Source: an uncultured Alphaproteobacteria bacterium | GTDB taxonomy: Bacteria > Pseudomonadota > Alphaproteobacteria > RF32 > CAG-239 | Reading direction: 5' to 3' | Assembly: GCA_949297145.1 (NCBI GenBank) | Contig: CASFQO010000001.1 | Span: 1-64,000 of the forward strand | DNA: 64,000 bases | Shown: positions 1-64,000 of the stretch, piece after piece | How the letters are laid out: every line of letters begins with the position of its first letter | Position numbering within the stretch: position 1 is the stretch's first letter | Made by a program: the position numbers and the translations under genes | The notes under the pieces: generated by a model | Told to the model about the DNA's origin: nothing | Seen by the model: only the letters and a program-made list of their open reading frames with translations | The model's database searches: none

Positions 1-1
1 T

Positions 2-82
2 GGTGCGAATGAAGAAGTAATTAAAAATTATGTAAAGTATCAAGGACAAAGGGATTTAGGTCAACTCCATTTGGAGTTGTAA
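2..82 (+). CDS. C-terminal end of an unidentified protein, possibly an IS200/IS605-type transposase
   Basis: Only the last 26 codons lie in the window and the reading frame is open at the left edge. The tail reads VIKNYVKYQGQ and ends LHLEL before TAA. A short Tyr/Lys/Gln-rich tail followed at once by three hairpins is reminiscent of the end of a Y1 (IS200/IS605) transposase, whose elements carry subterminal hairpins. That reading is a resemblance only; no catalytic residue is visible. It could equally be the end of another small protein. Confidence 0.4.
   Translation, partial: GANEEVIKNYVKYQGQRDLGQLHLEL
62..79. repeat. 18-bp inverted repeat inside the left-edge reading frame
   Basis: The arms CAACTCCA and TGGAGTTG are separated by TT and overlap the last codons of the left-edge protein. 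It could be a subterminal hairpin of a mobile element or an early part of a terminator. Confidence 0.5.
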
Positions 83-84
83 AG

Positions 85-107
85 AAAGGCACCTTAATGG
101 TGCCTTT
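85..107. terminator. Hairpin terminator between convergent genes
   Basis: AAAGGCACC pairs with GGTGCCTTT across a TTAAT loop. The A-rich left arm and T-rich right arm let it act in both directions. It sits between the left-edge gene and the minus-strand gene ending at 143. Confidence 0.75.
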
Positions 108-114
108 CCAAGAA

Positions 115-132
115 CCCCGGGTTTACCCGGGG
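115..132. terminator. GC-rich hairpin next to the preceding terminator
   Basis: CCCCGGG pairs with CCCGGGG around TTTA, 10 bp beyond the stop of the minus-strand gene. It is GC-rich with no long T tract, so it may strengthen the neighbouring terminator or belong to a mobile-element end. Confidence 0.5.
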
Positions 133-142
133 ATATCTATTG

Positions 143-1135
143 TTAACGAGAAAAATCTGAAAATTTTTGCAATAAAGAAATCTCATCAGGAGCAAGAGAT
201 GTCTGTGCCGTATGTTCGGAAGATTTTTCGGGGATGCCTCTCTGTTCAATTTCATCACGAAGCTGCGGTGGAACAATTTTAGACGAAGCAACATTAGGTA
301 TCTTTTCTGCAGAAGTCATTTTGTTGGCATTATAAACATCTCTTGTTGCAAGTCCCGCATCAACCGCAACACTGGCAGCAGTCCCAACACCAGGAACACA
401 TCCGAGTGCACCGGAAGCAACTTCGCCGATAGCGCCTTTCCAGTCTCCGTCTTTAAGCCGTTGATAAGCAAAAACGCACCCCGCAGCCAAACTAACGACA
501 GGGATTTTCTTAACCAAAGATTTAAGAGCCGCTTTCCCCAAAATCTTAGAAGTCGCTTTTGTTGCTGATTTAGCTGCAGTTTTAGTTAAAACTTTAGAAG
601 AAGATTTACTCAAAAATTTCTTTTGCCCAATACGAGAAAGAGCTTCTTTGGCAGAAGATAATTTTTTTGAACGATTAAGAAATTTATCCATCTTATTAGC
701 TCTTTCAGCGGCTTCATTTTTAAGTTTTGCCGCTTTCTTCTGAGCTGCTTTTTTATTTTTTTTATTCTTTTTATTTTTATCTTTACGTTTTTTATCTAAC
801 TGGTCATCCATCTTGTCTTCAGATTCTTGAGAATATTTTTCATCTTTTTTAGAAGGCACTTTTTGCTCGGAATTATTTTGTTTATCTTTAGAAACTGGTG
901 TGATATTAACATGAACAAAGCCATTATTTGATGTAAAACGGATAGACTTTTTCTGCTCATCGGAAAGTTGAGACATAAGTTTATCAAAATCATCTTGAGA
1001 ACAGGTAAAAGAGGTAGCTGTATTGGAGGATGCAGCGAACAAAAAACTACTAAAATCGCCCTGAGATTTAAGAGCTTTTTTTAGGCCGGCATCTTGTGGG
1101 GTGCGAACATCTTGCGCTATATCTAAATTACTCAT
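143..1135 (-). CDS. Lys-rich protein with a C-terminal hydrophobic Gly/Ala segment, function unknown
   Basis: 330 aa with no signal peptide at the N-terminus. Residues about 80-190 are strongly lysine-rich low complexity (KNKKNKKNKKAAQKKAAKLK type), followed by Ser/Lys/Ala repeats. Residues about 210-270 form a hydrophobic Gly/Ala stretch (VVSLAAGCVFAYQRL, then GALGCVPGVGTAASVAVDAGLA) that resembles the membrane-active or pre-toxin segments of secreted toxins and effectors. I do not recognise a family. The start has a good ribosome site (GGGGAGGTAG just upstream). Two other lysine-rich proteins without signal peptides (40691-41602 and 52743-54209) make a class of similar composition. An effector role is speculation. 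Confidence 0.8.
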   Translation of the reverse strand: MSNLDIAQDVRTPQDAGLKKALKSQGDFSSFLFAASSNTATSFTCSQDDFDKLMSQLSDEQKKSIRFTSNNGFVHVNITPVSKDKQNNSEQKVPSKKDEKYSQESEDKMDDQLDKKRKDKNKKNKKNKKAAQKKAAKLKNEAAERANKMDKFLNRSKKLSSAKEALSRIGQKKFLSKSSSKVLTKTAAKSATKATSKILGKAALKSLVKKIPVVSLAAGCVFAYQRLKDGDWKGAIGEVASGALGCVPGVGTAASVAVDAGLATRDVYNANKMTSAEKIPNVASSKIVPPQLRDEIEQRGIPEKSSEHTAQTSLAPDEISLLQKFSDFSR

Positions 1136-1213
1136 AATCTACCTCCCCGATAAATTATTCATAAAATCAGTATAGCAGATTTTCAAAAGCAAATCAAGGA
1201 GTAAACGCACAAA

Positions 1214-1912
1214 CTATTGTTCTTTATGAATGCGTTTTTTTTGCGTAACTTCATCTTTGTATGAAAAATCAAAATAATATCCGTAAATACTGGCAGTTTG
1301 CTCTTTTTCTTTATTCTGTTTTTTAAATTGATATAGGGCGCGCCGCCGTTTTGCAGAGTTTGGGTAGTCATCACTGCTAAGAGACCCTCCGGCCATAAAG
1401 GTCGTATCAACATAAATTTTCTTGCCTTTATAATAAAAATAGTTCCAAGTGTGCGCATAGTTACGACGAACGGCTGCAGAAAAAGCCAAATGAGCCGGAT
1501 ACGCATATCCGTCAACGGTGCGAGCCGTGATGCCGGCTTTGCGACACATAGCCTGAAAAAGAGCGGCATAATCAACACAAATACCCACTCGTGAGCGTAA
1601 AAGTTTTGCAGGAGTTTGTTCTTGGTAACTTTTTCTCAAATAGGTGTCCTTATTTTCAGCTCCGTTATATAAAAAAGAATCATAATAGATATGAGAGGCT
1701 ATCCAAAAAGCGATAGATTTTGCTTTGTCATAGTCGTTATCAAAAGGTTTAGTAAGATATTTAACCAGAGGGGCAATATCTTTTTCAACATCAGCAGGAG
1801 CCTGCCGCACATAAGCCGCAATTTGTTTTGAGGAATATTGTTGAGCACAACAAATAGAAGAGGAATTGAGAATAAAAAAAGTACATAAAAACAAAGAAAT
1901 AAAAAAGCGCAT
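1214..1912 (-). CDS. Periplasmic transglutaminase-like cysteine protease family protein
   Basis: 232 aa from the ATG at 1912, preceded by CAGAGG. The upstream in-frame extension to 2029 has no ribosome site and would hide the signal peptide. Residues 1-23 form a signal peptide (RFFISLFLCTFFIL, then CCAQ). The transglutaminase-like core is visible: Cys112 in GICVDYAALF, His154 in YAHTWNYFYY and Asp169 in KIYVDTTF, the usual Cys-His-Asp triad. Such exported proteins act as proteases or crosslinkers in the envelope; the substrate is unknown. It stands alone between the Lys-rich gene and rplM, which is transcribed divergently. Confidence 0.88.
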   Translation of the reverse strand: MRFFISLFLCTFFILNSSSICCAQQYSSKQIAAYVRQAPADVEKDIAPLVKYLTKPFDNDYDKAKSIAFWIASHIYYDSFLYNGAENKDTYLRKSYQEQTPAKLLRSRVGICVDYAALFQAMCRKAGITARTVDGYAYPAHLAFSAAVRRNYAHTWNYFYYKGKKIYVDTTFMAGGSLSSDDYPNSAKRRRALYQFKKQNKEKEQTASIYGYYFDFSYKDEVTQKKRIHKEQ

Positions 1913-2064
1913 ACGTGAACCTCTGGTAAATAAAACATATAACAAGTATAGGAAAGAGAAAATTAAAAATCGCTTAAAGGGATAAAGATAATAAAAACAA
2001 TATGTTAGTTTAAGGTAACATAATACCATTAAATAACATAATGAAAATAAACAAAATTTTTATG

Positions 2065-2092
2065 TTGACAAACACAAAAATATCCCTATATT
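2065..2092 (+). promoter_or_regulatory. Promoter of the rplM-rpsI operon
   Basis: TTGACA at 2065-2070 and TATATT at 2087-2092 with a 16-bp spacer, about 44 nt before the rplM start. Confidence 0.7.
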
Positions 2093-2135
2093 AAACACGA
2101 ATTTGATTTAATTTTTTTAGAAAAGAGACCAAAAC

Positions 2136-2603
2136 ATGAATACATATGCAACAAAACCATCTGATATCAAAAGAAAATGGTATGTTGTTGACGCAACAGA
2201 CGTTGTATTAGGTCGTTTAGCAGCGCAAGTAGCAAAATTACTTCGTGGCAAAAACAAGCCTTACTTCACACCGAATTTGGATTGTGGCGACTATGTTGTT
2301 GTTATCAACGCAGACAAAGTAAAATTAACAGGCAAGAAATTGACTGATAAAAAGTATTATAAACACACAGGCTGGATTGGTGGCATCAAAGAAACCACAG
2401 CTGGCAAGATTTTAGACAGTCGTTTTCCTGAAAGAGTAATTGAAAAAGCAGTTGAACGTATGATTTCCCGCAACCCAATGGGACGTCAACAAATGACAAA
2501 ATTAAAAGTATATGCAGGTGAAAATCATCCACACGCAGCACAAAATCCTGAAGTTTTTGATATTGCGTCAATGAATGAAAAGAACAAAAGGAGTGAACTG
2601 TAA
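2136..2603 (+). CDS. rplM: Ribosomal protein uL13 (L13)
   Basis: 155 aa, the usual length of bacterial L13. The N-terminus ([19 protein letters not shown]) and the motifs [17 protein letters not shown] and [20 protein letters not shown] are characteristic. It is part of the large ribosomal subunit. AAAAGAGA lies just before the ATG. The stop codon overlaps the rpsI start in TAATG, so the two genes are translationally coupled, the classic rplM-rpsI pair. Confidence 0.98.
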
Positions 2604-3088
2604 TGGCTAATAAGAAAATTGAATCTTTAACAGAAATCAAAGAAGCTGTTGCATCTTCCTCAGCAACTGTTGAAGCAAAACGTAAACCGTCACGTGACAA
2701 GCAAGGTCGTTCTTACGCTACAGGTAAAAGAAAGAACGCTGTTGCTCGTGTATGGATTATGCCTGGTAAAGGTAATATCACAATTAACGACAAACCGATT
2801 GACACATATTTTGCTCGTCCAGTTTTGAAAATGATCATTAACCAACCGTTTGAAATCACAAATCGTGAAAACGAATTTGATGTTGTATGCACAGTACAAG
2901 GCGGTGGTTTGTCAGGTCAAGCTGGTGCCATCAAACACGGTATTTCAAAAGCTTTGAATGAATATGAACCGGAACTTCGTTCTGTTTTGAAACAAGCTGG
3001 TTTCTTAACACGTGATGATCGTGTTGTAGAACGTAAGAAATACGGTCGTGCAAAAGCTCGTCGTTCATACCAATTCTCTAAACGTTAA
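2603..3088 (+). CDS. rpsI: Ribosomal protein uS9 (S9)
   Basis: 161 aa, longer than the roughly 130 aa E. coli S9 because of an N-terminal extension of about 33 residues before [16 protein letters not shown], as seen in Alphaproteobacteria. [19 protein letters not shown] and the basic C-terminal tail [14 protein letters not shown], which reaches the P-site tRNA, are present. It overlaps rplM by one base and is followed by a strong terminator. Confidence 0.98.
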
Positions 3089-3117
3089 TTGGTATTACAA
3101 AAATATCAAATATTTTC

Positions 3118-3148
3118 AGAGGGTTGCAAGAAATTACAACCCTCTTTT
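3118..3148 (+). terminator. Terminator of rplM-rpsI
   Basis: GAGGGTTG (3119-3126) pairs with CAACCCTC (3137-3144) and is followed by TTTT. Confidence 0.85.
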
Positions 3149-3201
3149 AATTATCTGAAGAAAAAATCTTGGTAAAATATGAAAAGAGAGAGTTCTTCTA
3201 A

Positions 3202-3672
3202 ATGAGTATAGAAAAAGCGAGAGAATATCTAAAACAATTTGGCGCAGAGAATAGAATTTTAGAATTTCCGGTATCAAGTGCAACAGTAGAACTAGCTGCA
3301 CAAGCATTAGGATGCGAACCTAGCCGCATTGCTAAAACGTTGTCTTTTGCAATAAAAGATAAAGCTATATTAATTGTAATGGCGGGAGACTGTAAAATTG
3401 ATAATGCCAAGTACAAAACCTTGTTTCATGTTAAAGCAAAAATGTTGACAGCCGAAGAAGTGACCGACCGTATTGGACATGCAATAGGTGGTGTTTGTCC
3501 CTTTGGTGTACCGGAAGATGTTGAAATATTTTTGGACGAGTCTCTAAAAAGATTTCAAAGCGTATATCCAGCCTGTGGTAGTTCTAACAGTGCAATAGAA
3601 GTAACACCTGAAGAATTAAAAAATTATACGCCGACTTCAATATGGATTGATGTATGTAAACAAGCAACATAA
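3202..3672 (+). CDS. YbaK/EbsC-type aminoacyl-tRNA deacylase
   Basis: 156 aa, a single YbaK/aminoacyl-tRNA-editing domain. Visible family features are AAQALGCEPSRIAKTLSF with the conserved lysine, ILIVMAGDCKIDNAKYK, and the glycine-rich segment GHAIGGVCPFG. Relatives remove mischarged amino acids from tRNA (for example Cys or Ala from tRNA-Pro) as free-standing editing factors. The exact tRNA specificity cannot be read here. AGAGAG stands 10 nt before the ATG. It is a monocistronic gene after the rpsI terminator, converging with the next gene. Confidence 0.92.
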   Translation: MSIEKAREYLKQFGAENRILEFPVSSATVELAAQALGCEPSRIAKTLSFAIKDKAILIVMAGDCKIDNAKYKTLFHVKAKMLTAEEVTDRIGHAIGGVCPFGVPEDVEIFLDESLKRFQSVYPACGSSNSAIEVTPEELKNYTPTSIWIDVCKQAT

Positions 3673-3679
3673 GAAAGAA

Positions 3680-4258
3680 TTACCACTCAATAATTCCATT
3701 AAAAGGATGCTTAGCGCGCCAAGCTAAGAAATCTACAAAATTTGTAATGCCATCTTGAATGACTGCTTTATAATATTCCATACCGGAAATTTTAAGATGA
3801 TCAGGTGTGTCAAATTTGAGTTTAAGAATAGTCCGCTTCATGTCGTCAGTCATAGCATTTTTTATAGTATCGGCAATCCGCTCAAAATATCCATCATAAA
3901 AAGAACCGCTTTTGATTTGAATAAGATCTATTTGCCATAAACTTCCATCATTATTTTCATACCAAACGTGCCATTCAAAGCAACATTCATCAGTTTGTGC
4001 CAGATTGATGAATTCAATTTTTTTAACGGCAAAATTTTGCGCGATTTGTGAGATAACTGTAAAACTTTGAGAAACATCAAGTTCAGGAGTGTAAACATGA
4101 AAATCTATATCAAGGTGTTTTGCTAATACACCGATTCTAAGAGAACCGACCAGATTAATACGCGCCCCCACAGACTGCCATAAAGGAATAATACGACTGT
4201 CGTTTATAATTTTTTGAGCCATAGAGGTATTGAGGTGAGATTGTGCTAAATAATCCAT
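3680..4258 (-). CDS. Nucleotidyltransferase-fold protein, function unknown
   Basis: 192 aa from the ATG at 4258; a TTG seven codons upstream is the alternative start, and neither has a clear ribosome site. The segment VGSLRIGVLAKHLDIDFHVY resembles the G-S then D-x-D pattern of nucleotidyltransferase-fold proteins, with the metal-binding aspartates in DIDFHV. The middle is rich in Trp, Cys and acidic residues (CCFEWHVWY). I cannot assign a substrate. Confidence 0.75.
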   Translation of the reverse strand: MDYLAQSHLNTSMAQKIINDSRIIPLWQSVGARINLVGSLRIGVLAKHLDIDFHVYTPELDVSQSFTVISQIAQNFAVKKIEFINLAQTDECCFEWHVWYENNDGSLWQIDLIQIKSGSFYDGYFERIADTIKNAMTDDMKRTILKLKFDTPDHLKISGMEYYKAVIQDGITNFVDFLAWRAKHPFNGIIEW

Positions 4259-4327
4259 TTTACAAAACCATAAAATCAAGAAACTAACGAATATAATACC
4301 GCAATAAAAAGAATAGTAAACATAAAA

Positions 4328-4350
4328 AAACTCTCCGAAAAGGAGAGTTT
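4328..4350 (-). terminator. Terminator of the histidine phosphatase gene
   Basis: AAACTCTCC (4328-4336) pairs with GGAGAGTTT (4342-4350). On the minus strand the stem runs into seven T's. Confidence 0.85.
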
Positions 4351-4367
4351 GAATGCAAAGGAAAAAA

Positions 4368-4931
4368 TCATTTTAGAAGAGAACTGATTTTTTGCTTTTC
4401 ATCATCAGAAAGGGTGTCTTGTGTCCAAGCTACTAGCTGATGAAAGACCTCATTAGGGGGACATCCTTGGTTTGTGAGAAAATTTAAGGAACGATAGATT
4501 TTTCTGAATTTCGGTTCAAAAATCATTTCCCACTCCGGTGCTTCAAGAACAATCCATTCCGATGTATCAAGAGAGATGCCAAGTAATTCATGTATGGAAG
4601 GTTCATGCGTAACCCAAAGAAGCACATCTTGAGCTGCAAAATTTTTCTGAGCATCAGCTGCAAATCTTTTCGCAAAATAGGGCATACTGAGCGCACAAAA
4701 ATCTCTTAATTCATCTTTTGCAAAAAGAGGCACATTTCCCAAAGCCAAATTGATGACACAAGCAGTCTGCCACGCCCGTCTGATGGGGGATGCAAAAATA
4801 GCCGCCGGCAGTCCAAAAAATTGTTTCATACGACGAACTTTTAAAAACAACTCCTGAGCACACGTTTCAGTTAAGTTTTTGTAGATATCGTAATCACCAT
4901 GTCTAAAAATAATTAATCGTTTCATAGCCAT
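4368..4931 (-). CDS. Histidine phosphatase (phosphoglycerate mutase-like, SixA type)
   Basis: 187 aa. The N-terminal KRLIIFRHGDYD carries the catalytic RHG motif (His11). ASPIRRAWQTA holds the second conserved arginine, and WVTHEPS supplies the second catalytic histidine. Its small size and lack of a signal peptide suit the SixA-like cytosolic phosphohistidine phosphatases. Translation may start at the first Met or at the third codon (MKRL); neither has an evident ribosome site. It is monocistronic. Confidence 0.88.
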   Translation of the reverse strand: MAMKRLIIFRHGDYDIYKNLTETCAQELFLKVRRMKQFFGLPAAIFASPIRRAWQTACVINLALGNVPLFAKDELRDFCALSMPYFAKRFAADAQKNFAAQDVLLWVTHEPSIHELLGISLDTSEWIVLEAPEWEMIFEPKFRKIYRSLNFLTNQGCPPNEVFHQLVAWTQDTLSDDEKQKISSLLK

Positions 4932-5070
4932 AACTAAATTATATTAAAACAAAAGTAAAAATACATGGTTTGTCAATTTTTGTCAATACAAAAGAAAGAT
5001 GAGTTAAATAATTTTAAAACTATTCATGATAAACTAAAACCATCATAAAGAACATGAAAGGATATCCAAA

Positions 5071-6459
5071 ATGAATGCAGTAGCAATTCAAAACAAAGGA
5101 CGAATAAAACATCTTCTGCTATATGTTATTGCAGGTGTAGCCTCACTGGGTGGTTTGCTGTCAGGGTTTGACACAGGTGTAATTTCCGGAGCTTTATTAT
5201 ATATAAATGAAAGCTGGCCTTTAAGCACTTTGCAACAAGGTTGGGTAGTAAGTTCAGCCTTAGTAGGAGCCGTTGTCGGGGCTGCCGTTAATGGCGTATT
5301 AGCGGATGTATATGGGCGTAAAAAGGTAATTATTGCAACCGCGACAATTTTTGCCATAGGTTCATTAATGTGTGGCTTTGCACCAAGTGTTGGATGGTTG
5401 GTTTGTGGCCGCATGATATTAGGATTAGCAATCGGTATGGTGAATTTTGTTATTCCGCTGTATTTATCAGAGTTATCTCCGCAAAAAGTTAGAGGAATGT
5501 TGGTATCACTATATCAATTAGCAATAACGGCCGGAATTTTGTTCTCGTACTTAATCAACCGCATATTTGCATTATCGGAATATAACTGGCGCTGGATGCT
5601 GGGCGCAGGGCTAATACCTGCGGTGATTTTGCTTGTAGGAATTAGTTTTCTAGGGGATACACCGCGTTGGTTGATTAGCCGTCGCCGTTATAGTGAAGCC
5701 AAAGAAATTTTCAAAAAAATAGAGCCGGAAGATGATGCCGACCGACAAGTAAAAGAAATTCGAGCCACGTTGAAAGTAAGTACAAAGAAAACCGGAAGAG
5801 TTTTTGAACAATGGATGTTACGTCCCGTTCTTGTGGGTGTGTTTATTATGTTCATCCAAATCTGCACGGGAATAAATACCATTATTTACTATGCTGCTAC
5901 AATATTTAAGGCCGCAGGTTTTACGGATAACATCGGAGCGCTATATGCCTCTGTCGGTGTTGGCGTTGTAAATTTTGCGATGACCTTTGTAGCCATATTC
6001 TTTACGGATAGGTTAGGGCGCAAACCTTTATTGTATGCAGGCCTAAGCGGTATTACGATAAGTTTGTTTGTTCTGGCAATATCGTTCTGGTTGAGCAACA
6101 ATTATGGGTATAATACCAAATGGGTGGCCGTTGGTAGCATAGTAACGTTTATTGCAAGTTTTGCCTTTTCTTTAGGGCCGATAGCATGGATATTGATATC
6201 AGAAATTATGCCTTTAGCGATAAGAGGCACGGCAATGAGTATAGCAACAATGTCAAACTTTGTGTTTAACTTTATCGTTGCATTAATATTCCCAACACTA
6301 TTAGCCACCATCGGCGAAGCTCTAACGTTTAGTATATTCGGCGTAGTAGGTATTTTCAGCTTATTCTACACCTGGAAATATATTCCGGAAACCAAAGGGC
6401 GCTCGCTTGAGCAGATAGAACAAAACTGGCGAAGCGGAAAAGCAATCGCTGAGTTTTAA
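5071..6459 (+). CDS. Sugar porter of the major facilitator superfamily (sugar/H+ symporter type)
   Basis: 462 aa with twelve predicted membrane segments. Sugar-porter signatures are present in order: GFDTGVISGALL in TM1, GRKK at 82-85 after TM2, R-G after TM4 (SPQKVRGMLVSLYQ), DTPRWLISRRR before the central loop, QICTGINTIIYYA in TM7, DRLGRKPLL after TM8, and PETKGRSLEQIE at the C-terminus. XylE, GalP and AraE are relatives; the sugar cannot be told. AAAGGA lies 11 nt before the ATG. No sugar-catabolism genes are adjacent. Confidence 0.93.
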   Translation: MNAVAIQNKGRIKHLLLYVIAGVASLGGLLSGFDTGVISGALLYINESWPLSTLQQGWVVSSALVGAVVGAAVNGVLADVYGRKKVIIATATIFAIGSLMCGFAPSVGWLVCGRMILGLAIGMVNFVIPLYLSELSPQKVRGMLVSLYQLAITAGILFSYLINRIFALSEYNWRWMLGAGLIPAVILLVGISFLGDTPRWLISRRRYSEAKEIFKKIEPEDDADRQVKEIRATLKVSTKKTGRVFEQWMLRPVLVGVFIMFIQICTGINTIIYYAATIFKAAGFTDNIGALYASVGVGVVNFAMTFVAIFFTDRLGRKPLLYAGLSGITISLFVLAISFWLSNNYGYNTKWVAVGSIVTFIASFAFSLGPIAWILISEIMPLAIRGTAMSIATMSNFVFNFIVALIFPTLLATIGEALTFSIFGVVGIFSLFYTWKYIPETKGRSLEQIEQNWRSGKAIAEF

Positions 6460-6464
6460 ACTAA

Positions 6465-6497
6465 AAGAGCTCTCAATCAAATTGATTGGGAGCTCTT
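6465..6497. terminator. Bidirectional terminator between the sugar porter and a repeat-protein gene
   Basis: A 15-bp stem begins AAGAGCTC (6465-6472) and closes GAGCTCTT (6490-6497) with one T-G wobble. The flanks are A-rich on the left and T-rich on the right. Confidence 0.85.
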
Positions 6498-6508
6498 CAG
6501 TTTAAGGT

Positions 6509-7117
6509 TTAAGATAAGCAAAATTCTCTGAAGATATCAAGAAGTTTTTCATCATGCAGTTCGGCAAGCAAAGCGAGCGAAGATGGTTTAATCTGAGCAT
6601 ATTCAGAAACATAAATTCTGAAAAAGTCATAATTCTTTTGTTTAATCAGGTGTTGTTCAGCCTCTTCACTTAACGCATATTCTGCGACATATGCTTTGAA
6701 AAGTTTTTGAGAATGCTTTTCAATGAGCCTAATTTCACCATCAGGAGACAATTGCTCCTCAAGAAAGTAGCCGAGTAAAACATCTTCATCGGAAATGTCC
6801 ACCATAAATGCATGAAGTTCCTGCACAAAACAAAACTTATGAGCATACTTTAAAATCAGCTCCGTATCTTTTCTTTTAAGCAAAGCCTTTTCTGATGCGA
6901 CAAAAAACGGATCATCAGAAAAATAGATATAATCCAAAACAACCGGATGAGAGCGAGAAGTGATGAGTAGCAGCTCCGCTTTTTCACCAAGAGAAAATTG
7001 TTGCAGATATTTTAAGAGCCACGCATCTAATCCGTCACGCACAAAAATAAGTTCTTCATCTTCAGACATTTGTTGCTTATCAGCAAGAAATTTGTTCCAA
7101 ATCTCAATAGCTTTCAT
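6509..7117 (-). CDS. Helical-repeat protein, smallest member of a four-gene local family
   Basis: 202 aa, no signal peptide. It consists of about five units of roughly 33 residues with the pattern L-S-x-x-A-E-x-x-L-I-x-x-x-x-x-x-L-I-x-x-Y (for example ALSEEAEQHLIKQKNYDFFRIY). Such repeats should form a superhelical alpha-solenoid for protein binding. The three larger genes at 7785-12543 share this repeat. The gene has its own near-consensus promoter and a shared terminator, and lacks a Shine-Dalgarno sequence. Function unknown. Confidence 0.85.
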   Translation of the reverse strand: MKAIEIWNKFLADKQQMSEDEELIFVRDGLDAWLLKYLQQFSLGEKAELLLITSRSHPVVLDYIYFSDDPFFVASEKALLKRKDTELILKYAHKFCFVQELHAFMVDISDEDVLLGYFLEEQLSPDGEIRLIEKHSQKLFKAYVAEYALSEEAEQHLIKQKNYDFFRIYVSEYAQIKPSSLALLAELHDEKLLDIFREFCLS

Positions 7118-7166
7118 AATTGTAAAAAAATAAAATAGTACGACATAAAATTAAATTGATGCGCAC

Positions 7167-7194
7167 ATTATAAAGAGGAGCTTAAAATTGTCAA
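7167..7194 (-). promoter_or_regulatory. Promoter of the 202-aa repeat protein
   Basis: Read on the minus strand: TTGACA (7189-7194), 16-bp spacer, TATAAT (7167-7172), a full consensus match to both hexamers. A diverged copy of the repeat-family leader element lies at 7132-7147. Confidence 0.8.
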
Positions 7195-7203
7195 GAAAGG
7201 TTA

Positions 7204-7231
7204 TTGACAAAAAACAGAAAAAATATAAAAT
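7204..7231 (+). promoter_or_regulatory. Promoter of the 155-aa unknown protein
   Basis: TTGACA (7204-7209), 16-bp spacer, TAAAAT (7226-7231). It is arranged back to back with the divergent promoter at 7167-7194. Confidence 0.65.
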
Positions 7232-7275
7232 CTAAAACGATAACAAATTATTATAACAATTAAAAATATACACAT

Positions 7276-7743
7276 ATGATAACTCAAGAACAAGAACAGA
7301 AATTTCTTGCATATATCGAAAAAAATATGCATGTAAAATTAGTTTCTAAAAGAAATGATGTTTTCTTTTTTCAATACATTGGTCATAGCAGAGAGGGTGG
7401 TGCTGCAACCTACATTGCCGGAGCAAAATATGCTGCGAAAATAGAACCTGAAGAAATACAGGTATTGGTAGAATATCCAACCGCCCCATCAAAAAGAAAA
7501 TATGCATTTCATGGAAGCCGCCAGATAACCAAAATGTTATTAACCATGTATGGAGGGTATGTCTCCTTAGATCTATACTGGACTTTGGATAATGTTCGCA
7601 ATACGGGAAATATTCCGTTTGGGTACAACAAGCGCATAAACAGTATATATGATATAGAAGGCGACATCGTTGCAGAGCAAATATCCCACATGCAGGAGAA
7701 ATGCTATCAGGTAACTCCTCAACAATTGCAATCGGTAAAATAA
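7276..7743 (+). CDS. Hypothetical protein
   Basis: 155 aa, no signal peptide or membrane segment, mixed alpha/beta composition with many Tyr (KYAFHGSRQITKMLLTMYGGY). I do not recognise a family. It lies between members of the helical-repeat family, on the opposite strand, with its own promoter and a shared bidirectional terminator. No Shine-Dalgarno sequence precedes the ATG, as with its neighbours. Confidence 0.75.
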   Translation: MITQEQEQKFLAYIEKNMHVKLVSKRNDVFFFQYIGHSREGGAATYIAGAKYAAKIEPEEIQVLVEYPTAPSKRKYAFHGSRQITKMLLTMYGGYVSLDLYWTLDNVRNTGNIPFGYNKRINSIYDIEGDIVAEQISHMQEKCYQVTPQQLQSVK

Positions 7744-7745
7744 AA

Positions 7746-7769
7746 AAAGCCCCGAATTTTCGGGGCTTT
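7746..7769. terminator. Bidirectional terminator
   Basis: GCCCCGAA (7749-7756) pairs with TTCGGGGC (7759-7766), flanked by A's on the left and T's on the right. It separates two convergent genes. Confidence 0.9.
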
Positions 7770-7784
7770 AAAAGTAGCAAAATT

Positions 7785-8699
7785 TTAAACGCCTAAATAG
7801 CTCTTAACAAAATTAAGACTGGCCTGAAAAACAATAACCTCGTCATTCAAACCATACTTCAAATAATGCATTTTGAGCAAATCCTTATACCCAGACTTGA
7901 CCAAATCAAGCTGTGCCGCTTTGTCAAAAGGCTTATTCTGCAAATATAGAGCAATAAGTTTTTTATGAGTGCTCTGCGCAATTTGGCACTGAACATCCTT
8001 ATCTACATCATGTGTTTTGAAATAAGTTGTAACCAAATCCTTATGCCCGGTGTCGACCAACTTGACCAAAGCTTCAAAAGTGAGCTTAAAGTAACTCAAG
8101 AGCAATTCAACAGCATTCATATCATGACGTTGAAACACGATATCAAACCACTGATTTTGTAAATAGGTTTTAGAATCTTTCCAAAAACAAGATTTGCAGT
8201 ATACGGCAAGCATGTCATAATGACCTCGTTGAAGCAAAAGCGCAAAAGCTTCATCAGCTAATTGGACGCCTAAATTTAAAACTTTCTGAAAAAAGTCAAC
8301 ATCATCAGACTTTACAAGAACGATTTGGGCATCACTTGGTAAAAGAAACATCTCACTATAGTACCTTCTTTTATCCAAGAAACACTCCAACAATTCCAGA
8401 TTTTTATTCTCAATAAGCTTAGACAATAGTGCTAGAGAGGCTCCATGTGCACAAATATAATCTCTGAGGATATCAGGATGATCGTTAGCGAATTTATCAA
8501 ACAACAGCACTTCAGCTTCAGGCAATAAAGAGCAATTTTGCAGACACACCCGCAAACAATGTAAAGAACAACATTCCAGATTAACCAGAACAGAGTGATA
8601 CTCCTTAGGTAAACGTTGATTAAGCCAATAAGAGCGACGAATAGCCCATTTTGCTTTTTTCAAAAACTGCGCCTTATCAGGGCAAACTTTTTCTTCCAT
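7785..8699 (-). CDS. Helical-repeat protein of the local four-gene family
   Basis: 304 aa, no signal peptide. It opens with a basic MEEKVCPDKAQFLKKAKW segment similar to the starts of the two larger paralogues, then about seven repeats of roughly 33 residues (AAQLDLVKSGYKDLLKMHYLK is one). There is no Shine-Dalgarno sequence; the ATG is preceded by a 12-nt A/T stretch and the conserved leader element. Promoter and terminator are its own, so each paralogue is a separate transcription unit. Probably a protein-binding solenoid; function unknown. Confidence 0.85.
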   Translation of the reverse strand: MEEKVCPDKAQFLKKAKWAIRRSYWLNQRLPKEYHSVLVNLECCSLHCLRVCLQNCSLLPEAEVLLFDKFANDHPDILRDYICAHGASLALLSKLIENKNLELLECFLDKRRYYSEMFLLPSDAQIVLVKSDDVDFFQKVLNLGVQLADEAFALLLQRGHYDMLAVYCKSCFWKDSKTYLQNQWFDIVFQRHDMNAVELLLSYFKLTFEALVKLVDTGHKDLVTTYFKTHDVDKDVQCQIAQSTHKKLIALYLQNKPFDKAAQLDLVKSGYKDLLKMHYLKYGLNDEVIVFQASLNFVKSYLGV

Positions 8700-8711
8700 A
8701 ACAATAAAGTT

Positions 8712-8775
8712 TTAATAATGAAACATAAAATTATCTAACTGACAAAAAGGTAGATTAGAAAAGAATTTGAGTCAA
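8712..8775 (-). promoter_or_regulatory. Promoter and conserved leader element of the 304-aa repeat protein
   Basis: On the minus strand: TTGACT (8770-8775), 17-bp spacer, TACCTT (8747-8752), then the 16-nt element at 8712-8727 (plus-strand TTAATAATGAAACATA), which ends exactly 12 nt before the ATG. The same element at the same distance precedes the two larger paralogues. Confidence 0.7.
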
Positions 8776-8776
8776 T

Positions 8777-8810
8777 AAAAAACTCCTCTCACAAGGAAAG
8801 GAGTTTTTTA
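8777..8810 (-). terminator. Terminator of the 585-aa repeat gene
   Basis: AAACTCCT (8780-8787) pairs with AGGAGTTT (8799-8806). On the minus strand the stem ends in a T tract, which reaches the -35 region of the next gene. Confidence 0.8.
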
Positions 8811-8822
8811 TAAAGAAGTTTT

Positions 8823-10580
8823 TTAAGATTCAATTCCATCAACAATAAACGCATCGGAAAAGCCATGCTCTTTCTGATAGAATTTTATCAAATCCCAATC
8901 ATCAAAACAGAAAAGGAAACTTTCGTTGTCCATATCCAATTTATACTTAGAAACATATTCACAAACCAACTCCTTATCATAGTGGCAGAGCAAAAACTCC
9001 TCAGCCGAAGGTGTTAGAGAATGTGTCTTAATATATTCATAAATAAGTTCTCGTGGAGCCATTTGCACCATGACATATTCAGCTTGATTAGAAAGCCGAC
9101 CTTTAGAGACAAAGAAAGATGCAGATTTAACCAAATGATGCTGATATAACATAATACTGATTTCTTCTGAATCTTCTTCACAAGCCAAGTCGCAGAATTC
9201 ATCATTTTGTTCCAAAAACATAAAGTAGGCCAAAACAGTATCATCAGCACATTCGGCTAAGAAAATTTCCAAAGAGATTCCGTCAAACCGCAATCCTAAT
9301 TCCCAAAAAGTTTTCAAAAGCTCAAAATCTTTTCTGTGAATGAGAGAGATAACAGCCGGCTCATCCAGTGTGTTATGAGCAAAATACTCACGTAAAACAG
9401 GCAAGGACGCATACTTAAAGAGAGCCGCCTCACTGATAGCACTAATAGCGCGTAGTGAAAGATAGTGCTGTATTTTTTCGTCATCACCGGACTTAAAAAG
9501 CCATGCTTCTCCAAAATATCCCAAATCACCCATTTTCTCAAGCAAGCTAGAAGCATATTCTGATTGCGGATGATCCAAAAGCCAAACTTTTGCCTCTGAG
9601 GAAAAGACGTCGCCACCATTTTCAAAATAAAGATCAATTAACTCTTTATCCCCACTTTCAAGCAAACGAACTTCAAATTTGCCGGGAAGATAATTTTCCT
9701 GCAAATATTTTTTAAGAAGTTCAAGATGTTGAGGTTCAAAAAGCCTTTGATAGAAGCAATCAGGACAATCGTTAGTTGAAAAGGACGAAGAACCAACCAC
9801 GACAGCAAACACTTCATTAGATGCCTTTTGTACCAGATAATTCATAGCTTCATCAGAAAAATTACCCTGTTCAACAAAAGCCTGAACATAAGTCGGCTCA
9901 TTCTTATCAATCAGGATTTTCTCGTCTTCTAACAAAATAGGGTGCAGATATTTCAAAGCAATTTTGAAAATCTCTAAGGATTTTGTTTTGATGATATCGG
10001 TAAAGACATCATTAAAATTGTTACGTTGGTCAAAAGCCCTATACACCTCAGGATCATCGTACAACAAAATGAGCCGCCGATTTTCCGGATAAACAATATG
10101 ATTAGCCAGATATTGAGAAGCCAGCTCTGAATTTTTTAGCTCTAGCAGACAAGCCTCCGTCGTCGGAGAAAATGTCAGACAACGTAAATACGAAGAAGGG
10201 ATATTCTCAGCATTCGTTTCCTGCAAAAATTTCAAAGTATTGCTTTCTGACAGCCGAATATTGTTTTTTAACAACATCTCATATCCGAATTGAGCAATAA
10301 TAGTCTTTTCAGTTTCGGAAGCAAGAGAGACATCAATAGCGTGTTCTGCTATAAATTGAAACATTTCAGTATTATTATTTTTCAATAAAAACAGCAGAGC
10401 TTCGTCAGAGAGGACATGGCTATACTCTAAGTATGAAGCCAAAGTCTTTTTAGAACATCCTTTAAGTTCAACCATATTCAGATGATGCTCAGGGGGAATT
10501 GTATACAGATGATTTTTTTTGAATTTCCATACTTCAAGTCTGGTAGCACAAACCGAAGGTCTTTTTACTTCTTTTTCCAT
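8823..10580 (-). CDS. Large helical-repeat protein of the local four-gene family
   Basis: 585 aa, no signal peptide, acidic overall. After an N-terminal basic segment (MEKEVKRPSVCATRLEVWKF) the chain is made of about 15 degenerate units of roughly 33-35 residues, for example KFEVRLLESGDKELIDLYFE and SISEAALFKYASLPVLREYF. The predicted fold is an alpha-solenoid. No catalytic domain is visible, so a scaffold or binding role is likely; a secreted effector is possible but unsupported. The ATG follows the conserved leader element with no Shine-Dalgarno sequence. Confidence 0.86.
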   Translation of the reverse strand: MEKEVKRPSVCATRLEVWKFKKNHLYTIPPEHHLNMVELKGCSKKTLASYLEYSHVLSDEALLFLLKNNNTEMFQFIAEHAIDVSLASETEKTIIAQFGYEMLLKNNIRLSESNTLKFLQETNAENIPSSYLRCLTFSPTTEACLLELKNSELASQYLANHIVYPENRRLILLYDDPEVYRAFDQRNNFNDVFTDIIKTKSLEIFKIALKYLHPILLEDEKILIDKNEPTYVQAFVEQGNFSDEAMNYLVQKASNEVFAVVVGSSSFSTNDCPDCFYQRLFEPQHLELLKKYLQENYLPGKFEVRLLESGDKELIDLYFENGGDVFSSEAKVWLLDHPQSEYASSLLEKMGDLGYFGEAWLFKSGDDEKIQHYLSLRAISAISEAALFKYASLPVLREYFAHNTLDEPAVISLIHRKDFELLKTFWELGLRFDGISLEIFLAECADDTVLAYFMFLEQNDEFCDLACEEDSEEISIMLYQHHLVKSASFFVSKGRLSNQAEYVMVQMAPRELIYEYIKTHSLTPSAEEFLLCHYDKELVCEYVSKYKLDMDNESFLFCFDDWDLIKFYQKEHGFSDAFIVDGIES

Positions 10581-10592
10581 AATGATAAAAAA

Positions 10593-10656
10593 TTAATAGT
10601 GAAACATAAAGTTAAATAATCTGGATAAATCCTAAACCAAAAAACATTTGAGTCAA
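10593..10656 (-). promoter_or_regulatory. Promoter and conserved leader element of the 585-aa repeat protein
   Basis: On the minus strand: TTGACT (10651-10656), 16-bp spacer, TAGGAT (10629-10634). The leader element at 10593-10608 (plus-strand TTAATAGTGAAACATA) differs at one base from its two sister copies and again ends 12 nt before the ATG. Confidence 0.7.
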
Positions 10657-10671
10657 TGAAAAAGTCAAAAA

Positions 10672-10699
10672 AACTGCCTCCGAAAAATCGGAAGCAGTT
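10672..10699 (-). terminator. Terminator of the 609-aa repeat gene
   Basis: AACTGC (10672-10677) with GCAGTT (10694-10699) and TCCGA with TCGGA form an 11-bp stem with one mismatch; on the minus strand it runs into TTTTTTTGAC. Confidence 0.85.
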
Positions 10700-10713
10700 C
10701 AAATAAAACACAT

Positions 10714-12543
10714 TTAATACATAGAGGCATATAACTGTATGGCCTCCTCGGATAGATAATGTTTGGCCAAATATACCTCAATCATTTTTTTGTTGTTGAG
10801 CTTAAGCAGTTCAACTTCATTATCTGTAAACAAGTCGTACTTATCCAGATAGAAACAAACCGCTTTTTCATTCTTTGAAAAATTAGACAGGATAAGTTCT
10901 TTTTCAAATTCTTCTTCCAAATCAGATTCCTTAAAGAACTCAATCATAACGGAATTTCTGCCGCTTTCAATCATTGCTTTGATAACATCATTAGGTAACC
11001 TATATTTCTGAAAGATGGCTTTGATAAAGTCAACCGAGCCAGACTGAATAAGAACGATAAGAGCCTTTGAACTAAAGCCGAAACGCTTAGTGTAAACTTG
11101 ACATAGCTCCATATCTTCTCTTTTCAACAAAGCCATTTGACCATCATCACACAAAGCCTCTTTAGAAATATTTTGCAAATAAGTCATCAATTTCTGCTTA
11201 GGTGCAAATTTCACAAAATACTTTTGAGCACAGGCGCAAACCGTTAATTGACGTTCGAGCAGAAAATCAAGATAGGCTTGACGCAACTTGTCTTTCCCGT
11301 TTTTGAACAAAGCCACCACAGCAATATCCGGTAACGGATACTTTTGGAAATAATTAAGAGCATCTTCAATAGAGCCTTTTTCCATGAGCAGTGCAGCGTT
11401 CAATGGATATAGCTCATGCGCACAGATGTAGGATGCAAATTTGCTTTGAGTATAAGCAGTATGTTTTTTATCTTTAGAAGAGGAGAAAAGTCTATCTTGT
11501 TCAGAAATGACCAACTCACGTTCTAACTGATAAGGCAAACCGAATTTACTTTCATAACAATACTGCAAACTGGTGTTATTTCCTGCAAAAAGAGACATGG
11601 CGGCTGCATCGAACGGAAACTTTTTACAATCCTTAAAGTAATCAGATTCCAAATAGAAACGAATAAGCTCCTCATTGCCGGATTTGAAAAGGTGAAAAGT
11701 AGCTCCATAATCAAGTTCATTGTTTTGAATATAAAGCTTAATAGCTTCAATAGCACCGCTATTAATAAGAACAACCTCAAAATCATCCGGAATTTCATAA
11801 GCACTATCTTCATCATCCTGAAGCATTTTTTTGACCAGTATCAAAATAAGTTCCGGCTGATTAAGCTTAAACAACTGCTCATATTCTGCAGCAGTTGTTA
11901 ATGGATTGTTCTCAAGCAACTTTTTGCAAAGGGCAAAATCGCCTGATTTCAATATATACAAGCTCACTCTGGATAATCCAAAAACAGAATTTTGTTCCAA
12001 GTAAGCCTGAATACTTTTCTCCAAAGCAGAATCAAAAAGAGCATTCACATACTGTTCAGATAAGACATTATCTTGGTTTCTGAATTTAAGAAACATCAAA
12101 ATCAAATCTTCCCGTTTTTGTTTGATGATTTCCTTCCATAAATTTAAAGGAATGGTTTCCATTCGGCGGACATATCTTTCAAACAATTCAGACGGACGTT
12201 CTAAAAGAACATTGCCCAATGTGCAACAATGCGTTTCCAACACATCAAGTACCTGCTCATCAGTTCCTTTTTGAACAAATTCATTGGCAAGCTGATCAGG
12301 AGTAAAGCCGCAGAATTTACAATACTTAAATTTCTCTTTGTTGCGCAGTTCCAAAAGAACATCAAAAGCATCTGGTGCGAACTTAGAAAAATCAGAATAG
12401 TAATTCTGAAAAGTCTTCGCCGATACCGCATCCAATAAAGCCGCTTGATACTGTTGAGGAACAGAAGCAGGATTTTTTTTCAACTGACGCAACAGCGCAT
12501 GTTTCTTAAAAAAAGAAAGTTTGCAAACATTTGTTTTTTCCAT
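10714..12543 (-). CDS. Large helical-repeat protein, longest of the local family
   Basis: 609 aa, no signal peptide. It starts MEKTNVCKLSFFKKHALLRQL, parallel to the starts of the other paralogues, and contains about 16 degenerate repeats; clear ones are KALIVLIQSGSVDFIKAIFQ and NEVELLKLNNKKMIEVYLAK. A spacer with Ser/Lys residues (LFSSSKDKKHTAYTQ) interrupts the series near residue 355. Function unknown. It is an independent transcription unit with its own promoter, SD-less conserved leader and terminator. Confidence 0.86.
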   Translation of the reverse strand: MEKTNVCKLSFFKKHALLRQLKKNPASVPQQYQAALLDAVSAKTFQNYYSDFSKFAPDAFDVLLELRNKEKFKYCKFCGFTPDQLANEFVQKGTDEQVLDVLETHCCTLGNVLLERPSELFERYVRRMETIPLNLWKEIIKQKREDLILMFLKFRNQDNVLSEQYVNALFDSALEKSIQAYLEQNSVFGLSRVSLYILKSGDFALCKKLLENNPLTTAAEYEQLFKLNQPELILILVKKMLQDDEDSAYEIPDDFEVVLINSGAIEAIKLYIQNNELDYGATFHLFKSGNEELIRFYLESDYFKDCKKFPFDAAAMSLFAGNNTSLQYCYESKFGLPYQLERELVISEQDRLFSSSKDKKHTAYTQSKFASYICAHELYPLNAALLMEKGSIEDALNYFQKYPLPDIAVVALFKNGKDKLRQAYLDFLLERQLTVCACAQKYFVKFAPKQKLMTYLQNISKEALCDDGQMALLKREDMELCQVYTKRFGFSSKALIVLIQSGSVDFIKAIFQKYRLPNDVIKAMIESGRNSVMIEFFKESDLEEEFEKELILSNFSKNEKAVCFYLDKYDLFTDNEVELLKLNNKKMIEVYLAKHYLSEEAIQLYASMY

Positions 12544-12555
12544 AATGATTAAAAT

Positions 12556-12622
12556 TTAATAATGAAACATAGAGTTAATAAATAAGGACATAACGATACA
12601 AACAAAAACATTTTTTGTCAAT
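12556..12622 (-). promoter_or_regulatory. Promoter and conserved leader element of the 609-aa repeat protein
   Basis: On the minus strand: TTGACA (12617-12622), 18-bp spacer, TATCGT (12593-12598). The leader element at 12556-12571 (plus-strand TTAATAATGAAACATA) is identical to the copy at 8712-8727 and ends 12 nt before the ATG. Confidence 0.7.
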
Positions 12623-12690
12623 AGATAGTAGCAGACGTAACGAGATTCAAAATAATGAAAATAGGAGGATGAGTTTCAGAGTTTTTTGTC

Positions 12691-12720
12691 TTGACAAAAG
12701 AAAAAAAGTAACCATATAAT
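12691..12720 (+). promoter_or_regulatory. Consensus promoter of the TPR/GT-C operon
   Basis: TTGACA (12691-12696), 18-bp spacer, TATAAT (12715-12720), both hexamers perfect. The start codon is 40 nt downstream. Confidence 0.85.
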
Positions 12721-12760
12721 ACCTCACAAATTATTTTGTAAAACTATGTAGAGAAAGAAT

Positions 12761-13732
12761 ATGGTTAAGTTAAGTGATAATAATGCCTACAAAAGAGGGC
12801 AGGAACTTTTAGATTCAGGAATGTGCAAAGAGGCGATAGCTCAATTTGATGAGTTTTTAGCCCAACAGCCCGATTCATGGAAAGCAATAAATTCAAAAGG
12901 TTTTGCTTATCAAAAGATGAGCAAATATACCGAGGCTGTAGAATGTTTTGATAAAGCCTTGGCGATTAATCCGAAATCCGTAGAAGTACTTAACAATAAA
13001 GGCGTAACGCTAAGTATGCGCGGCCGCTATAAAGAAGCTATAGCTTGCTTTGAAGAGGCTTACGCGAATGATCCAACCTCATTGGAAGCCCTAAATGGTA
13101 AAGCCATTGCATTGCAACACATGTTCTTATTTAAAGAAGCTCTGGATGTTTTACAACAAGCATATCAAATAGACCCGAAGCATCCGCAAACATTATTGAG
13201 TATTGCGGTAACACTGCAAAAATTGAAACAGTATGAGAGAGCTATCGGGTATTTTAAGAAAGTTTTAGCTTTAGATAAATCCAATGTAAAAGCATGGAAC
13301 GGTATCGGCGTAACCTATCAACTGATGGGGGATAACGATTCGGCCTTAAAGTGCTTTACAAAGATTTTGAACATAGATAGCACGGAAATTCAAGCGTGGA
13401 TTAGTATTGGCTTTGTATACCAAAAAATGTTCAAATTTAAAGATGCCTTAAAGTGCTACAATAAAGCAAAAAATTTGGTAGATGGACGTTATCATCATAA
13501 ACTTTATGATGGTTTGGCCTCTTGCTTAACCAAGTTATCCGAATTTGACCAAGCAATAGAGATATATAAACACATTTTCCAAAGAGAAGAAGGAAAGAAA
13601 AAGTGGGATGCTCAACGCTCAATCAAATTTGTGAATAAATTGAAACGTAAAAAAGCAATCGGAATGTTGCCGGATGTAATCCCTGCTGAAGATAAACCGT
13701 CTGAAAGCGGAACAGCATCAGGTGAAGCTTAA
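12761..13732 (+). CDS. Tetratricopeptide (TPR) repeat protein
   Basis: 323 aa. At least seven 34-residue TPR units run from about residue 5 to 275, with the W/L-G-Y/F-A/G-P pattern (AINSKGFAYQKMSKYTEAVE, then CFDKALAINPKSVEVLNNKG). The C-terminus is a basic, then acidic tail (KKWDAQRSIKFVNKLKRKK). No signal peptide. It is the first gene of a probable operon and is followed after 36 nt by two GT-C-like membrane proteins, so it may support surface-glycan work; that link is inference from position. Confidence 0.9.
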   Translation: MVKLSDNNAYKRGQELLDSGMCKEAIAQFDEFLAQQPDSWKAINSKGFAYQKMSKYTEAVECFDKALAINPKSVEVLNNKGVTLSMRGRYKEAIACFEEAYANDPTSLEALNGKAIALQHMFLFKEALDVLQQAYQIDPKHPQTLLSIAVTLQKLKQYERAIGYFKKVLALDKSNVKAWNGIGVTYQLMGDNDSALKCFTKILNIDSTEIQAWISIGFVYQKMFKFKDALKCYNKAKNLVDGRYHHKLYDGLASCLTKLSEFDQAIEIYKHIFQREEGKKKWDAQRSIKFVNKLKRKKAIGMLPDVIPAEDKPSESGTASGEA

Positions 13733-13768
13733 TAAAAACACCTCTAAAGAATACAAAAGGGAGAAGGT

Positions 13769-15310
13769 ATGTCTGATCCGGCAGAAGAAAATTCACTGAA
13801 AACGGTACTAAAAATAATCCCTAAAGTGTTCTTTTTGCTTCAGATAATTATAGGTGTTTGTGCGGCGTTTTGGGTGCTCTATCATCATCAACCCGAAACC
13901 GGAGATGATATTGAACATCTTCATTCTACTTGGTTAGTTTTTAGCGGAAAAATTCCCTATATAGATTTTTTTCAACATCACAACCCTCTTTTGTGGTATC
14001 TTTTTGCACCTTTAGCAGGGTATCTGGCATACGACTTATTTTTATTTGATGTTGTGCGGATAATTTCCACGTTAGTCATGTTTGTAAGCCTCTGGGTATC
14101 GGCGTTAATTGTCCGTCGCTTTATGGTAAATAGCTGGTATGCTGGCTTGCTTTGTGTGGCAGCTGTCTTTCCATCTTATATAGTTTTTAGCGGACAAGAT
14201 TTTCGTCCGGATAACTATATGGTTTTGACCTTTATGTTGGGGCTGTATTATCTGTTTGCATACATGGAAAAAAAGCAGACAAAAGATTTAGTAATATCAT
14301 TTTTGAGCTTCTTTGTTTCATTTTTATTTATGCAAAAAGTGATTTTTCTTCTGGTATTCGTCGGCGCAGTAGTTATTTATCAACTATATGCTAAAAATAT
14401 TGCTTTGAAAGATTTTGCCCAAGCGCTGATTTTACCATTGATAGGGGCAATTATCTTTTTAAGCTGGTTGATGTACCACGGAATGGTGGAAAAATATTGG
14501 CTCTCCAATTATATTTTTAATCTCTATATACCGGATGTGTATGGTAATTTGGTAGAAAATACCCGAGTAGAATTTTATGTTGTGAGCATACTGGCATTTT
14601 TATCCTGCGGATATTTTTTATACCGAGGCAATACCTATGCGCGCATCATCAGCCTTTTGTGGTTGGCCGAAGCTTTGCAACGGTTTTTCTATTTTTCATT
14701 AGACAGACACTATTACTATCAACTGCAAATTCTAAACGGCATAATGGTGGGTGCATTTGCGTGGAAATTAATTAATCGGTGGAATTGGACCTCTTATATT
14801 TTTGTAGCTTTGTCATTGGCCGGGATGCAAGCGTTTTATAATTATTGCACAGAAAAAGAATTACCGCCGAATTACTTCAGATACGTAACTCCGAAATATG
14901 TTTTAGAGCAGACCAATCGTTGCGATTCGGTTTTAAACGGCTATGGATTAACTTATGGTATTTTTACAAAAGACATAACCTATTATTGGAACCTAAATGG
15001 TCAGCTGGATGTGATTGGAAATAAGATAGATTTAGCCCCGCTTCCGAATTTAAATAAAGCAGTATTGAAATATTTTCCGCGTATTATTTATACCGGACCG
15101 TATTGGGATGAAAAATTACGTCAGAAACATATAGAAGTTCCGGTTCATTGGGTAGATGCCACGATAAGAGATAAATACTATATGCAATCACCGTTTGTAG
15201 ATGTTTTCATTTTGAAACCGGAATATCAGGCGAAACGCCGCTGTCGGTATAATGCCAAGACCGATACATGGGAATATTTTTACAAGGAACCGAGACTAAA
15301 TGCTTTTTAA
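13769..15310 (+). CDS. GT-C-fold membrane glycosyltransferase-like protein (first of a pair)
   Basis: 513 aa with about ten membrane segments. The first extracytoplasmic loop carries TGDDIEHLHSTWLVFSGKIP and FFQHHNPLLWY, an acidic/His-rich loop as in GT-C (PMT/ArnT-like) transferases that use polyprenyl-phosphate sugars. A periplasmic C-terminal domain holds TNRCDSVLNGYGLTYG. GGGAGAAGG precedes the ATG. It overlaps the next gene by 11 bp, and the two are paralogues throughout. Donor and acceptor are unknown. Confidence 0.86.
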   Translation: MSDPAEENSLKTVLKIIPKVFFLLQIIIGVCAAFWVLYHHQPETGDDIEHLHSTWLVFSGKIPYIDFFQHHNPLLWYLFAPLAGYLAYDLFLFDVVRIISTLVMFVSLWVSALIVRRFMVNSWYAGLLCVAAVFPSYIVFSGQDFRPDNYMVLTFMLGLYYLFAYMEKKQTKDLVISFLSFFVSFLFMQKVIFLLVFVGAVVIYQLYAKNIALKDFAQALILPLIGAIIFLSWLMYHGMVEKYWLSNYIFNLYIPDVYGNLVENTRVEFYVVSILAFLSCGYFLYRGNTYARIISLLWLAEALQRFFYFSLDRHYYYQLQILNGIMVGAFAWKLINRWNWTSYIFVALSLAGMQAFYNYCTEKELPPNYFRYVTPKYVLEQTNRCDSVLNGYGLTYGIFTKDITYYWNLNGQLDVIGNKIDLAPLPNLNKAVLKYFPRIIYTGPYWDEKLRQKHIEVPVHWVDATIRDKYYMQSPFVDVFILKPEYQAKRRCRYNAKTDTWEYFYKEPRLNAF

Positions 15311-16799
15311 GAAAGAAAACATAATCAAAGCTATTTTGATGATGTACCTCATTTTTTGCGGTGGGCTGCTGTATTGGACGGTCATATACAGTGGTTCAGG
15401 CGATGGTGATACCTTGGAACATGTGCACTCTTCATGGTTAGTTTGGAGCGGCAAATTACCATATAAAGATTTTTTTCAACACCATAATCCCTTATTGTGG
15501 TATGTCGGTGCCCCGCTGGTTGGGTATTATGAATACAGTTTACGCGCCGTAGATGCCGTCAATATGCTGACCGTGACTGTATTCTTAATTATGCTGTGGT
15601 ATATGTATCGTCTGCATAAGGATTTTTTATCCGATAAAATCGGCGGGCTGGTTGCGGCCGCCTTATGTGCACTTCCGCAAGAAAGTTTGTATAACAAAGA
15701 TTTTAAGCCGGATAATTTTATGGCAGCCACCATAATTGTCGGGATATATTATTTATTTTGCTATATGCGGGATAAAAAATTGGGGGCTTTGTTTATTTCA
15801 TTTATGTTGTTCTTTGCCTCTTTTATGTTTACCCAAAAAGCGGCGCTAATCTTGATAGGAATAGGTTTTGTTATTTTATGGCTAATAAAAGAAAAAAAGA
15901 TAGCCTTCAATGATTGCATCATAAGCGGAAGTGTACCGCTGCTAATCTATGTCGCATTTCTGACATTTCTGTACTATGAAGATGTTTTGACAATGTATAT
16001 AAAGGCCAATTTTGAATTAAATGCCCACATACCGGATGTCTTTTATACCAGACGCTTTATTCACCCCAGTTATGAAATGACAATACCGATATTGTTGGCG
16101 ATATACGCTATGGTCAAAAATGTATATTCCGGCAGTGTGTATGTAAAGTCATTTGCGGCCGTTTTTGTAATAGAATATATAATAAGAATGTACTATTTCA
16201 CTCCGTTTGTATATTACTTTGCACTATTGCATGCATTAGCCTGCACCTTAGCCGGCGTCGCCATATCAGAAATGGTCAAAAAGAGACAATGGATAATTTA
16301 TATCGTTTTGGGGTATCTGCTCATTTTAGGCGGCATATATGCCAATATATACAGCAAAAGAATAACCGTCGGTGATGACTTTAAGTATGGGGCATCGGGC
16401 TTTGTATTAAGATTGACGAACCCCTGCGATTATGTGGTCAATGGATATAGAATAGGCTATAATTTGTTTAATAAAGACATTGATTTTATATGGAACCTAA
16501 AAGGGCAGATAGATGTAATCGCCGCCACCATCGGGATACGTCCGACAGCGGATTTAGAGAGTTTAATCAGAAAATACCGACCCAAGATTATCTATGGCAA
16601 AAACTACTATGATACCTATCGGGAATATAGGGGAGAAATAGGGGTGCACCCGATACATTGGATTAGTAATCATATGTTGCAAGAAATGTATACTCCGCTT
16701 AATAGAGATGATTTATATATATTGAAACCGGAATATCAAAGCTACGACTGTCGCTATAATGTCCGCACAAAAAGCTACGAGTACGTTGACAAACATTAG
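15300..16799 (+). CDS. GT-C-fold membrane glycosyltransferase-like protein (second of a pair)
   Basis: 499 aa, clearly homologous to the preceding protein: GDTLEHVHSSWLVWSGKLP, FFQHHNPLLWYVGAPL, the central NKDFKPDNFMAATIIVG segment and the C-terminal CDYVVNGYRIGYNLFNKDI and LKPEYQS match the paralogue segment by segment. Start and stop of the pair overlap in ATGCTTTTTAA, so they are translationally coupled. Tandem GT-C twins may act on successive acceptors or as a heterodimer. Confidence 0.86.
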   Translation: MLFKKENIIKAILMMYLIFCGGLLYWTVIYSGSGDGDTLEHVHSSWLVWSGKLPYKDFFQHHNPLLWYVGAPLVGYYEYSLRAVDAVNMLTVTVFLIMLWYMYRLHKDFLSDKIGGLVAAALCALPQESLYNKDFKPDNFMAATIIVGIYYLFCYMRDKKLGALFISFMLFFASFMFTQKAALILIGIGFVILWLIKEKKIAFNDCIISGSVPLLIYVAFLTFLYYEDVLTMYIKANFELNAHIPDVFYTRRFIHPSYEMTIPILLAIYAMVKNVYSGSVYVKSFAAVFVIEYIIRMYYFTPFVYYFALLHALACTLAGVAISEMVKKRQWIIYIVLGYLLILGGIYANIYSKRITVGDDFKYGASGFVLRLTNPCDYVVNGYRIGYNLFNKDIDFIWNLKGQIDVIAATIGIRPTADLESLIRKYRPKIIYGKNYYDTYREYRGEIGVHPIHWISNHMLQEMYTPLNRDDLYILKPEYQSYDCRYNVRTKSYEYVDKH

Positions 16800-16870
16800 C
16801 AAAAAGTTTACTAATCTTTATATATATTAAATCATACTGATAAAACCAAAGATGAGAGGGGAGAAGTGTC

Positions 16871-17662
16871 ATGCGCGTCATTATAAAATCAGACTATGAA
16901 GAAGTAACCGACTGGGCAGCAACATACATTGCATATCGCATCAAACGTGCCAGACCAACCCCCACAAAGCCATTTGTACTGGGATTACCGATGGGAGACA
17001 CCCCAAAAGGTATGTATAAAAAATTGGTAGAATTAAACCGTGCCGGAAAGTTATCGTTTGCTAATGTGGTTATATTTTGCATGAATGAATTCATCGGCTT
17101 AGAGAAGAATGCTCCGCAAAGTTGTCGTAGCTATATGGATGAATATTTATTAAAGCACGTAGACACCAAAGAGGCAAATATTTACATTTTGGATGGACGG
17201 ACGAAAAACTATGAGAAGGAGTGCGCAAATTTTGAATTGGCGATTCGTCAAAAGGGCGGAATAGATTTATTTGTCGGAGGTGTTGGTGCCGATGGACATA
17301 TTGCGTTTAACGAACCCTTTTCGTCTTTAGATTCGCACACACGCGTGAAGACTCTGACCACAGAAACAATGAAAATAAAAGCCAAACTGTTTGATAATGA
17401 TATCAGCAAAGTTCCGCATACAGTATTAACCGTCGGAACCGGTACGATTATGGACGCCAAAGAAGTGATGATTTTGGCAACCGGAATTGCAAAAGCCGAA
17501 GCTACCAAAGCCGCCATAGAAGGGAGCGTAAATCATCGCTGGGCGGTGAGTGCATTGCAAATGCATCGCCATGGTATATATGTATGTGATGAAGATGCCG
17601 CCTCAAAATTGGAACAAGAAACGGTATTGTATTTAGAAGATATAGAGCGCAATGCGTACTGA
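16871..17662 (+). CDS. nagB: Glucosamine-6-phosphate deaminase family protein with an active-site substitution
   Basis: 263 aa, collinear with E. coli NagB (GlcN6P to Fru6P plus ammonia). GGVGADGHIAFNEP keeps Asp141, His143 and Glu148, and SHTRVKTLT and VNHRWAVSALQ are typical. The segment aligned to E. coli FNMDEY reads FCMNEF: residue 72, the catalytic aspartate of the family, is Asn, and the phosphate/sugar loop TGGTP reads MGDTP. It may therefore be altered in activity or act on another sugar phosphate. GAGGGGAG precedes the ATG. It overlaps the next gene by 11 bp and follows the GT-C pair. Confidence 0.9.
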   Translation: MRVIIKSDYEEVTDWAATYIAYRIKRARPTPTKPFVLGLPMGDTPKGMYKKLVELNRAGKLSFANVVIFCMNEFIGLEKNAPQSCRSYMDEYLLKHVDTKEANIYILDGRTKNYEKECANFELAIRQKGGIDLFVGGVGADGHIAFNEPFSSLDSHTRVKTLTTETMKIKAKLFDNDISKVPHTVLTVGTGTIMDAKEVMILATGIAKAEATKAAIEGSVNHRWAVSALQMHRHGIYVCDEDAASKLEQETVLYLEDIERNAY

Positions 17663-18341
17663 AGTATTAAAAAAATTACAAGAAGAAGCGGAGGAAAAAT
17701 ATCAAAAATTCTCCGCTAAACTTTTACCTCCCCAGATTGATTTATTGGGTGTGCGTATTCCGAAATTACGTCAAATAGCAAAAGAAATAGCTAAAGCCGG
17801 AAAAGCAGAAGATTATTTAAAAACACCTTTAACAGAGTTAAAATATCAAGAAGAGTTTATGCTCTATTCGTTACTGATAGCCCAAAGCAAAAGCCCGGAT
17901 AAAATAGAGCAAATAAAAAATTTTGTACCTTATATAAACAGTTGGGCTGTTTGCGATGTCTTTTGTTCAAGCATCAAAGATGCCAAAAAGCAGCAACAAC
18001 TTTATTGGGAAGCTTTTAGACCATTTACACAAAGTCATAAGGAATATGAAATCCGCTTTTTCTATGTTATGGCCTTGAGCTATTTTATAAATGAAGCGTA
18101 TTTGCAAAAAATATTTTCACTCGTCAGAGCGCAAAAATATGTCGGTTTTTACGATAAAATGGCAGTAGCATGGCTATTGTCTATGATGTATGTAAAATAC
18201 CCTAACGAAACCGAAACTTTTTTACAAAATACGCCGTTAGATAAATTTGTTTTTCAAAAAAGCATAAGTAAAATTTGCGATTCTTTTCAAGTAAAGAAAG
18301 AGGCTAAAATCCATTTAAGAACTTTAGCCTCTAAAAAATGA
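17652..18341 (+). CDS. AlkD-type DNA alkylation repair protein
   Basis: 229 aa of HEAT-like helices. Family features include GVRIPKLRQIAKEI near residue 35, YQEEFMLYSLLI, and NSWAVCDVF, the W-x-x-x-D segment of AlkC/AlkD-like glycosylases that excise bulky cationic alkyl-bases. It overlaps nagB by 11 bp, so it is translated from the same message. The coupling to sugar metabolism is unusual and may be chance. Confidence 0.87.
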   Translation: MRTEVLKKLQEEAEEKYQKFSAKLLPPQIDLLGVRIPKLRQIAKEIAKAGKAEDYLKTPLTELKYQEEFMLYSLLIAQSKSPDKIEQIKNFVPYINSWAVCDVFCSSIKDAKKQQQLYWEAFRPFTQSHKEYEIRFFYVMALSYFINEAYLQKIFSLVRAQKYVGFYDKMAVAWLLSMMYVKYPNETETFLQNTPLDKFVFQKSISKICDSFQVKKEAKIHLRTLASKK

Positions 18342-18352
18342 GTGCATAAGAT

Positions 18353-19609
18353 TTAATCTTGATAAATCGGAAAAGCCGAAGTTAATTCCAAAATTTTCGC
18401 TTTTGTTTTCTTGGTAACTTCATCAATTGCCGGTGTGTGTAAAGCATCAACAATATCTGCGATAGCTTGCCCGATAAGTATAAATTCTTTTTCCTTAAAA
18501 CCACGCGTAGTGCCGGCTGGCGTTCCCAATCTGATACCGGAAGTCACAGACGGCGGAAGCGGATCATACGGAATAGCATTTTTATTGGCCGTAATATTAA
18601 CAAGCTCTAGAGCATCCGTTAATTCTTTACCGTTAATTCCTTTAGGCGTTAAATCGACCAATAGCAAATGAGTATCTGTTCCGCCTGTAACTAATTTAAG
18701 ACCGCGCTCCATAAGAACATCACCTAAAACTTTTGCATTTTTTATAACTTGAGCAGAATAAGTTTTGAACTCATCGCTTAAGGCTTCTTTAAAGCAAACA
18801 GCTTTCGCCGCAATAACATGTTCCAAAGGACCACCTTGCATTCCAGGAAAAATAGCGGAATTAATTTTTTTAGCAATATCAGCGTTGTTTGTTAAAATAG
18901 CGCCGCCACGAGGACCCCGCAGTGTTTTATGAGTAGTCGTGGTTACAACATCAGCAAATGTTAAAGGATTCGGATAAAGTCCACTGGCGACCAGACCGGC
19001 AAAATGAGCCATATCAACCATCAAAAAGGCACCACATTCATTGGCGATAGCTCTGAATTTAACAAAATCTATTTGCCGCGGATACGCAGAACAACCGGCT
19101 ATAATCAGCTTAGGCTTGTGCAAATTAGCCAAACTATGCACTTGTTTATAATCAATAAGTCCGGTTTCTTTTTCAACGCCGTACAGTATGGAATTAAACC
19201 ACTTGCCGGAAAAAGAAACCTTTGCGCCATGCGTTAAATGTCCACCGGCATCAAGGCTCATCCCAAGAATTGTATCACCTGGTTTAAGCAAAGCTCCAAA
19301 AACAGCCATATTCGCTTGCGAGCCGGAGTGTGGTTGAACATTCGCAAATTGCGCATGAAACAGTTGCTTTAGGCGATCAATTGCAATTTGTTCTATTTTA
19401 TCAACAAAGGCACACCCGCCATAGTAACGATGTCCTGGGTATCCTTCCGCATATTTGTTTGTTAAGATGGAACCCTGTGCTTCCAAAACAGCTTTAGAGA
19501 CAATATTTTCAGAAGCAATTAATTCAACATTATTTTGCTGTCTGACCAACTCATCATGAATAGCCTCATATATGTCTGCATCAAAATCTTTCAAATCTGT
19601 CGTATTCAT
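18353..19609 (-). CDS. glyA: Serine hydroxymethyltransferase
   Basis: 418 aa, full length. It converts serine and tetrahydrofolate to glycine and 5,10-methylene-THF. The PLP lysine is Lys228 in [24 protein letters not shown] (residues 55-65) and [10 protein letters not shown] are substrate and cofactor segments. It lies 21 nt downstream of rpiB on the same strand, a gene pair common in Alphaproteobacteria. It converges with the AlkD-type gene with only 11 nt between stops. Confidence 0.97.
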
Positions 19610-19630
19610 TTATAGCCTCATAAAAGCAAA

Positions 19631-20059
19631 TTACAAATCCAATAAATCAATTCTTCTTTGATGTCTTCCGCCTTCAAATTGTGTATTTAAGAAAATATCA
19701 ATTCTCCGTAAAACATCATCTTTATCCATTGTTCGTCCGCCAAAAACGATAACGTTAGCGTTATTATGTTGTTTAGCCATTTTAGCAACTTCATCAGAAT
19801 AAAGCAGGGCGGCACGAATACCTTTATGTCTGTTTGCGCGAATAGAAATACCGATTCCTGTTCCGCAAACCAAAATTCCCAAATCAGCCTGATGAGCTAA
19901 AATACATTGAGCCATTTTATCGGCAAAAGTAGGGTAATCAACCGAAGAACAATCCGAAGTTCCCAAGTCTAAAACATCAATTTTTTTTTGAGAAAGAGTT
20001 TTCGCAATAAAATCTTTCATTTCAAATCCGGCATGATCGGAAGCAACAGCAATTTTCAT
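19631..20059 (-). CDS. rpiB: Ribose-5-phosphate isomerase B
   Basis: 142 aa from the ATG at 20059 (MKIAVASDHAG); TAGGAG stands just upstream, next to a second in-frame ATG. The longer frame to 20116 would add a hydrophobic stretch absent from the family. Visible motifs: SDHAGFEMK, GILVCGTGIGISI with the catalytic Cys, and NVIVFGGR. It interconverts ribulose-5-P and ribose-5-P (or a related sugar). First gene of an rpiB-glyA operon. Confidence 0.95.
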   Translation of the reverse strand: MKIAVASDHAGFEMKDFIAKTLSQKKIDVLDLGTSDCSSVDYPTFADKMAQCILAHQADLGILVCGTGIGISIRANRHKGIRAALLYSDEVAKMAKQHNNANVIVFGGRTMDKDDVLRRIDIFLNTQFEGGRHQRRIDLLDL

Positions 20060-20125
20060 CATCAAATCTCCTAAAAACGGTATAAATATGGCAAAAAACA
20101 ATAAAGGATATAACATCTTTTTAAG

Positions 20126-20150
20126 AGATATGCACAGCAGATATGCACAG
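20126..20150. repeat. Tandem 13-bp direct repeat upstream of rpiB
   Basis: AGATATGCACAG occurs at 20126-20137 and again at 20139-20150, one helical-turn-like step apart, between rpiB and the tRNA promoter. It may be a regulator site for rpiB-glyA. Confidence 0.5.
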
Positions 20151-20184
20151 AATGAAAAAAAATAACATTTTTAAAAAAAATCTA

Positions 20185-20212
20185 TTGACGTTCAAAAAAT
20201 TTTATGTATATA
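20185..20212 (+). promoter_or_regulatory. Promoter of the tRNA-Cys/tRNA-Asn unit
   Basis: TTGACG (20185-20190), 16-bp spacer, TATATA (20207-20212); the first tRNA starts 36 nt further on. Confidence 0.65.
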
Positions 20213-20247
20213 TACAAATCACCACGTTGACGTTGGTACTTTGAGTT

Positions 20248-20322
20248 GGCCGGTTGGCAGAGTGGCTCATGCAGAGGACTGCAAATCCTTGTACATCGGT
20301 TCAATTCCGGTACCGGCCTCCA
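20248..20322 (+). tRNA. tRNA-Cys (anticodon GCA)
   Basis: Acceptor GGCCGGT pairs with ACCGGCC; the anticodon arm GAGGA-CTGCAAA-TCCTT shows GCA at 20281-20283; T-arm TTCAATT. CCA is encoded at 20320-20322. Confidence 0.95.
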
Positions 20323-20333
20323 GTAAGTTTTAT

Positions 20334-20408
20334 TCCGACTTAGCTCAGTGGTAGAGCAATCGGCTGTTAACCGATTGGTCGCTGGTTCGAGCCCAGCAGT
20401 CGGAGCCA
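20334..20408 (+). tRNA. tRNA-Asn (anticodon GTT)
   Basis: Acceptor TCCGACT pairs with AGTCGGA; anticodon arm ATCGG-CTGTTAA-CCGAT with GTT at 20366-20368; T-arm GCTGG-TTCGAGC-CCAGC. CCA is encoded. It is 11 nt after tRNA-Cys, probably one transcript. Confidence 0.96.
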
Positions 20409-20410
20409 CT

Positions 20411-20444
20411 AAAAACCGTTCCTTAGCAATAAGGAACGGTTTTT
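20411..20444 (+). terminator. Terminator of the tRNA unit
   Basis: A 15-bp stem (AAAAACCGTTCCTTA, with GCAA loop) ends in a T tract. The beta-lactamase gene starts 19 nt later. Confidence 0.92.
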
Positions 20445-20462
20445 TAATTGCCGGAGAAAGAG

Positions 20463-21368
20463 ATGCTGAAAATACAAAGAATATTATTTCTTGGTGCTGT
20501 TTTATTGCTTGCATTGATTGTATGGTTTGTAAGAACCAATAATGCAACAGAACAGAATTTGAAGGCAATAAGCGAGCAATATTCTGGCTATAAAGCAAAT
20601 ATCGGAATAGGGTATGCTGATAATCAAGTAACCTATCAAAATAATCAAAAAAAATACCCTTTATTAAGTGTTTTTAAGTTGCATGTAGTTGTTGCGGTAT
20701 TAGATAAAATAAATCGTGAAAAATTAAATCTGGAAAACAAAATAAATATTTCTTCTGCTGATATAAAAGAAAATACTTATAGCCCACTACGTGAAAAATA
20801 TGGTGTCAAAAATTTAAACTTATCTCTGCATGAGCTTCTATATTATATGGTGGCAGAAAGTGATAACAATGCTTGCGATATTCTTATCAAGTGGGTAGGT
20901 GGAACAGATTCGGTAGAAAAATATATTCATGCGATAGGCTTGCCGGAAACAGAAATAAAAGTAACCGAAGATATAATGAATAGAGCAGATATGACGCAAT
21001 ATCAAAATAGGGCTCCTCTTCATGAAATTTTAGCATTACTGAAAATGATAGATGAGAACAAATTATTTTCTGAAGAGTTGCATAAAGAGTTATTGTCAAT
21101 TATGCAAAGCACAGTAACCGGAGCCAATAAGATAAAAGGATATTTACCTAAATATGTAAATGTGGCGCATAAAACCGGTTCCTCGTCAAGGTTGCAAGAT
21201 GGAAAGAAAATCGCCGACAATGATGCAGCAATTATTAAAGCAGGCAATAAAAAATATTATCTGGCAATTATGGTATCCGATTCTTACGAGAGCGATGAAA
21301 CCAATGCGGAAATCATTGCAAAAATATCACAACAAATTTATATGAAAAGTCGTCACTCACAAAATTAA
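20463..21368 (+). CDS. Class A beta-lactamase (subclass A2 type)
   Basis: 301 aa from the ATG at 20463, with GGAG 7 nt upstream; a TTG five codons earlier lies before that site and is unlikely. Residues 7-23 form a hydrophobic signal or anchor. All class A motifs are present: Ser69-x-x-Lys72 (PLLSVFK), Ser133-Asp134-Asn135 (AESDNNA), Glu169 in the omega region (TEDIMNRADMTQYQN, as in CepA/CfxA/PER-like enzymes) and Lys237-Thr-Gly. It should hydrolyse beta-lactams in the periplasm; the spectrum cannot be read. The stop overlaps that of the convergent regulator gene. Confidence 0.92.
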   Translation: MLKIQRILFLGAVLLLALIVWFVRTNNATEQNLKAISEQYSGYKANIGIGYADNQVTYQNNQKKYPLLSVFKLHVVVAVLDKINREKLNLENKINISSADIKENTYSPLREKYGVKNLNLSLHELLYYMVAESDNNACDILIKWVGGTDSVEKYIHAIGLPETEIKVTEDIMNRADMTQYQNRAPLHEILALLKMIDENKLFSEELHKELLSIMQSTVTGANKIKGYLPKYVNVAHKTGSSSRLQDGKKIADNDAAIIKAGNKKYYLAIMVSDSYESDETNAEIIAKISQQIYMKSRHSQN

Positions 21369-22009
21369 AAATCGTTTTTGTCTTTGAGTGCGTTGTATCT
21401 TTTGTGAATACATTGGATGCAGGTTTTATGTACGCCATCGGTAATATTGTAAAAAATAAAACGCCCTTGTCTTTCAGCTGTAACAAAACCGTCATCACGA
21501 AGTTTTTTTAAGAATTGGGATACTTTAAGTTGCTCCAGTTCTATCCCATTAACAATTTCAGTAACATTCTGCCGCCCATAAAGTGTCAACCACTCTAAGA
21601 TTCGCATTTTATCAAAATGAGCAAAAAGTTTCATACGGTTAGCCGTCATCATGGTATAGTCAGCCGGAAGCATTTCTTTAACACCATCTTGCAAGAAGAA
21701 AAAGCAATCCGTCATATAAGCATAAAGTTTCCTAAGACAAACGAAAACACTCGCCGGATATTCCTCGCAGATATCATAATAGATAAAAATCCCATGTCGT
21801 GTCGTTTTCACCAGATTATTCTCACGCATTTTCTTCAGGCTCTGCGAAATAACAGCCTGCTCAGCATTAAGAGCTTTAGTAATGGCAGAAACAGAAGACG
21901 CCCCATTCACATCAAGATATTCAAGAATACGCAATCTCAGCGGATGAGAAATATAACTAATTCCGCGCACAGCTTTTTTCATAACCTCAACAGGTAATGG
22001 TTTATCCAT
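21365..22009 (-). CDS. Tandem ArsR-type winged-helix transcriptional regulator
   Basis: 214 aa with two ArsR-like winged helix-turn-helix domains: residues about 15-85 (HPLRLRILEYLDVNG, then VSAITKALNAEQAVISQSLKK) and 122-195 (FDKMRILEWLTLYG, then LEQLKVSQFLKKLRDDGFV). One chain thus mimics an ArsR dimer. Both halves are followed by R/H-x-G-x-F-I-Y-Y/F wings. Cys residues lie after the first wing (DICEEYPASVFVCL) and near the C-terminus (KTCIQC), possible metal or redox sensors. AGGAG precedes the ATG. Its stop overlaps that of the beta-lactamase gene. Confidence 0.88.
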   Translation of the reverse strand: MDKPLPVEVMKKAVRGISYISHPLRLRILEYLDVNGASSVSAITKALNAEQAVISQSLKKMRENNLVKTTRHGIFIYYDICEEYPASVFVCLRKLYAYMTDCFFFLQDGVKEMLPADYTMMTANRMKLFAHFDKMRILEWLTLYGRQNVTEIVNGIELEQLKVSQFLKKLRDDGFVTAERQGRFIFYNITDGVHKTCIQCIHKRYNALKDKNDF

Positions 22010-22097
22010 GAAAAAACACTCCTATAAAACTAAAATAAGTATAGCCCAAAGAATAACGATTGCAACAAAATTTCACACTCAGATTATGAGAAGAAAC

Positions 22098-22583
22098 TCA
22101 AAGACAAATTTCTTGAAAATATTTTCTAAGATCATCTATGGTCTGAAAGACATTCTTCATATTTTTCTCATCACGAAGAAGAATAGGAGCTTTGCGGAAG
22201 AGTTCACTTAAAACGGCATATTTATCATCAATCTCAACCAAACCATGTAAAGGAATAATAACAAAGTGAATATGTCCGTCTGTTTTTTCATAAAACAGAT
22301 AAGCAAATTTTTGACACTTAAAAATCAAGGAAAGAGCCTTTTTAGCGTGTACCAAGAGTTGATGCAACTCTTGCACCTCTTGAGTATCCAAATCCATATA
22401 ATTGGAAACGTGGCGCATAGGAGAGATAACAATCATTCCCGGATAAGGAATTTCAAAATCCTGACTTATATCCCATAATTGGGTTTGAAAAATACGTCCC
22501 TCTTTGAATTTGCTGTTATCAGCGACGATACATCCAACGCAAGGGGTATCAATCAGTTCTCCGAAAATAGTTGTAAATTTCAT
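22098..22583 (-). CDS. HIT-family protein
   Basis: 161 aa from the ATG at 22583, with GAGGAG 10 nt upstream; the in-frame extension to 22628 has no ribosome site. Histidine-triad features: IVADNSKFKEGRIFQT near the N-terminus, YPGMIVISPMRHV in the nucleotide-binding strand, and DGHIHFVIIP, where the nucleophilic middle His is present but the third His of H-x-H-x-H is Val. It is likely a nucleotide hydrolase or transferase, possibly with altered activity. Monocistronic. Confidence 0.82.
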   Translation of the reverse strand: MKFTTIFGELIDTPCVGCIVADNSKFKEGRIFQTQLWDISQDFEIPYPGMIVISPMRHVSNYMDLDTQEVQELHQLLVHAKKALSLIFKCQKFAYLFYEKTDGHIHFVIIPLHGLVEIDDKYAVLSELFRKAPILLRDEKNMKNVFQTIDDLRKYFQEICL

Positions 22584-22642
22584 GTCAAAACTCCTCATAT
22601 AGATGAAGTTTAAATAAAAAAGTCTCAATAGTCAACTTAAAC

Positions 22643-22671
22643 AAAATCGCCTCGATGATAGAGGCGATTTT
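22643..22671 (-). terminator. Terminator of the thiol-redox operon
   Basis: AAAATCGCCTC (22643-22653) pairs with GAGGCGATTTT (22661-22671). Confidence 0.88.
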
Positions 22672-22690
22672 TAAGGATGGGAAAGGTGAA

Positions 22691-23041
22691 TTATTTTTTG
22701 AAGTGGACGCTTAATTCATCAAAGCGTTTTTGATTGTCTTCAGACCACCCCATAATATAATCGTTCCCCATGCAGAAGAGCGGGGTTCCAATATTACGTC
22801 CGAGATTAAATTTCTCTGCGCATTTTTTGAATAAATACATTCCCCCCGGTTTGTAGATATCAATTTTTTCAATATTGAGATTGGTGTGTGTTTTATTGAT
22901 ATGCTCATTAGCCATTTGACAATAAGGGCAGCCATCGTAGGTGAAGAAATAAATTTTATCAGCACTGATTTCCTCTTCTGCTTTAGCTTGCCCAGCCATG
23001 GTAAGAAAAGATACGATTAACAAATAGAAAAACTTTTTCAT
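22691..23041 (-). CDS. Periplasmic glutaredoxin-like thiol-disulfide protein
   Basis: 116 aa. Residues 1-21 form a signal peptide (FFYLLIVSFLTMAGQAKAEE). The mature part starts like a thioredoxin fold: KIYFFTYDGCPYCQMA carries the CPYC active-site motif, and GTPLFCMGND has the cis-Pro loop. It should act in periplasmic thiol exchange. GGAGGT precedes the ATG. It is the last gene of a three-gene operon with a CxxC membrane protein. Confidence 0.87.
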   Translation of the reverse strand: MKKFFYLLIVSFLTMAGQAKAEEEISADKIYFFTYDGCPYCQMANEHINKTHTNLNIEKIDIYKPGGMYLFKKCAEKFNLGRNIGTPLFCMGNDYIMGWSEDNQKRFDELSVHFKK

Positions 23042-23065
23042 AATACCTCCACAAATTAAATAATT

Positions 23066-23674
23066 CTACTCAATACAGCAATCAACAGCTTTACGCACAA
23101 AAGCCTTCATTTTAGCAAAAGCCGTTTTAGGTTCTGCATCAGCAACAGATTCAGAAACAACAGCATCTTCTGTATGTGTTGATGTAACTACACCGGCAGC
23201 ATCAATCTTTTCACTGATTTTCTTAATATCATCAACACTGTCTTCAATCCATTTTACATTGTTGACATCAAGCATATTCATATTAAGTCCCCAAAACAGG
23301 CAATACAAATCATAAGCCTTGTTAAAAAGATCGTATGCTTGTTCTTTATTACCTAAACTTTGCTGTTTTGTTCCGACTTCCATCAAGCGCATAGAAGAAG
23401 CCAGCAAGTGTTTAGAAATGCACCAAACTTCTCCTTCATAACTCGGAATAATCTTCAACATGAGCTTTTTACGAGTTTCGCGAACGTCTTCAATCAAATC
23501 ATAAAAAGATGTTTTACCTGTTTTAGCACCAGAAAAGACCAAGTGCTCTTCAATAGAGATAAGGTTCATGATAGCGATAGTTAAATCTTGATCGGAAGAT
23601 AAATCTTTCGGATTAACTTTTTTAGTCGCATCAATACGTTCCACAAATTCTTTAACATTTTCAGCTTTTTTCAT
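23066..23674 (-). CDS. Hypothetical helical protein of the thiol-redox operon
   Basis: 202 aa, no signal peptide, predicted mostly helical. The centre (EEHLVFSGAKTGKTSFYDLI, then DVRETRKKLMLKI) is the most ordered part; the C-terminal third is acidic and Ala/Thr-rich and ends in AVDCCIE with a Cys pair. I do not recognise a family. GGGAGA precedes the ATG. It is between the CxxC membrane protein and the CPYC protein, 21-24 nt from each, so it probably shares their pathway. Confidence 0.8.
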   Translation of the reverse strand: MKKAENVKEFVERIDATKKVNPKDLSSDQDLTIAIMNLISIEEHLVFSGAKTGKTSFYDLIEDVRETRKKLMLKIIPSYEGEVWCISKHLLASSMRLMEVGTKQQSLGNKEQAYDLFNKAYDLYCLFWGLNMNMLDVNNVKWIEDSVDDIKKISEKIDAAGVVTSTHTEDAVVSESVADAEPKTAFAKMKAFVRKAVDCCIE

Positions 23675-23695
23675 ATCATATCTCCCTCATTAAAA

Positions 23696-24199
23696 TTATA
23701 AAGAATAAAAATCTAAAATAAAACTAACAACAAACAAAAGTGCTAATGGCAATACAACTTTTTCAAAAGGAAAGTGCGCATGTTCATTATTACGCTTTTT
23801 CATAAAAGCATAAAATTTTTGTGAAAAAATATACAAACCAGCGCCACAAAGAGAGGCGAACAGAAATTGATCAATATAAAGAAAACCTATAATTTGAGGA
23901 GAATAAACAAGTTCTCCCATATAAATAAATCCAATCATGGCAATACTGGAAATCATTAAGATAGGGTTACGTCCACGAAAATGCCAATTTTTCTTATCAA
24001 ACCAAAGAATCAGCCAATAACCTAAAAGAGCAAATAAAGCGCCCGCCCACAATCCGACAACATTATCACTAATGCCAAGTTTACGTGCAATTTCAAGCGA
24101 AGCGCCAATAGCCACGGTACAGACAACACAAGCCGGGTTCGCAAAAACTTTTTGAACCGCAACAAATAAAGATAAAAATAAGACAACTAAAAACTTCAT
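23696..24199 (-). CDS. Membrane protein with an N-terminal CxxC, likely thiol-redox partner
   Basis: 167 aa from the ATG at 24199 with GGAGATATT upstream. A hydrophobic leader ends FANP; then ACVVCTVAIGASLEIARKLG places a CxxC at the outer membrane face, followed by about four membrane segments. This recalls small DsbD/CcdA-like or vitamin-K-reductase-like electron carriers, but the family is not certain. First gene of a three-gene operon ending with a periplasmic CPYC protein, which suits a system moving electrons across the membrane. Palindromic operators lie upstream. Confidence 0.82.
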   Translation of the reverse strand: MKFLVVLFLSLFVAVQKVFANPACVVCTVAIGASLEIARKLGISDNVVGLWAGALFALLGYWLILWFDKKNWHFRGRNPILMISSIAMIGFIYMGELVYSPQIIGFLYIDQFLFASLCGAGLYIFSQKFYAFMKKRNNEHAHFPFEKVVLPLALLFVVSFILDFYSL

Positions 24200-24214
24200 A
24201 GAATATCTCCATAA

Positions 24215-24256
24215 ATACATATTAAATTTAATATGTATAATAAATAATACGTATTA
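24215..24256 (-). promoter_or_regulatory. Tandem palindromic operators of the thiol-redox operon
   Basis: A perfect 24-bp palindrome covers 24215-24238 (half site ATACATATTAAA). A 12-bp palindrome follows at 24245-24256 (TAATACGTATTA). Both contain TAATA(T/C)GTAT, spaced 16 bp, and lie between the minus-strand start at 24199 and a likely -35 (TTGATT on the minus strand near 24262-24267). The size suits an ArsR-type dimer. Confidence 0.65.
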
Positions 24257-24349
24257 AAAAATCAAGATTTTTTTAATAAAAAATATTGATATAAGTTTTT
24301 TTGTATAATATATATACCGCAGTTAAGATAAATATGAAGGAGAGATATA

Positions 24350-24718
24350 ATGAAAAAAGTTTTACTGACATTGGTAGCTGCCTTAATGCTAAATGCTTGT
24401 AGCGAGTCAAAACCGGTTTCGTTAAATGGCAAAAATTTTGTGTTAGCAAATGATAGCGCCATTACATTGTCCTTTGATACTAAAGCGAATAAATTTGCAG
24501 GCAAGGTGTTGAATAATTACTTTGGAACATACACTATTGATAAAGATACCATAAAATTTGGCCCGATAGCATCAACAATGATGGCGGGTCCGGAAGCTGA
24601 GATGAAAAAGGAACAAGCCTATTTTCAAGATTTGAACAAGGTAACAACGTATAGCCTGAAAGATAAAATATTAGAGTTAAAAGGAAACGGAGTTAGCTTA
24701 AAATATCTGGAAAAATAA
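24350..24718 (+). CDS. META-domain lipoprotein (HslJ-like)
   Basis: 122 aa. A lipobox LNAC puts the lipidated Cys at residue 17. The rest is a META-type domain: VSLNGKNFVLAND, ITLSFDTKANKFAGKVLNNYFGTYTIDKDTIKFG, MAGPEAEMKKEQAYFQDL, a typical N-x-x-x-G-x-Y and T-M/K-M-A pattern. Relatives are envelope stress proteins linked to heat or novobiocin tolerance in E. coli. GGAGAG precedes the ATG. Monocistronic. Confidence 0.88.
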   Translation: MKKVLLTLVAALMLNACSESKPVSLNGKNFVLANDSAITLSFDTKANKFAGKVLNNYFGTYTIDKDTIKFGPIASTMMAGPEAEMKKEQAYFQDLNKVTTYSLKDKILELKGNGVSLKYLEK

Positions 24719-24733
24719 ATTGTTTACAAAACA

Positions 24734-24764
24734 AAAACAGCCGCTGAATTTCAACGGCTGTTTT
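24734..24764. terminator. Bidirectional terminator between the lipoprotein gene and pheT
   Basis: AAAACAGCCG (24734-24743) pairs with CGGCTGTTTT (24755-24764). Confidence 0.88.
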
Positions 24765-24785
24765 AATTTGCTCAAAAAGAGAGTT

Positions 24786-27170
24786 TTATCTCAAAACGGC
24801 ACCTGTTTTCTTGCCGACTTCAAGAATAACTTTATTCATCAAAGCCTCAATTTCAGCATCGGTGTAAGTCTTTTCTTTAGGCTGGAAGGTAACAGATATC
24901 GCAACGGATTTTTTATCTTCTGGAAGATTGTCACCTTCATATACATCAAATACCCGAACATCAACAATATTATTTCTGTCAGCATTTTTAGCCGCAGCAA
25001 CAATGCTGATAGCAGAAACATTGCGAGCCACAACAAAAGCTAAATCTTTGTCAACAGCTTGCAGTTGAGATAATTCAAGTTTCTTTTTCGCCTTAGATTT
25101 AGCATCTCTAGGTTGAGGAATATTATCCAAAAATACCTCAAAAGCAACAACATTAGATTTAATGTCAAGAGCTTTCAAAACAGCCGGATGCAACTCCCCA
25201 AAATAAGCTAAAACATTCTTACCTAAACGGATAACACCGCTTCTTCCCGGATGATAATAGGTCGGAGCATCGGTTGTAATTTGCGGCGCTTCAATAGGGC
25301 CCTTAGCCGCAGCAATAGCCGCAAGAGCATCCGCTTTGGCATCAAAGACGTCATAGGCGCGCATAGAACCTGTCCAATCTTTTTTAGAAGTTTTACCAAC
25401 CCGAATACCGGAAGCAACTGCCTTTTGTTCCCCCGGATTTCTGCCATAAAACTCCGGCGCAACTTCAAACAATGCCAAATCCGCATATCCGCGTGCAATA
25501 TTATTTTTAGCACCAATAAGCAGATTCGGTAACAAAGAAGGTCTCATCTCGTCCAGTTCTTTAACAATAGGATTTTGCAACAAAATCGGCTCTTGTCCGC
25601 GACGGAAATATTGAGCAATATCGCTATCCGTGAAGCTAAATGTAACCGTTTCAAACATACCGCGAGAAGCGAGTTCATGCTTAACCATAACGATATTATT
25701 TTGAAGAGGCGTCAAAACCGGTTTCGGAAAATCTGCGGTTTTCATAGATGTTGCCGGAATATTATCCAAACCAATCATCCGCACAACTTCTTCAATCAAA
25801 TCTTGTTCACATTCAATATCTCCACGCCAAGAAGGAGAAACCGCTTTAATCTTTCCGTCTTCTTCAGAAAGTGTGAATCCTAAGTGAGAAAGAATTTCTT
25901 CACATTTTTCTTTAGAAACTTCCATCCCAACGAAAGTCTTCAATCTTTCCGGACGAAGATATACCGGTTTTGCCTCAAATTTTTCCGCACCGGCAATCTC
26001 CATTTCAGAGGCCTCACCACCACAAATATCCAAAATCATTTTTGTGGCATAATTATTGCCGGAGATATTAGACATCGGGTCAACCCAACGTTCGTAGCGA
26101 GCGCGAGAGTCGGAATCAAGTTGTAATTTTCTTCCCGTACGAGCAATGCAGGTAGGTGTAAATAAAGCGCATTCCAGAAGAACGTCTGTTGTGTCTTCAT
26201 AACTACCTTTATTTAAGCCGCCCATAATACCGCCCAAACACTGAACACCTTCGTCGTCACAAATACCCAAACATTTATCATCAAGCGTATAGCTCTTTTC
26301 GTTTAAGGCCAAAAATTCTTCACCATTATGAGCCATACGAACCTTAATGTTGCCTTTGAGTTTATCGGCATCAAAAACGTGCAAAGGACGCGCCAAATCA
26401 TAGTTAATGTAGTTTGTGATATCAACAAGCGCAGAAATCGGACGTAACCCGATAGCGGTTAATCTATCCTTCATCCATTTAGGAGTTTCCGCTTTATTAT
26501 TGACGCCTTTGATATAACGAGCCGTATAAGTCGGGCACGCGTCAGGACAATCAACAGAAACTGTAATAGGGCTTTTGAATGAACCTTTAATTTCCGGAAT
26601 ATTAAGTGGTTTTAGTTTTCCTAATCCGGAAGCGGCTAAATCTCTGGCAATACCTCGAACACCAAGGCATTCTGCACGGTTTGGAGTGATGGAAACTTCA
26701 ATAACCGGATCAATATTCAAAACATCAGCAGCAGACATTCCGATGGCAGTATCGGTAGGCAATTCAATAATTCCGCTATGGTCGTTTCCAACCATTAACT
26801 CTTTTTCGGAACACATCATGCCCATACTTTCAACACCACGGATTTTAGCAACTTTCAAACGTTCGCCATAAGCAGGAATAAGAGCACCTGTGGGCGCATA
26901 TATTCCAATAAGTCCTTCATGAACATTTGGCGCACCGCAAACAACCTGTAAAGTTTCTTTACCGGTATTAACCGCCAGAACGTGAAGATGGTCTGAATCC
27001 GGATGCATTTCCACTTTTTCAATTTTGGCCGTAATAAAATCATGAAGAGCGGCCGCCGGATTAATAACTTCTTCAACTTCCAATCCGATGCGAGTTAATG
27101 TTTCGCTAATTTCATCAACACTGGCATTTGTATCTAAATGTTCCTTTAACCAAGAAAGTGTAAATTTCAT
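24786..27170 (-). CDS. pheT: Phenylalanyl-tRNA synthetase beta subunit
   Basis: 794 aa, normal length. Domains in order: EMAP-like tRNA-binding domain (residues about 40-150, DHLHVLAVNTGKETLQVVCGAPN), B3/4 editing domain, B5 (about 400-470), the catalytic-like core and a C-terminal FDX-ACB anticodon-binding domain (DKDLAFVVARNVSA). It forms the alpha2-beta2 enzyme with PheS. The start overlaps the pheS stop in ATGA, so the two are coupled. Confidence 0.97.
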   Translation of the reverse strand: MKFTLSWLKEHLDTNASVDEISETLTRIGLEVEEVINPAAALHDFITAKIEKVEMHPDSDHLHVLAVNTGKETLQVVCGAPNVHEGLIGIYAPTGALIPAYGERLKVAKIRGVESMGMMCSEKELMVGNDHSGIIELPTDTAIGMSAADVLNIDPVIEVSITPNRAECLGVRGIARDLAASGLGKLKPLNIPEIKGSFKSPITVSVDCPDACPTYTARYIKGVNNKAETPKWMKDRLTAIGLRPISALVDITNYINYDLARPLHVFDADKLKGNIKVRMAHNGEEFLALNEKSYTLDDKCLGICDDEGVQCLGGIMGGLNKGSYEDTTDVLLECALFTPTCIARTGRKLQLDSDSRARYERWVDPMSNISGNNYATKMILDICGGEASEMEIAGAEKFEAKPVYLRPERLKTFVGMEVSKEKCEEILSHLGFTLSEEDGKIKAVSPSWRGDIECEQDLIEEVVRMIGLDNIPATSMKTADFPKPVLTPLQNNIVMVKHELASRGMFETVTFSFTDSDIAQYFRRGQEPILLQNPIVKELDEMRPSLLPNLLIGAKNNIARGYADLALFEVAPEFYGRNPGEQKAVASGIRVGKTSKKDWTGSMRAYDVFDAKADALAAIAAAKGPIEAPQITTDAPTYYHPGRSGVIRLGKNVLAYFGELHPAVLKALDIKSNVVAFEVFLDNIPQPRDAKSKAKKKLELSQLQAVDKDLAFVVARNVSAISIVAAAKNADRNNIVDVRVFDVYEGDNLPEDKKSVAISVTFQPKEKTYTDAEIEALMNKVILEVGKKTGAVLR

Positions 27171-28276
27171 CGAGCCACCCCCCCATTATTGCTAAGACCG
27201 CTTGTCATAGAAGAAAAGTCAAGTGGTGTAAAACCATAGTTTTTAATCCAACGCACATCAGATTCAAAGAAAGTTCTTAAATCCGGAATACCATATTTGA
27301 GCATAGCCAGTCTATCAATACCGGCGCCGAATGCGAACCCTTGATATTCATCAGGATCAATACCGCCGGCTCTTAAAACATTTGGATGAACCATACCGCA
27401 ACCCAAAACTTCCAGCCAATCTGTTCCGGCTCCGATAATCAAATCCGTTTTTGTTTTTAAGCACCCGATATCAACTTCGGCAGAAGGTTCGGTAAATGGA
27501 AAGTACGATGGGCGAAAACGAATAGGCAGTTCATCAACTTCAAAAAAGGCCTTCATAAAGTCGTATAAGCAACCTTTAAGGTCGGCCATGGTTGTTTTTT
27601 TATCAATAACCAGTCCTTCAACTTGATGAAACATCGGTGTATGCGTTGCATCATAGTCAGAACGATAAGTTCTTCCCGGAGCAATAATGCGGATAGGCGG
27701 ACGTTTCTTTTCCATGGTACGAATTTGCACACCTGAAGTATGTGTTCTAACCACATAAGCGCTATCCATATCAAAAGCATTGTTCACATCATTGTTGATA
27801 TAGAAAGTATCTTGCATTTGCCGAGCAGGGTGGTTTGGGGGCATATTTAAGGCATTAAAGTTGTGGAACTGATCTTCAATATCCGGTCCTTCTGCAACAT
27901 CAAATCCCATCTGTGCAAAAATAGCCACAATTTCTTCATAAACTTTAGAAACCGGATGAATACGACCTTGAACTTCCGGACGACACGGAAGAGTAACATC
28001 AACCACTTCTTTTTTAAGTTTTTCATTAAGAAGTTGAATTTCTAAAGCTTGTTTTTTCTCAGCGATTTTCGCTTCCAATTCCGCTTTGACCACATTAACC
28101 TGTTTACCCAAAGCAATTCTTTCTTCCAAAGGCATAGAACCGAGTGTTTTTAAGAGTTCGGTAATTTGCCCTTTTTTCCCCAATGCAGCCACTCTGACAT
28201 CATCTAGAGCTTTGGCATTGTCAGCATTGTTAATCTGCTCAATAATACTGTTTTTTATACTATCAATATCACTCAT
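27167..28276 (-). CDS. pheS: Phenylalanyl-tRNA synthetase alpha subunit
   Basis: 369 aa. An N-terminal coiled-coil (residues 1-90) binds tRNA; the class II core has motif 2 (RTHTSGVQIRTM, then APGRTYRSDYDATHTPMFHQVEG) and motif 3 (GFAFGAGIDRLAMLKYGIPDLR). Upstream, a minus-strand TTGACT near 28355 could be its -35. I see no leader peptide rich in Phe codons, so no classical Phe attenuator is evident. Confidence 0.97.
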   Translation of the reverse strand: MSDIDSIKNSIIEQINNADNAKALDDVRVAALGKKGQITELLKTLGSMPLEERIALGKQVNVVKAELEAKIAEKKQALEIQLLNEKLKKEVVDVTLPCRPEVQGRIHPVSKVYEEIVAIFAQMGFDVAEGPDIEDQFHNFNALNMPPNHPARQMQDTFYINNDVNNAFDMDSAYVVRTHTSGVQIRTMEKKRPPIRIIAPGRTYRSDYDATHTPMFHQVEGLVIDKKTTMADLKGCLYDFMKAFFEVDELPIRFRPSYFPFTEPSAEVDIGCLKTKTDLIIGAGTDWLEVLGCGMVHPNVLRAGGIDPDEYQGFAFGAGIDRLAMLKYGIPDLRTFFESDVRWIKNYGFTPLDFSSMTSGLSNNGGVAR

Positions 28277-28450
28277 TTCATCATCCTAACATATGGTTAA
28301 GAGCCACAATCTCCTCATACCTCATTTTAGATTTATTGAAACGCAGAATATGCGAATAACACCTAAGTCAACAAATCTAAAACTGATAATAATATTTTAA
28401 TTTTGCGCTCAGCAGTAGGAAACCCACCATGGCAAAAATTTTAAATACAA

Positions 28451-28482
28451 AAGAGTCCTCTTGGTTGCCCAAGACGACTCTT
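28451..28482 (-). terminator. Terminator of rpmI-rplT
   Basis: AAGAGTC with GACTCTT and TCTTGG with CCAAGA form a 13-bp stem with one C-C mismatch, ending in TTTTGTATTT on the minus strand. Confidence 0.87.
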
Positions 28483-28510
28483 CAAAACTGATATAAACTA
28501 TACTAAAAAA

Positions 28511-28870
28511 TTATTTAGCCAGAGCCGCTTTGGCAGTTTCTACTAACTTAGCAAAAGCTTGGGGCTCTCTATAAGCGATATCAGCCAGCACTTTACGGTC
28601 AAGCTCAATACCTGCCTTAACGAGCCCGCTAATAAATCGAGAATAAGTCATATCATTCAAACGAGTAGCAGCGTTAATACGTTGAATCCACAAAGAACGG
28701 AAGTTTCTCTTCTTTGCTTTTCTATCACGATAAGCATACTGCAAACCTTTTTCAACTTTTTCAACAGCAACTCTGAAAACGTTTTTATTACGTCCTCTGT
28801 AGCCTTTAGCCATATCGATAATTTTCTTATGGCGAGCGTGAGCTGTTACACCTCTTTTAACACGAGACAT
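28511..28870 (-). CDS. rplT: Ribosomal protein bL20 (L20)
   Basis: 119 aa. [27 protein letters not shown] is written as the standard L20 N-terminus: basic tail, then HKK and [22 protein letters not shown] and the [15 protein letters not shown] segment confirm it. GGAGGA precedes the ATG. It follows rpmI by 18 nt on the same strand; infC is not in the window next to them. Confidence 0.98.
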
Positions 28871-28888
28871 TTATAAATCCTCCTACAA

Positions 28889-29086
28889 CTACAAATAAGG
28901 TAAAAACTTTTTAACAATCTGAACATCAACTTCTGACAACAAAGTTGTGCCGCGAGCTTGTCTTTTCATTTTCTGAGTTTTGCAGAAGAGGCAGTGTCTC
29001 TTTTTCGCAAAATTTCTTTTTAACTTACCGGTACCGGTAACGCTAAAACGTTTTTTAGCAGAACTTTTTGTTTTTAATTTAGGCAT
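28889..29086 (-). CDS. rpmI: Ribosomal protein bL35 (L35)
   Basis: 65 aa from the ATG at 29086 ([14 protein letters not shown]), with AAAGGG upstream; a five-codon longer frame from 29101 would include that ribosome site. [20 protein letters not shown] is the conserved central part; the two Cys are unusual but tolerated. Operon with rplT. Confidence 0.97.
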
Positions 29087-29211
29087 TTCAATCCCTTTCA
29101 AAAATTAAGTTGGATTCAAGACAACAGTAAGGCATGCCATTAGCCCTCTCTGTTATTCGAGATAGTTTATACACGAATATTTTAAAAAGTAAAGCACTTT
29201 TTAATTTAAAA

Positions 29212-30690
29212 TTAAGAATTAGTTTTACGATAAAAATAGTCTTTTTTGATAAAAACAAAGACACCTTGTTCATAGAATAAGAATCCTTTATAAACAGCAG
29301 CAGCAGGAATTTTATAGATATAGAATTCATCAGGACGTAAATAATATGAAAAATCAGCATCTTTAGCATCATCAATATCTACAACAACAATATCCCTATG
29401 TAAATCAAGCTGTTGTTGCATGTTTCCCCCCTTTATTTGCATATCCTTTTGGGTCCAAAGCCAATAAAGAGGCGTATCATCAGATATGTATAAATTATCA
29501 CGAGTATGTAAAATTTGGAAAGGTAAAGTATGAAAGCCGATGGCCTGAATTTTGTGATCTGTCAGATTATGTTTTTGCAAGACTTTCATAATTTCAAATT
29601 GAGAAGAGTAGGGATGTTTGATATCATAAGATATTGAAGCGTAGCTCCAGAAAATTTGGATGAACAGGCATAGAATAAAAAGAAAATGATTTCTTTGACG
29701 ACAGTAATTTGGAAAAAACATATACATTGAACAAAGAAATAATCCCCAAACAGCACCTTGGTGGTAATACATAGGATGAATCGCAAAATATCCGGCAATA
29801 AAGCTTATCCAAATAAGAAAAAAAGGTAAAACAGTCGCACGGTACCTGGATATATTTTTATAAAAATCTAAAGATAAAACGGTTTTAATGGCACAAATAG
29901 CAATCCAACCGAGAATACATAAGTTAAGTATCATATTTTTTCCGGCAAAAAAACTTTCCGGAAAATGAGCAATAACATTATATGGATAATTTTTTATGTA
30001 TTCGATTCTCATTTCGTATTGCACCATATTTATAGGGAATATTTGCCAAATCATTAAAAGACCAAAGCACGCAAGCATAAACAATGGGGCAATATATGGA
30101 GTTAATTTATAAGAGTGATTTGTATAAGCTTCATAAAGCCATATTCCGCCTAAAAATGCTGCAACTGGTGCAAAAAATGAAGAAGATTCGGCAAGTAATA
30201 AAAGCACAAAAGCATACCGCCAAATATATTTATGCCGTAGCGGATATAGATATCCCAAAAGAGCTAACGCCAGATACGCTAAGCAATAATTGCGCGAGAT
30301 GATGTTGTATTGATACAGAAAATAGTGCCCGAACGGAATAAGTATTTTATAAAGAAGCGGTACATTGTATAAAAAGAGAAATATTCCCACAGTCAAAGAC
30401 ATAATAAAGATGGAAACATACGTGATATTGAGATTTTCTCCAAAAACAAAAATAAGCCCTTTAAGAACCAAGTGCCAGAGTGAAGGCTGCCCTTCTTGGT
30501 GGGGAACAGAGGATATAATGTCTGCAACGGAAGCATCGCGAGCAATCAAAAAAGCCTGAACTTCATCCGCCCAAACTTCGTGATAAGGTGCAATATATAA
30601 TGACAACGCCACAAAAACGCACCATATCAAACCGCAAATAATTTTGTTGGAAACAGGTAACGAAACATCCTTAATCATATAATAATCCAT
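29212..30690 (-). CDS. GT-C-fold membrane glycosyltransferase-like protein
   Basis: 492 aa from the ATG at 30690, with about ten to twelve membrane segments. The first loop has YHEVWADEVQAFLIARD, the D/E-bearing loop of GT-C (PMT-like) transferases, followed by HQEGQPSLWHLVLKG. A short periplasmic C-terminal part follows TLPFQILHTRDNLY. It differs from the GT-C twins at 13769-16799. The start lies only 10 nt after the aspS terminator stem and no Shine-Dalgarno sequence is clear; an ATG four codons later is an alternative. Confidence 0.83.
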   Translation of the reverse strand: MDYYMIKDVSLPVSNKIICGLIWCVFVALSLYIAPYHEVWADEVQAFLIARDASVADIISSVPHQEGQPSLWHLVLKGLIFVFGENLNITYVSIFIMSLTVGIFLFLYNVPLLYKILIPFGHYFLYQYNIISRNYCLAYLALALLGYLYPLRHKYIWRYAFVLLLLAESSSFFAPVAAFLGGIWLYEAYTNHSYKLTPYIAPLFMLACFGLLMIWQIFPINMVQYEMRIEYIKNYPYNVIAHFPESFFAGKNMILNLCILGWIAICAIKTVLSLDFYKNISRYRATVLPFFLIWISFIAGYFAIHPMYYHQGAVWGLFLCSMYMFFPNYCRQRNHFLFILCLFIQIFWSYASISYDIKHPYSSQFEIMKVLQKHNLTDHKIQAIGFHTLPFQILHTRDNLYISDDTPLYWLWTQKDMQIKGGNMQQQLDLHRDIVVVDIDDAKDADFSYYLRPDEFYIYKIPAAAVYKGFLFYEQGVFVFIKKDYFYRKTNS

Positions 30691-30699
30691 CAAAAAAAG

Positions 30700-30729
30700 A
30701 TAAGGCAGCCAATCTTCTGACTGCCTTAT
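30700..30729 (-). terminator. Terminator of aspS
   Basis: ATAAGGCAG (30700-30708) pairs with CTGCCTTAT (30721-30729) and ends in CTTTTTTT on the minus strand. It overlaps the region expected to hold the ribosome site of the next gene. Confidence 0.87.
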
Positions 30730-30739
30730 TTTATTTTAA

Positions 30740-32503
30740 CTACGCGTCAGCTTTGATTTCAATATGCAAATCTTTAAGCTGCTGCTCAGATACCGTATTC
30801 GGTGCCTGCATTAACAAATCTTGTGCTTTACCGTTAAGCGGGAACAAGATAACATCACGAATAATCGGCTCGTCTAAGAGCAACATAACCGTACGGTCAA
30901 TCCCCGGAGCACAACCGGCGTGAGGAGGAGCCCCATACTTAAAGGCGTTAATCATCCCGCCGAATTTACTGTCAACAACGCTGTTGTCATAACCGGCCAA
31001 TTCAAAGGCTTTATACATAATTTCCGGCTTATGGTTACGAACAGCACCGGAAGCTAACTCAACACCGTTGCAAACGAAGTCATATTGATAAGCAAGAATT
31101 TCAAATGGATCCTTGTTTAAGAGCGCATCCATTCCGCCTTGTGGCATAGAAAACGGGTTGTGAGAAAATTGAACCTCTCCGGTTTCTTCATTTTCTTCAT
31201 AGAACGGAAAGTCAACAATCCAACAAATTCTAAAGGCGTTCTTTTCAATCAAATCCAGATCTTCACCTAATTTAGTGCGAACTTTACCTGAGAATTTGTT
31301 GATGAACTTTTTATTGCCACCCATAAAGACGATAGCATCACCATCTTTAAGACCGAACATATTTTTAAGTTCAGCCATTTTTTCTTCAGAAAAGAATTTA
31401 GCAATACCTTTTGCACCATTAGCAGATAAAGCAACATAAGCCATACCGCCAAACCCTTCTTCTTTCGCAAAACCATCTAATTTATCAAAGAAAGAGCGAG
31501 GCTTTTCTCCGGCACTAGGAATAACAATGGCGCGCAATTCTTCACCATTTGCAGCTTTAGTATCATATACACCAAAGCCGGAATTGCTAAAGAAAGCAGT
31601 TGCATCTTGAATAACAAGAGGATTTCTCAAATCTGGTTTATCCGAACCATATTTTAGCATAGCTTCTTTGAAAGCGATTCTCTTAAACGGTGCTTGGTCA
31701 ACTTTTTTACCATTACCAAATTCATTAAAAATCGTTCCCATTGTTTTTTCCATAACCGCAAAAACATCTTCTTGCGTAGCGAAAGACATTTCCATATCAA
31801 GTTGATAGAATTCACCCGGACTACGGTCAGCACGAGGGTCTTCATCACGAAAACAAGGTGCAATTTGGAAATATTTATCAAAACCGGAAACCATCAACAA
31901 TTGTTTGAATTGTTGCGGAGATTGTGGAAGAGCGTAAAAGCGTCCTGGATTTAAACGAGATGGAACCAAAAAGTCTCTTGCGCCTTCAGGAGAAGAAGCT
32001 GTCAAAATTGGAGTTTGATATTCTAAGAAACCTTGTTCGTTCATCAATTCGCGCATTCTTTTGATAACGTGGCAGCGCAAAATAATGTTGCTATGAATCT
32101 TCTCTCTGCGCAAATCCAAGAAACGATATTTTAAGCGCATTTCTTCCGGAGAATTATCTTCACCGAATACTTGGATAGGAAGCACATCAGCCATAGAGTG
32201 AAGTTCAACATGAGTAACTTTAACTTCAACATCACCTGTCGGCATATTTTTATTAACGCTTTCACGTAAAACAACATCTCCGTCAACGGTAATAACACTT
32301 TCCACACGAATATCTTCAAGTTGCTTGAACAAATCACTGGAGCTATCAACCACGCATTGGGTAATACCATAGTGGTCGCGTAAATCCACAAAGCACAAAT
32401 TACCCAAATTACGTTTACGATGTATCCAACCGGAGAGTTTTACTTTTTTACCTGCATCAGTAGCTCTAAGCTCACCACAGGTATGCGTTCTGTATTCTAA
32501 CAT
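30740..32503 (-). CDS. aspS: Aspartyl-tRNA synthetase
   Basis: 587 aa, bacterial type. N-terminal OB-fold anticodon domain (residues 1-110, [14 protein letters not shown]), class II motif 2 ([30 protein letters not shown]), the GAD insertion domain (about 290-420) and motif 3 ([13 protein letters not shown]). It is probably the form found with either strict or relaxed Asp/Asn specificity; this cannot be decided here. AGAGGATC precedes the ATG. Confidence 0.97.
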
Positions 32504-32636
32504 TAGATCCTCTGAATAATTGTTTCAACGTTAATGCCGCCATTTTTACTCTAAAATAGCATAAATGCAAGCTAAAATTAAAAAAATCTTAAACAATCCC
32601 CCATAAAATCATCAAAAAAGAAAGGGAACCAGCCGA

Positions 32637-33803
32637 ATGAATTTAATAGATAACACCAAAGAGCTGCAAAACGCCTGCAAAGTATTAAAAAAACAAAAAA
32701 TCATCGCCATAGATTGCGAGTTTATCCGTGAAAAAACATATTATCCGATACCTTGCCTGATACAAGTCGGATATGAAGACGGCGCATATTTGATAGATCC
32801 CATGGCAAAAGAAATGGATTATGAGAGTTTCTTTTCTTTGTTGCAAAATAAAAAGATATTAAAGGTTTTTCACTCCGGCCGGCAGGATATAGAAATATTG
32901 TATAATTTATCTGGAGTCATCCCAACACCGGTGTTTGATACGCAAATAGCCGCACAGGCGTGTGGTTTGGGCGAGGCCGTTAGCTATGAAAATTTAGTAA
33001 GAGTATATTGCGGAATAGAGTTGGATAAATCTTGCCGCTTAACCAATTGGCAGTTAAGGCCTTTGAGCGCGGAACAATTAGAGTATGCTGCCGGAGATGT
33101 TACACATTTGATAAAATGTTATAAACAAATTGCCGCTTACTTAAAAGAAAACAAACGCGAGAGCTGGATAGAAGAGGATATGGCCGACTTAGTCGACATC
33201 GCACATTATGAACAAAATCCGGCAGATGCTTGGTTGCGAATTCGCCATAACGGGCATTCTCTTCCCTTCTTAAACGCTCTTAAAGCTTTAGCCGAGTGGC
33301 GTGAAAAAATGGCACAAGAACGTAATATTTCACGCCAGACAATCATCAAAGATGAAACTTTGATAAACATCGCCACGGCTTTCCCGAAAGATATGGCCGA
33401 AATGAAACAGGTAAGAGGCATTCGCCCAGACGTTGCCAAAAGCAAATTAGCTAAAGAAATGGTAGAAGTATTAGCCTCTCTGACCGGAGAAAAGTTTGAT
33501 AAAACGTTAGGGCATTTTGACCGTGAACGCGAAGTAACCATCTCACCAAGTCAACATTCGCTGTGCGAGGTATTAAAGTTGCTGTTAAAAATAAAAAGCA
33601 ATGAGTTTGGCGTTGTATCGCGCTTAATCACAAGTGAGAAAAATTTACGAGAATATATCAAAAATCCCAAAGCCAAAAATCAGATTCTGAAAGGCTGGCG
33701 TTATGATGTTTTCGGCAAAACGGCCGAAGAGTTCCGCAAAGGAAAATTGGGCATTGTCTATGATGCCAACGCCCATGATATTGTGGTTAAAGAAATAGCT
33801 TAA
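32637..33803 (+). CDS. rnd: Ribonuclease D
   Basis: 388 aa. The 3'-5' exonuclease domain has all DEDDy residues: Asp26 and Glu28 (IAIDCEF), Asp84 (SGRQDIEIL), Tyr150 and Asp154 (EYAAGDVTHL). HRDC domains follow (LKALAEWREKMAQERNISRQ and VRGIRP). It trims tRNA and other RNA 3' ends. GAAAGG precedes the ATG. Converges with the VOC-protein gene with 4 nt between the stops. Confidence 0.94.
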   Translation: MNLIDNTKELQNACKVLKKQKIIAIDCEFIREKTYYPIPCLIQVGYEDGAYLIDPMAKEMDYESFFSLLQNKKILKVFHSGRQDIEILYNLSGVIPTPVFDTQIAAQACGLGEAVSYENLVRVYCGIELDKSCRLTNWQLRPLSAEQLEYAAGDVTHLIKCYKQIAAYLKENKRESWIEEDMADLVDIAHYEQNPADAWLRIRHNGHSLPFLNALKALAEWREKMAQERNISRQTIIKDETLINIATAFPKDMAEMKQVRGIRPDVAKSKLAKEMVEVLASLTGEKFDKTLGHFDREREVTISPSQHSLCEVLKLLLKIKSNEFGVVSRLITSEKNLREYIKNPKAKNQILKGWRYDVFGKTAEEFRKGKLGIVYDANAHDIVVKEIA

Positions 33804-33807
33804 AAAA

Positions 33808-34179
33808 TTATTTTTGCGGTGGCAAAATTTCAATCCAATAGCCGTCTGGATCTTCAATAAAATAGATTCCCATAGCCTCATTGACAAAGCAAACCCAACC
33901 GTTTTGTTGGTGAAAGTCAAAAGCCTTTTGATAGTCGTCCGCCGTCAGCGCCAAATGAAATTCACATTCACCCAAATCATATTTTTGCGGATGATCTTTA
34001 AGCCAAGTCAATTCCAGGCGAAAATCAGATTTTCCATCTCCCAGATAAACAATAACATAAGCCCCATCTTTATCTTCAATCCGCCCGACTTCATGAAAGC
34101 CCAATGCTTTTTCATAAAAAGCAAGGCTGGTCTGTAAATCTGCAACATTAAAATTAAAATGATTAAAAACAAAAGCCAT
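33808..34179 (-). CDS. VOC-fold protein, glyoxalase I-like
   Basis: 123 aa, one complete vicinal-oxygen-chelate fold. His7 (FNHFNFNVADL), Glu in LELTW, His in CEFHLAL and Glu in DGYWIEILP match the four metal ligands of glyoxalase I (lactoylglutathione lyase), and GIYFIEDPDGYWIE is typical. Substrate identity remains open because many VOC proteins look alike. AAAGGATTG precedes the ATG. A near-perfect palindrome lies about 95 bp upstream. Confidence 0.87.
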   Translation of the reverse strand: MAFVFNHFNFNVADLQTSLAFYEKALGFHEVGRIEDKDGAYVIVYLGDGKSDFRLELTWLKDHPQKYDLGECEFHLALTADDYQKAFDFHQQNGWVCFVNEAMGIYFIEDPDGYWIEILPPQK

Positions 34180-34272
34180 TTTTCAATCCTTTCTAAAAAA
34201 ACGACATCAATTTGCCTGAAAAGGATTTGAAAAGCAATAAAATTCTTGCATTATTCCAAAAATAGATTTGGC

Positions 34273-34292
34273 AGAATAACAAGTGTTATTCT
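34273..34292. repeat. 20-bp inverted repeat upstream of the VOC gene
   Basis: AGAATAACA (34273-34281) and TGTTATTCT (34284-34292) flank an AG centre. No U tract follows, so an operator is more likely than a terminator. Confidence 0.45.
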
Positions 34293-34325
34293 CAAAAAAA
34301 ATATAAAACTGTTGAGATTAATAGC

Positions 34326-34529
34326 TCACTTAAACAATTTCTTGAAAAGTGAAAAGACGCTGACGGTTGTGCGATTGTATACGCGGTTATAAAGTGCCTT
34401 TTTCGGGTTGGTAAGCCATCCAAAGCCACGTGGTGCTTTAAGCCCAAGATTATGGCGAACAATCCGTTTAACAGAAGTTCTGGCGGAAATCATCTTTTTA
34501 AGAGATGGCTTCCTGATACCGATTTTCAT
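34326..34529 (-). CDS. Small basic protein of unknown function
   Basis: 67 aa, pI clearly basic. Sequence features: IGIRKPSLKKMISARTS, RHNLGLKAPRGFGWLTNPKK and ALYNRVYNRTTVSVFSLF. I recall short proteins of this pattern (PSLKK, ARTS, NPKKAxYNxVYNxTT) in gut Firmicutes and mobile elements, with no known function; that is memory and not a search. GGAGC lies near the ATG. It is 82 nt after the alaS start, on the same strand as alaS and upstream-facing of it. Confidence 0.72.
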   Translation of the reverse strand: MKIGIRKPSLKKMISARTSVKRIVRHNLGLKAPRGFGWLTNPKKALYNRVYNRTTVSVFSLFKKLFK

Positions 34530-34611
34530 AAAACAGCTCCTTTATATTTCAAAACTAACTGAAAGAAACATAAAAAGAGAAGTGCCGCAAAGACACTTCT
34601 CTTAAAAAAAC

Positions 34612-37239
34612 TTAAATAGCCTTTTTAACTTCTTCAAAAGCAAGAGGCAATTTGCTTGCATCCGGACCACCGGCTTGCGCCATATCCGGTCTGCCGCCGC
34701 CGCCTTGTCCGCCGACAACACCGGAGGCAATACGAACTAAATCAACCGCAGAATACTTATTGGTGAGGTCTTTGGTAACGCCAACGACAATGGACGCTTT
34801 GCCGTCTTTGTTGGTTGCCAAAACCACAACACCGGAACCGATATGTTGGCTCATATCATCAATAAAAGCTTTCAACTCTTTAGGGTGAACATCCGGAATA
34901 ACTTTACCGATGAATTTAACCCCATTGACCATTTCAACATCGTTGTTTTGAGAAGCACCGCCGCTGGCTAAAGTCTTTTTCAAATTAAAGACTTCAGCTT
35001 CCAGCTTCTTTCTTTCTTCAATCAAATTAGAAACGCGAGCTTCCAAATCATTAACATTTGTCTTTAATGTGTTGCATACGGCATGCAGTTTATCTTCCAT
35101 AGAGTCAACATATTGCTCAGCCCCTTTGCCCGTAACGCATTCAATACGACGAACGCCTGCGGAAACAGCCGATTCGGATAAAATATTGAAATATCCGATT
35201 TCACCTGTATCAGAAACGTGTGTACCGCCGCAAAGCTCACGAGAATAAACCTCGCCGTCTTTTTCCATAATGACCACGCGAACTTCATCGCCGTATTTTT
35301 CACCAAACAAAGCCATCGCACCGGTTTTAATCGCTTCATCTTGGTTCATCAAAACCGTGTTAACATGATAATTTTTGCGAATAGCATCGTTGACCATATC
35401 TTCAGCGAGTTTTAATTCTTCAGCAGTGATTTGCTTTGGATGAGAAATATCAAAACGCATTCTGTCCGCAGCCACCAAAGAACCTTTTTGCATAACATGC
35501 TCACCCAAAATAGTGCGTAATGCTTTATGAACCAGGTGTGTAACCGAGTGATTAGCGCAAATTTGCTTACGATTTTGTTCATTAACTTCAAATGAAGCAA
35601 AATCTTCTAACTTAGCTTCGCCTTCAACCATCTTGCAACAATGAACAAACACGGTATCCAGTTTGCGTTTAGTGTCATAAACTTCAGCCTTGAAATTTTT
35701 GCCGATAATAACACCGATATCACCAACCTGACCGCCGCATTCGCCATAAAAAGGTGTCTGGTTGGCAACCAAATAAAATTCACCGCTTTTAACGGAATCA
35801 ACCTGTTTACCGTCTTGAACAAGTGCTTTAATAATACCATCACTCTTTGTGGTGTTATAACCCAAAAATTCAGTTCCACCGATATTTTCTTTAACTTCAA
35901 ACCAGATTTTTTCTGTTCCGGCATCACCAGAGCCCGCCCAACTTTTACGAGCTTCTTCTTTTTGCTTAGCCATAGCGGCATCAAAGCCTTCAACATCAAC
36001 ATTGATGCCTTTGTTTTTCAATGCATCTTGTGTTAAATCAAGCGGGAAACCATAAGTATCATAAAGCTTAAAGGCTGTTTCACCGCTGAGAACATCGCCT
36101 TGATGAAGATGTGATGCTTCATCGTCCAAGAGTCGCATACCTTTATCAAGAGTTTTCCCAAAACGAGTTTCTTCCGCTTTAATGGTTTCACTGATAAGTT
36201 TTTCAAAACGATACAATTCCGGATAAGCATCGCCCATTTCTTTTTGCAAAACCGGCAGAAGCTTATACATCATCGGTTCTTTAACACCAAGCAAATAAGC
36301 GTGTCTCATCGCACGACGCATAATACGGCGCAAAACATAACCACGCCCTTCGTTAGAAGGCAAAACGCCGTCTGCAATCAAAAAGCACATAGCGCGCAAG
36401 TGGTCGGCAATAACGTTATGAGATGCTTGCAACGGTCCCTTCGGATCAGTATTGGCAATATCGGCAATCGCCTTAATCAGGTGTTGGAAAGTATCAATAT
36501 CAAAGTTAGAATGAACACCTTGCAAAATAGCGGCAATTCTCTCCAACCCCATACCGGTATCAATAGAAGGCTTCTTTAAGTTAATACGAGAACCATCAGG
36601 CAAATCTTCATATTGGTCAAATACCAAGTTCCAAATTTCAATAAAACGGTCGCCGTCTTCTTCAGGCGTTCCCGGCAATCCGCCCCAAACTTCCGGACCA
36701 TGGTCATAAAAGATTTCGGAACAAGGACCGCAAGGACCGGTATCACCCATCTGCCAGAAGTTATCTTTTGTGGCAATACGGATAATACGTTCGTCAGGAA
36801 GGCCTGAAACTTTTTTCCAAATATTATAAGCCTCGTCATCGGTATGGAAAATTGTAACCGCCAATTTTTCCTTTGGAATCATAAATTCCTTGGTGAGCAA
36901 TTCCCAAGCATAAAAGATAGCTTCTTCTTTAAAATAATCACCAAAGGAGAAGTTGCCAAGCATTTCAAAAAAAGTATGGTGACGAACGTCATAACCAACA
37001 CTGTCTAAGTCATTGTGCTTTCCGCCGGCTCGGACGCTTTTTTGGGAAGTGGCGGCTCGAGTGTAATCTCTGGTTTCGTTACCGGCTAGAATATTTTTAA
37101 ACTGTACCATACCCGAATTAGTAAACATCAAAGTCGGGTCATTATCAGGAACAAGAGAAGAAGCTGGAACAATTTTATGTCCGTTCTTCTCAAAATAATC
37201 TAAGAAAGTTTTTCTTATTTGATTTACACTCGTTGTCAT
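34612..37239 (-). CDS. alaS: Alanyl-tRNA synthetase
   Basis: 875 aa, full length. Class II core with [15 protein letters not shown] and [25 protein letters not shown] split by the glycine-rich motif, [13 protein letters not shown] (motif 3), an editing domain with zinc ligands HSVTHLVH and CGGTHV, and the C-terminal oligomerisation/DHHA1 domain ([18 protein letters not shown]). It charges tRNA-Ala and edits Ser/Gly errors. Confidence 0.97.
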
Positions 37240-37342
37240 TTTTTTCTTCCCAAAAAAATTAAATTAAACTTTTAACCGCACAAAACTACAGCACATTTTT
37301 TCGGATGTCCAGTTTAAATTAAAGGGAAGTAACGATTCTTTT

Positions 37343-37819
37343 CTAAAAATTCATAAAAATAATAGCAATATTCAGATAGCTTGCAAAAAGCAACCATAGC
37401 AAATAAGGAACAGTGAGCGCAAAAGCCCATTTATTGATAAAAAAGAAAGTATGCATCATAAGTGCTACCACAATATCTAGCAAAACAATCACAATCGCCG
37501 AGGCCATCAACTGCTCCATATAAAAGAAACTGAAGGTCCATAAAATTTGCATAAAGAGCTGACAAACAAACAGCAATTTGGCATCTAACAGCTGCTCTTC
37601 ATCTTTGACCGATTCTAAAATCATAAAAAAGCAGATAAAGAGCAAAAAATACAATCCTCTCCACGCATATGAAAAATAATGATTTTCCGGTGTTGTTGCC
37701 GGAATATCCAAAGTTTCATAAAAATTACTCATCCCTTGAGCAGTGAAATACTTAGCAACCAAAGCCGTAATGAGCACAAGAAAAAAACTATATAGAGCAT
37801 TTGAAAGTTTACAACACAT
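37343..37819 (-). CDS. TspO/MBR-family membrane protein
   Basis: 158 aa from the ATG at 37819, preceded by TAGGAG; the frame runs upstream to 37972 but that part is outside the family length. Five membrane segments. Family signatures: YAWRGLYFLLF, LLFVCQLFMQILWTFSFFY and YLLWLLFASYLN near the C-terminus (compare PYLLWVSFATYLN). TspO proteins bind porphyrins and act in stress or tetrapyrrole regulation. Divergent from map with 147 nt between starts. Confidence 0.88.
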   Translation of the reverse strand: MCCKLSNALYSFFLVLITALVAKYFTAQGMSNFYETLDIPATTPENHYFSYAWRGLYFLLFICFFMILESVKDEEQLLDAKLLFVCQLFMQILWTFSFFYMEQLMASAIVIVLLDIVVALMMHTFFFINKWAFALTVPYLLWLLFASYLNIAIIFMNF

Positions 37820-37965
37820 GGCAATTTCTCCTATTGATATCAAGCAAGATATATTTCCGAATATCGCCAAAAAAAGAGGGTTAAAGAAAAAAGCAAAAAA
37901 AAATTGCAATTTTAAATTCAAAGATATATAAACAAAACTAGAACAAAAAGTTAAGGAGTAAAAAA

Positions 37966-38787
37966 TTGTCAAAGCAGGAAGAAAGAAAAATCAAAACGGA
38001 CGAAAACGGTATTAAATTATATAGTCCGGAAGATTTTGAAGGGATGCGCCGTGCCGGAAAATTAGCCGCCGAGTGTTTGGATTATATTACGGATTATGTT
38101 GATGAAGGCGTCACAACCGAACATTTGGATGATTTGTGTCGTGAATTCATTGTGTCGCACAATGCGATTCCATCCTGCTTAGGATACCACGGATATCCCA
38201 AAACCATCTGCACCTCAATAAACCACGTTATCTGTCATGGCATACCGGATGACAGAAAGTTGGCCGATGGTGATATTGTCAATATAGATGTAACCGTCAC
38301 CTTAGATGGCTGGTTTGGGGATACTTCCAGAATGTACTATATCGGCAAGCCAAAACTAAAGGCAACACGCTTGTGTGAAGTTACTTATGAATGCTTAATG
38401 CGCGGTATAGATGTTGTAAAACCGGGAGCGCACTTTGGCGATATCGGTGCTGTGATAGAAGAATATGCCCACAAATATGGTTATTCTGTCGTAGAGATGT
38501 TTTGCGGTCACGGGTTAGGGCGAGTTTTCCATGATGAACCAAATGTATTGCATTTTGGCCGCAAAGGAACAGGCCCCGTTATTAAAGAAGGAATGTTCTT
38601 TACAATAGAACCAATGATAAATATCGGCAAGCCGGATGGAACGATTCTCTCTAATGGGTGGACAGCCGTAACGAAAGATAGAACTTTGTCCGCACAGTTT
38701 GAGCATTCTTTGGGTGTAACCAAAGACGGCTGTGAAGTGTTTACCTATTCTCCAAAAGGTTTAGACAAGCCGCCATATAAAAAATAA
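37966..38787 (+). CDS. map: Methionine aminopeptidase type I
   Basis: 273 aa. The start is TTG at 37966, chosen because AAGGAG lies 8 nt upstream and the protein then begins SKQEERKIKTD. Metal ligands of the family: Asp-x-Asp pair in VNIDVTVTLDGWFGDTSR, His in CGHGLGRVFH, Glu in FFTIEPMIN and Glu in SAQFEHSLGV. It removes the N-terminal Met from nascent proteins. radC follows after 20 nt in the same direction. Confidence 0.96.
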   Translation: MSKQEERKIKTDENGIKLYSPEDFEGMRRAGKLAAECLDYITDYVDEGVTTEHLDDLCREFIVSHNAIPSCLGYHGYPKTICTSINHVICHGIPDDRKLADGDIVNIDVTVTLDGWFGDTSRMYYIGKPKLKATRLCEVTYECLMRGIDVVKPGAHFGDIGAVIEEYAHKYGYSVVEMFCGHGLGRVFHDEPNVLHFGRKGTGPVIKEGMFFTIEPMINIGKPDGTILSNGWTAVTKDRTLSAQFEHSLGVTKDGCEVFTYSPKGLDKPPYKK

Positions 38788-38807
38788 AGTTATAAAGGAC
38801 TTCAAAG

Positions 38808-39560
38808 ATGGACGATAGAAAAAAGCCCCAAAAGAAAAAAACAGAAACAGAAGAAATAAAAGAGCCGGATTATATCGGTCATCGCCAACGTTTAAAAGCT
38901 CGTTTTCTGGCAGATTTAGGGAAGAGTATGCCGGATTACGAACTTTTGGAATTAGTTTTGACATACGCGATTCCGCGAAAAGATGTCAAACCGATAGCCA
39001 AAGAGCTCATCCGCAAATACACGAACTTAGCAAATGTTTTGGTAGCGCCGGCATATGATGTAATAGAAAAAGGCGGAGTCAGCAATAATACGGCAGTTTT
39101 GTTTAGTTTAATTCATGCTTGTTGCAATAAAATTTGTTGGGAAAATCTGGAAAATAAAGATGCGCCGATGCTCACCAACAAAGAGATGATAGTAGATTAT
39201 TGCCGCAGTTGTATCGGCTATTCCAATCAAGAAAGATTGCTGATAATTTATTTAAACAAAGCCGGTAAATTTATTGCACAAAGCATAGAGCAAGTAGGAA
39301 CAATTGATGCGGTGTTGATAAGTCCGCGTGACGTGGTAGCCGGAGCGTTGAAGAACAATGCCATGTCGATAATCATATCGCACAATCATCCGTCCGGAAA
39401 TTGTACGCCGTCACAAGCAGATGTAGAGATGACCAAGCAATTGGCGGAAGCATTGAATGTTGTGGGGATACAGCTTGACGACCACATTGTTATTACCACA
39501 AACGGCTATTTTAGCATGCGCGAAAGAGCCCCATATATTTTAGCCCCAAATGGCAGATGA
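38808..39560 (+). CDS. radC: RadC-like JAB/MPN-domain protein
   Basis: 250 aa. A helix-hairpin-helix-like N-terminal part (HRQRLKARFLADLGKSMPDYELLELVL) and a C-terminal JAB metalloprotease-like domain with SHNHPSGNCTPSQAD, the H-x-H-x(7)-D-type motif. Despite the name, a direct role in repair is not established for the family. It sits 20 nt after map. Confidence 0.94.
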   Translation: MDDRKKPQKKKTETEEIKEPDYIGHRQRLKARFLADLGKSMPDYELLELVLTYAIPRKDVKPIAKELIRKYTNLANVLVAPAYDVIEKGGVSNNTAVLFSLIHACCNKICWENLENKDAPMLTNKEMIVDYCRSCIGYSNQERLLIIYLNKAGKFIAQSIEQVGTIDAVLISPRDVVAGALKNNAMSIIISHNHPSGNCTPSQADVEMTKQLAEALNVVGIQLDDHIVITTNGYFSMRERAPYILAPNGR

Positions 39561-39716
39561 ACTTTTTTGAAAGATTTTTAAACAGGTTCACAAAAACATT
39601 TTATCACCAATTCAGCTATTTAAAAAATAACTGAAAAATAGTTTTTTATAAATCTTTTTTTTACTTGTGTTACGTAAAATTTTATGGTGTCGTAATTAAT
39701 GAAAAAGTAAGAATTA

Positions 39717-39744
39717 TTTACATACAATTATACCATATTAAATG
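39717..39744 (+). promoter_or_regulatory. Possible promoter of the candidate small RNA
   Basis: TTTACA (39717-39722), 16-bp spacer, TAAATG (39739-39744). The -10 is weak. Confidence 0.35.
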
Positions 39745-39745
39745 G

Positions 39746-39940
39746 CGTTTTAGCCTTCCTCAGGCTAGAATATTGTTATTATACCGGAGTAACTCTAAAG
39801 GTTAACATCAGGGTATAAAGAGGCACGTAACAGTGTAAAATTTTATGAATTGTGAGATTATAAAAAGCACGCAGGGAGGCTTTGTTATAAGCTCAAAACA
39901 GGCAGGAAAAAACAAACCATTTTCCCGCCTGCTTTTTTTT
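39746..39940 (+). ncRNA. Candidate structured small RNA
   Basis: The stretch 39561-40011 holds no credible gene but is not featureless. From about 39746 it reads as a folded RNA. A 5' hairpin TAGCCT-TCCTC-AGGCTA (39751-39767) displays the anti-Shine-Dalgarno-like loop UCCUC. ATACC (near 39780) can pair with GGTAT (near 39817). AGCCTTCCT near the 5' end can instead pair with AGGGAGGCT at 39873-39881. A strong terminator ends it. 6S RNA was considered but its hallmark layout is not clear. Function unknown. Confidence 0.5.
39899..39940 (+). terminator. Strong intrinsic terminator of the candidate small RNA
   Basis: CAGGC with GCCTG and GGAAAA with TTTTCC form an 11-bp stem with one mismatch, followed by eight T's (39933-39940). 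Confidence 0.9.
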
Positions 39941-39961
39941 ATAAAAAAACTAACAAAATAC

Positions 39962-39989
39962 TTGACAAACTAAATGTTTTCTGTCAAAT
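39962..39989 (+). promoter_or_regulatory. Promoter of the phosphoribosyltransferase-like gene
   Basis: TTGACA (39962-39967), 16-bp spacer, TCAAAT (39984-39989). The -35 TTGACA and TGTCAA at 39982-39987 form an inverted repeat that could be an operator. Confidence 0.55.
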
Positions 39990-40011
39990 TGGCAACGTGA
40001 TAAATAAATTT

Positions 40012-40530
40012 ATGTTTAATAATTTTAAAACCATTACAATTATGGAATTAAAGAAAATTGTTGCCCAGTATGCAACGAGAAATGCAAAAGGTGTTGAGAT
40101 TGATCTGGAAAACTTGTCAAAAGACAAGAAGTTCCGTAGCGAAGTAGTCAAAGAGGTCATTAAAAAAGTGAAGGAAATTCCGCACGTGTGCATAGTCTTT
40201 CCCTCATTCAAAAGAGGCGAAGAAAAGAATCCTCTTGGCGGAATCATTAACGAGCTCGCGCGTTCTTTGCAAATCGAATCTCTGGTGACAGAGAATTTGC
40301 AACAGGTCAAACAGCTTCGCATGCCGGCAGAAAATGTAATACTGATTAAACATTCGTTTCGCAGTGGCAAGAAACTCAAAGAACAGGTTGAAGAGTTGAA
40401 AAAGTTGGGTTGCAACGTCAGTGTAATTTGTCTGATTGCGCATTCCGGTGCAAGGGTAGAAGCCTTTGCGCACGATAATGACGTCAAAGTAGACGCTCTT
40501 GTCTACACCGACGAAATCAATTATTTATGA
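40012..40530 (+). CDS. Phosphoribosyltransferase-like protein with a degenerate PRPP loop
   Basis: 172 aa from the ATG at 40012. GTG at 39997 would be almost leaderless given the promoter, and ATG at 40042 (MELKKIVAQYA) is also plausible; none has a Shine-Dalgarno sequence. The fold resembles type I PRTases: an N-terminal helix, a strand VCIVFPSFKRGEEKNPLGG, then VILIKHSFRSGKKLKEQVEELKK where the PRPP loop should be, but the usual acidic pair (DD/ED) is replaced by KH. Catalysis is therefore doubtful; a regulatory or binding role is possible. It ends in a strong terminator and directly follows the candidate small RNA. Confidence 0.72.
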   Translation: MFNNFKTITIMELKKIVAQYATRNAKGVEIDLENLSKDKKFRSEVVKEVIKKVKEIPHVCIVFPSFKRGEEKNPLGGIINELARSLQIESLVTENLQQVKQLRMPAENVILIKHSFRSGKKLKEQVEELKKLGCNVSVICLIAHSGARVEAFAHDNDVKVDALVYTDEINYL

Positions 40531-40584
40531 TGCCCCAACCAAATTGACATTGTTAACAAAGAAAAACTGAAAAAACACATTAAG

Positions 40585-40610
40585 GACCGGCTAACCACCG
40601 GTCTTTTTTT
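40585..40610 (+). terminator. Terminator of the phosphoribosyltransferase-like gene
   Basis: GACCGG (40585-40590) pairs with CCGGTC (40598-40603), then seven T's. Confidence 0.9.
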
Positions 40611-40641
40611 ATGCTAAAAATACGTGCGAAAAAGCCAAAAT

Positions 40642-40670
40642 AAAAAGCCCATCATAATGATGAGCTTTTT
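40642..40670 (-). terminator. Terminator of the Lys/Glu-rich gene
   Basis: AAAAAGC with GCTTTTT and CATCAT with ATGATG form a 13-bp stem with one mismatch. Confidence 0.85.
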
Positions 40671-40690
40671 CCTTGAAAAAAAGGAGAAAT

Positions 40691-41602
40691 TTATTGCCCC
40701 ATCTCTCTGCCGCCGCGAGATTGCTGACGCATATTATACATCTGCATAGCTTTAAGACGAGCCTCGGCCTTTTCTTCATTATCTTTTTCACGTTTACGCA
40801 TTTGTTCCAAAGCTTTCGGATCTTTAAGCTTTTCAAGCATAGCCTTTTCCTCTGCATAGCTAACGGCAGCTTCAGCCACAGCTTTGACATCCTCAGGCTG
40901 AAAGACAGAATTACCATCAACATCTTTAACCAAAGGCAGAGCTTGCTCAACAGAAGCCACTTTGTCGTCATGGATGGCATCAACGCCTTTAGCTTCCATA
41001 TTTTTATCATGTTCACCGGCCGCTTTATCAACACTGCTTTGTGCCGCATTTTGCATTCTGTTTTCTTCGTTAGCGACGTCCACACTCTTATTATATTTAT
41101 CAATCGTGTTCATAACATCGGTAACATCGGTGCGTTCTTTGCCATCCTTGCTGACCAAAACCCAACTTGGCCCTTCTTGGTGAATTTCCAACCCGCTCGG
41201 AAGTGTAACTTTAGAGAACATCTCCTTCATTTTTTGCTCTTGTTTTTCCGGAGTCATCTCCTTATCTTTATCTTTTTCCTTCTCTTTCTCTTTTTCTTTC
41301 CCTTTTTCCCCAATTTCTTTAGAAGAAACCGGAGACTTCAAATCAATACCGGCCTTTTCCGCTTTTTTCTCAAGTTCAGCACCTTTCTTCGCTAATTCTT
41401 CCAAAGAAAGCGGTTTTTTCTCTTTTTTATGAGCATCATGAGCAAGAGAGTCCTCATTAACCGGACGATTTGCAAAATGTTCCAAGCGTTTGCCCACAGG
41501 TTCGTTATGTCCTAAAACAACAGGACGAACACGCTTCAAAGCTTCTTCTAAGGCTGCTCTGCGATCGGCTTCGGTTTTATTATGTAATTCATAGTTTTCC
41601 AT
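40691..41602 (-). CDS. Lys/Glu-rich protein, function unknown
   Basis: 303 aa, highly charged, no signal peptide or membrane segment. Residues about 60-130 are a Lys/Glu/Asp low-complexity stretch (KEKEKEKDKDKE type) that should be coiled-coil or disordered. A small folded part (SGLEIHQEGPSWVLVSKDGKE) follows near residue 140, then long helices with Met/Arg-rich ends. No family recognised. GGGAG precedes the ATG. It resembles the other lysine-rich proteins of this window (143-1135 and 52743-54209) only in composition. Confidence 0.8.
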   Translation of the reverse strand: MENYELHNKTEADRRAALEEALKRVRPVVLGHNEPVGKRLEHFANRPVNEDSLAHDAHKKEKKPLSLEELAKKGAELEKKAEKAGIDLKSPVSSKEIGEKGKEKEKEKEKDKDKEMTPEKQEQKMKEMFSKVTLPSGLEIHQEGPSWVLVSKDGKERTDVTDVMNTIDKYNKSVDVANEENRMQNAAQSSVDKAAGEHDKNMEAKGVDAIHDDKVASVEQALPLVKDVDGNSVFQPEDVKAVAEAAVSYAEEKAMLEKLKDPKALEQMRKREKDNEEKAEARLKAMQMYNMRQQSRGGREMGQ

Positions 41603-41670
41603 GGTAAATCTCCCGGTAACTTCTTATTTAAAACAAGTTTAGCACAAATTTTAAGTGACTGCAAGATTTT

Positions 41671-42105
41671 TTAATCAAAAATATCAAAGATGCGAGCCCA
41701 AAAAGTTTTCGGATGATGATGAAAAGCAAAATGCTTAAAAAGTAAGTAGTTGGTAATGAGCAAAAAAGCAATGGAAAGAGCCTGCGCCGCATAAGGAGAC
41801 CAAGTTAATTCATCAACTAAATACTGAAGCATAAAGACATTGATAAGATAGCTGAAAATCCAGATGAGAACAGATTTTATGTATTGATGAAAGTGATTTC
41901 CCTCCACAGAAAACACCAAAAATTTATAAGAAGCAAACGCAATGAAAGAAGTCAAAAACCAAGTAATAGCTAAAAGAAGTTGATAATGTTGCGCTGTAAA
42001 TAAAAAACAGAGCAAAGCGAACAAAACAAAGCGCAACGACATATTAAATGTTGCAAGTAATGCAAAGCGTACTTTTTCATCAATTTCAAACCAAGTGTGC
42101 AACAA
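41671..42105 (-). CDS. GtrA-family membrane protein
   Basis: 144 aa from a TTG start at 42105, chosen because AGGAG lies 7 nt upstream inside a longer open frame. Four membrane segments (FVLFALLCFLFTAQ, LLAITWFLTSFIAFASYKF, VLIWIFSYLINVFML, AALSIAFLLITNYLLF). FASYKFLVFS corresponds to the GtrA Y/F-K-x-x-V-F motif. GtrA-like proteins flip or move polyprenyl-linked sugars for surface polymers, which fits the GT-C proteins in the window. The TTG start suggests low expression. Confidence 0.86.
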   Translation of the reverse strand: MLHTWFEIDEKVRFALLATFNMSLRFVLFALLCFLFTAQHYQLLLAITWFLTSFIAFASYKFLVFSVEGNHFHQYIKSVLIWIFSYLINVFMLQYLVDELTWSPYAAQALSIAFLLITNYLLFKHFAFHHHPKTFWARIFDIFD

Positions 42106-42152
42106 GATAAATCTCCTCCACAAGACATTAATATAATAAAATTTGCGCGTAT

Positions 42153-42515
42153 TTAAAGGTTATGTGGCGGATTCAGCTGATTTTCAATCCAGAGCATGAT
42201 AAGATTGACCACATATTCTTGCTGTGTTTCAGAAAGTTGAATACCGGCAGGAATGTGATGCCATTTAGCCAAACATCCGCGGCAACAGGTGGCAGTTGCG
42301 TGTTGGGCAATAAACACCGGATGATGGCGCATAGGTGTTTGTTTACCATCGTTGGGGATATAAGCCGGAGCCAGCCTTGTTTTAATAAAATCTTGAGCAT
42401 GGCTACGAATAGTATCAAGTCCTTTTTTGGCAATATAATTTTTATCGGCGGCAGAGAGTTTAAAGCGACTGCGAAAAGGAGATTTTTTGAATTTATCTAA
42501 AGGAGAGTAATCCAT
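42153..42515 (-). CDS. DUF4186-family protein
   Basis: 120 aa. It matches the family pattern I recall closely: SRFKLSAADKNYIAKKGLDT, DFIKTRLAPAYIPNDGKQTPM, HHPVFIAQHATATCCRGCLAKW and YVVNLIMLWI. The H-x-x-x-x-x-x-H and C-C-x-x-C cluster suggests metal or thiol chemistry; function unknown. It lies 8 nt before the CNNM-type gene stop, facing the same way. Confidence 0.9.
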   Translation of the reverse strand: MDYSPLDKFKKSPFRSRFKLSAADKNYIAKKGLDTIRSHAQDFIKTRLAPAYIPNDGKQTPMRHHPVFIAQHATATCCRGCLAKWHHIPAGIQLSETQQEYVVNLIMLWIENQLNPPHNL

Positions 42516-42523
42516 AATAAGCC

Positions 42524-43837
42524 TTAATCATTCAGCGTAACCAAGATTTCTTCAATTTTCCGTTTGTTTAAGCGAGTGATTTTAAATGAGAAATTTTGAT
42601 ATGTTAGTACAATATTCTTCTTTTCGGAAGGAAATTCGTTGGAAAGAGAGAGCAAAAATCCGGCAAATGTGTCATAATCACCATCGGGTAAATGAACGTT
42701 AAAATATTCTTCCACATCTTCAATAGGCGTATTACCGAGAACGAGCCAACTCTTTTCATCTTTAGGGGTAATATCGGGAGAAGCCGGAGGAAGCGAGTTG
42801 TCATCTTCCAATTCCCCGACAATTTCTTCCAATAAATCGTTCATGGTAACAATACCTTCCACCCCGCCGTATTCATCCACCACAACGGCAAAATGATTTC
42901 GAGATTTTTGCATCAACGCAAACAATTCGTCAATCGGTAGCGTTCCACGAATAAACTGCGCCGGTTTAACGGCTTTTTGAAAAACCGCCTGCCGTCCTTC
43001 GTTTTTAAATTTAAAGAAATCTTTGATATGAAGCGTCCCGATAATGCCATCAATATTTTTATCGCAAACAGGATAAACCGAAAAGCGTGAAGCAATCATA
43101 CTCTTTTCCCACTCATCAAGAGAGGATTCTGTATTAAGAAAAGAAATATCCAGTCTGTGCGTCATAACTTTTTCAGCCGTTTTATCATCAAATTCAAAAA
43201 TATTATGGATAATTTCTTTTTCCATATCGTCAATAGCGCCGTTTTCACTGCCGACGTCAATCATAATCCGAATTTCTTCTTCGGTAACATTTTCTTTATT
43301 GGCATCAGGATTAACTCCAAGACTTTTAAGCACAAGATTGGTAGAGGCCGTAAGCAACCACACCAAAGGCGCAAAGATTTTTGCAATAACGTAAATCATC
43401 CCCGACATAGCAAGTCCGATTTTTTCGGCATGTTGCATGGCAATACGTTTTGGAACAAGTTCTCCCAGAATAAGAGTAACATAAGAAAGGATTAAGGTAA
43501 TACCGATAACCGCTAAAACATCTAGCTTAGCCGGAGAGATGGTTGAGCCATGAGCAATCATCCAATCAACAATTCGGTCAGAAAAGTTGTCTGCAGCAAA
43601 TGCACTTCCGAGAAATCCGGCAAGGGTGATGCCGACCTGAATGGTCGCTAAAAATTTAGCCGGTTGTGAAGTTAAAGAAACTAAACGCTGAGCACGTTTA
43701 TCTCCGGATTCGGCCAAACGTTTAAGACGTGTATCGTTAATAGATATAACGGCAATTTCAGCACAAGCAAAAATAGCATTGAGAATAATTAAAAAGAGTT
43801 GCAGCAAAAGTAATTCTGTAACGGTAAAATCAGACAT
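42524..43837 (-). CDS. CNNM/CorC-type membrane protein with CBS domains
   Basis: 437 aa from the ATG at 43837 with AAAGGA upstream; the in-frame extension to 43900 has no ribosome site. N-terminal CNNM membrane domain (residues 1-175; TELLLLQLFLIILNAIFACAEIAV, then GITLAGFLGSAFA), two CBS domains (about 200-330; VMTHRLDISFL, VDEYGGVEGIVTMNDLLEEIVGE) and a C-terminal CorC_HlyC domain (WLVLGNTPIEDVEEYF). Family members export Mg2+ or other divalent cations. It shares the minus-strand run with DUF4186 and GtrA. Confidence 0.93.
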   Translation of the reverse strand: MSDFTVTELLLLQLFLIILNAIFACAEIAVISINDTRLKRLAESGDKRAQRLVSLTSQPAKFLATIQVGITLAGFLGSAFAADNFSDRIVDWMIAHGSTISPAKLDVLAVIGITLILSYVTLILGELVPKRIAMQHAEKIGLAMSGMIYVIAKIFAPLVWLLTASTNLVLKSLGVNPDANKENVTEEEIRIMIDVGSENGAIDDMEKEIIHNIFEFDDKTAEKVMTHRLDISFLNTESSLDEWEKSMIASRFSVYPVCDKNIDGIIGTLHIKDFFKFKNEGRQAVFQKAVKPAQFIRGTLPIDELFALMQKSRNHFAVVVDEYGGVEGIVTMNDLLEEIVGELEDDNSLPPASPDITPKDEKSWLVLGNTPIEDVEEYFNVHLPDGDYDTFAGFLLSLSNEFPSEKKNIVLTYQNFSFKITRLNKRKIEEILVTLND

Positions 43838-44055
43838 ATAAATCCTTTCAGTATACATTAAAGATATCGCATAGAGTGTAAAAATTAAATTAAAAAACAA
43901 AAGGTAAGAAGAGGAAATTATTGCCTTTTAGAAAAAAAATCCTTTAGCACGAACAAAAGTGCAGTATATCAAAAGTTAGATTGATTTTTTTCAAAAACAT
44001 ATTAGAGAAAACCATTAAGTGTCACATTATGGAGGAAACAAAATAGGGGGAATAG

Positions 44056-45210
44056 ATGAAAAAGTTTTGCTGTATCATACTCTGCGCCATACTTTGGTCA
44101 AATAGCGCTTGGGCTATGCAAATTTTTATAAAAACGTTAACCGGAAAACACATCACTTTAGAAGTTGAGCCCACAGACCGCATAGAAGATGTAAAAGCAA
44201 AAATTAAAAATAAGGAAGATGTCCCAGAGGAAAAACAACAACTCATATTTGCAGGAAAAGTGCTAGAAGATGGAAATACGCTGCAAGACTACAGTATAAT
44301 AAAAGATTCCACGCTTCATTTAGTTCTTAAAAAAGAAACTCCGGATCCCATAAATATTAATGCAACGAACGTTGTTATCCAAAATGCATCCATTTTATAT
44401 AATAATATAGCGGCAAGAACAACCGGAGGCATCAACACCTATAGCGGTGGTGAACAAATAGATATAAAAAATAACTCTTCCCTATGGGTTAATACGATTG
44501 CAGCCCATAATCAGTATCAAGATGCTACGACGTCAGGATTGACAATGGGATATGAAAAACGCTTGCAAAAGTATAAGTTCGGATTAGGGTATAGTTACTT
44601 ACGAAATGATGATATAGAGGGGATATTAACCTCAGCAGATGCAAATACGCATAGCGGGTTCATATATGGTGAATATAAACCTAATGCTTGGTACACAAAT
44701 GCTATATTATCGTATGGGCATACGCGATTTGATGAAGAGAATGGTTCAAAATATAATTTCCAAACCATCGGCGCGCAGGTGATGAGCGGTTATGAAATAG
44801 GATACTTGACACCGGAAATTGGAATGAGATATTTGCATATCTGGAGCAATAATTACCACAATGCGCAATATGTCACAATTAAGGGGCAAGATGAAAATAT
44901 CTTGACCGGTATTATGGGCATCAAAGCTGCAAAAGAATGTCAAATAAATGAAAAATATACGCTAGTTCCGCAAGTAAAACTGTCAGGATTATATGATTTT
45001 TCTTCATCACAAAGATATTTATGGGGAACACAATATAGTATTCCTATACAGTTAGAGCAAAAGCGCTTATCACGATTTGCAACAGAAATTAATGTTGGCG
45101 TAGAGTTAAAAGAGCAAGAAAGTTGGAAAACCTACTTAGGCTATTATGGACAACTGAGAAATAATGCCGATATGCATGCGGTTATGCTGAATTTCCAATA
45201 CAATTTATAA
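44056..45210 (+). CDS. Ubiquitin fused to an autotransporter beta-barrel (surface-displayed ubiquitin)
   Basis: 384 aa. Residues 1-20 are a signal peptide ending AWA, so cleavage would leave Met21, the first residue of a ubiquitin: [19 protein letters not shown], then [20 protein letters not shown] and [20 protein letters not shown]. By hand, about 52 of the first 71 residues equal human ubiquitin. All seven lysines (6, 11, 27, 29, 33, 48, 63) and Leu8, Ile44, His68 and Val70 are kept. RLRGG is replaced by KKETP, so conjugation through the C-terminus is impossible. A Gly/Asn/Ser-rich linker (about 95-150) leads to an autotransporter barrel (about 150-384, [20 protein letters not shown]). No other passenger is present. 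AGGGGG precedes the ATG. Codon use is AT-rich like its neighbours, so any transfer from a eukaryote is not recent. Function unknown; host mimicry is inference. Confidence 0.9.
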
Positions 45211-45273
45211 AAGATTATCATCCGAAAGAGTGGCTACAAAATTATTTATTGTAGTAAAATAAAGAAAAAGCGC

Positions 45274-45304
45274 TTGACTTAGAGCCCCCTCTAAAAAATA
45301 TACT
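45274..45304 (+). promoter_or_regulatory. Possible promoter of the aldo-keto reductase gene
   Basis: TTGACT (45274-45279), 19-bp spacer, TATACT (45299-45304). A short inverted repeat TTAGA/TCTAA around CCCCC lies in the spacer. Confidence 0.5.
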
Positions 45305-45338
45305 ATAAAAAATAGAAGAGATAGAGAGGAGGTTTCTG

Positions 45339-46577
45339 ATGAATAGAAGAGAATTTTTGATGAGTACACTGGCGGTATTTGCTTTGTCAGCATTGCCGAA
45401 GTTGACATTTGCCGAAAAAATTGCCGTATCAGATTCTGTTAAAGCCGAGATAAATCCGCATAACAAATTAGGTTTCGGCTTTATGCGGTTACCTCTGAAA
45501 AATAAAGAAGACCAAACCTCCATAGATTATGAAGAACTAAACAAGATGGCAGATACCTTTTTAGCAAGAGGATTTACATATTTTGACACAGCGTGGATGT
45601 ATATGGGGTATGAAAGTGAAATAGCCATCAGAAAGTCATTGGTAGAACGTTATCCTCGTGATAAATATACGGTTGCGAGCAAAATGCCGATAGGGTATTT
45701 GAAAAAGCCGGAAGACCAAGAGGAAATCTTTAATAAGCAGTTAGAAAAAACGGGACTGGACTATTTTGATTATTATCTGGTGCATAATGTAAACGCAGGC
45801 ACCATTGGTAATGCACGCAAATATAAAACATTTGAATTTCTTGAGAATAAGAAGAAGGCCGGAAAGATAAAAAAGATAGGTTTCTCTTTCCACGATAAGC
45901 CGGAACTTTTGGAAGAGGTGTTAAAGGAAAATCCGAATGTAGACTTTGTACAGTTACAAATCAATTACATAGATTGGGACAATGTCGGCATCCAATCCCG
46001 CCGGTGCTATGAAATTGCTCAGAAATATAACAAGCCGGTAGTGGTCATGGAGCCCGTCAAAGGCGGCAGTCTTGCAATCGTACCAGAAAGCGTAGAAAAG
46101 ATATTTAAGCAAGCCGAACCCAATATGTCGGTGGCATCGTGGGCGATTCGCTATGCGGCCAGCTTAGACGGTGTGATGATGGTCTTAAGCGGAATGAGCA
46201 ATATGGAACAACTGGAAGATAACACTTCATATATGCAGAATTTCAAACCACTTGATGAAAAAGAGATGAAAGTCATAGAAGAAGCGGTAAAAGCGATGCA
46301 TGCGGCAGTTCAGATTCCCTGCACTGCCTGCAAATATTGCGTTGAATTTTGCCCAATGAAAATTGCAATACCGGATTATTTTGCTTTGTACAATGCTGAG
46401 AAACAAGAAAGAAAAGATAAGCCTTTCAATGCGCAACGGATGTATTATGCAAATCTAACCAAAACACATGGTAAAGCATCATCTTGCATAAGCTGTAAGA
46501 TGTGTGAAAGACATTGCCCTCAACATATAGAAATCAGCAAATGGATGAAAGAAATCGCAAAAACGTTTGAGGGATAA
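45339..46577 (+). CDS. Tat-exported aldo-keto reductase with a ferredoxin tail
   Basis: 412 aa. [15 protein letters not shown] is a Tat-like signal with twin Arg. The AKR barrel keeps the tetrad: Asp and Tyr in FDTAWMY, Lys in VASKMP and His in YLVHNVN. The C-terminal part has two 4Fe-4S cysteine sets ([12 protein letters not shown] and [12 protein letters not shown]). AKR plus 4Fe-4S proteins occur widely in anaerobes; the substrate is unknown. AGAGAGGAGG precedes the ATG. Confidence 0.92.
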
Positions 46578-46600
46578 AAAAGAATCTGGATAAATAAAAA

Positions 46601-46625
46601 AGCCTTGCAGTTTTTCTGCAAGACT
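46601..46625 (+). terminator. Terminator after the aldo-keto reductase gene
   Basis: CTTGCAG (46604-46610) pairs with CTGCAAG (46616-46622) around five T's; a weak T tract follows. Confidence 0.65.
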
Positions 46626-46719
46626 TTCAATTTGCAAATTAAGGAGATTAAGAAAAGATAACTATATAACAAACTTATAATTTGATATGGGAAATGTTTA
46701 ATAATCTGTCATCCTAAAT

Positions 46720-47280
46720 TTATTGCTCAATATGCTTTTTAATACAAGCTGGAACACCAGCGACAAGGCAATTATCAGGTATATCGTTGATTATAACACT
46801 ACCTGCAGCAATTACACAACCTTTACCAATGCTTACTCCTTGTAAGACAGTTACATTCGCTCCAAACCAACAGTTATCTCCTACAGATATTGGTAATGCT
46901 TTTTCAAGTCCCTTATTCCTCGGTGCGAATTTTAATGGATGACTTGCAGTATAAAAACCACAAAATGGGCCAATAAATACATTTTTACCAATGTTAATAG
47001 TTCCACCATCCATAAAATAACAGCCATGATTGACAAATGTTCCTTCTCCAAAATGGGTATGATAACCATAATCAAAATAGACAGGAGAGAGTATAGTTAG
47101 ACCTTCAGCTGGTTCTGTTTTTAGTAAATCTTTTAATATTGATGTTTGTTCTTTGCTTCCTGGTTTTGACATATTAAAATTAAAACAAAGTAATTCTGCT
47201 TTGCTTCGTTCTTCAAGTAATTCTTCATCAAAATTAGCGTTATGCCATTCTCCCTTTAGCATTTTTTCTTTTTCAGACAT
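46720..47280 (-). CDS. Sugar O-acetyltransferase (maltose/galactoside acetyltransferase type)
   Basis: 186 aa. N-terminal helical segment (EKMLKGEWHNANFDEELLEER), then left-handed beta-helix hexapeptide repeats (YHTHFGEGTFVNHGCYFMDG, IGPFCGFYTASHP, GDNCWFGANVTVLQGVSIGKG). The catalytic His lies in TASHPL. It transfers acetyl from CoA to sugars such as maltose or galactosides. AAGGAAAAG precedes the ATG. It is monocistronic. Confidence 0.92.
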   Translation of the reverse strand: MSEKEKMLKGEWHNANFDEELLEERSKAELLCFNFNMSKPGSKEQTSILKDLLKTEPAEGLTILSPVYFDYGYHTHFGEGTFVNHGCYFMDGGTINIGKNVFIGPFCGFYTASHPLKFAPRNKGLEKALPISVGDNCWFGANVTVLQGVSIGKGCVIAAGSVIINDIPDNCLVAGVPACIKKHIEQ

Positions 47281-47532
47281 TTCTTTTCCTTCTAATAAAT
47301 ATAAATTACAACTTAGTTTACAATGATAAGATTAAATAATATATATACAAGTTATTTTATATAAGGCAATTTTATTGCAATATTCAAAAAATATGTTGAT
47401 AAAATTGACGTGTAGTAATTTATTGAATTTTAATGATAATTTTGGGGTGGTGGTGCTCAGTTGTAGCTTGAGCCATAAAAAGGGGATAAAAAGCTATTTT
47501 TGAATTGAATTTAATAGGTTAAATAAAAGAAA
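47281..47532. other. Gene-free stretch between the acetyltransferase and tRNA-Thr
   Basis: I see no gene. It is AT-rich and probably holds the minus-strand promoter of the acetyltransferase; a small hairpin GCTCA/TGAGC lies near 47457-47475. Confidence 0.5.
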
Positions 47533-47553
47533 AAGCCTCCGCAAAGGAGGCTT
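47533..47553 (-). terminator. Terminator of tRNA-Thr
   Basis: AAGCCTCC (47533-47540) pairs with GGAGGCTT (47546-47553); on the minus strand the stem ends in a T tract. Confidence 0.88.
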
Positions 47554-47559
47554 GGAAAC

Positions 47560-47635
47560 TGGTGCCGACACACGGACTCGAACCGCGGACCCACTGATTA
47601 CAAATCAGTAGCTCTACCAACTGAGCTATGTCGGC
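47560..47635 (-). tRNA. tRNA-Thr (anticodon TGT)
   Basis: Acceptor GCCGACA pairs with TGTCGGC; anticodon arm CTGAT-TTGTAAT-CAG shows TGT at 47600-47602 on the minus strand; T-arm CGCGG-TTCGAGT-CCGTG. CCA is encoded. Confidence 0.95.
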
Positions 47636-47805
47636 ATCGTTAACGAAAGAATTTATATACGAGGCTTTTTAGATTGTCAATCATTTAATTTTAATTTTTG
47701 CATATTTTTTTATTGAGCACAAAAATGTCAAAATCTAAAAGCATCTCCAAAGATAAATAAGCTAAGTCAAATGTAAAAAAAATTTTCAACAGGTAAAATA
47801 AAGTA

Positions 47806-47835
47806 TTGACAGACGAAATATTTTTTTTCTAGACT
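47806..47835 (+). promoter_or_regulatory. Promoter of the leader-ORF/amidoligase operon
   Basis: TTGACA (47806-47811), 18-bp spacer, TAGACT (47830-47835). The transcript would start near 47842, leaving a leader of about 260 nt before the amidoligase. Confidence 0.6.
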
Positions 47836-47873
47836 ATCAGTTAGTTTGAATATAGGAAGAAAAGGCTTATTAG

Positions 47874-47999
47874 ATGACAGCCATAAGCAACATGATTAAA
47901 TTAGAAGGAGCTTTAAGCGTATTGCGTTTACAAGCATCTTCTTTGTTGCGAATTCTTCCCCTCATTATGATTGCTCTCCTTATTAGCCACTTGCTCTAA
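47874..47999 (+). CDS. 41-aa leader ORF, hydrophobic C-terminus
   Basis: 41 codons, ATG at 47874 with AAAAGG 8 nt upstream. The N-terminal half is amphipathic (MTAISNMIKLEGALSVLRLQ) and the C-terminal half hydrophobic (LPLIMIALLISHLL), enough for one membrane helix. The stop TAA (47997-47999) lies inside base-paired RNA, so translation should influence the fold. It could be a leader peptide, a small membrane protein or a substrate of the downstream ligase. I do not recognise it. Start and reading are inferred; no homologues were checked. Confidence 0.45.
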   Translation: MTAISNMIKLEGALSVLRLQASSLLRILPLIMIALLISHLL

Positions 48000-48058
48000 G
48001 TGCTTTTTGCTAAAGCTTAAAGCCCGGACACTTAGAGGATATATAAGAGGGCTTTAAG
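47988..48058 (+). promoter_or_regulatory. Predicted pseudoknot/attenuator before the amidoligase gene
   Basis: Three helices compete. A hairpin CACTT/AAGTG (47988-48002) followed by five T's looks like a weak terminator. Instead, CTCTAAGTG (47994-48002) can pair with CACTTAGAG (48029-48037). CTTAAAGCCC (48016-48025) pairs with GGGCTTTAAG (48049-48058). The last two interleave, giving an H-type pseudoknot. The stop codon of the leader ORF lies in the first strand, so a ribosome there would disrupt it. It does not match a riboswitch class I can name. Confidence 0.55.
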
Positions 48059-48104
48059 ATATCAATAGGGAATAGTTAGTAAAAATCATAAGATGAGGAA
48101 TAAA

Positions 48105-49826
48105 ATGTCAAATAATTCAAAAGAACAAGAAAATACGCCGAGTTCCCCAAAAGAACCGGAAACAGCAGTCGTTGCAGAAAAAGCATTTGCAGATTATTTT
48201 GAAACCACAGGACGCAAGAGTTTTAAACAGTTTTATTACGATTGGCACATAGACGCCATGATAGAACCTTTCGCAGAATTGGCAGAATATTTTAATCGCC
48301 GCTATCCGGAAAACACGAGTGAATATTTTGATAATTTTGTAAAAGAATATACAGACAGCGTAAATACGTATAATATTGACTGCGAAAAGTTTTGTTCCGT
48401 CAAATCCGGCATTCCGAACAAAGACGCAGAGTTATCTAAAATTATAGATAAAATAGAAACATTTAGCTTTGAATTTCGGCAATTTGCCTATAGTTTTATG
48501 TCAGAACACGATTATGTTGCCGAATTTGGTAACTGGACATATAAACCGAACTATCCATATTCCCACATGCATGGCCTAGCCATTTCCGTTGATATCTTAA
48601 ACAAAATTTCCGAGCACTATGCTTCATTTAATAACGACAAAGTTGCTGAAAAAACACGCTATGTCACCGATAATTATTTGCGCACCAATATCGCCAAAGA
48701 TTATCGTTATAACGCTCGCTATAATTATGCATACAGAAAACAATCTACCAGACGATTCGTTGCACTGCGTAACCAAATGAGTGAAGAATATAAAACCGGA
48801 CAGTACAATGATTTTGTAGAAAAATTTCAAGTAGAAACACTGTCAGGTATGAGTTATGGAAAATATCGTCCGAACGGGTTTGAGCTGGAATTTTATGTTC
48901 CGGAAGAATATGGCAATTATGCTGAGCTAATTGAATATTTAAAACAAAAACACGGTTGGAAAAAAGTCTATACAAGCAACAAAAATCCGGAAGTTTATAC
49001 GGATAATGAAGCCGCCGGCGTGATTGAACGCGATGAGAGCTTAGCCGCGATGAAAGGATTAGCACCGGTAGAGTATGCCTCACGGATTATAAAGTCTAAG
49101 CAAGATGAAAAGGAATGTCTGCGCATAATGGATTCTTTTGATAAAGGCCATGCCAATGTACATTGTTCGCTGCATCAACACGTATCAGCTGAAGGTTTTG
49201 ATTTAAATACATATAAAAGATTGGTAAAGCGCATGATGCAGCATGAAGATATGATAGTAGGGAACTTTGCCGCGCCGGAACGCCGTAACAATAATTTGTT
49301 ATATGCGACCTATATCAGCCGCAATTTGAGTTCAAACGGCAAGAGAGATTATCCGTTTTTGTGCGTGATGACGGATATGTGCGATGATTTAACCGAATTA
49401 AGAGAAATGGTCGGATTCGGTCATAAATATAAAACCTTAAACATTATGCCGTCAAAAACCGTAGAGTTTCGCTATATGAATGCCAATTTTAACTCCAGAT
49501 ATGTGGAAGCATTTTTGCAATTTAATCGGGACTTCGTGAACAGTGCGGTTAATAACGAAGGGACACACATCAATCGTCCGTTAGCCAATAAATTTAATTG
49601 GATGCAAAATCTGGCAGAAGATAATAAGACGGTATTAGGCAAATTGAGTTACTACTATCAAAAGCCCTATGATCAATATCGTCCGGAAAAAACAGTTGAC
49701 GCCCATACGATTTATGAAGAAAATGTTTATGCGCGCCATGTAGCGGATGCAATCAATGCAACCGGAAAATTTGGGTACTATAACAGTTGGTTCTTAAAGA
49801 GGGTAAGAGATGCAAGAGCAAAATAA
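48105..49826 (+). CDS. Amidoligase-family enzyme (GCS/glutamine-synthetase-like)
   Basis: 573 aa from the ATG at 48105, with AGGA 5 nt upstream; an earlier ATG at 48093 would contain that site. Residues 1-230 are helical and family-specific. The amidoligase core follows: NGFELEFYVP (Glu260, Glu262), NVHCSLHQHV (His353, His357) and KTVEFRYMNA (Glu454, Arg456), as in COOH-NH2 ligases of the glutamine-synthetase/GCS fold. These form amide bonds to amino acids or peptides with ATP. It overlaps the next gene by 17 bp. Substrate unknown. Confidence 0.85.
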   Translation: MSNNSKEQENTPSSPKEPETAVVAEKAFADYFETTGRKSFKQFYYDWHIDAMIEPFAELAEYFNRRYPENTSEYFDNFVKEYTDSVNTYNIDCEKFCSVKSGIPNKDAELSKIIDKIETFSFEFRQFAYSFMSEHDYVAEFGNWTYKPNYPYSHMHGLAISVDILNKISEHYASFNNDKVAEKTRYVTDNYLRTNIAKDYRYNARYNYAYRKQSTRRFVALRNQMSEEYKTGQYNDFVEKFQVETLSGMSYGKYRPNGFELEFYVPEEYGNYAELIEYLKQKHGWKKVYTSNKNPEVYTDNEAAGVIERDESLAAMKGLAPVEYASRIIKSKQDEKECLRIMDSFDKGHANVHCSLHQHVSAEGFDLNTYKRLVKRMMQHEDMIVGNFAAPERRNNNLLYATYISRNLSSNGKRDYPFLCVMTDMCDDLTELREMVGFGHKYKTLNIMPSKTVEFRYMNANFNSRYVEAFLQFNRDFVNSAVNNEGTHINRPLANKFNWMQNLAEDNKTVLGKLSYYYQKPYDQYRPEKTVDAHTIYEENVYARHVADAINATGKFGYYNSWFLKRVRDARAK

Positions 49827-50544
49827 AGTATTTGATGTTATCAATCCGAACAGTTGTGAGGGTTTGATATTAACCTGTGAACATGCTTCATCAAAAATAC
49901 CTGAAGCATACCACAATTTAGGTTTGTCAGAAGACAAATTAAATACGCATATAGCCAGAGATAAGGGCTGTAAGGAGCTAACCGAGGCCTTAGCGCAAAA
50001 GTTAGGATGCACAACATTTATCGCCGGATATTCAAGACTGTTTATAGACTACAACCGCCGTGAAAATGAGGATAGTTTGATTGTCGACGAAAGTGATAAA
50101 ATCCTTATTCCCGGCAATCAGAACTTGAGCGATAATGAGAGAAAATATCGGATAGAAAACTTTCATCGCCCATATTATCAAGCCATAAAAAATAAGATAG
50201 CCGAGTTACAAAACAAAGGTATAACGCCGCAGATTTTCTCAATTCATGGCTTTACGCCGCAGTTACGCGGTGGCACCTATCGTCCGTGGAACGCAGGCAT
50301 TTTATATGTAACGCCCAATAAGTTGACTGAAAAATTGTTAAAGGGCTTGCAAAGTAAAGATAATTTAAAAGTGGATGCCAATGTTCCCTACGATATGCGC
50401 CAATACAATACCGGCGCTGCAGCAATTTGCGGAGAGGATATCGGGCTTGAAAATGCTGTGATAGAAATAAAAGATACCGAGTTTAATGATATGCAAGCAG
50501 GTGTAACAAAGTGGCGAGATTTACTGCTTAACATTTTGGTTTGA
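49810..50544 (+). CDS. N-formylglutamate amidohydrolase-family protein
   Basis: 244 aa. Family motifs: LILTCEHASSKIPEAY, HIARDKGCKELTEALA, YSRLFIDYNRRE and FSIHGFTPQLRGG, with the His and Glu residues expected for the metallopeptidase-like HutG fold. AGAGGG is 6 nt before the ATG, inside the amidoligase gene, so translation is coupled. No other histidine-degradation gene is present, so the classical hut role is unlikely. Pairing with an amidoligase suggests that one enzyme forms and the other cleaves an amide bond in the same small metabolite or peptide. Confidence 0.88.
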   Translation: MQEQNKVFDVINPNSCEGLILTCEHASSKIPEAYHNLGLSEDKLNTHIARDKGCKELTEALAQKLGCTTFIAGYSRLFIDYNRRENEDSLIVDESDKILIPGNQNLSDNERKYRIENFHRPYYQAIKNKIAELQNKGITPQIFSIHGFTPQLRGGTYRPWNAGILYVTPNKLTEKLLKGLQSKDNLKVDANVPYDMRQYNTGAAAICGEDIGLENAVIEIKDTEFNDMQAGVTKWRDLLLNILV

Positions 50545-50615
50545 CAAAAAAAGTCTGGACTCCGAAGAAAATATGTGTTAGGTTAAAAGCAGAAAACTAT
50601 TAAACACATATATAT

Positions 50616-51527
50616 ATGAAGCAAAAAATTTTTATCATAACTATTTTGGTTATGATTCTTTCTGCAGTTCAAGTTTACGCGCAGAGAGAAAGAGGAGGCG
50701 GACGCTCAAATACGAGAGTGGAGCGTCGCTCGTCAGCGGTACGCCGTAGCACACCGCCGAGAACCAGAACATACGCAACATCTCCGCGTACGACAACACG
50801 AATGTCTCGCCCCGCAACGACCAATCGCAGCAGTGTGAGAAGGAGTGCACCGCAGCGCCGAGAAAACGTAAGTGGTGTAAGGATGAATAATCGTACAAAC
50901 GTATCACGTCCTGCCTCAACAAGCAGAAACAATGTGAGAAGTTCGAACGGTTGGCGTTATGAACGTGTAGACAGAGCTCCAAATTCAACGCGCTCTGGTA
51001 TTGCCCAGCGTGATGTGAGAAGAGGCGAAACACGTAGCGGCGCAATATCACGCCATGCTCCGGCTCCAAGTCGCCACATAGGTCCATCTCCGCGTCACCG
51101 GTTACCGCCACCTCCGCCGCCGCATCGTCCGTGGCGACCGGTATTCTACCATCACCATGGCTACCTGCATCATCATTATCATTGCTTATTTGATAATTGG
51201 TACTGGTACACATGGGGAGGATATCATAACAGATTTATTTGTCATAGACTGTATCATAATCGGTTCTTTGACAGTCTGTTAGGATATTATATCTGGGGAG
51301 CACTGGATGCCCCAACCAGATTAGATATCGGGGATATGACCTTAACCAGATACAACCGCACCTTAAAAATCCAAATTGGTGCCAGTGTATCGTATCTGGA
51401 TTTATACCGCTACCAAACGGCGGCATATCGTTCTGGTTATACATCTATTGAAGTATCCACCGGAAACGGAAGTGCGCTTATTCGCTTTTACGATGAATAT
51501 GGCAATGAAGCCACATATCGTATGTAG
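50616..51527 (+). CDS. Secreted Arg/Ser/Thr- and His/Pro-rich protein, Bacteroidetes-like
   Basis: 303 aa. Signal peptide 1-22 (KIFIITILVMILSAVQVYAQ). Residues 23-140 are disordered Arg/Ser/Thr-rich. Then come PPPPPP and His-rich runs (YHHHGYLHHHYH), and a folded C-terminal part from about 200 (LFDNWYWYTWGGYHN, LGYYIWGALDAPTRLDIG, YDEYGNEATYRM). I recall secreted Bacteroides proteins with the same domain order and the same YDEYGNEA ending; this is memory. The ATG has no Shine-Dalgarno sequence. A terminator follows. Possibly transferred from Bacteroidetes; function unknown. Confidence 0.85.
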   Translation: MKQKIFIITILVMILSAVQVYAQRERGGGRSNTRVERRSSAVRRSTPPRTRTYATSPRTTTRMSRPATTNRSSVRRSAPQRRENVSGVRMNNRTNVSRPASTSRNNVRSSNGWRYERVDRAPNSTRSGIAQRDVRRGETRSGAISRHAPAPSRHIGPSPRHRLPPPPPPHRPWRPVFYHHHGYLHHHYHCLFDNWYWYTWGGYHNRFICHRLYHNRFFDSLLGYYIWGALDAPTRLDIGDMTLTRYNRTLKIQIGASVSYLDLYRYQTAAYRSGYTSIEVSTGNGSALIRFYDEYGNEATYRM

Positions 51528-51545
51528 AAAGGATTGATTAAAATT

Positions 51546-51577
51546 AAGGAGGCTTATTGTGAGCCTCCTTTTTTTGT
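51546..51577 (+). terminator. Terminator of the secreted protein gene
   Basis: AAGGAGGCT (51546-51554) pairs with AGCCTCCTT (51562-51570), followed by TTTTTT. From here to 51825 I see no gene. Confidence 0.9.
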
Positions 51578-51825
51578 ATTTAAGAGATAAAAAGAATGAT
51601 TTGTACTAAGAGTAAAATTTTTCTAACTATATGAAATAAAACAAAAGAGTTATAGAAATTTAGGAATAAGCGCCCAATATCATCAAAAAATCAAGATTCG
51701 CGATAAAATTACCGCAAAAAAGATTTCACCAAGTATCCCAAGTATATACAATGTTATGCCAAAAACGGAATAATTTCACATTCAGTATTTTCATCTCCAT
51801 AATAACAACAGATAGGAGAAATAAA

Positions 51826-52080
51826 ATGTTGAATGTGAAAATTTATTGTCCGCAAACACATCCGGACTATGATACAACTTATAATATTGTAGAAGAAGTT
51901 CTGCAAGAACAGCACTTAAGCTATACGATAGAAAGGATAAATCGTTTTGAAGATTTATACCGCTTGCGTATTTTATATCCGCCACAGATTGTAATAAATA
52001 GCCGCGTTGTGTATAGCAGACGTTGCCCCAAAAAAGAAGAATTGCTCCAGATATTGCAAAAAATGCACTTGATAAAATAA
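51826..52080 (+). CDS. Small thioredoxin-fold protein without CxxC
   Basis: 84 aa from the ATG at 51826, with AGGAG 7 nt upstream. It resembles the small thioredoxin_3/MTH895-like fold: VKIYCPQTHPDYDTTYNIVE, YTIERINRFEDLYRLRI and PPQIVINSRVVYSRRCPKKE with the cis-Pro loop. The CxxC is reduced to a single Cys in the first loop (YCPQ), so a classical redox role is unlikely. The in-frame extension to 51751 lacks a ribosome site. Confidence 0.78.
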   Translation: MLNVKIYCPQTHPDYDTTYNIVEEVLQEQHLSYTIERINRFEDLYRLRILYPPQIVINSRVVYSRRCPKKEELLQILQKMHLIK

Positions 52081-52120
52081 ATAGAAAAGATACCATATCA
52101 AGCACAATGAAAGGGCAAAA

Positions 52121-52663
52121 ATGACACATTTAAAACATTTATTAGAGTATTCGGAAAAAATTAAACATCTGCCCCGCAGCGGGTGGTTAAGGATGAATAT
52201 AAATAATGCGGAAACAGTCGGTGCGCATAGTTGGCAGATGACATTAATGGCCTTGTATTTGTCAACCCAATCAGAAAACACCGAGTATGATTTTGACCGT
52301 ATTATAAAATTATGTATCTGCCACGACTTGGCAGAAAGTAAGATTGGCGACATTACTCCTATTGATGCCGCCTACTCCACGAAAGGGGAAAGAGAGCAAC
52401 AAGCTATGGAAGAAATCGCAAACGCCGCAGACTTTCCCCTTTTATCAGAATTATTCAGAGAATATGAGGCAAACCAAACCCCGGAAGCGAAGTTAGCTCG
52501 TGATTTAGATAAAATAGATATGTTGGCACAAGTTTTAGATTATCAAAAGCAATATCCGGATAGAGATTGGGAAGAATTTATGCAATCAGCTCAAAACAAT
52601 ATTCATACGGAAATCGGCAAAAAGCTGGCCAAAGAATTGTTAGAAAAAGGAAGTTGTGCGTAA
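52121..52663 (+). CDS. HD-domain hydrolase (HDDC2/YfbR-like 5'-nucleotidase)
   Basis: 180 aa. HD residues in order: His in ETVGAHSW, His-Asp in CICHDLAESKIGDITP and Asp in RDLDKIDMLAQVLDY. Relatives (HDDC2, YfbR) hydrolyse 5'-deoxynucleotides. AAAGGG precedes the ATG. The gene follows the thioredoxin-fold gene by 40 nt and ends in a strong terminator shared with the convergent neighbour. Confidence 0.92.
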   Translation: MTHLKHLLEYSEKIKHLPRSGWLRMNINNAETVGAHSWQMTLMALYLSTQSENTEYDFDRIIKLCICHDLAESKIGDITPIDAAYSTKGEREQQAMEEIANAADFPLLSELFREYEANQTPEAKLARDLDKIDMLAQVLDYQKQYPDRDWEEFMQSAQNNIHTEIGKKLAKELLEKGSCA

Positions 52664-52694
52664 GAACGATATAGGGCAAGTTTCATAAAAAAGA

Positions 52695-52725
52695 AAAAAG
52701 CTCCCAGAATGAGGGAGCTTTTTTT
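52695..52725. terminator. Bidirectional terminator
   Basis: AAAAAGCTCCC pairs with GGGAGCTTTTT around AGAATGA, between convergent genes. Confidence 0.92.
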
Positions 52726-52742
52726 TACATAATCAACAAAAT

Positions 52743-54209
52743 CTAGCGAGATTGTTGTGTTTTAGCCATTTGAGCAGCCTTTTCCGCCATCTTAACGGCC
52801 TTTCTGTTCTTGATATGCTTTTGTTGTAAGGCTTTTGAAGCTTTATCAAAGGAGCTATATTTACCGGAAGCTTCAATACCTTTTCCGTTTCTACCGGATT
52901 TAACCACCAAAGAGTTGATGTAGTCTTTGTCAACATCATGACCGGAAAGCAAGCTTTTAATAACTTTATTTTCCTTAGAATACGGAGCTAATTGGTCATA
53001 CATCGTGAAAGCGTGTGCATACCACTCGCGTGTTGTGCCGTCTTTATATTGAATTTTTCCGGCTTGAGCCAACTTATCAATTTGTTGGTATAATTTATCG
53101 CGCTTTTGTGCCCCTAAAATAATTTCCAAAGAAGTATCAAAGCGATTTTTATAAGCTTTTTCAAGCGCAGTCATTTCTTTAGAAAAATCTGCTGTTTTGG
53201 TTTTATCAACAGTCTGTTTTTCTTTAGCCGGAGTTTTGACTTGCACTTCTGTTTTGGCTTTATTCTCTTTGTTTGAAGTATCAGCAGAGTTGCCAAATTG
53301 ACTTCTTAACAAATGACCACCAAATAATCCCAATGCCGTTAAACCGGCAACAACAGCAGTTCTTTTTGTCCATTTCCAAACTTTTGCAAAAAGACCGCGT
53401 GATTTCTTTTCTTTTTTCTGTTTAACCTGTTTTTTATTATCAACCGGATTTTTCTTCTCAGGAGCAGAAACTGTAGTTTTAGGTGATTTGGCTGCGGTTT
53501 TAGGTGATTTTGTTTCTGTTTTGCTAGGTTTAAGAGGTTTGGAGTTGTCAAGAGAAACAATGCGAGCTGAAAACGGGGTTTCATCAACAACTTCTTTTTT
53601 TTGTGATGGTTGTGGGTGCAATTTAGCATGAACCGCTTGTTTTTGCTGATAAGTACCAAACCCTTCAGCTAATTTTTCAAAATCGGCATCTTGAGGAATT
53701 TCTCCGGCAAGAGTTTTGCGAATTTTCTCCATGGCAAAACTTCTCAATTTATCCTGCAATTTAACCGTCGAATAACCTAAATCTTCTCTAAGCAAAGAAG
53801 CAATTAACAGCATATCCTTAGAGCTCAAATGAGCAGCTTCTTTTTTATTGTTAAGAATTTTGAAGCGCGTATCTTTAAAAGCCTTTGCTTTTTCATTTTC
53901 TTTAAATTGTTGAATAGCTGTCTGTTTAAATTTATCCTCAGCTTTTTGCACGAGATTGGCAATACGGCGATATTTAGATTTTTTAAGAGAGGCAAAGAAA
54001 CTATGCATCAGCTCTTCAGTTCCCGGTTCCAAGCTAATTTCACCGTTAAGATAATCTTCCAAAAAGGCAGCACTCTGATCCTCAACCACTCTGGCATATC
54101 CACCAAAAACAGTTTTAGGATCATAGTTAACATCTATACCCTGTTGGGAAACAACAATGGTTTTAAGTAAATCTTTGTCATAGTATCTGACATTATCTGA
54201 TTGTGGCAT
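52743..54209 (-). CDS. Large Lys-rich protein with one central membrane segment
   Basis: 488 aa. An N-terminal helical domain (1-200), a Lys/Pro/Thr-rich linker (about 215-275, KSPKTAAKSPKTTVS), one hydrophobic segment (RTAVVAGLTALGLFGGHLL, about 287-305) and a C-terminal helical domain (about 345-488). No N-terminal signal peptide. The topology suggests either a single-pass membrane protein with cytosolic N-terminus or an effector with a membrane-inserting part. No family recognised. The ATG has a weak upstream site. Confidence 0.8.
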   Translation of the reverse strand: MPQSDNVRYYDKDLLKTIVVSQQGIDVNYDPKTVFGGYARVVEDQSAAFLEDYLNGEISLEPGTEELMHSFFASLKKSKYRRIANLVQKAEDKFKQTAIQQFKENEKAKAFKDTRFKILNNKKEAAHLSSKDMLLIASLLREDLGYSTVKLQDKLRSFAMEKIRKTLAGEIPQDADFEKLAEGFGTYQQKQAVHAKLHPQPSQKKEVVDETPFSARIVSLDNSKPLKPSKTETKSPKTAAKSPKTTVSAPEKKNPVDNKKQVKQKKEKKSRGLFAKVWKWTKRTAVVAGLTALGLFGGHLLRSQFGNSADTSNKENKAKTEVQVKTPAKEKQTVDKTKTADFSKEMTALEKAYKNRFDTSLEIILGAQKRDKLYQQIDKLAQAGKIQYKDGTTREWYAHAFTMYDQLAPYSKENKVIKSLLSGHDVDKDYINSLVVKSGRNGKGIEASGKYSSFDKASKALQQKHIKNRKAVKMAEKAAQMAKTQQSR

Positions 54210-54297
54210 TTGCAGTAACCTTTTTTTGTGATAAAAACAAATTTAAACCATATATACCATCTATATAACATTTTGTCAAGATTTTGTTTATGAAAAA

Positions 54298-54326
54298 AAG
54301 AGCCGAAAGAAAAACTTTCAGCTCTT
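54298..54326 (-). terminator. Terminator of the paired small membrane proteins
   Basis: AAGAGC with GCTCTT and GAAAG with CTTTC form an 11-bp stem with one mismatch, reading into a T tract on the minus strand. Confidence 0.85.
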
Positions 54327-54341
54327 AAAAAAGAAATAGAT

Positions 54342-54614
54342 TTAATACACCCAGCTCATGACACAAAGATGAGCCACTAAAAAAGCCATTCCGGCTAAAA
54401 TTACCCCCCAAACTAACATACAAGGAAGAAGCCCTTTCAGTGTAAAAGTTTGTTCCATGTAATCAAAATTAGGCATTTTAGCAAAAAAGTAGCCCAAGCC
54501 AGCGCCAACAATAAAGCCCATGAGTGTAAAAAGGATATAAGTCCCCAAATACTCAGAATAGAACCAATTAGTTCCTCCGGTCAACAAAGATGCAGACAAA
54601 ACCAGTGTTTTCAT
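54342..54614 (-). CDS. Small membrane protein, partner of the lipoprotein at 54627
   Basis: 90 aa with a hydrophobic leader and two further membrane segments (LFTLMGFIVGAGLGYFFAKM and LPCMLVWGVILAGMAFLVAH). It is the same length as the upstream protein and shares its layout of an I/V-G-A-x-L-G-Y segment, so the two are probably paralogues. It starts 12 nt after that gene ends, without a Shine-Dalgarno sequence. Function unknown. Confidence 0.75.
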   Translation of the reverse strand: MKTLVLSASLLTGGTNWFYSEYLGTYILFTLMGFIVGAGLGYFFAKMPNFDYMEQTFTLKGLLPCMLVWGVILAGMAFLVAHLCVMSWVY

Positions 54615-54626
54615 ATTATTGCAGTA

Positions 54627-54899
54627 TTAAAAAAACATCAATCCAAGAATATAGGAAAAAAGTCCTCCGATAAACATGCCGAGAAATAAACAAGGAATAA
54701 TCCTTTTTTTGATGACATATTTACCTCTTGTCGGTATTGCCGTAATAGGACGAGTTCCAATCACGTATCCTAAAAAGGCACCGATAGTAATACATACAAT
54801 AAAAAGAAATGCGAACTTTGGCGTATCAGACACCCTTAATAAATCACCGCTGCACGATGTTAATAACACCGAAAACAGCAAACATAATAAAACTTTCAT
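54627..54899 (-). CDS. Small membrane lipoprotein
   Basis: 90 aa. LLTSCSGDLL is a lipobox with the lipidated Cys at 16. Two membrane segments follow (FLFIVCITIGAFLGYVIG and IIPCLFLGMFIGGLFSYIL), each matched in the downstream protein. No Shine-Dalgarno sequence precedes the ATG. First gene of a two-gene unit behind a clear promoter. Function unknown. Confidence 0.75.
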   Translation of the reverse strand: MKVLLCLLFSVLLTSCSGDLLRVSDTPKFAFLFIVCITIGAFLGYVIGTRPITAIPTRGKYVIKKRIIPCLFLGMFIGGLFSYILGLMFF

Positions 54900-54929
54900 A
54901 CAATAATTAGAATAAACTTAAATTAAACA

Positions 54930-54963
54930 CCGACAACTATAGTCGGAAATATTTTTTTGTCAA
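54930..54963 (-). promoter_or_regulatory. Promoter with an inverted repeat over the -10 box
   Basis: On the minus strand: TTGACA (54958-54963), 16-bp spacer, TATAGT (54936-54941). CCGAC (54930-54934) and GTCGG (54942-54946) flank the -10 box and could be an operator or a hairpin at the transcript start. Confidence 0.65.
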
Positions 54964-55145
54964 TAAAAAACAAAATGAGTAGAAGTGTAATAGTCGTATC
55001 AGCAAGATGATAAGGAAGAGGATAAATTTTTTATTGCCAAAAAATAAAAGCTAATTTATATTGCCAACGTCAAAGAAAGTAAAAACTTTGAATTTTTATA
55101 TTTCTTTGGTGAACCAAAATTAACCGTTTCACTATGAGGAAATAA

Positions 55146-56237
55146 ATGAAAATATTAGTTGGAATGAGCGGAGGTGTCGATTCCTCCACCGTTGCGTGCA
55201 TACTAAAAGATAAAGGTTATGACGTCATCGGCGCAACAATGTCCATATGGGATAAAAAACTGAATTATAAAATAAATACCCAAAAAGAAGGATGTTTTTC
55301 CCCACACGAAGAGGAAGATATTAAAGCAGCCCAAGAGGTCTGTCAAAAGCTGGATATTCCGTATCATGTGATAGATTGCAGCAAACAGTATCAAAAGCTG
55401 GTACTTGAAAACTTTAAGCAAGAATATATGTCTGGCAGAACACCCAATCCATGCGTCATCTGCAATGCAACAATAAAGTTTGAAGCACTTCCCCGCAGTG
55501 CAAAAGAGCAGGGGATAGAATTTGACAAGTTTGCCACCGGACACTATGCCAGATTGTCCTATAACGAAGATCTAGAAAGGTATCAGCTACGCCAAGCCGT
55601 AGACCTCAAAAAAGATCAAAGTTATTTTTTATATCGCCTTAAACAAGAGCAACTGGCAAAGATAATGATGCCGCTTGGGGAATATACAAAGACAGAAGTC
55701 CGAGAAATTGCTCGTAAATATGGCATAAATGTTAGTGATAAACCGGATAGCCAAGATTTTTATACCGGAGATATCAATGATATTCTGCAAACAGCACCCA
55801 AAGAAGGAAACTTTGTAAATTCTAAAGGAAAAGTTTTAGGCAGACATAAAGGTATATGGAATTATACAATAGGCCAGCGCCGTGGTTTAGGCATTAGTGC
55901 CGACCGCCCGCTTTATGTCATAAAATTAGATAAAGATAAAAATGAAGTTGTTTTAGGCTATGAAGAAGAATGCTACAAAGAGGCATTATTGGCCAAAGAA
56001 CTGACATGGTTATCGTGCCCGCCGTTGAAAGAAAAAGCAGAGATAAAGGTGCGTTTGCGCTCATCTCAAGCTCAAGTCGCGGCAGAATTTATTCCCAATA
56101 CGGAAGATAGCGCCTATATACGCTTTTTTGAAAAGCAAAAAGCTGTTGCCGCCGGACAATCTGCCGTTTTCTATGATGACGAAGGTTATGTCTTGGGAGG
56201 CGGGTTTATAGATGGTGCAACAGATGTTGCTGAATAA
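55146..56237 (+). CDS. mnmA: tRNA-uridine 2-sulfurtransferase MnmA, variant cysteine pattern
   Basis: 363 aa. P-loop GMSGGVDSS, GRTPNPCVICNATIKF with Cys103 and Cys106 (CxxC), FATGHYARLSYN, and RRGLGISADRPLYV near the end. It thiolates U34 of tRNA. In the classical enzyme a second catalytic Cys occurs in S-x-D-I-C-F; here the matching segment is SQDFYTGDI with no Cys. The CxxC may carry the chemistry instead, as in some anaerobic MnmA proteins. AGGA precedes the ATG. It overlaps hydE by 26 bp. Confidence 0.95.
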   Translation: MKILVGMSGGVDSSTVACILKDKGYDVIGATMSIWDKKLNYKINTQKEGCFSPHEEEDIKAAQEVCQKLDIPYHVIDCSKQYQKLVLENFKQEYMSGRTPNPCVICNATIKFEALPRSAKEQGIEFDKFATGHYARLSYNEDLERYQLRQAVDLKKDQSYFLYRLKQEQLAKIMMPLGEYTKTEVREIARKYGINVSDKPDSQDFYTGDINDILQTAPKEGNFVNSKGKVLGRHKGIWNYTIGQRRGLGISADRPLYVIKLDKDKNEVVLGYEEECYKEALLAKELTWLSCPPLKEKAEIKVRLRSSQAQVAAEFIPNTEDSAYIRFFEKQKAVAAGQSAVFYDDEGYVLGGGFIDGATDVAE

Positions 56238-57213
56238 GCAAGAAATAATTCGCTTGCTGTCAGATGAACAACATGAGCAACAACTCTGGGAGCAAGCGGA
56301 TAGGGTGCGTAAAGAAGCCGTCGGGGACGAGGTGCACCTGCGCGGATTGATAGAATTTTCGAATATTTGCCGCAATAATTGCTTATATTGCGGTATTAGG
56401 AAAGATAATAAATCAGTTTGCCGCTATCATATGAGCGAAGAAGAAATCGTATCAACCGCACAAAAAGCGGCACAAATGGGGTTTAAGACCATAGTGATGC
56501 AATCGGGCGAAGATATGTATTATAATAAAGAGCGTATGAGCCGCATCATTGAACAGATAAAAAAATTTGATGTCGCGATAACCTTAAGCATCGGTGAACG
56601 TACGTACGAGGAATACAAGGCTTTTCGCGAGGCCGGTGCGGATCGTTATTTGATGCGTATAGAAACGACCGATAAGGAGTTGTACCATAAGTTAGATCCG
56701 AATATGAGCTGGCAACACCGTTATGAGTGCTTAATGATGATAAAAGAGTTAGGATATGAATTAGGCTCAGGAATAATGGTCGGGTTACCAAAGCAAAGCA
56801 TTGAAAGTATCGCTGACGATTTATTATTTTTAAAAGCAATTGGCGTAGATATGGCAGGGATTGGCCCCTTTATCCCACATCCACAAACACCTTTAGCCAA
56901 GGAACAAGGCGGAACGCTGGAATTATCTCTGCGCACCATGGCCGTAATGCGCTTACTGATGCCTGATATCAATATTCCGGCCACAACCGCCATGGAAAGT
57001 TTACATCCCCAAGGACGTATAAAAGCGTTGCAAGCCGGAGCCAATGTGGTTATGCCCAATGTGAACAGTGGTGAATATATGAAATTATATGAGTTGTACC
57101 CGCATAAACCGATAGATGGTTTCACGCAAAGCGATATTGTGAAAAAAATAGAGAGTATCGGCCGCTGTATTGGTCAAGGATACGGATCGCACCAACGCAA
57201 AAATAAAATTTAA
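56212..57213 (+). CDS. hydE: HydE-type radical SAM protein ([FeFe]-hydrogenase maturation)
   Basis: 333 aa. Radical SAM cluster CRNNCLYC in LRGLIEFSNICRNNCLYCGIR, followed by YHMSEEEI, IVMQSGED and GIGPFIPHPQTPL, all typical of HydE and not of BioB or PylB. HydE helps build the H-cluster of [FeFe]-hydrogenase. HydF, HydG and the hydrogenase itself are not in the window. Translation overlaps mnmA; GGAGG lies 11 nt before the ATG. Confidence 0.9.
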   Translation: MVQQMLLNKQEIIRLLSDEQHEQQLWEQADRVRKEAVGDEVHLRGLIEFSNICRNNCLYCGIRKDNKSVCRYHMSEEEIVSTAQKAAQMGFKTIVMQSGEDMYYNKERMSRIIEQIKKFDVAITLSIGERTYEEYKAFREAGADRYLMRIETTDKELYHKLDPNMSWQHRYECLMMIKELGYELGSGIMVGLPKQSIESIADDLLFLKAIGVDMAGIGPFIPHPQTPLAKEQGGTLELSLRTMAVMRLLMPDINIPATTAMESLHPQGRIKALQAGANVVMPNVNSGEYMKLYELYPHKPIDGFTQSDIVKKIESIGRCIGQGYGSHQRKNKI

Positions 57214-57261
57214 GGTGATATTAAGAAAAATACGATACTCTAGATAAATAAGGAGAAGAAA

Positions 57262-57975
57262 ATGAAAAAGTTTTTGAGATGTTTTATTTTGGTATGGGTA
57301 TTATTTTTCCAAATCAGCACGGTTTTCGCCTCAGAAACATTGTCGTACGTACCGGAAAATCCAGAAAAGGCTTTAATCATCATTCACGGTTATGGACAGA
57401 GCGGAGCCAAAATGCAGTGGATGACAGGTAGACTAAAGGATACGCTCAAAAATACGGCATTTTACTATCCGACCGCACCAGACAGCGCACCGCATCATGG
57501 TTATCAATGGTTTGTTATCCCAATATTTGGTGCGGAAATGGCCAATATGAAGATGTATGAACGGATGCTAAATGATGCGGTGGATAATGTTGTGGTGTTG
57601 CATGATTTAGTGGATGAAATTCATAATGATTTGCAAATTCCATATGAAAATATAGATGTTGCCGGTTTTTCACAAGGAGGTCTGATGGCTTTGCTAACCG
57701 GTTTAACCAATCCAAACCCTCTGGGACGCGTTGTATCATTATCGGGAGTTCCATTGCTGCTGACGGAAGATTTTGGGGAAGATATGATTATATCCAAACC
57801 AGAGATTTTACTTGTTCAAGGGGATAATGACCAAGTTATACCGATAAATAGTATTTTTATGACACAACAAACATTAGAATCTTTGGGGTTTCAGCCGCAA
57901 GCAGAAACGATTCGCGGTATGGCCCATGAAATAAATCCTCGCGCATTACAAAAGATGATAGACTTTTTGCAATAA
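57262..57975 (+). CDS. Exported carboxylesterase/phospholipase of the alpha/beta-hydrolase fold
   Basis: 237 aa. Signal peptide 1-23 ending VFAS. The fold is abhydrolase_2: IHGYGQSGAKMQWM, nucleophile Ser in GFSQGGLMAL, Asp in VQGDNDQVIP and His in GMAHEINP. Relatives cleave short-chain esters or lysophospholipids, here in the periplasm. GGAG precedes the ATG. Last plus-strand gene of the mnmA-hydE run, 48 nt after hydE. Confidence 0.9.
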   Translation: MKKFLRCFILVWVLFFQISTVFASETLSYVPENPEKALIIIHGYGQSGAKMQWMTGRLKDTLKNTAFYYPTAPDSAPHHGYQWFVIPIFGAEMANMKMYERMLNDAVDNVVVLHDLVDEIHNDLQIPYENIDVAGFSQGGLMALLTGLTNPNPLGRVVSLSGVPLLLTEDFGEDMIISKPEILLVQGDNDQVIPINSIFMTQQTLESLGFQPQAETIRGMAHEINPRALQKMIDFLQ

Positions 57976-58014
57976 AGAATTAATAGAATGATATCATAAG
58001 AGGGAAGAGACAAC

Positions 58015-58551
58015 TTATTTTGCCAAAGAAATGTACCGAGAAATATGTGTTCCGAACAAACTGTGGTAAAGGTTAAAATAATCTTGAAAACTTAATTCGC
58101 AATCATGAGCCAAAATCTCCATTTCAACGCCACAGAGATTAACCATAAAAGGCGCGTTTTTCATCCCATGCTTCAAATAAAATGCTTTTCTTTTTTGGCG
58201 TATAAGTTGATTATCAGCCGGAACATCCGTATGCTCAATCTCAAGAAAGAAGCGTTTATCAGCATAACGTTGTTTCAAGAGCTGAAAAACTTTAGAACCG
58301 ATACCGCTACCTCTTTGAGTTGAAGCAATAGCAAAATAATCCAACAACACCATATCCAAGTATTGAGCCGTAATAGCTAAACCTAAGAAGTCGTTATTAT
58401 CATTTTCGACCGATAAAATTTCCGCCTGACCACTATCTCTCGTTTTAAGCAACAAGGAAAAAGATTTTCTTTCAGCTAGAGGAAAAGCCTCGTTGTACAA
58501 ATCTTGAATTTTATCTAAGCGATTGGCATCATTGGCTTCAATAAGTTTCAT
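58015..58551 (-). CDS. GNAT-family N-acetyltransferase
   Basis: 178 aa from the ATG at 58551, with GGAG upstream and a promoter just beyond. The frame stays open to 58821, but that extension reads through the promoter and a GC-rich island, so it is not coding. GNAT motif A: DYFAIASTQRGSGIGSKVFQLL. It should acetylate an amine; substrate unknown. Confidence 0.88.
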   Translation of the reverse strand: MKLIEANDANRLDKIQDLYNEAFPLAERKSFSLLLKTRDSGQAEILSVENDNNDFLGLAITAQYLDMVLLDYFAIASTQRGSGIGSKVFQLLKQRYADKRFFLEIEHTDVPADNQLIRQKRKAFYLKHGMKNAPFMVNLCGVEMEILAHDCELSFQDYFNLYHSLFGTHISRYISLAK

Positions 58552-58581
58552 AACAACTCCATCAAATAAATTACATACATC

Positions 58582-58609
58582 AGTATAAACCAAATAAAAT
58601 TGAGAGCAA
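58582..58609 (-). promoter_or_regulatory. Promoter of the GNAT gene
   Basis: On the minus strand: TTGCTC (58604-58609), 16-bp spacer, TATACT (58582-58587), about 31 nt before the ATG. Confidence 0.6.
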
Positions 58610-58639
58610 GAGATATAATAGATTAGTAAAGTGGAAATA

Positions 58640-58850
58640 AAAAAGTTAAGCTCAAAAGTAAAAGGCTTTAAGATTTCTCTCAAAGCCTTTGTTTTACTGG
58701 TGATGCGGCTTCCAGTCATCGCGAACTGGTCTAACCCGCCGCAAACTTTTGCGTATAAACGCTTTGAGGAAGGAACGGACTTCTGCGAATCAACCGATTT
58801 TTTATCAGAAGCACTTTCCACCCTTCTCGAACTTGTCTAAATTTTAATAC
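58640..58850. repeat. Higher-GC island, possible palindromic or mobile element
   Basis: A stretch of about 200 bp in the gene-free interval 58552-58898 has visibly higher GC than its surroundings and is open in several frames on both strands without a ribosome site. Inverted repeats: AAAGGCTTT/AAAGCCTTT (near 58659-58688) and CCAGT/ACTGG (near 58711-58728). It may be a short interspersed repeat that inserts between genes, or a structured RNA. Only one copy is in the window. Confidence 0.4.
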
Positions 58851-58898
58851 ATGTTTTTTCTTTGTCAATAGCAGAATATCTGGCCATCATTTTCATAC

Positions 58899-59483
58899 TT
58901 ACCAAAAAGATATAATAATGGAAATAATTATTCCAGCTATTACTAAGGTGTTAGTGATATTGAAATGCTTCAGATCTAATAGAGCTTCTCGTTCCTTTTC
59001 ACAGCCCTTAAAGCTTTTATTTCCTTTTCTAGTATAAGGATAGAAAAACAAACACTTAGATTTCTTTTTTAATGAGCAAAGTTCTATTTCTTTATTTTGA
59101 GAGTTCCATAGATCATGCCAGCATGCTAAATAATCAACATCAGGCGCACTCGGACGTGGAGACATTCCAAATTCAGAAGTTAAAGGAAAATGCCCTCTAT
59201 AATGTTCTTCTTTCTCTAATAGATCTAAAACTGTCGGTCCCCCTATAATATGATTGTAAACACCTTTTTTCAAATTATCTAATTTCTGATAATATTCATT
59301 TTCCCATAATTTCTGACTTTTTATTTCTCTGCCGATAAATTCAAAATTATCAGTAAAGGCTAGAATTCGTTCCTCAGAAGACAGTATGGTAGCCGTATCT
59401 TGATTATATAATTGTAATCCATTTTGTATTGTTTTTTTCTTATAGTGGACACAAAAGGCACAATTTAAACAACATTTTTTCAT
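58899..59483 (-). CDS. Cys-rich N-terminus, C-terminal membrane anchor, function unknown
   Basis: 194 aa. It begins MKKCCLNCAFCVHYKK, a CCxxCxxC cluster suggesting metal binding. The middle (NHIIGGPTVLDLLEKEEHYR) and LACWHDLWNSQNKEIELCSL with two Cys form the body, and a hydrophobic tail (NTLVIAGIIISIIISFW) anchors it. GAAAGGAC precedes the ATG. It follows 59498-60268 by 14 nt, so it belongs to that unit. No family recognised. Confidence 0.78.
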   Translation of the reverse strand: MKKCCLNCAFCVHYKKKTIQNGLQLYNQDTATILSSEERILAFTDNFEFIGREIKSQKLWENEYYQKLDNLKKGVYNHIIGGPTVLDLLEKEEHYRGHFPLTSEFGMSPRPSAPDVDYLACWHDLWNSQNKEIELCSLKKKSKCLFFYPYTRKGNKSFKGCEKEREALLDLKHFNITNTLVIAGIIISIIISFW

Positions 59484-59497
59484 CTAATTGTCCTTTC

Positions 59498-60268
59498 TTA
59501 CATGTTTTCGTATCCGGCAGGCATTAAATCCATATCATGTCCATCGCATTCTGGGAAATTTTTACAGACAGTAAATTCATCTCCGAATTCATCCACTATA
59601 ATTTTAGTCTCCCGATAAGGATATTCTGCACCACAATGCAGGCAACATACTTTTTCATTAAGAGCATCCTCTATTTCCTCAGGTGAAATATCTTGACGTT
59701 CTTCTAGTTCGTGGGGAATTAACAGTTCTCTGTAGCAGTCTACAATTTCTTTGTAACCACGGGGTGTTTTTATCTTTCTTGTAACTTTATGCAATTTTTG
59801 CGGATAAGGAAAGAATATATAAAAATTCCCCTTAAATGAAATAAGCATAACAGATAAATAAGACCAAAAATGTCCGATAAGATTGGTAGTTTCTCCAATT
59901 GAATCAATATTCTTAAAATCACAAAACTGAACATCTGTTAATGTTGTAAATCTGAACAAACGAAGTTTTTTGAAATCCAATAAATCATCCGGAGTTTTAT
60001 TAAGAAAGTTCAAAACGTCTTCAAGATCTTTTCCGGAGAGTTCTTCAAAAGGTGCAGTTTGTAAATCTGAATAAGGAGAGAATTCGGGATCTACGCCGAA
60101 AAAACATCCCTCTAAAATCCATTTGGGTGTATTCATTAAATCATGCCAACCGATAAATCCAGCCTGTTGAGCTACTTTATCCAAGGCTTCGCTGTGCTTA
60201 ATTTGTTCTTGTTTACGGAGTTTAGTTGCTGCTTTTTTTAGTTTGGAAATATAAATAGACTCAGTCAT
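59498..60268 (-). CDS. Protein with a GFIGWHDL-type N-terminus and a zinc-ribbon-like end
   Basis: 256 aa from the ATG at 60268, with AAAGG upstream; the in-frame extension to 60292 lacks one. Residues 1-45 (SIYISKLKKAATKLRKQEQI, then KHSEALDKVAQQAGFIGWHDLM) match a short helical pattern I recall from plasmid- and accessory-gene proteins. The C-terminus carries CCLHCGAEYPYRETK with a second Cys group (VCKNFPECDGHD), a zinc-ribbon-like arrangement. Function unknown. A structured leader of about 150 nt precedes it. Confidence 0.78.
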   Translation of the reverse strand: MTESIYISKLKKAATKLRKQEQIKHSEALDKVAQQAGFIGWHDLMNTPKWILEGCFFGVDPEFSPYSDLQTAPFEELSGKDLEDVLNFLNKTPDDLLDFKKLRLFRFTTLTDVQFCDFKNIDSIGETTNLIGHFWSYLSVMLISFKGNFYIFFPYPQKLHKVTRKIKTPRGYKEIVDCYRELLIPHELEERQDISPEEIEDALNEKVCCLHCGAEYPYRETKIIVDEFGDEFTVCKNFPECDGHDMDLMPAGYENM

Positions 60269-60305
60269 TTTAATACCTTTCAAAATGCTCAAGGCTTAAT
60301 TCCAA

Positions 60306-60418
60306 TACCTGCACGTCAGAAAAACCTTGAAAAAAGGTTTAAAATGATTCAATAAGAAAAAACGGTTGCCTCAAGCAGAGGTTTGCAAAATTGCAGGTAG
60401 AAGGCTCCAACCCAGCCT
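60306..60418 (-). promoter_or_regulatory. Structured 5' leader RNA of the two-gene unit
   Basis: Read on the minus strand, between promoter and ATG. TACCTGCA pairs with TGCAGGTA (60392-60399 with 60306-60313) and encloses two hairpins: CCTC/GAGG (60369-60381) and AAACCTT/AAGGTTT (60322-60340). A further hairpin AGGCT/AGCCT lies outside (60402-60418). The layout is riboswitch-like, but I recognise no known class. Confidence 0.5.
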
Positions 60419-60426
60419 ATATCAGT

Positions 60427-60456
60427 ATTTTACTGAGACTTGTAAATAAATGTCAA
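60427..60456 (-). promoter_or_regulatory. Promoter of the two-gene unit at 58899-60268
   Basis: On the minus strand: TTGACA (60451-60456), 18-bp spacer, TAAAAT (60427-60432). The transcript would begin about 150 nt before the ATG. Confidence 0.65.
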
Positions 60457-60557
60457 TAAAATTTTTCAAATGGATTTCACTTTCTTAATCCATGTTTTCA
60501 GCCTGTTTACCGTAATCTATTTTTATTGATATTAAAGTCATGATAAGCAAAAGTCTC

Positions 60558-60613
60558 TTGATTTTTATAATAAAGTGTCGTATATTTGCATTATAAATTG
60601 TCGTACTTTTGCA
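60558..60613 (+). promoter_or_regulatory. Bacteroidetes-type promoter and direct repeats of the AbiE operon
   Basis: TTGA (60558-60561), 19 nt, TATATTTG (60581-60588), the Bacteroidetes -33/-7 layout. A 15-nt element TGTCGTA-NN-TTTGCA occurs at 60576-60590 and again at 60599-60613, so either two -7 boxes or an antitoxin operator. Confidence 0.55.
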
Positions 60614-60628
60614 AATAAGGTGTTTATA

Positions 60629-61039
60629 ATGCGCAAAACATTGGAATATAAAATCCGCTTGCGAATCAAGAAAAGCAAGGCTGTAGCTTTTGTTTTGGCT
60701 GATTTCCTTGATCTATCCGATCGGGATCAGGTCGGTCGCGTATTGCGGAAATTGGTTGCAGAAAACACATTGCTTAAAATCGGCATGGGCATTTTTGCAA
60801 AATGCCGCAGATCCTCTTTCACAAACAAAATAATTCTGGAAAAAGATTTGGGCAGCGTTGCCCGCGAAGCCTTGAACAAGCTAAAAATCAAAACGCTGCC
60901 GTCTTCAGCCGAACTAAATTATAACGACAATATTTCTACGCAGGTTCCCACCGGGTTAATGATTGGCGTTACCAAAAGGGTCTCCAGAACCATATCTTAT
61001 AATGGCAAGAGTATAAAGTATGAACGTATCCCTGTCTAA
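60629..61039 (+). CDS. abiEi: AbiEi-type antitoxin (DUF6088-like)
   Basis: 136 aa from the ATG at 60629, with TAAGG upstream; a longer frame starts at 60575 inside the promoter repeats. The N-terminal helix-turn-helix (VAFVLADFLDLSDRDQVGRVLRKLVAEN) and GMGIFAKCR match antitoxins of type IV AbiE systems, which repress their own promoter. It overlaps the toxin gene by 20 bp, in the usual order antitoxin-toxin. Codons are richer in G and C than in the rest of the window. Confidence 0.85.
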   Translation: MRKTLEYKIRLRIKKSKAVAFVLADFLDLSDRDQVGRVLRKLVAENTLLKIGMGIFAKCRRSSFTNKIILEKDLGSVAREALNKLKIKTLPSSAELNYNDNISTQVPTGLMIGVTKRVSRTISYNGKSIKYERIPV

Positions 61040-61907
61040 AGAACTTATTGAAGAAGTTGCTGCTGAAATGGGAGTTAATCCCTCGTTTGTAGAAAAAGAT
61101 TGGTACGCTGTGCAGATTCTCAAAGCAATTGCGCCTGTAAAATTCCCTGCTCCTGTCATTTTTACTGGAGGAACCAGTCTATCCAAAGGTTTTTCTCTGA
61201 TTAAACGCTTTTCAGAAGACTTGGATTTTAAAGTTAGTGGCGGTCGCCAACTAACAAGAGGGCAGCGTCGCAAAGTCAGTGACGCTTTCCTTGAGGCAGT
61301 TACACAAATTGAAGGACTTTGTATCCTCTCAACGCACCCACATGATGAGCATAGAAAAGTTGAGATAACTGTCGGTTATCCCAAGATGTTTGACACACCT
61401 CTTGCCTTGCGGCAAAATCTAAAAATTGAGTTGTTTTATGACAACCATACCGAAGGAATGTTATCTCGCGACATCAGTTCTTTCATTGATCAATATTTAG
61501 GAAACGATGAGAAAATCAGTGTCGTCTGTAATAATCCTTTTTATATTATTGCAGACAAATTTAACGCTATAACCTGGCGCATTTATGCCGGACAGCAGGA
61601 TTTTGACTATACCAATATGCGTCATCTGCATGATATCTATGTTATGCGGAGTTGCATTGAACATATGGAAGATTTCAAAGCCCGTGTTTTAGAAAATTTC
61701 ATAACAAAAGATAAACATCGCGTTGCCGAAGACCTCAGCTTTGAAACAACGCTTCTCAAAACCACAGAATTACTGAAAACAGATAAAAAATATAAAGAAG
61801 GCTATGAGCGCTTTGTCAATTCAATGTCCTACGCTGACGATGTCGATATTGCAACATTTGATAAAGCGCTGTCCTATTATGAAGAATTAAGCAAACTATT
61901 TATTTAG
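61020..61907 (+). CDS. abiEii: AbiEii-type nucleotidyltransferase toxin
   Basis: 295 aa. The nucleotidyltransferase motif is intact: FTGGTSLSKGFSLIKRFSEDLDFKV (GG-T-S then D-x-D). AbiEii toxins bind GTP and add nucleotides to tRNA 3' ends, giving abortive phage infection. The gene overlaps its antitoxin by 20 bp. Codon use stands out from the host. Confidence 0.9.
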   Translation: MNVSLSKELIEEVAAEMGVNPSFVEKDWYAVQILKAIAPVKFPAPVIFTGGTSLSKGFSLIKRFSEDLDFKVSGGRQLTRGQRRKVSDAFLEAVTQIEGLCILSTHPHDEHRKVEITVGYPKMFDTPLALRQNLKIELFYDNHTEGMLSRDISSFIDQYLGNDEKISVVCNNPFYIIADKFNAITWRIYAGQQDFDYTNMRHLHDIYVMRSCIEHMEDFKARVLENFITKDKHRVAEDLSFETTLLKTTELLKTDKKYKEGYERFVNSMSYADDVDIATFDKALSYYEELSKLFI

Positions 61908-61969
61908 TATTTAGCTATATTAAGGATATTTCCGAGAGTTTAAAAATTAGAAGTTTTGAAGAAAAAGAT

Positions 61970-62407
61970 GTGACTCAAGCAGTAGAACTGTGTAACGAAA
62001 TCAGAGAACACCATCGTAAAATATTAAATGGTTATTTCGCACCAATTAATCGTGATTTTGAAAAAGGCGCTCTTTTATCAACCATAGGAAACGACAATGC
62101 TTTTGCGGTTGTTGCAGTCGATGGAGATAAGGTTGTTGGTTTGTTGATTGCTAATAAAAAAAATGCTCCCTATTTAGAAAACCCGATCATTTGTAATATT
62201 GGAACTTTGGGCGTTATCCAAGAATATAGAAAGCAAGGTATTGGAAAAATGTTAATGAATGAATTTCTAACATTTTGCCAAGAAAACGGAATTCAGGAAG
62301 TTAAACTTGGTGTCTTTAATGATAATAAAATCGCCTATAAATTCTATGAAAATTACGGTTTTAAACCTCAAGAACAAGAAATGAGTCTAAAATTTTACAT
62401 AAAGTAA
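61970..62407 (+). CDS. GNAT acetyltransferase with an unresolved start
   Basis: 145 aa as drawn from the GTG at 61970. The open frame continues upstream (SESLKIRSFEEKDV) and reads like the first strand of a GNAT fold, but no ATG, GTG or TTG with a ribosome site is found back to 61901, so the start was lost or is non-canonical. Motif A: LGVIQEYRKQGIGKMLMNEFL; GFKPQEQEMSLKFYIK closes the fold. It may be a fragment cut by insertion of the toxin-antitoxin operon just upstream. Confidence 0.8.
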   Translation: MTQAVELCNEIREHHRKILNGYFAPINRDFEKGALLSTIGNDNAFAVVAVDGDKVVGLLIANKKNAPYLENPIICNIGTLGVIQEYRKQGIGKMLMNEFLTFCQENGIQEVKLGVFNDNKIAYKFYENYGFKPQEQEMSLKFYIK

Positions 62408-63033
62408 TTCTTAAGTCGCTCATAAACCGCTTTATTGCTTGAAATAAATGGAAGATGGAAAGTTTGCTCTATGAAATTTTCCAAGTGCAATGTTGCAAAA
62501 TTTGTACATAAAATACAAATAGAATCAATGTCTGGGGTAAGTTCCTGTTCAATCATCTCGGCCAATTTAGTATTGCTGAAAGACAAAAGTTCCTCCTTTG
62601 TTTTAATATTTAGGTGAAATTCTTTGGGGGTATTTATTCCTGCATTTTTCAGCCGCTGAGTTACCTTTTCTCCAATATCCGAGTTATACGGTGAAATAAC
62701 TAAGGGCATTTTTCTTCCACTCATTTTAAAATAAGCAATAACAGAAGTTAAGGGAAAAATTAATTCGTCTTTCTGATCATAATAAATTTCAGCAGAGGTA
62801 CACAAAACGGCAGCTCGACACAGATTAATTCTTTTCATTTCAGCTAAAGATTCAGGAATACTTTCAACCAACTCCTTGGTATATATTTCTTCGTTTTGCC
62901 CATATGGTGTTTGGAATTTAAGTCTGGCAAAATGAAAATAAACATCATCCATATGTTCACGAATTAAGCGGGTGTATAGTTCTTTTTCGGCAACAATATT
63001 AGAAGCGGGAACCAGAAGCCCAAAGTGTTTCAT
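62395..63033 (-). CDS. Asp/Glu racemase-family protein (maleate isomerase-like)
   Basis: 212 aa. The two-Cys fold of the Asp/Glu/hydantoin racemase superfamily: PASNIVAEKELYTRL near the start, AAVLCTSAE with the first Cys and SICILCTNFATLH with the second. Relatives isomerise maleate or racemise amino acids. It overlaps the next gene by 4 bp (ATGA) and the GNAT gene tail to tail by 13 bp. Confidence 0.84.
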   Translation of the reverse strand: MKHFGLLVPASNIVAEKELYTRLIREHMDDVYFHFARLKFQTPYGQNEEIYTKELVESIPESLAEMKRINLCRAAVLCTSAEIYYDQKDELIFPLTSVIAYFKMSGRKMPLVISPYNSDIGEKVTQRLKNAGINTPKEFHLNIKTKEELLSFSNTKLAEMIEQELTPDIDSICILCTNFATLHLENFIEQTFHLPFISSNKAVYERLKNYFM

Positions 63034-64000
63034 TTCTCTTTTTCCTTAATAGAGCTGATTATTTTATACAAATCTTTGTGCAAATCCGGTGTAAAATGGT
63101 CTATGCCAGACATATCTGTTTCCGTTTTGTTGCATAAGACGGTTTTCATGCCGTAGTTCTTTGCAGTTCTTAAATTAGCTGATTGATCATCAAACATCAC
63201 ACAATTTCGTCCGGAATCTGCATATTCGTCAATTGCAAGCTCATATCCGACAGACTGTGATTTAGGAACAAAGTTCGTCCGGTTAATACCGATAATATCC
63301 GAAAACTCATCCCTAATCCCCATCATGTACAAGGCTTTTTCCACATATATTTCGTTGGCGTTTGTTAAAATAACCTTTTTCTCGGGTATGGCTTGAAGCT
63401 GATTTTTGAAATTTTTATCTTTTTTCAGCTCAGAAAGATCTAAATTATAGGAATAATCAACAAATTCTTTGGGGTCAATATTATGGCACTGTTGCAGACC
63501 GACGACGGTAGAACCATACTCAATACGGTATTTCCGACTTAGTTGTCTGGCTTCTTTATATGATAAACCGAATTTTTCTTTTATGAATGTGGACATCCGG
63601 TATACTAACTGCTGTGGCAAAGTTGTAGCTTCAGGATGATAGATTGTTTCATCAAAGTCAAAAATTAAACATTGCAACGGAGGTTCTGCCAGTTGTAGCC
63701 GCTGTAAAATGTTTTTAGGCAACTCACGATCATTTCGAATAATATCAATTTTGCATTCCTGCCGCGGGGATAAGAGTTGTTTATATAAATCTCTTATAGC
63801 AGTAATCTGATTGATATCCATTCCCTTATCTTCAGCATCTCCGCGACTTTGGATCCTGTTAAATATTGTCTGAGGATCTGCATCCAACAAAATAATCCTG
63901 CCGTTTCTCTTATTTAACATCTGCAACAGTTCAGAAAAATCCTGATTCGATAAGCGGGAATACCCGCGCCGCAACGGGCCATATACCATTTCAGAAACAA
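63030..64000 (-). CDS. P-loop kinase (dTMP kinase-like) fused to a HAD nucleotidase, N-terminus missing
   Basis: The frame is open at the window edge; at least 319 residues are visible. The first part (about 1-90) looks like the end of a nucleoside monophosphate kinase: SEMVYGPLRRGYSRL, then LLDADPQTIFNRIQSRGD as in the LID region; its P-loop lies outside. From about 105 a HAD phosphatase begins with LIFDFDETIYHPEAT (DxDxT) and ends with VMFDDQSANLRTAKNYGMKT, as in pyrimidine 5'-nucleotidases. A kinase-phosphatase fusion may process one metabolite pair. It overlaps the racemase-like gene in ATGA. Confidence 0.84.
   Translation of the reverse strand, partial: VSEMVYGPLRRGYSRLSNQDFSELLQMLNKRNGRIILLDADPQTIFNRIQSRGDAEDKGMDINQITAIRDLYKQLLSPRQECKIDIIRNDRELPKNILQRLQLAEPPLQCLIFDFDETIYHPEATTLPQQLVYRMSTFIKEKFGLSYKEARQLSRKYRIEYGSTVVGLQQCHNIDPKEFVDYSYNLDLSELKKDKNFKNQLQAIPEKKVILTNANEIYVEKALYMMGIRDEFSDIIGINRTNFVPKSQSVGYELAIDEYADSGRNCVMFDDQSANLRTAKNYGMKTVLCNKTETDMSGIDHFTPDLHKDLYKIISSIKEKEK

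Follow-up and report, generated by a model that had tools for sequence, protein, structure and literature searches.

The 64,000-nucleotide stretch of DNA that we analysed, called the window here, carries on its forward strand (+) an open reading frame at positions 44056-45210 that starts with ATG and encodes a protein of 384 amino acids. The first 20 residues (44056..44115, +) form a predicted signal peptide, judged from the sequence and the model only: the model places a helix over residues 2-14, relatives have the same layout, and the A-W-A that precedes the first methionine of the next domain offers a fitting cleavage site between AWA and M. From that methionine, which is Met1 of ubiquitin, a ubiquitin domain extends over residues 21-92 (44116..44331, +). 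It is followed by a flexible linker at residues 93-102 (44332..44361, +), with a pLDDT <50 at 93-99, which takes up most of the positions where an RLRGG tail would lie and replaces it. A helix at residues 103-119 (44362..44412, +) contains the pair Asn116-Asn117 and is a probable pore helix according to the model and its alignment with EstA and NalP; it is because of this structural match that we place it in the pore. The chain ends in a 12-strand autotransporter beta-barrel at residues 141-384 (44476..45207, +) and the stop codon (45208..45210, +).

Both domains are recognised far above their curated thresholds. The Pfam ubiquitin profile (PF00240) matches residues 23-93 with 85.8 bits (E 1.7e-24; cut-off 25.4 bits), and the Pfam Autotransporter profile (PF03797) matches residues 149-363 with 86.4 bits (E 3.5e-24; cut-off 26 bits). 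Chance resemblance to ubiquitin or to an autotransporter is ruled out by these scores. In a search of PDB sequences, residues 20-92 align with ubiquitin, and the AlphaFold model has the ubiquitin fold over 21-91 and the barrel over 141-382, the former superposing on ubiquitin at 0.6 A over 74 residues, as a beta-grasp domain should. In the predicted barrel, twelve long strands span 141-382, and the model matches the translocators of EstA and NalP over an aligned range that takes in helix 103-119. One chain thus holds a predicted signal peptide, a passenger and a C-terminal PF03797 barrel, the arrangement of a type Va autotransporter, and ubiquitin is the sole passenger domain that Pfam and the model find in it. 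An earlier note on this DNA had read the same series of parts from the letters alone, with ubiquitin directly at the cleavage site as the passenger of the barrel, and had named structure prediction as the check; the reading frame, Pfam and AlphaFold bear that series out, and domain order and folds support the passenger, its display at the surface being predicted.

Ubiquitin is usually taught as a tag of the eukaryotic cell interior, and the window domain shares with the eukaryotic protein its fold, 52 of 72 residues of the human sequence (52/71 by the counting of the earlier note, which had given about that figure) and all seven lysines. L8, I44, H68 and V70 are also kept, so that the claim of an intact Leu8/Ile44/Val70 patch with seven lysines and an absent RLRGG agrees with our alignment. 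Unlike eukaryotic ubiquitin, the window form carries R42Q and R72K, has lost the RLRGG tail (its positions 72-76 read KKETP, with no terminal diglycine) and is predicted to be exported and anchored. Since the tail is lost or replaced, ordinary conjugation by the protein's own C-terminus is excluded, as the earlier note held when it denied the domain the role of a conjugating tag.

Among autotransporters, the window protein resembles the type Va members NalP, EstA and EspP in its signal peptide, passenger, linker helix and 12-strand barrel of the PF03797/TIGR01414 kind; it differs from them in carrying as passenger just one ubiquitin, some 72 residues long. The probable pore helix recalls a further feature of the group. 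SPATE autotransporters have an Asn at their pore-helix cleavage site, according to PMC3153244, and in eight of nine aligned alphaproteobacterial proteins the Asn116 column is kept, while the Asn117 column varies among N, S, G and V. By analogy, release by self-cleavage in the pore helix, for which the SPATE type also needs a catalytic Asp in the barrel, is possible. The closest bacterial parallel for the passenger itself is BfUbb of Bacteroides fragilis, which PMC5705921 and PMC3352274 describe as a ubiquitin secreted in free form, without the C-terminal glycines and inhibitory to other strains. By that description, on which our comparison is based, BfUbb and the window protein both have a signal peptide followed by ubiquitin from Met1 and no C-terminal diglycine, as secreted ubiquitins, and both genes are carried by only some strains; unlike the free and soluble BfUbb, the window ubiquitin is fused in frame to a barrel.

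The window genome (1.41 Mb in 16 contigs, 86.95% complete) matches PF00240 once. Within its family, ubiquitin occurs in 7 of 153 genomes, belonging to two of 16 genera, and in 6 of the 109 genomes of good quality. Six of the seven carriers, in separate assemblies, have ubiquitin and barrel intact in one open frame, which rules out the assembly chimera that the earlier note had raised as a danger. The seventh, G001, has a frame break just after ubiquitin that is either a real change or an assembly error; at that locus (L005/L018; L011:9815-10120) a 101-aa product consists of signal peptide and ubiquitin, and the barrel lies in a separate frame. Carriers make up 5 of 385 genomes in a sample of the class, and two other groups have 10 of 288 and 2 of 43, the centre genome being counted in each; this rarity counts against the explanation that we judge best.

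Where the gene is present, both of its parts are under purifying selection. Throughout the five gene pairs that gave finite values, dN is smaller than dS, for ubiquitin as well as for the remainder of the gene; L019 against L022, for instance, has a dN of 0.036 and a dS of 0.846 in ubiquitin and of 0.114 and 1.117 outside it. The window gene and its counterpart L016 differ in ubiquitin by one non-synonymous and four synonymous changes, and in the rest of the gene by a dN of 0.007 and a dS of 0.195; in two more distant pairs, compared in ubiquitin only, dS was saturated. The surroundings are less constant. We compared 14 window genes with eleven related loci, which differ in length, and found no conserved partner gene or operon: gene order is common only to a near twin genome, G017 (L010, L016), with the exception of one gene further down that has a 36% match to L019. 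The E2 profile (PF00179) matched nothing in the window genome and nothing in the control genomes either, so that its silence does not establish an absence. Promoter-like sites (9, against 6.9 in shuffles) and terminator-like sites (0 against 0.8) were uninformative. Elsewhere in the same genome, L002 (G000:C7) encodes a longer, conventional autotransporter; its barrel shares 29-32% identity with that of the window protein and is possibly a relative of the latter's source.

The search for further ubiquitin-autotransporter fusions that the earlier note had proposed found them, within a larger class that uses many anchors. With the ubiquitins of the seven family members as queries, and with the search patterns MQIF[VI]KTL and GKHITLEV, a scan of one genome per species over 84,980 species gave 284 relatives at E <= 1e-3, and the best 80 of the 284, nearest to the query, were kept. 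By a simple hydropathy rule of our own, 72 of these 80 have a signal-peptide-like stretch before ubiquitin. Five of the eight misses begin at or beside Met1 (L062, L070, L076, L082, L092); L068 has no such stretch, in L046 it is hydrophobic but, in the frame read here, contains no basic residue, and in L026 it lies further upstream. The motif [AVSTGC]x[AGSC] stands immediately before ubiquitin in 69 of the 76 proteins with at least three preceding residues, a set that includes the window protein; L081 begins at Gln2. Four of the misses (L062, L070, L082 and L092, labelled actinobacterial) have no signal peptide and have C-terminal parts that cluster together. L076 is a bare ubiquitin of 76 residues that may be eukaryotic contamination, and the ubiquitin of L059 (Dyella sp. 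OK004), which is free, has a leader resembling a signal peptide and ends in RLRGG.

Downstream of ubiquitin, Pfam at E <= 1e-3 over 81 proteins finds Autotransporter in 19 (one of them, L025, under the curated cut-off), SLH in 4, IPTL-CTERM in 4, CBM_X2 in 9 and Flg_new_2 in 8. The Pfam barrel is absent in L017, L019 and L067; L017 and L022 pass the TIGR01414 cut-off, and the C-terminal part of the window protein aligns with L017, L019 and L022. Sortase-like tails, by a pattern of our own, end 12 of the best 80 of 284, and a sortase-protein match in L026 (Frisingicoccus caecimuris) scores under the cut-off. Clustering of 78 C-terminal parts, L002 among them and each longer than 60 residues (six shorter parts were set aside), at E 1e-5 over 80 residues yields 10 clusters and 24 singletons. 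Even the fused barrels form several groups by this test, for example L053/L078/L091, L060/L066 and L063/L067, which are separate from that of the window.

Similar proteins recur in one Bacilli order, where the 10 genomes with matches among 288 (centre genome included) yield nine readable loci in eight genomes. In each of the nine a hydrophobic leader precedes ubiquitin, and inspection by eye shows a sortase-like tail; two have the His12 form of ubiquitin described below, and identity to the window ubiquitin falls as low as 43%. The remaining two genomes gave one match interrupted by stops and another that is marginal. The diverged ubiquitins of L118-L123 and L126, at 68% to 43% identity, lie between hydrophobic leader and sortase-like tail, and the Bacilli relative G619 has two ubiquitin copies. 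Plasmids matched in 2 of 72,556 records, namely Ruminococcus albus pRUMAL01 and, at 41%, a Pseudoalteromonas plasmid. The former, typed as mobilizable, encodes a signal-peptide ubiquitin protein (L106, R. albus 7 pRUMAL01, 2923-3663) near a dockerin protein, annotated merely as "ubiquitin family protein"; R. albus 7, a named strain, is a convenient test organism for it. Viral-labelled contigs gave seven loci, none with His12; L100-L102 consist of signal peptide, ubiquitin and a membrane-type tail, and in L104 and L105 signal peptide and ubiquitin belong to a longer protein. From these sequences we conclude that bacteria are predicted to have exported and anchored ubiquitin many times over, and that the window gene belongs to this class.

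In a tree of 86 rows and 72 columns, in which 59 of 82 inner branches are open and the bootstrap had not settled, we rely on a single clade. We call it the H type, defined by a His at ubiquitin position 12; a branch supported at 99/91 separates its 33 rows (L096 being a copy of L017) from all others, and the clade-marking columns are themselves part of the tree. It unites Alphaproteobacteria with barrels, Bacillota with wall-type tails, a Mycoplasmatota bin and a Nomurabacteria bin; the other rows come from many phyla and are nearer to human ubiquitin. The H rows share S20T (33/33), R54N (32/33), S57Q (33/33), N60S (31/33), E64D (32/33) and N25D (26/33), and keep the human R42 in only 9/33, Q49 in 10/33 and V70 in 16/33. 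Neither RLR nor a tail diglycine occurs in any of the 30 H rows checked out of 33, so the missing conjugation tail extends beyond the window protein; an RLRGG tail occurs in 7 of 50 non-H rows. Between L022 of the Alphaproteobacteria and L021 of the Clostridia, 95.8% of ubiquitin residues agree and 75.5% of bases: the H protein is kept across phyla although its DNA has drifted.

Which part of the surface has been kept may hint at what it does. Changes per site on the tree, in the H rows, average 1.82 for the 51-64 set, 6.50 for the Ile44 set, 9.20 for 37-41 and 0.67 for the Phe4 set; the contrast is weak, since the Ile44 set against 51-64 gives a non-significant p = 0.11 and only a pooled set a significant p = 0.006, and the other rows show no difference (p = 0.45 and 0.85). 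These face sets were taken from general ubiquitin biology and chosen with the counts for each position already in view, and the conservation of residues 1-17 and of the Phe4 set is biased or circular because of the His12 definition and the search patterns; His12 itself cannot count as evidence for a new face. The lower change at 51-64 hints that, in the H clade, conservation favours some face different from the Ile44 patch. That binding in this clade falls to 51-64 with the adjoining residues, and not to the Ile44 patch, is a tentative proposal that we think has somewhat the worse of the odds: L8 (33/33), G47 (32/33) and H68 (31/33) of the Ile44 patch are kept in the H rows, so that classical ubiquitin readers may well be partners.

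The best explanation of the window protein, to which we give a probability of roughly 0.6, is that of a minimal autotransporter, of type Va, in which ubiquitin forms the entire passenger and is displayed at the surface as a non-covalent ligand, in a setting where many bacteria re-anchored ubiquitin. This explanation builds on the computed domain order, folds, tail loss, purifying selection and recurrence with different anchors. Presumably, Sec would export the protein, signal peptidase would free Met1 of ubiquitin and the barrel would insert in the outer membrane; ubiquitin would then pass out and rest at the barrel mouth, tethered by the linker and the pore helix. Outside, it would serve as a compact, stable ligand for other proteins, without becoming a conjugated tag. 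Export and surface exposure we hold to be very probable, although rapid folding of the domain could get in the way of its export through the barrel, which is a concern against display. Bacillota mostly have no outer membrane; since one ubiquitin clade nevertheless bears wall-type tails there, an outside function tied to ubiquitin, and not to the barrel, is favoured. Ubiquitin would accordingly have been acquired by many bacteria and joined to each lineage's own surface anchor. A broader version, in which a surface-ubiquitin module is thinly and widely spread, has moved between phyla and been re-anchored on barrels, sortase-like tails, S-layers and exosortase-type tails, several of its bacteria coming from animal guts, and is an overlooked ligand with a face distinct from the Ile44 patch, is conceivable and for the present speculative.

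Ubiquitin on a tether might also be an interbacterial weapon that antagonises neighbours as free BfUbb does, on contact or after cleavage of the pore helix, which we regard as unlikely. The patchy distribution of the gene would suit it, as would the pore-helix Asn kept in 8/9, which recalls the SPATE cleavage Asn (PMC3153244); its second Asn, however, is not conserved, the loci compared contain no conserved partner gene, and the anchors of many relatives would hold the domain on the producer. The idea draws on the inhibition of other B. fragilis strains by secreted BfUbb (PMC5705921), to which sensitivity depends on one peptidyl-prolyl isomerase residue (Jiang et al., as reported in PMC12396204). 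We rate no higher the chance that displayed ubiquitin mimics that of a host, as the earlier note had proposed, being ubiquitinated by host enzymes or acting as their decoy, or engaging a receptor such as CXCR4, and modulating immunity. Host conjugation enzymes are cytosolic and the protein would be anchored outside; the seven lysines, L8, I44 and V70 kept by the window protein would fit such a role, yet H rows at large keep V70 in only 16/33 and R42 in 9/33. Among the best 80 of 284, some record names indicate gut or rumen (Goat_Cecum, Sheep_Rectum, Goat_Rectum, Water_buffalos_Rumen), and others suggest soil, plant or water and point to no animal host; among the latter, the non-H relatives Leeia oryzae, Conexibacter, Methylolobus aquaticus and Pseudomonas protegens speak against mimicry as the rule for the whole class. 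That the alphaproteobacterial carriers come from the gut is our assumption, stated in no record title that we saw. BfUbb inhibits ubiquitination in vitro, according to PMC3352274, and PMC10892293 reports immune effects of extracellular ubiquitin, disputed for CXCR4.

Less plausible still is a structural role, with ubiquitin, a very stable protein, as a sturdy cap by which the N-terminus of a surface protein is stabilised or protected, without a specific partner. Downstream parts that are mostly unrelated to one another would be expected of such a cap; T20 (33/33), N54 (32/33), Q57 (33/33), S60 (31/33) and D64 (32/33), nearly fixed across phyla and lying outside both the search patterns and the defining H12, would not, and in the window protein the supposed cap is the only passenger domain found. 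A ubiquitin that stays in the periplasm as the N-terminal domain of an outer-membrane barrel would suit the short linker of the model and the fast folding of ubiquitin, and we consider it very improbable.

The title of PMC3352274 (2011) calls the B. fragilis gene unique; PMC5705921 (2017) counts B. fragilis among a few bacteria having eukaryotic-like ubiquitin; and a review of autotransporters from 2022 (PMC9289746) does not use the word "ubiquitin" in its main text. Among the open-access matches listed, a set with subscription papers and preprints largely outside it, no anchored bacterial ubiquitin appeared, only free BfUbb, which is weak evidence that anchored bacterial ubiquitins are new. 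The surprise lies beyond the single window gene, in the class of anchored ubiquitins: different anchors on ubiquitin across many bacteria suggest a shared extracellular job. Its purpose becomes directly testable, since the same domain sits on barrels and on wall anchors and a partner could be fished with the purified domain. If such surface-anchored ubiquitins last in several phyla, this would mean a second, extracellular career of ubiquitin in bacteria.

What the first reader, a model, noticed from the sequence alone, without database searches (positions are those of the whole stretch)
44056..45210. Ubiquitin displayed by an autotransporter barrel
The reading shows a signal peptide, a near-complete ubiquitin starting exactly at the predicted cleavage site, a short linker, then an autotransporter beta-barrel. 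About 52 of the first 71 residues equal human ubiquitin by hand alignment; all seven lysines and the Leu8/Ile44/Val70 patch are kept, but the C-terminal RLRGG is missing. So the cell seems to show ubiquitin on its surface as a ligand or acceptor, but not as a conjugating tag. Secreted ubiquitin is known in Bacteroides fragilis (BfUbb); I know of no ubiquitin autotransporter passenger. Exposed K48, K63 and Met1 could be ubiquitinated by, or could decoy, host enzymes. Inference: host mimicry or immune modulation.
Basis: partly seen in the sequence, partly recalled or inferred. Interest (0 to 1): 0.96.

Follow-up and report, generated by a model that had tools for sequence, protein, structure and literature searches.

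The report
Ubiquitin displayed by bacterial autotransporters
A bacterium carries a gene that appears to hold a ubiquitin, of the type made by trichomonad protists, on its cell surface by an autotransporter anchor, and related bacteria carry the same fusion.

Summary
Window 44056-45210 (+) encodes 384 aa: signal peptide, ubiquitin (residues 21-92), short linker, pore helix and 12-strand type Va autotransporter barrel. It is no assembly chimera: ubiquitin is found in 7 of 153 genomes of the family, own genome included, six as an open fusion and one frame-broken, and in another family (G318). The ubiquitin is of trichomonad type: 17 of 18 aligned fusions carry 7-8 of the 8 residues that separate this type from human. 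One relative, P0109, scores as identical over 76 residues to Trichomonas vaginalis chain 5xy3_m. P0109 keeps RLRGG; the other 17 aligned fusions, the window copy among them, lack it. Most fusions keep the seven lysines while R42, Q49 and R72 erode. A different alphaproteobacterial genus has ubiquitin autotransporters with another ubiquitin type and a dissimilar barrel (4 of 25 genomes). Best reading: a conjugation-dead ubiquitin shown on the surface as a non-covalent mimic for a eukaryotic ubiquitin-recognising partner. A BfUbb-like antibacterial role is the main rival. Topology and function are untested.

The parts
44045..44050 (+). AGGGGG, likely ribosome-binding site
   Evidence: read from the sequence
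44056..44115 (+). signal peptide, residues 1-20 (MKK...AWA)
   Evidence: sequence and hydropathy; A/V-x-A directly before ubiquitin residue 1 in 15 of 15 fusions examined
44116..44331 (+). ubiquitin passenger, residues 21-92 (ubiquitin 1-72); RLRGG absent
44332..44361 (+). short linker, residues 93-102
   Evidence: model
44362..44412 (+). alpha helix, residues 103-119, expected to lie in the barrel pore
   Evidence: model; matches to NalP and EspP units begin at residues 91-97
44476..45210 (+). autotransporter beta-barrel, residues 141-384, 12 long strands, and stop codon
   Evidence: PF03797; models; EstA, NalP, EspP, AIDA-I matches
42524..43900 (-). left neighbour: CNNM/CorC-type protein (458 aa)
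   Evidence: Pfam; also beside the aldo/keto reductase in G003, G009 and G017, where a NUDIX-type frame stands instead of the fusion
45339..46577 (+). right neighbour: aldo/keto reductase with 4Fe-4S motifs
   Evidence: Pfam

Best explanation
A type Va autotransporter whose whole passenger is a eukaryote-derived ubiquitin. Sec exports it; signal peptidase cuts before ubiquitin Met1; BAM inserts the barrel; the helix at 103-119 fills the pore and ubiquitin folds outside, tethered by about 10 residues. An ancestor of this barrel family gained a ubiquitin of trichomonad (parabasalid) type. Most of the lineage then kept the ubiquitin body (fold, lysines, F4 side, residues 51-60) but let the E1/deubiquitinase face and the RLRGG tail decay. 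So it most likely acts as a non-covalent mimic: a surface ligand or decoy for a ubiquitin-recognising partner of a eukaryote (protist or animal) that shares its habitat. Shown by computation: anatomy, fold, recurrence, ubiquitin type, conservation pattern. Inferred: surface exposure, the partner, the benefit.
For: Anatomy and fold. The closest barrels: 11 of 11 proteins found by the barrel alone carry ubiquitin, one of them (P0002) being the window's own 99% cluster. Trichomonad type: 17 of 18 aligned fusions have 7-8 of 8 diagnostic residues; 12 of 239 other fetched proteins have 6 or more, all 12 short proteins without an organism name; P0109's unit scores 155.8 bits on 5xy3_m against 155.6 for an identical unit of that length and 138.5 for human; 5XY3 is the T. 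vaginalis ribosome (PMC8860606 passage); ubiquitin clade support 100/98. Body kept, tail face lost: 48 of 72 sites invariant in 7 cluster representatives (42 of 72 over all 17 rows), R42 kept in 1 of 7. In 11 diverged pairs of 6 genes, ubiquitin dN is 0.12-0.20 against barrel 0.29-0.43, with synonymous sites near saturation. A second genus carries ubiquitin on a dissimilar barrel.
Against: No partner is known, and most ubiquitin-binding proteins are cytosolic (recalled). In 4 of 4 close pairs the ubiquitin dN/dS (0.06-0.27) is slightly higher than the barrel's (0.03-0.19), on few changes. The hydrophobic patch is not fully kept: I44 is V in 4 of 7 and V70 is kept in 3 of 7. P0122, inside this barrel clade, has 0 of 8 diagnostic residues and has lost K6, K11, K27, K29, K33, L8 and H68. 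Ubiquitin folds fast and is very stable (recalled), which could hinder passage; a periplasmic position cannot be excluded. Presence is patchy: 7 of 153 genomes. Barrels alike at about 30-37% stand in most of the family without ubiquitin (104 of 153 genomes match the barrel), so the barrel itself is not ubiquitin-specific.
Confidence: 0.45

Rival explanations
1. Antibacterial display: the surface-held or released ubiquitin binds a protein of competing bacteria and inhibits them, as secreted BfUbb of Bacteroides fragilis does.
For: BfUbb has a tested role: the mature 76-aa synthetic protein inhibits sensitive strains, bovine ubiquitin does not, and it lacks the terminal Gly (PMC5705921: abstract, results part 1 and discussion read). 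Same layout: signal peptide cut exactly before ubiquitin residue 1, altered tail. Patchy presence (7 of 153) and another gene at the same locus in three relatives would suit a competition locus.
Against: The 17 trichomonad-type fusions stay close to a eukaryotic ubiquitin (57-72 of 72 identical to that type), whereas BfUbb is 63% identical to human (PMC3352274, passage); bovine ubiquitin, identical to human, was inactive on the B. fragilis strains tested. No family suggestive of immunity was named for the 10 nearby proteins scanned, but one of them had no match at all, and BfUbb is reported to need none. An anchored passenger must still reach its target.
Confidence: 0.3
2. Acceptor or sink: exposed lysines and Met1 are ubiquitinated by, or hold, enzymes of a host or protist that takes up the cell.
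For: All seven lysines kept in 6 of 7 cluster representatives, six of seven in G318; native Met1 would be exposed after cleavage. P0109 keeps RLRGG before a linker, a potential deubiquitinase site.
Against: E1, E2 and deubiquitinases act in the cytosol (recalled); R42, Q49 and R72, on their usual contact face (recalled), erode; P0131 lost K29 and P0124 lost K48; P0122 lost five lysines.
Confidence: 0.1
3. Periplasm-facing module: the ubiquitin domain stays inside as a stable N-terminal domain of an outer-membrane barrel.
For: Ubiquitin is small and very stable (recalled); topology was not tested.
Against: The helix at 103-119 lies in the stretch that aligns with solved autotransporter units, whose passengers leave the cell (outward passage is established knowledge). 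The genome has five other autotransporter frames with long passengers.
Confidence: 0.1
4. No present function: a relict of gene transfer held by chance, or a neutral passenger.
For: Patchy presence; one genome (G022) has a frame break in the linker at an A-run.
Against: Open frames in 6 of the 7 genomes; dN well below dS; slower change than the barrel across diverged pairs; a second ubiquitin autotransporter type elsewhere.
Confidence: 0.05

Closest known systems
BfUbb (ubb) of Bacteroides fragilis
   Same: Eukaryotic-type ubiquitin with a bacterial signal peptide cut before residue 1; altered C terminus; acquired from a eukaryotic source (PMC5705921, PMC3352274)
   Different: BfUbb is free and secreted; here it is fused to an autotransporter barrel. 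BfUbb's source is unclear in print (an entomopoxvirus and giant viruses are named); here it is trichomonad-type
Type Va (classical) autotransporters: EstA, NalP, EspP, AIDA-I, AaaA
   Same: Signal peptide, passenger, pore helix, 12-strand C-terminal barrel
   Different: Passenger is a single ubiquitin of about 72 aa, where most carry hundreds of residues (recalled); the other five barrels of this genome sit in frames of 834-1837 aa
Trichomonas vaginalis ubiquitin (chain 5xy3_m)
   Same: P0109's unit scores as identical; diagnostic residues shared by 17 of 18 aligned fusions
   Different: A cytosolic conjugating protein there (recalled; the chain is 132 aa, a ubiquitin with a tail); exported, tethered and mostly tail-less here
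Secreted nematode ubiquitin (Globodera), as described in PMC5705921
   Same: Ubiquitin with a signal peptide used outside the producing cell
   Different: Eukaryotic, with a short C-terminal peptide, not described as membrane-anchored

Membership tests
Type Va autotransporter | C-terminal 12-strand barrel of PF03797 type | tested here: met
Type Va autotransporter | Sec signal peptide | tested here: met
   Sequence and hydropathy, AWA at -3 to -1; no dedicated predictor was run
Type Va autotransporter | alpha helix through the pore | tested here: met
   Helix 103-119 in both models, inside the stretch aligned with solved units from residue 91-97 on; coordinates were not inspected
Type Va autotransporter | passenger reaches the cell surface | not testable with these tools
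   needs an experiment
Ubiquitin | ubiquitin fold and sequence | tested here: met
   PF00240 85.8 bits; rmsd 0.6 over 74 residues
Ubiquitin | free C-terminal LRLRGG for conjugation | tested here: not met
   Window copy reads VLKKETPD; of the 18 aligned fusions only P0109 keeps RLRGG, followed by a linker
Trichomonad-type ubiquitin | H12 T20 R22 D25 N54 Q57 S60 D64 | tested here: met
   8 of 8 in the window copy; clade support 100/98
BfUbb-like antibacterial ubiquitins | free secreted ubiquitin that inhibits bacteria | not testable with these tools
   Layout shared in part, activity unknown; BfUbb's sequence was not fetched or compared

The most novel reading that the evidence does not exclude
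Showing ubiquitin on the outside is a recurrent bacterial strategy. One alphaproteobacterial family took ubiquitin from trichomonad-like protists and made it the sole passenger of an autotransporter; another alphaproteobacterial genus did the same with a different ubiquitin and barrel; phage-like contigs give ubiquitin an IPTL-CTERM sorting tail. In these lineages ubiquitin works outside the cell as a non-covalent signal or mimic, with conjugation mostly lost.
Probability: 0.45. Interest if true: 0.96.

Novelty: new variant of a known kind. Interest (0 to 1): 0.92.

Why it matters
Ubiquitin is the hallmark eukaryotic tag, and among secreted bacterial ubiquitins the papers seen here give a tested role only to BfUbb. 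A family of surface-tethered, mostly conjugation-dead ubiquitins, traceable to a protist lineage, would be a concrete case of protist-to-bacterium gene transfer. It also makes testable what extracellular ubiquitin is for: partner binding, immune or protist signalling, or killing of rivals. The domain is small, stable and easy to assay.

Tried and rejected
Assembly chimera: rejected. Human or animal donor: rejected for the window type (0 of 8 human states at the diagnostic sites; tree). Phage or plasmid carriage of the window's ubiquitin: no match in 50,697 phage records; among 72,556 plasmid records only Ruminococcus albus and Pseudoalteromonas ubiquitin domains; P0109 found nothing in viral contigs.

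Independent origin of the two autotransporter types: supported by unlike ubiquitins (100/98 clade), unlike linkers and no significant blastp match between the window barrel and the f43 barrels, but the test does not reject one clade of all ubiquitin barrels (p-AU 0.375), so it is not proven. Passenger swap in P0122: its barrel lies inside the clade (97/82) and its ubiquitin outside; holding it with the family's ubiquitins gives p-AU 0.0425, but adding the trichomonad-like and Fimenecus rows gives 0.238, so only suggested. Tree cautions: the barrel tree warns of long branches meeting, G318 among them; the ubiquitin tree has 72 columns and an unsettled bootstrap.

A search with the signal peptide plus ubiquitin was filled by eukaryotic-type polyubiquitins. 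A deubiquitinase (OTU) in the own genome: none found, but the control rang nowhere, so this shows nothing. Promoter and terminator scan: at chance level. CXCR4 as receptor: a review names candidate receptors (PMC10892293, passages), but nothing here points to one. The kin of Fimenecus were not searched. VIA-align rows name no other fold for residues 20-384, which excludes nothing.

Full report

IT IS A FAMILY, NOT A CHIMERA. A search with the barrel alone returned 11 proteins of 420 candidates, and 11 of 11 carry ubiquitin; one of them, P0002, is the window's own 99% cluster. That search reaches close relatives only: a looser search found barrels of this kind in 104 of 153 genomes of the family; apart from the seven ubiquitin genomes the listed matches are at about 26-38% identity, and ubiquitin occurs in only 7 of those genomes. 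P0109, 60% identical over the full length, stands for 176 sequences on 50 contigs. The 7 of 153 include the own genome and lie in 2 of 16 genera (the same 7 among the 91 relatives). Six have an open fusion; G022 has a frame break at an A-run in the linker. Among 385 Alphaproteobacteria drawn across the class, 6 had a match, 5 over cut-off: two from this family (own genome included), two from genus g58 (below), and G318 from a third family, with a 401-aa fusion of the window's kind (its ubiquitin passes Pfam's cut-off, its barrel the autotransporter cut-off). In 398 genomes of the phylum only G000 and one weak, unlike protein (G583) matched. The autotransporter profile rings six times in the own genome, the ubiquitin profile once.

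THE LOCUS. The gene lies between a CNNM/CorC-type gene and an aldo/keto reductase. In G003, G009 and G017 the same two neighbours flank about 620-640 bases with a NUDIX-like frame instead (Pfam NUDIX 63.1 bits for the G003 frame). G003 and G009 carry their fusion on another contig. The gene has thus come and gone or moved. Its G+C (0.36) matches the window (0.37).

WHERE THE UBIQUITIN CAME FROM. P0109's ubiquitin differs from human at eight places: H12, T20, R22, D25, N54, Q57, S60, D64. 17 of 18 aligned fusions carry seven or eight of these; P0122 carries none. Of 1,142 ubiquitin units in 239 other fetched proteins (capped hit lists, so a sample), 24 carry five or more, in 12 short proteins without an organism name; the other 227 proteins carry at most three. 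P0109's unit scores 155.8 bits on PDB chain 5xy3_m, against 155.6 for an identical unit of the same length and 138.5 for human. A paper names 5XY3 as the Trichomonas vaginalis ribosome (PMC8860606, passage). I could not read the chain's letters, so identity is inferred from the score. In a 41-row tree, window-type ubiquitins, the unnamed trichomonad-like ubiquitins and a Fimenecus (Clostridia) protein form a clade with support 100/98 (72 columns, many forks unresolved, bootstrap not settled). A parabasalid-type donor is the simplest reading.

WHAT SELECTION KEPT. Among 11 diverged pairs of six genes the ubiquitin changes more slowly in protein than the barrel (dN 0.12-0.20 against 0.29-0.43), while synonymous sites are near saturation in both. 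In the four close pairs the contrast is absent, even slightly reversed (ubiquitin dN/dS 0.06-0.27, barrel 0.03-0.19, on few changes), which tells against a strong claim. In one representative of each of seven clusters under 80% identity, 48 of 72 ubiquitin sites never vary; over all 17 trichomonad-type rows of A1, 42. F4, L8, H68, residues 51-60 except G53, and the lysines stay in the representatives, except K11R in G318; K29 and K48 are each lost in one further row. R42 stays in 1 of 7, Q49 in 1 of 7, V70 in 3 of 7, R72 in 2 of 7, and I44 is V in 4 of 7; of the 18 aligned fusions only P0109 keeps RLRGG. R42, Q49, R72 and the tail belong to the face used by E1 and deubiquitinases (recalled). 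So the protein is kept as ubiquitin but mostly not as a donor for conjugation. P0122 is the exception, with five lysines lost.

A SECOND KIND. Genus g58 of family f43 carries another set, in 4 of the 25 genomes of that family searched: signal peptide, ubiquitin of common eukaryotic type (0 of 8 diagnostic residues in three, 2 of 8 in G320), a longer linker, and an autotransporter barrel over cut-off in the two proteins scanned. Their barrels give no significant blastp match to the window's and form their own clade (100/100), while window-type barrels group with G318 (100/100) among the barrels of their own and G318's families (100/98); the program warns of long branches, G318 among them. The test does not reject one clade of all ubiquitin barrels (p-AU 0.375). 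Two ubiquitin acquisitions are well supported; two fusions are likely, not proven. A viral-collection contig (L048) shows a further layout with a partial barrel, 24.6 bits against cut-off 26.

HOW IT MAY WORK. Sec export, cleavage before ubiquitin residue 1 (A/V-x-A in 15 of 15), barrel insertion and outward passage of ubiquitin follow from the type V pathway (established knowledge); surface exposure is inferred. With the body kept and the tail lost, non-covalent recognition is the likeliest use. The closeness to a protist's ubiquitin points to a eukaryotic partner, whether protist or animal. BfUbb shows that a secreted ubiquitin can instead be an antibacterial protein (PMC5705921: abstract, results part 1 and discussion read; PMC3352274: passages). 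I recall, without a held paper, later work naming a peptidyl-prolyl isomerase as BfUbb's target; a search listed no such paper. I put mimicry at 0.45 and antibacterial use at 0.3.

NOVELTY. Searches of 5.39 million open papers for ubiquitin with autotransporter terms (9 of 10 listed; 67: 15 of 139 listed) and for secreted or horizontally acquired ubiquitin listed no ubiquitin autotransporter by title or abstract start; texts were not read apart from the papers named. Subscription journals are mostly not held. Both halves are known kinds; the joining, its recurrence and the protist-type source are what appears new.

Noticed in passing
L047, L049, L051 (IMG/VR contigs; L049:1985-2431): Contigs encoding signal peptide + ubiquitin + IPTL-CTERM sorting motif (L049 scanned: PF18203 28.4 bits, TIGR04174 33.6 bits; the same tail reads in L047 and L051). 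In L049 terminase and portal genes lie about 1-2 kb downstream (PHROGs). A third way to anchor an exported ubiquitin.
   Followed up: partly
L048:3878-4819: Signal peptide + common-type ubiquitin + partial autotransporter-like barrel close to a contig end; no significant blastp match to the window barrel.
   Followed up: partly
L052, L054, L057, L058 (G416, G320, G908, G901): Ubiquitin autotransporters in another alphaproteobacterial genus, 4 of 25 genomes of its family.
   Followed up: partly
L009:6001-6720 (Candidatus Fimenecus, Clostridia MAG, 229.8-kb contig): 239-aa protein with a signal-peptide-like start, a diverged ubiquitin domain bearing 8 of 8 trichomonad-type residues and a C-terminal part without a Pfam match.
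   Followed up: partly
L030:4923-5663 (Ruminococcus albus 7 plasmid pRUMAL01): 246-aa 'ubiquitin family protein' of common type with a signal-peptide-like start, in a row of hypothetical genes near a phospholipase C domain protein and a dockerin protein.
   Followed up: no
L043:4001-4228: Viral-collection contig encoding a signal-peptide-like start + complete ubiquitin ending in RLRGG and a stop.
   Followed up: no
L031 (Pseudoalteromonas plasmid): Ubiquitin-like stretch (41% over 56 aa) near the start of a very large Ig-like protein, with a gene for an outer-membrane beta-barrel protein just upstream.
   Followed up: no
L005:1435-2593 (G022): The fusion is broken by a frame change at an A-run in the linker: sequencing error, slippage or a broken gene; the reads would tell.
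   Followed up: no
L056:1495-2274 (G583): 259-aa protein starting with a weak ubiquitin-like domain (24.0 bits, cut-off 25.4) and without a signal peptide by eye, between two unscanned frames.
   Followed up: no
window 48093-50544: Amidoligase_2 protein followed, with overlapping frames, by an N-formylglutamate amidohydrolase-type protein.
   Followed up: no
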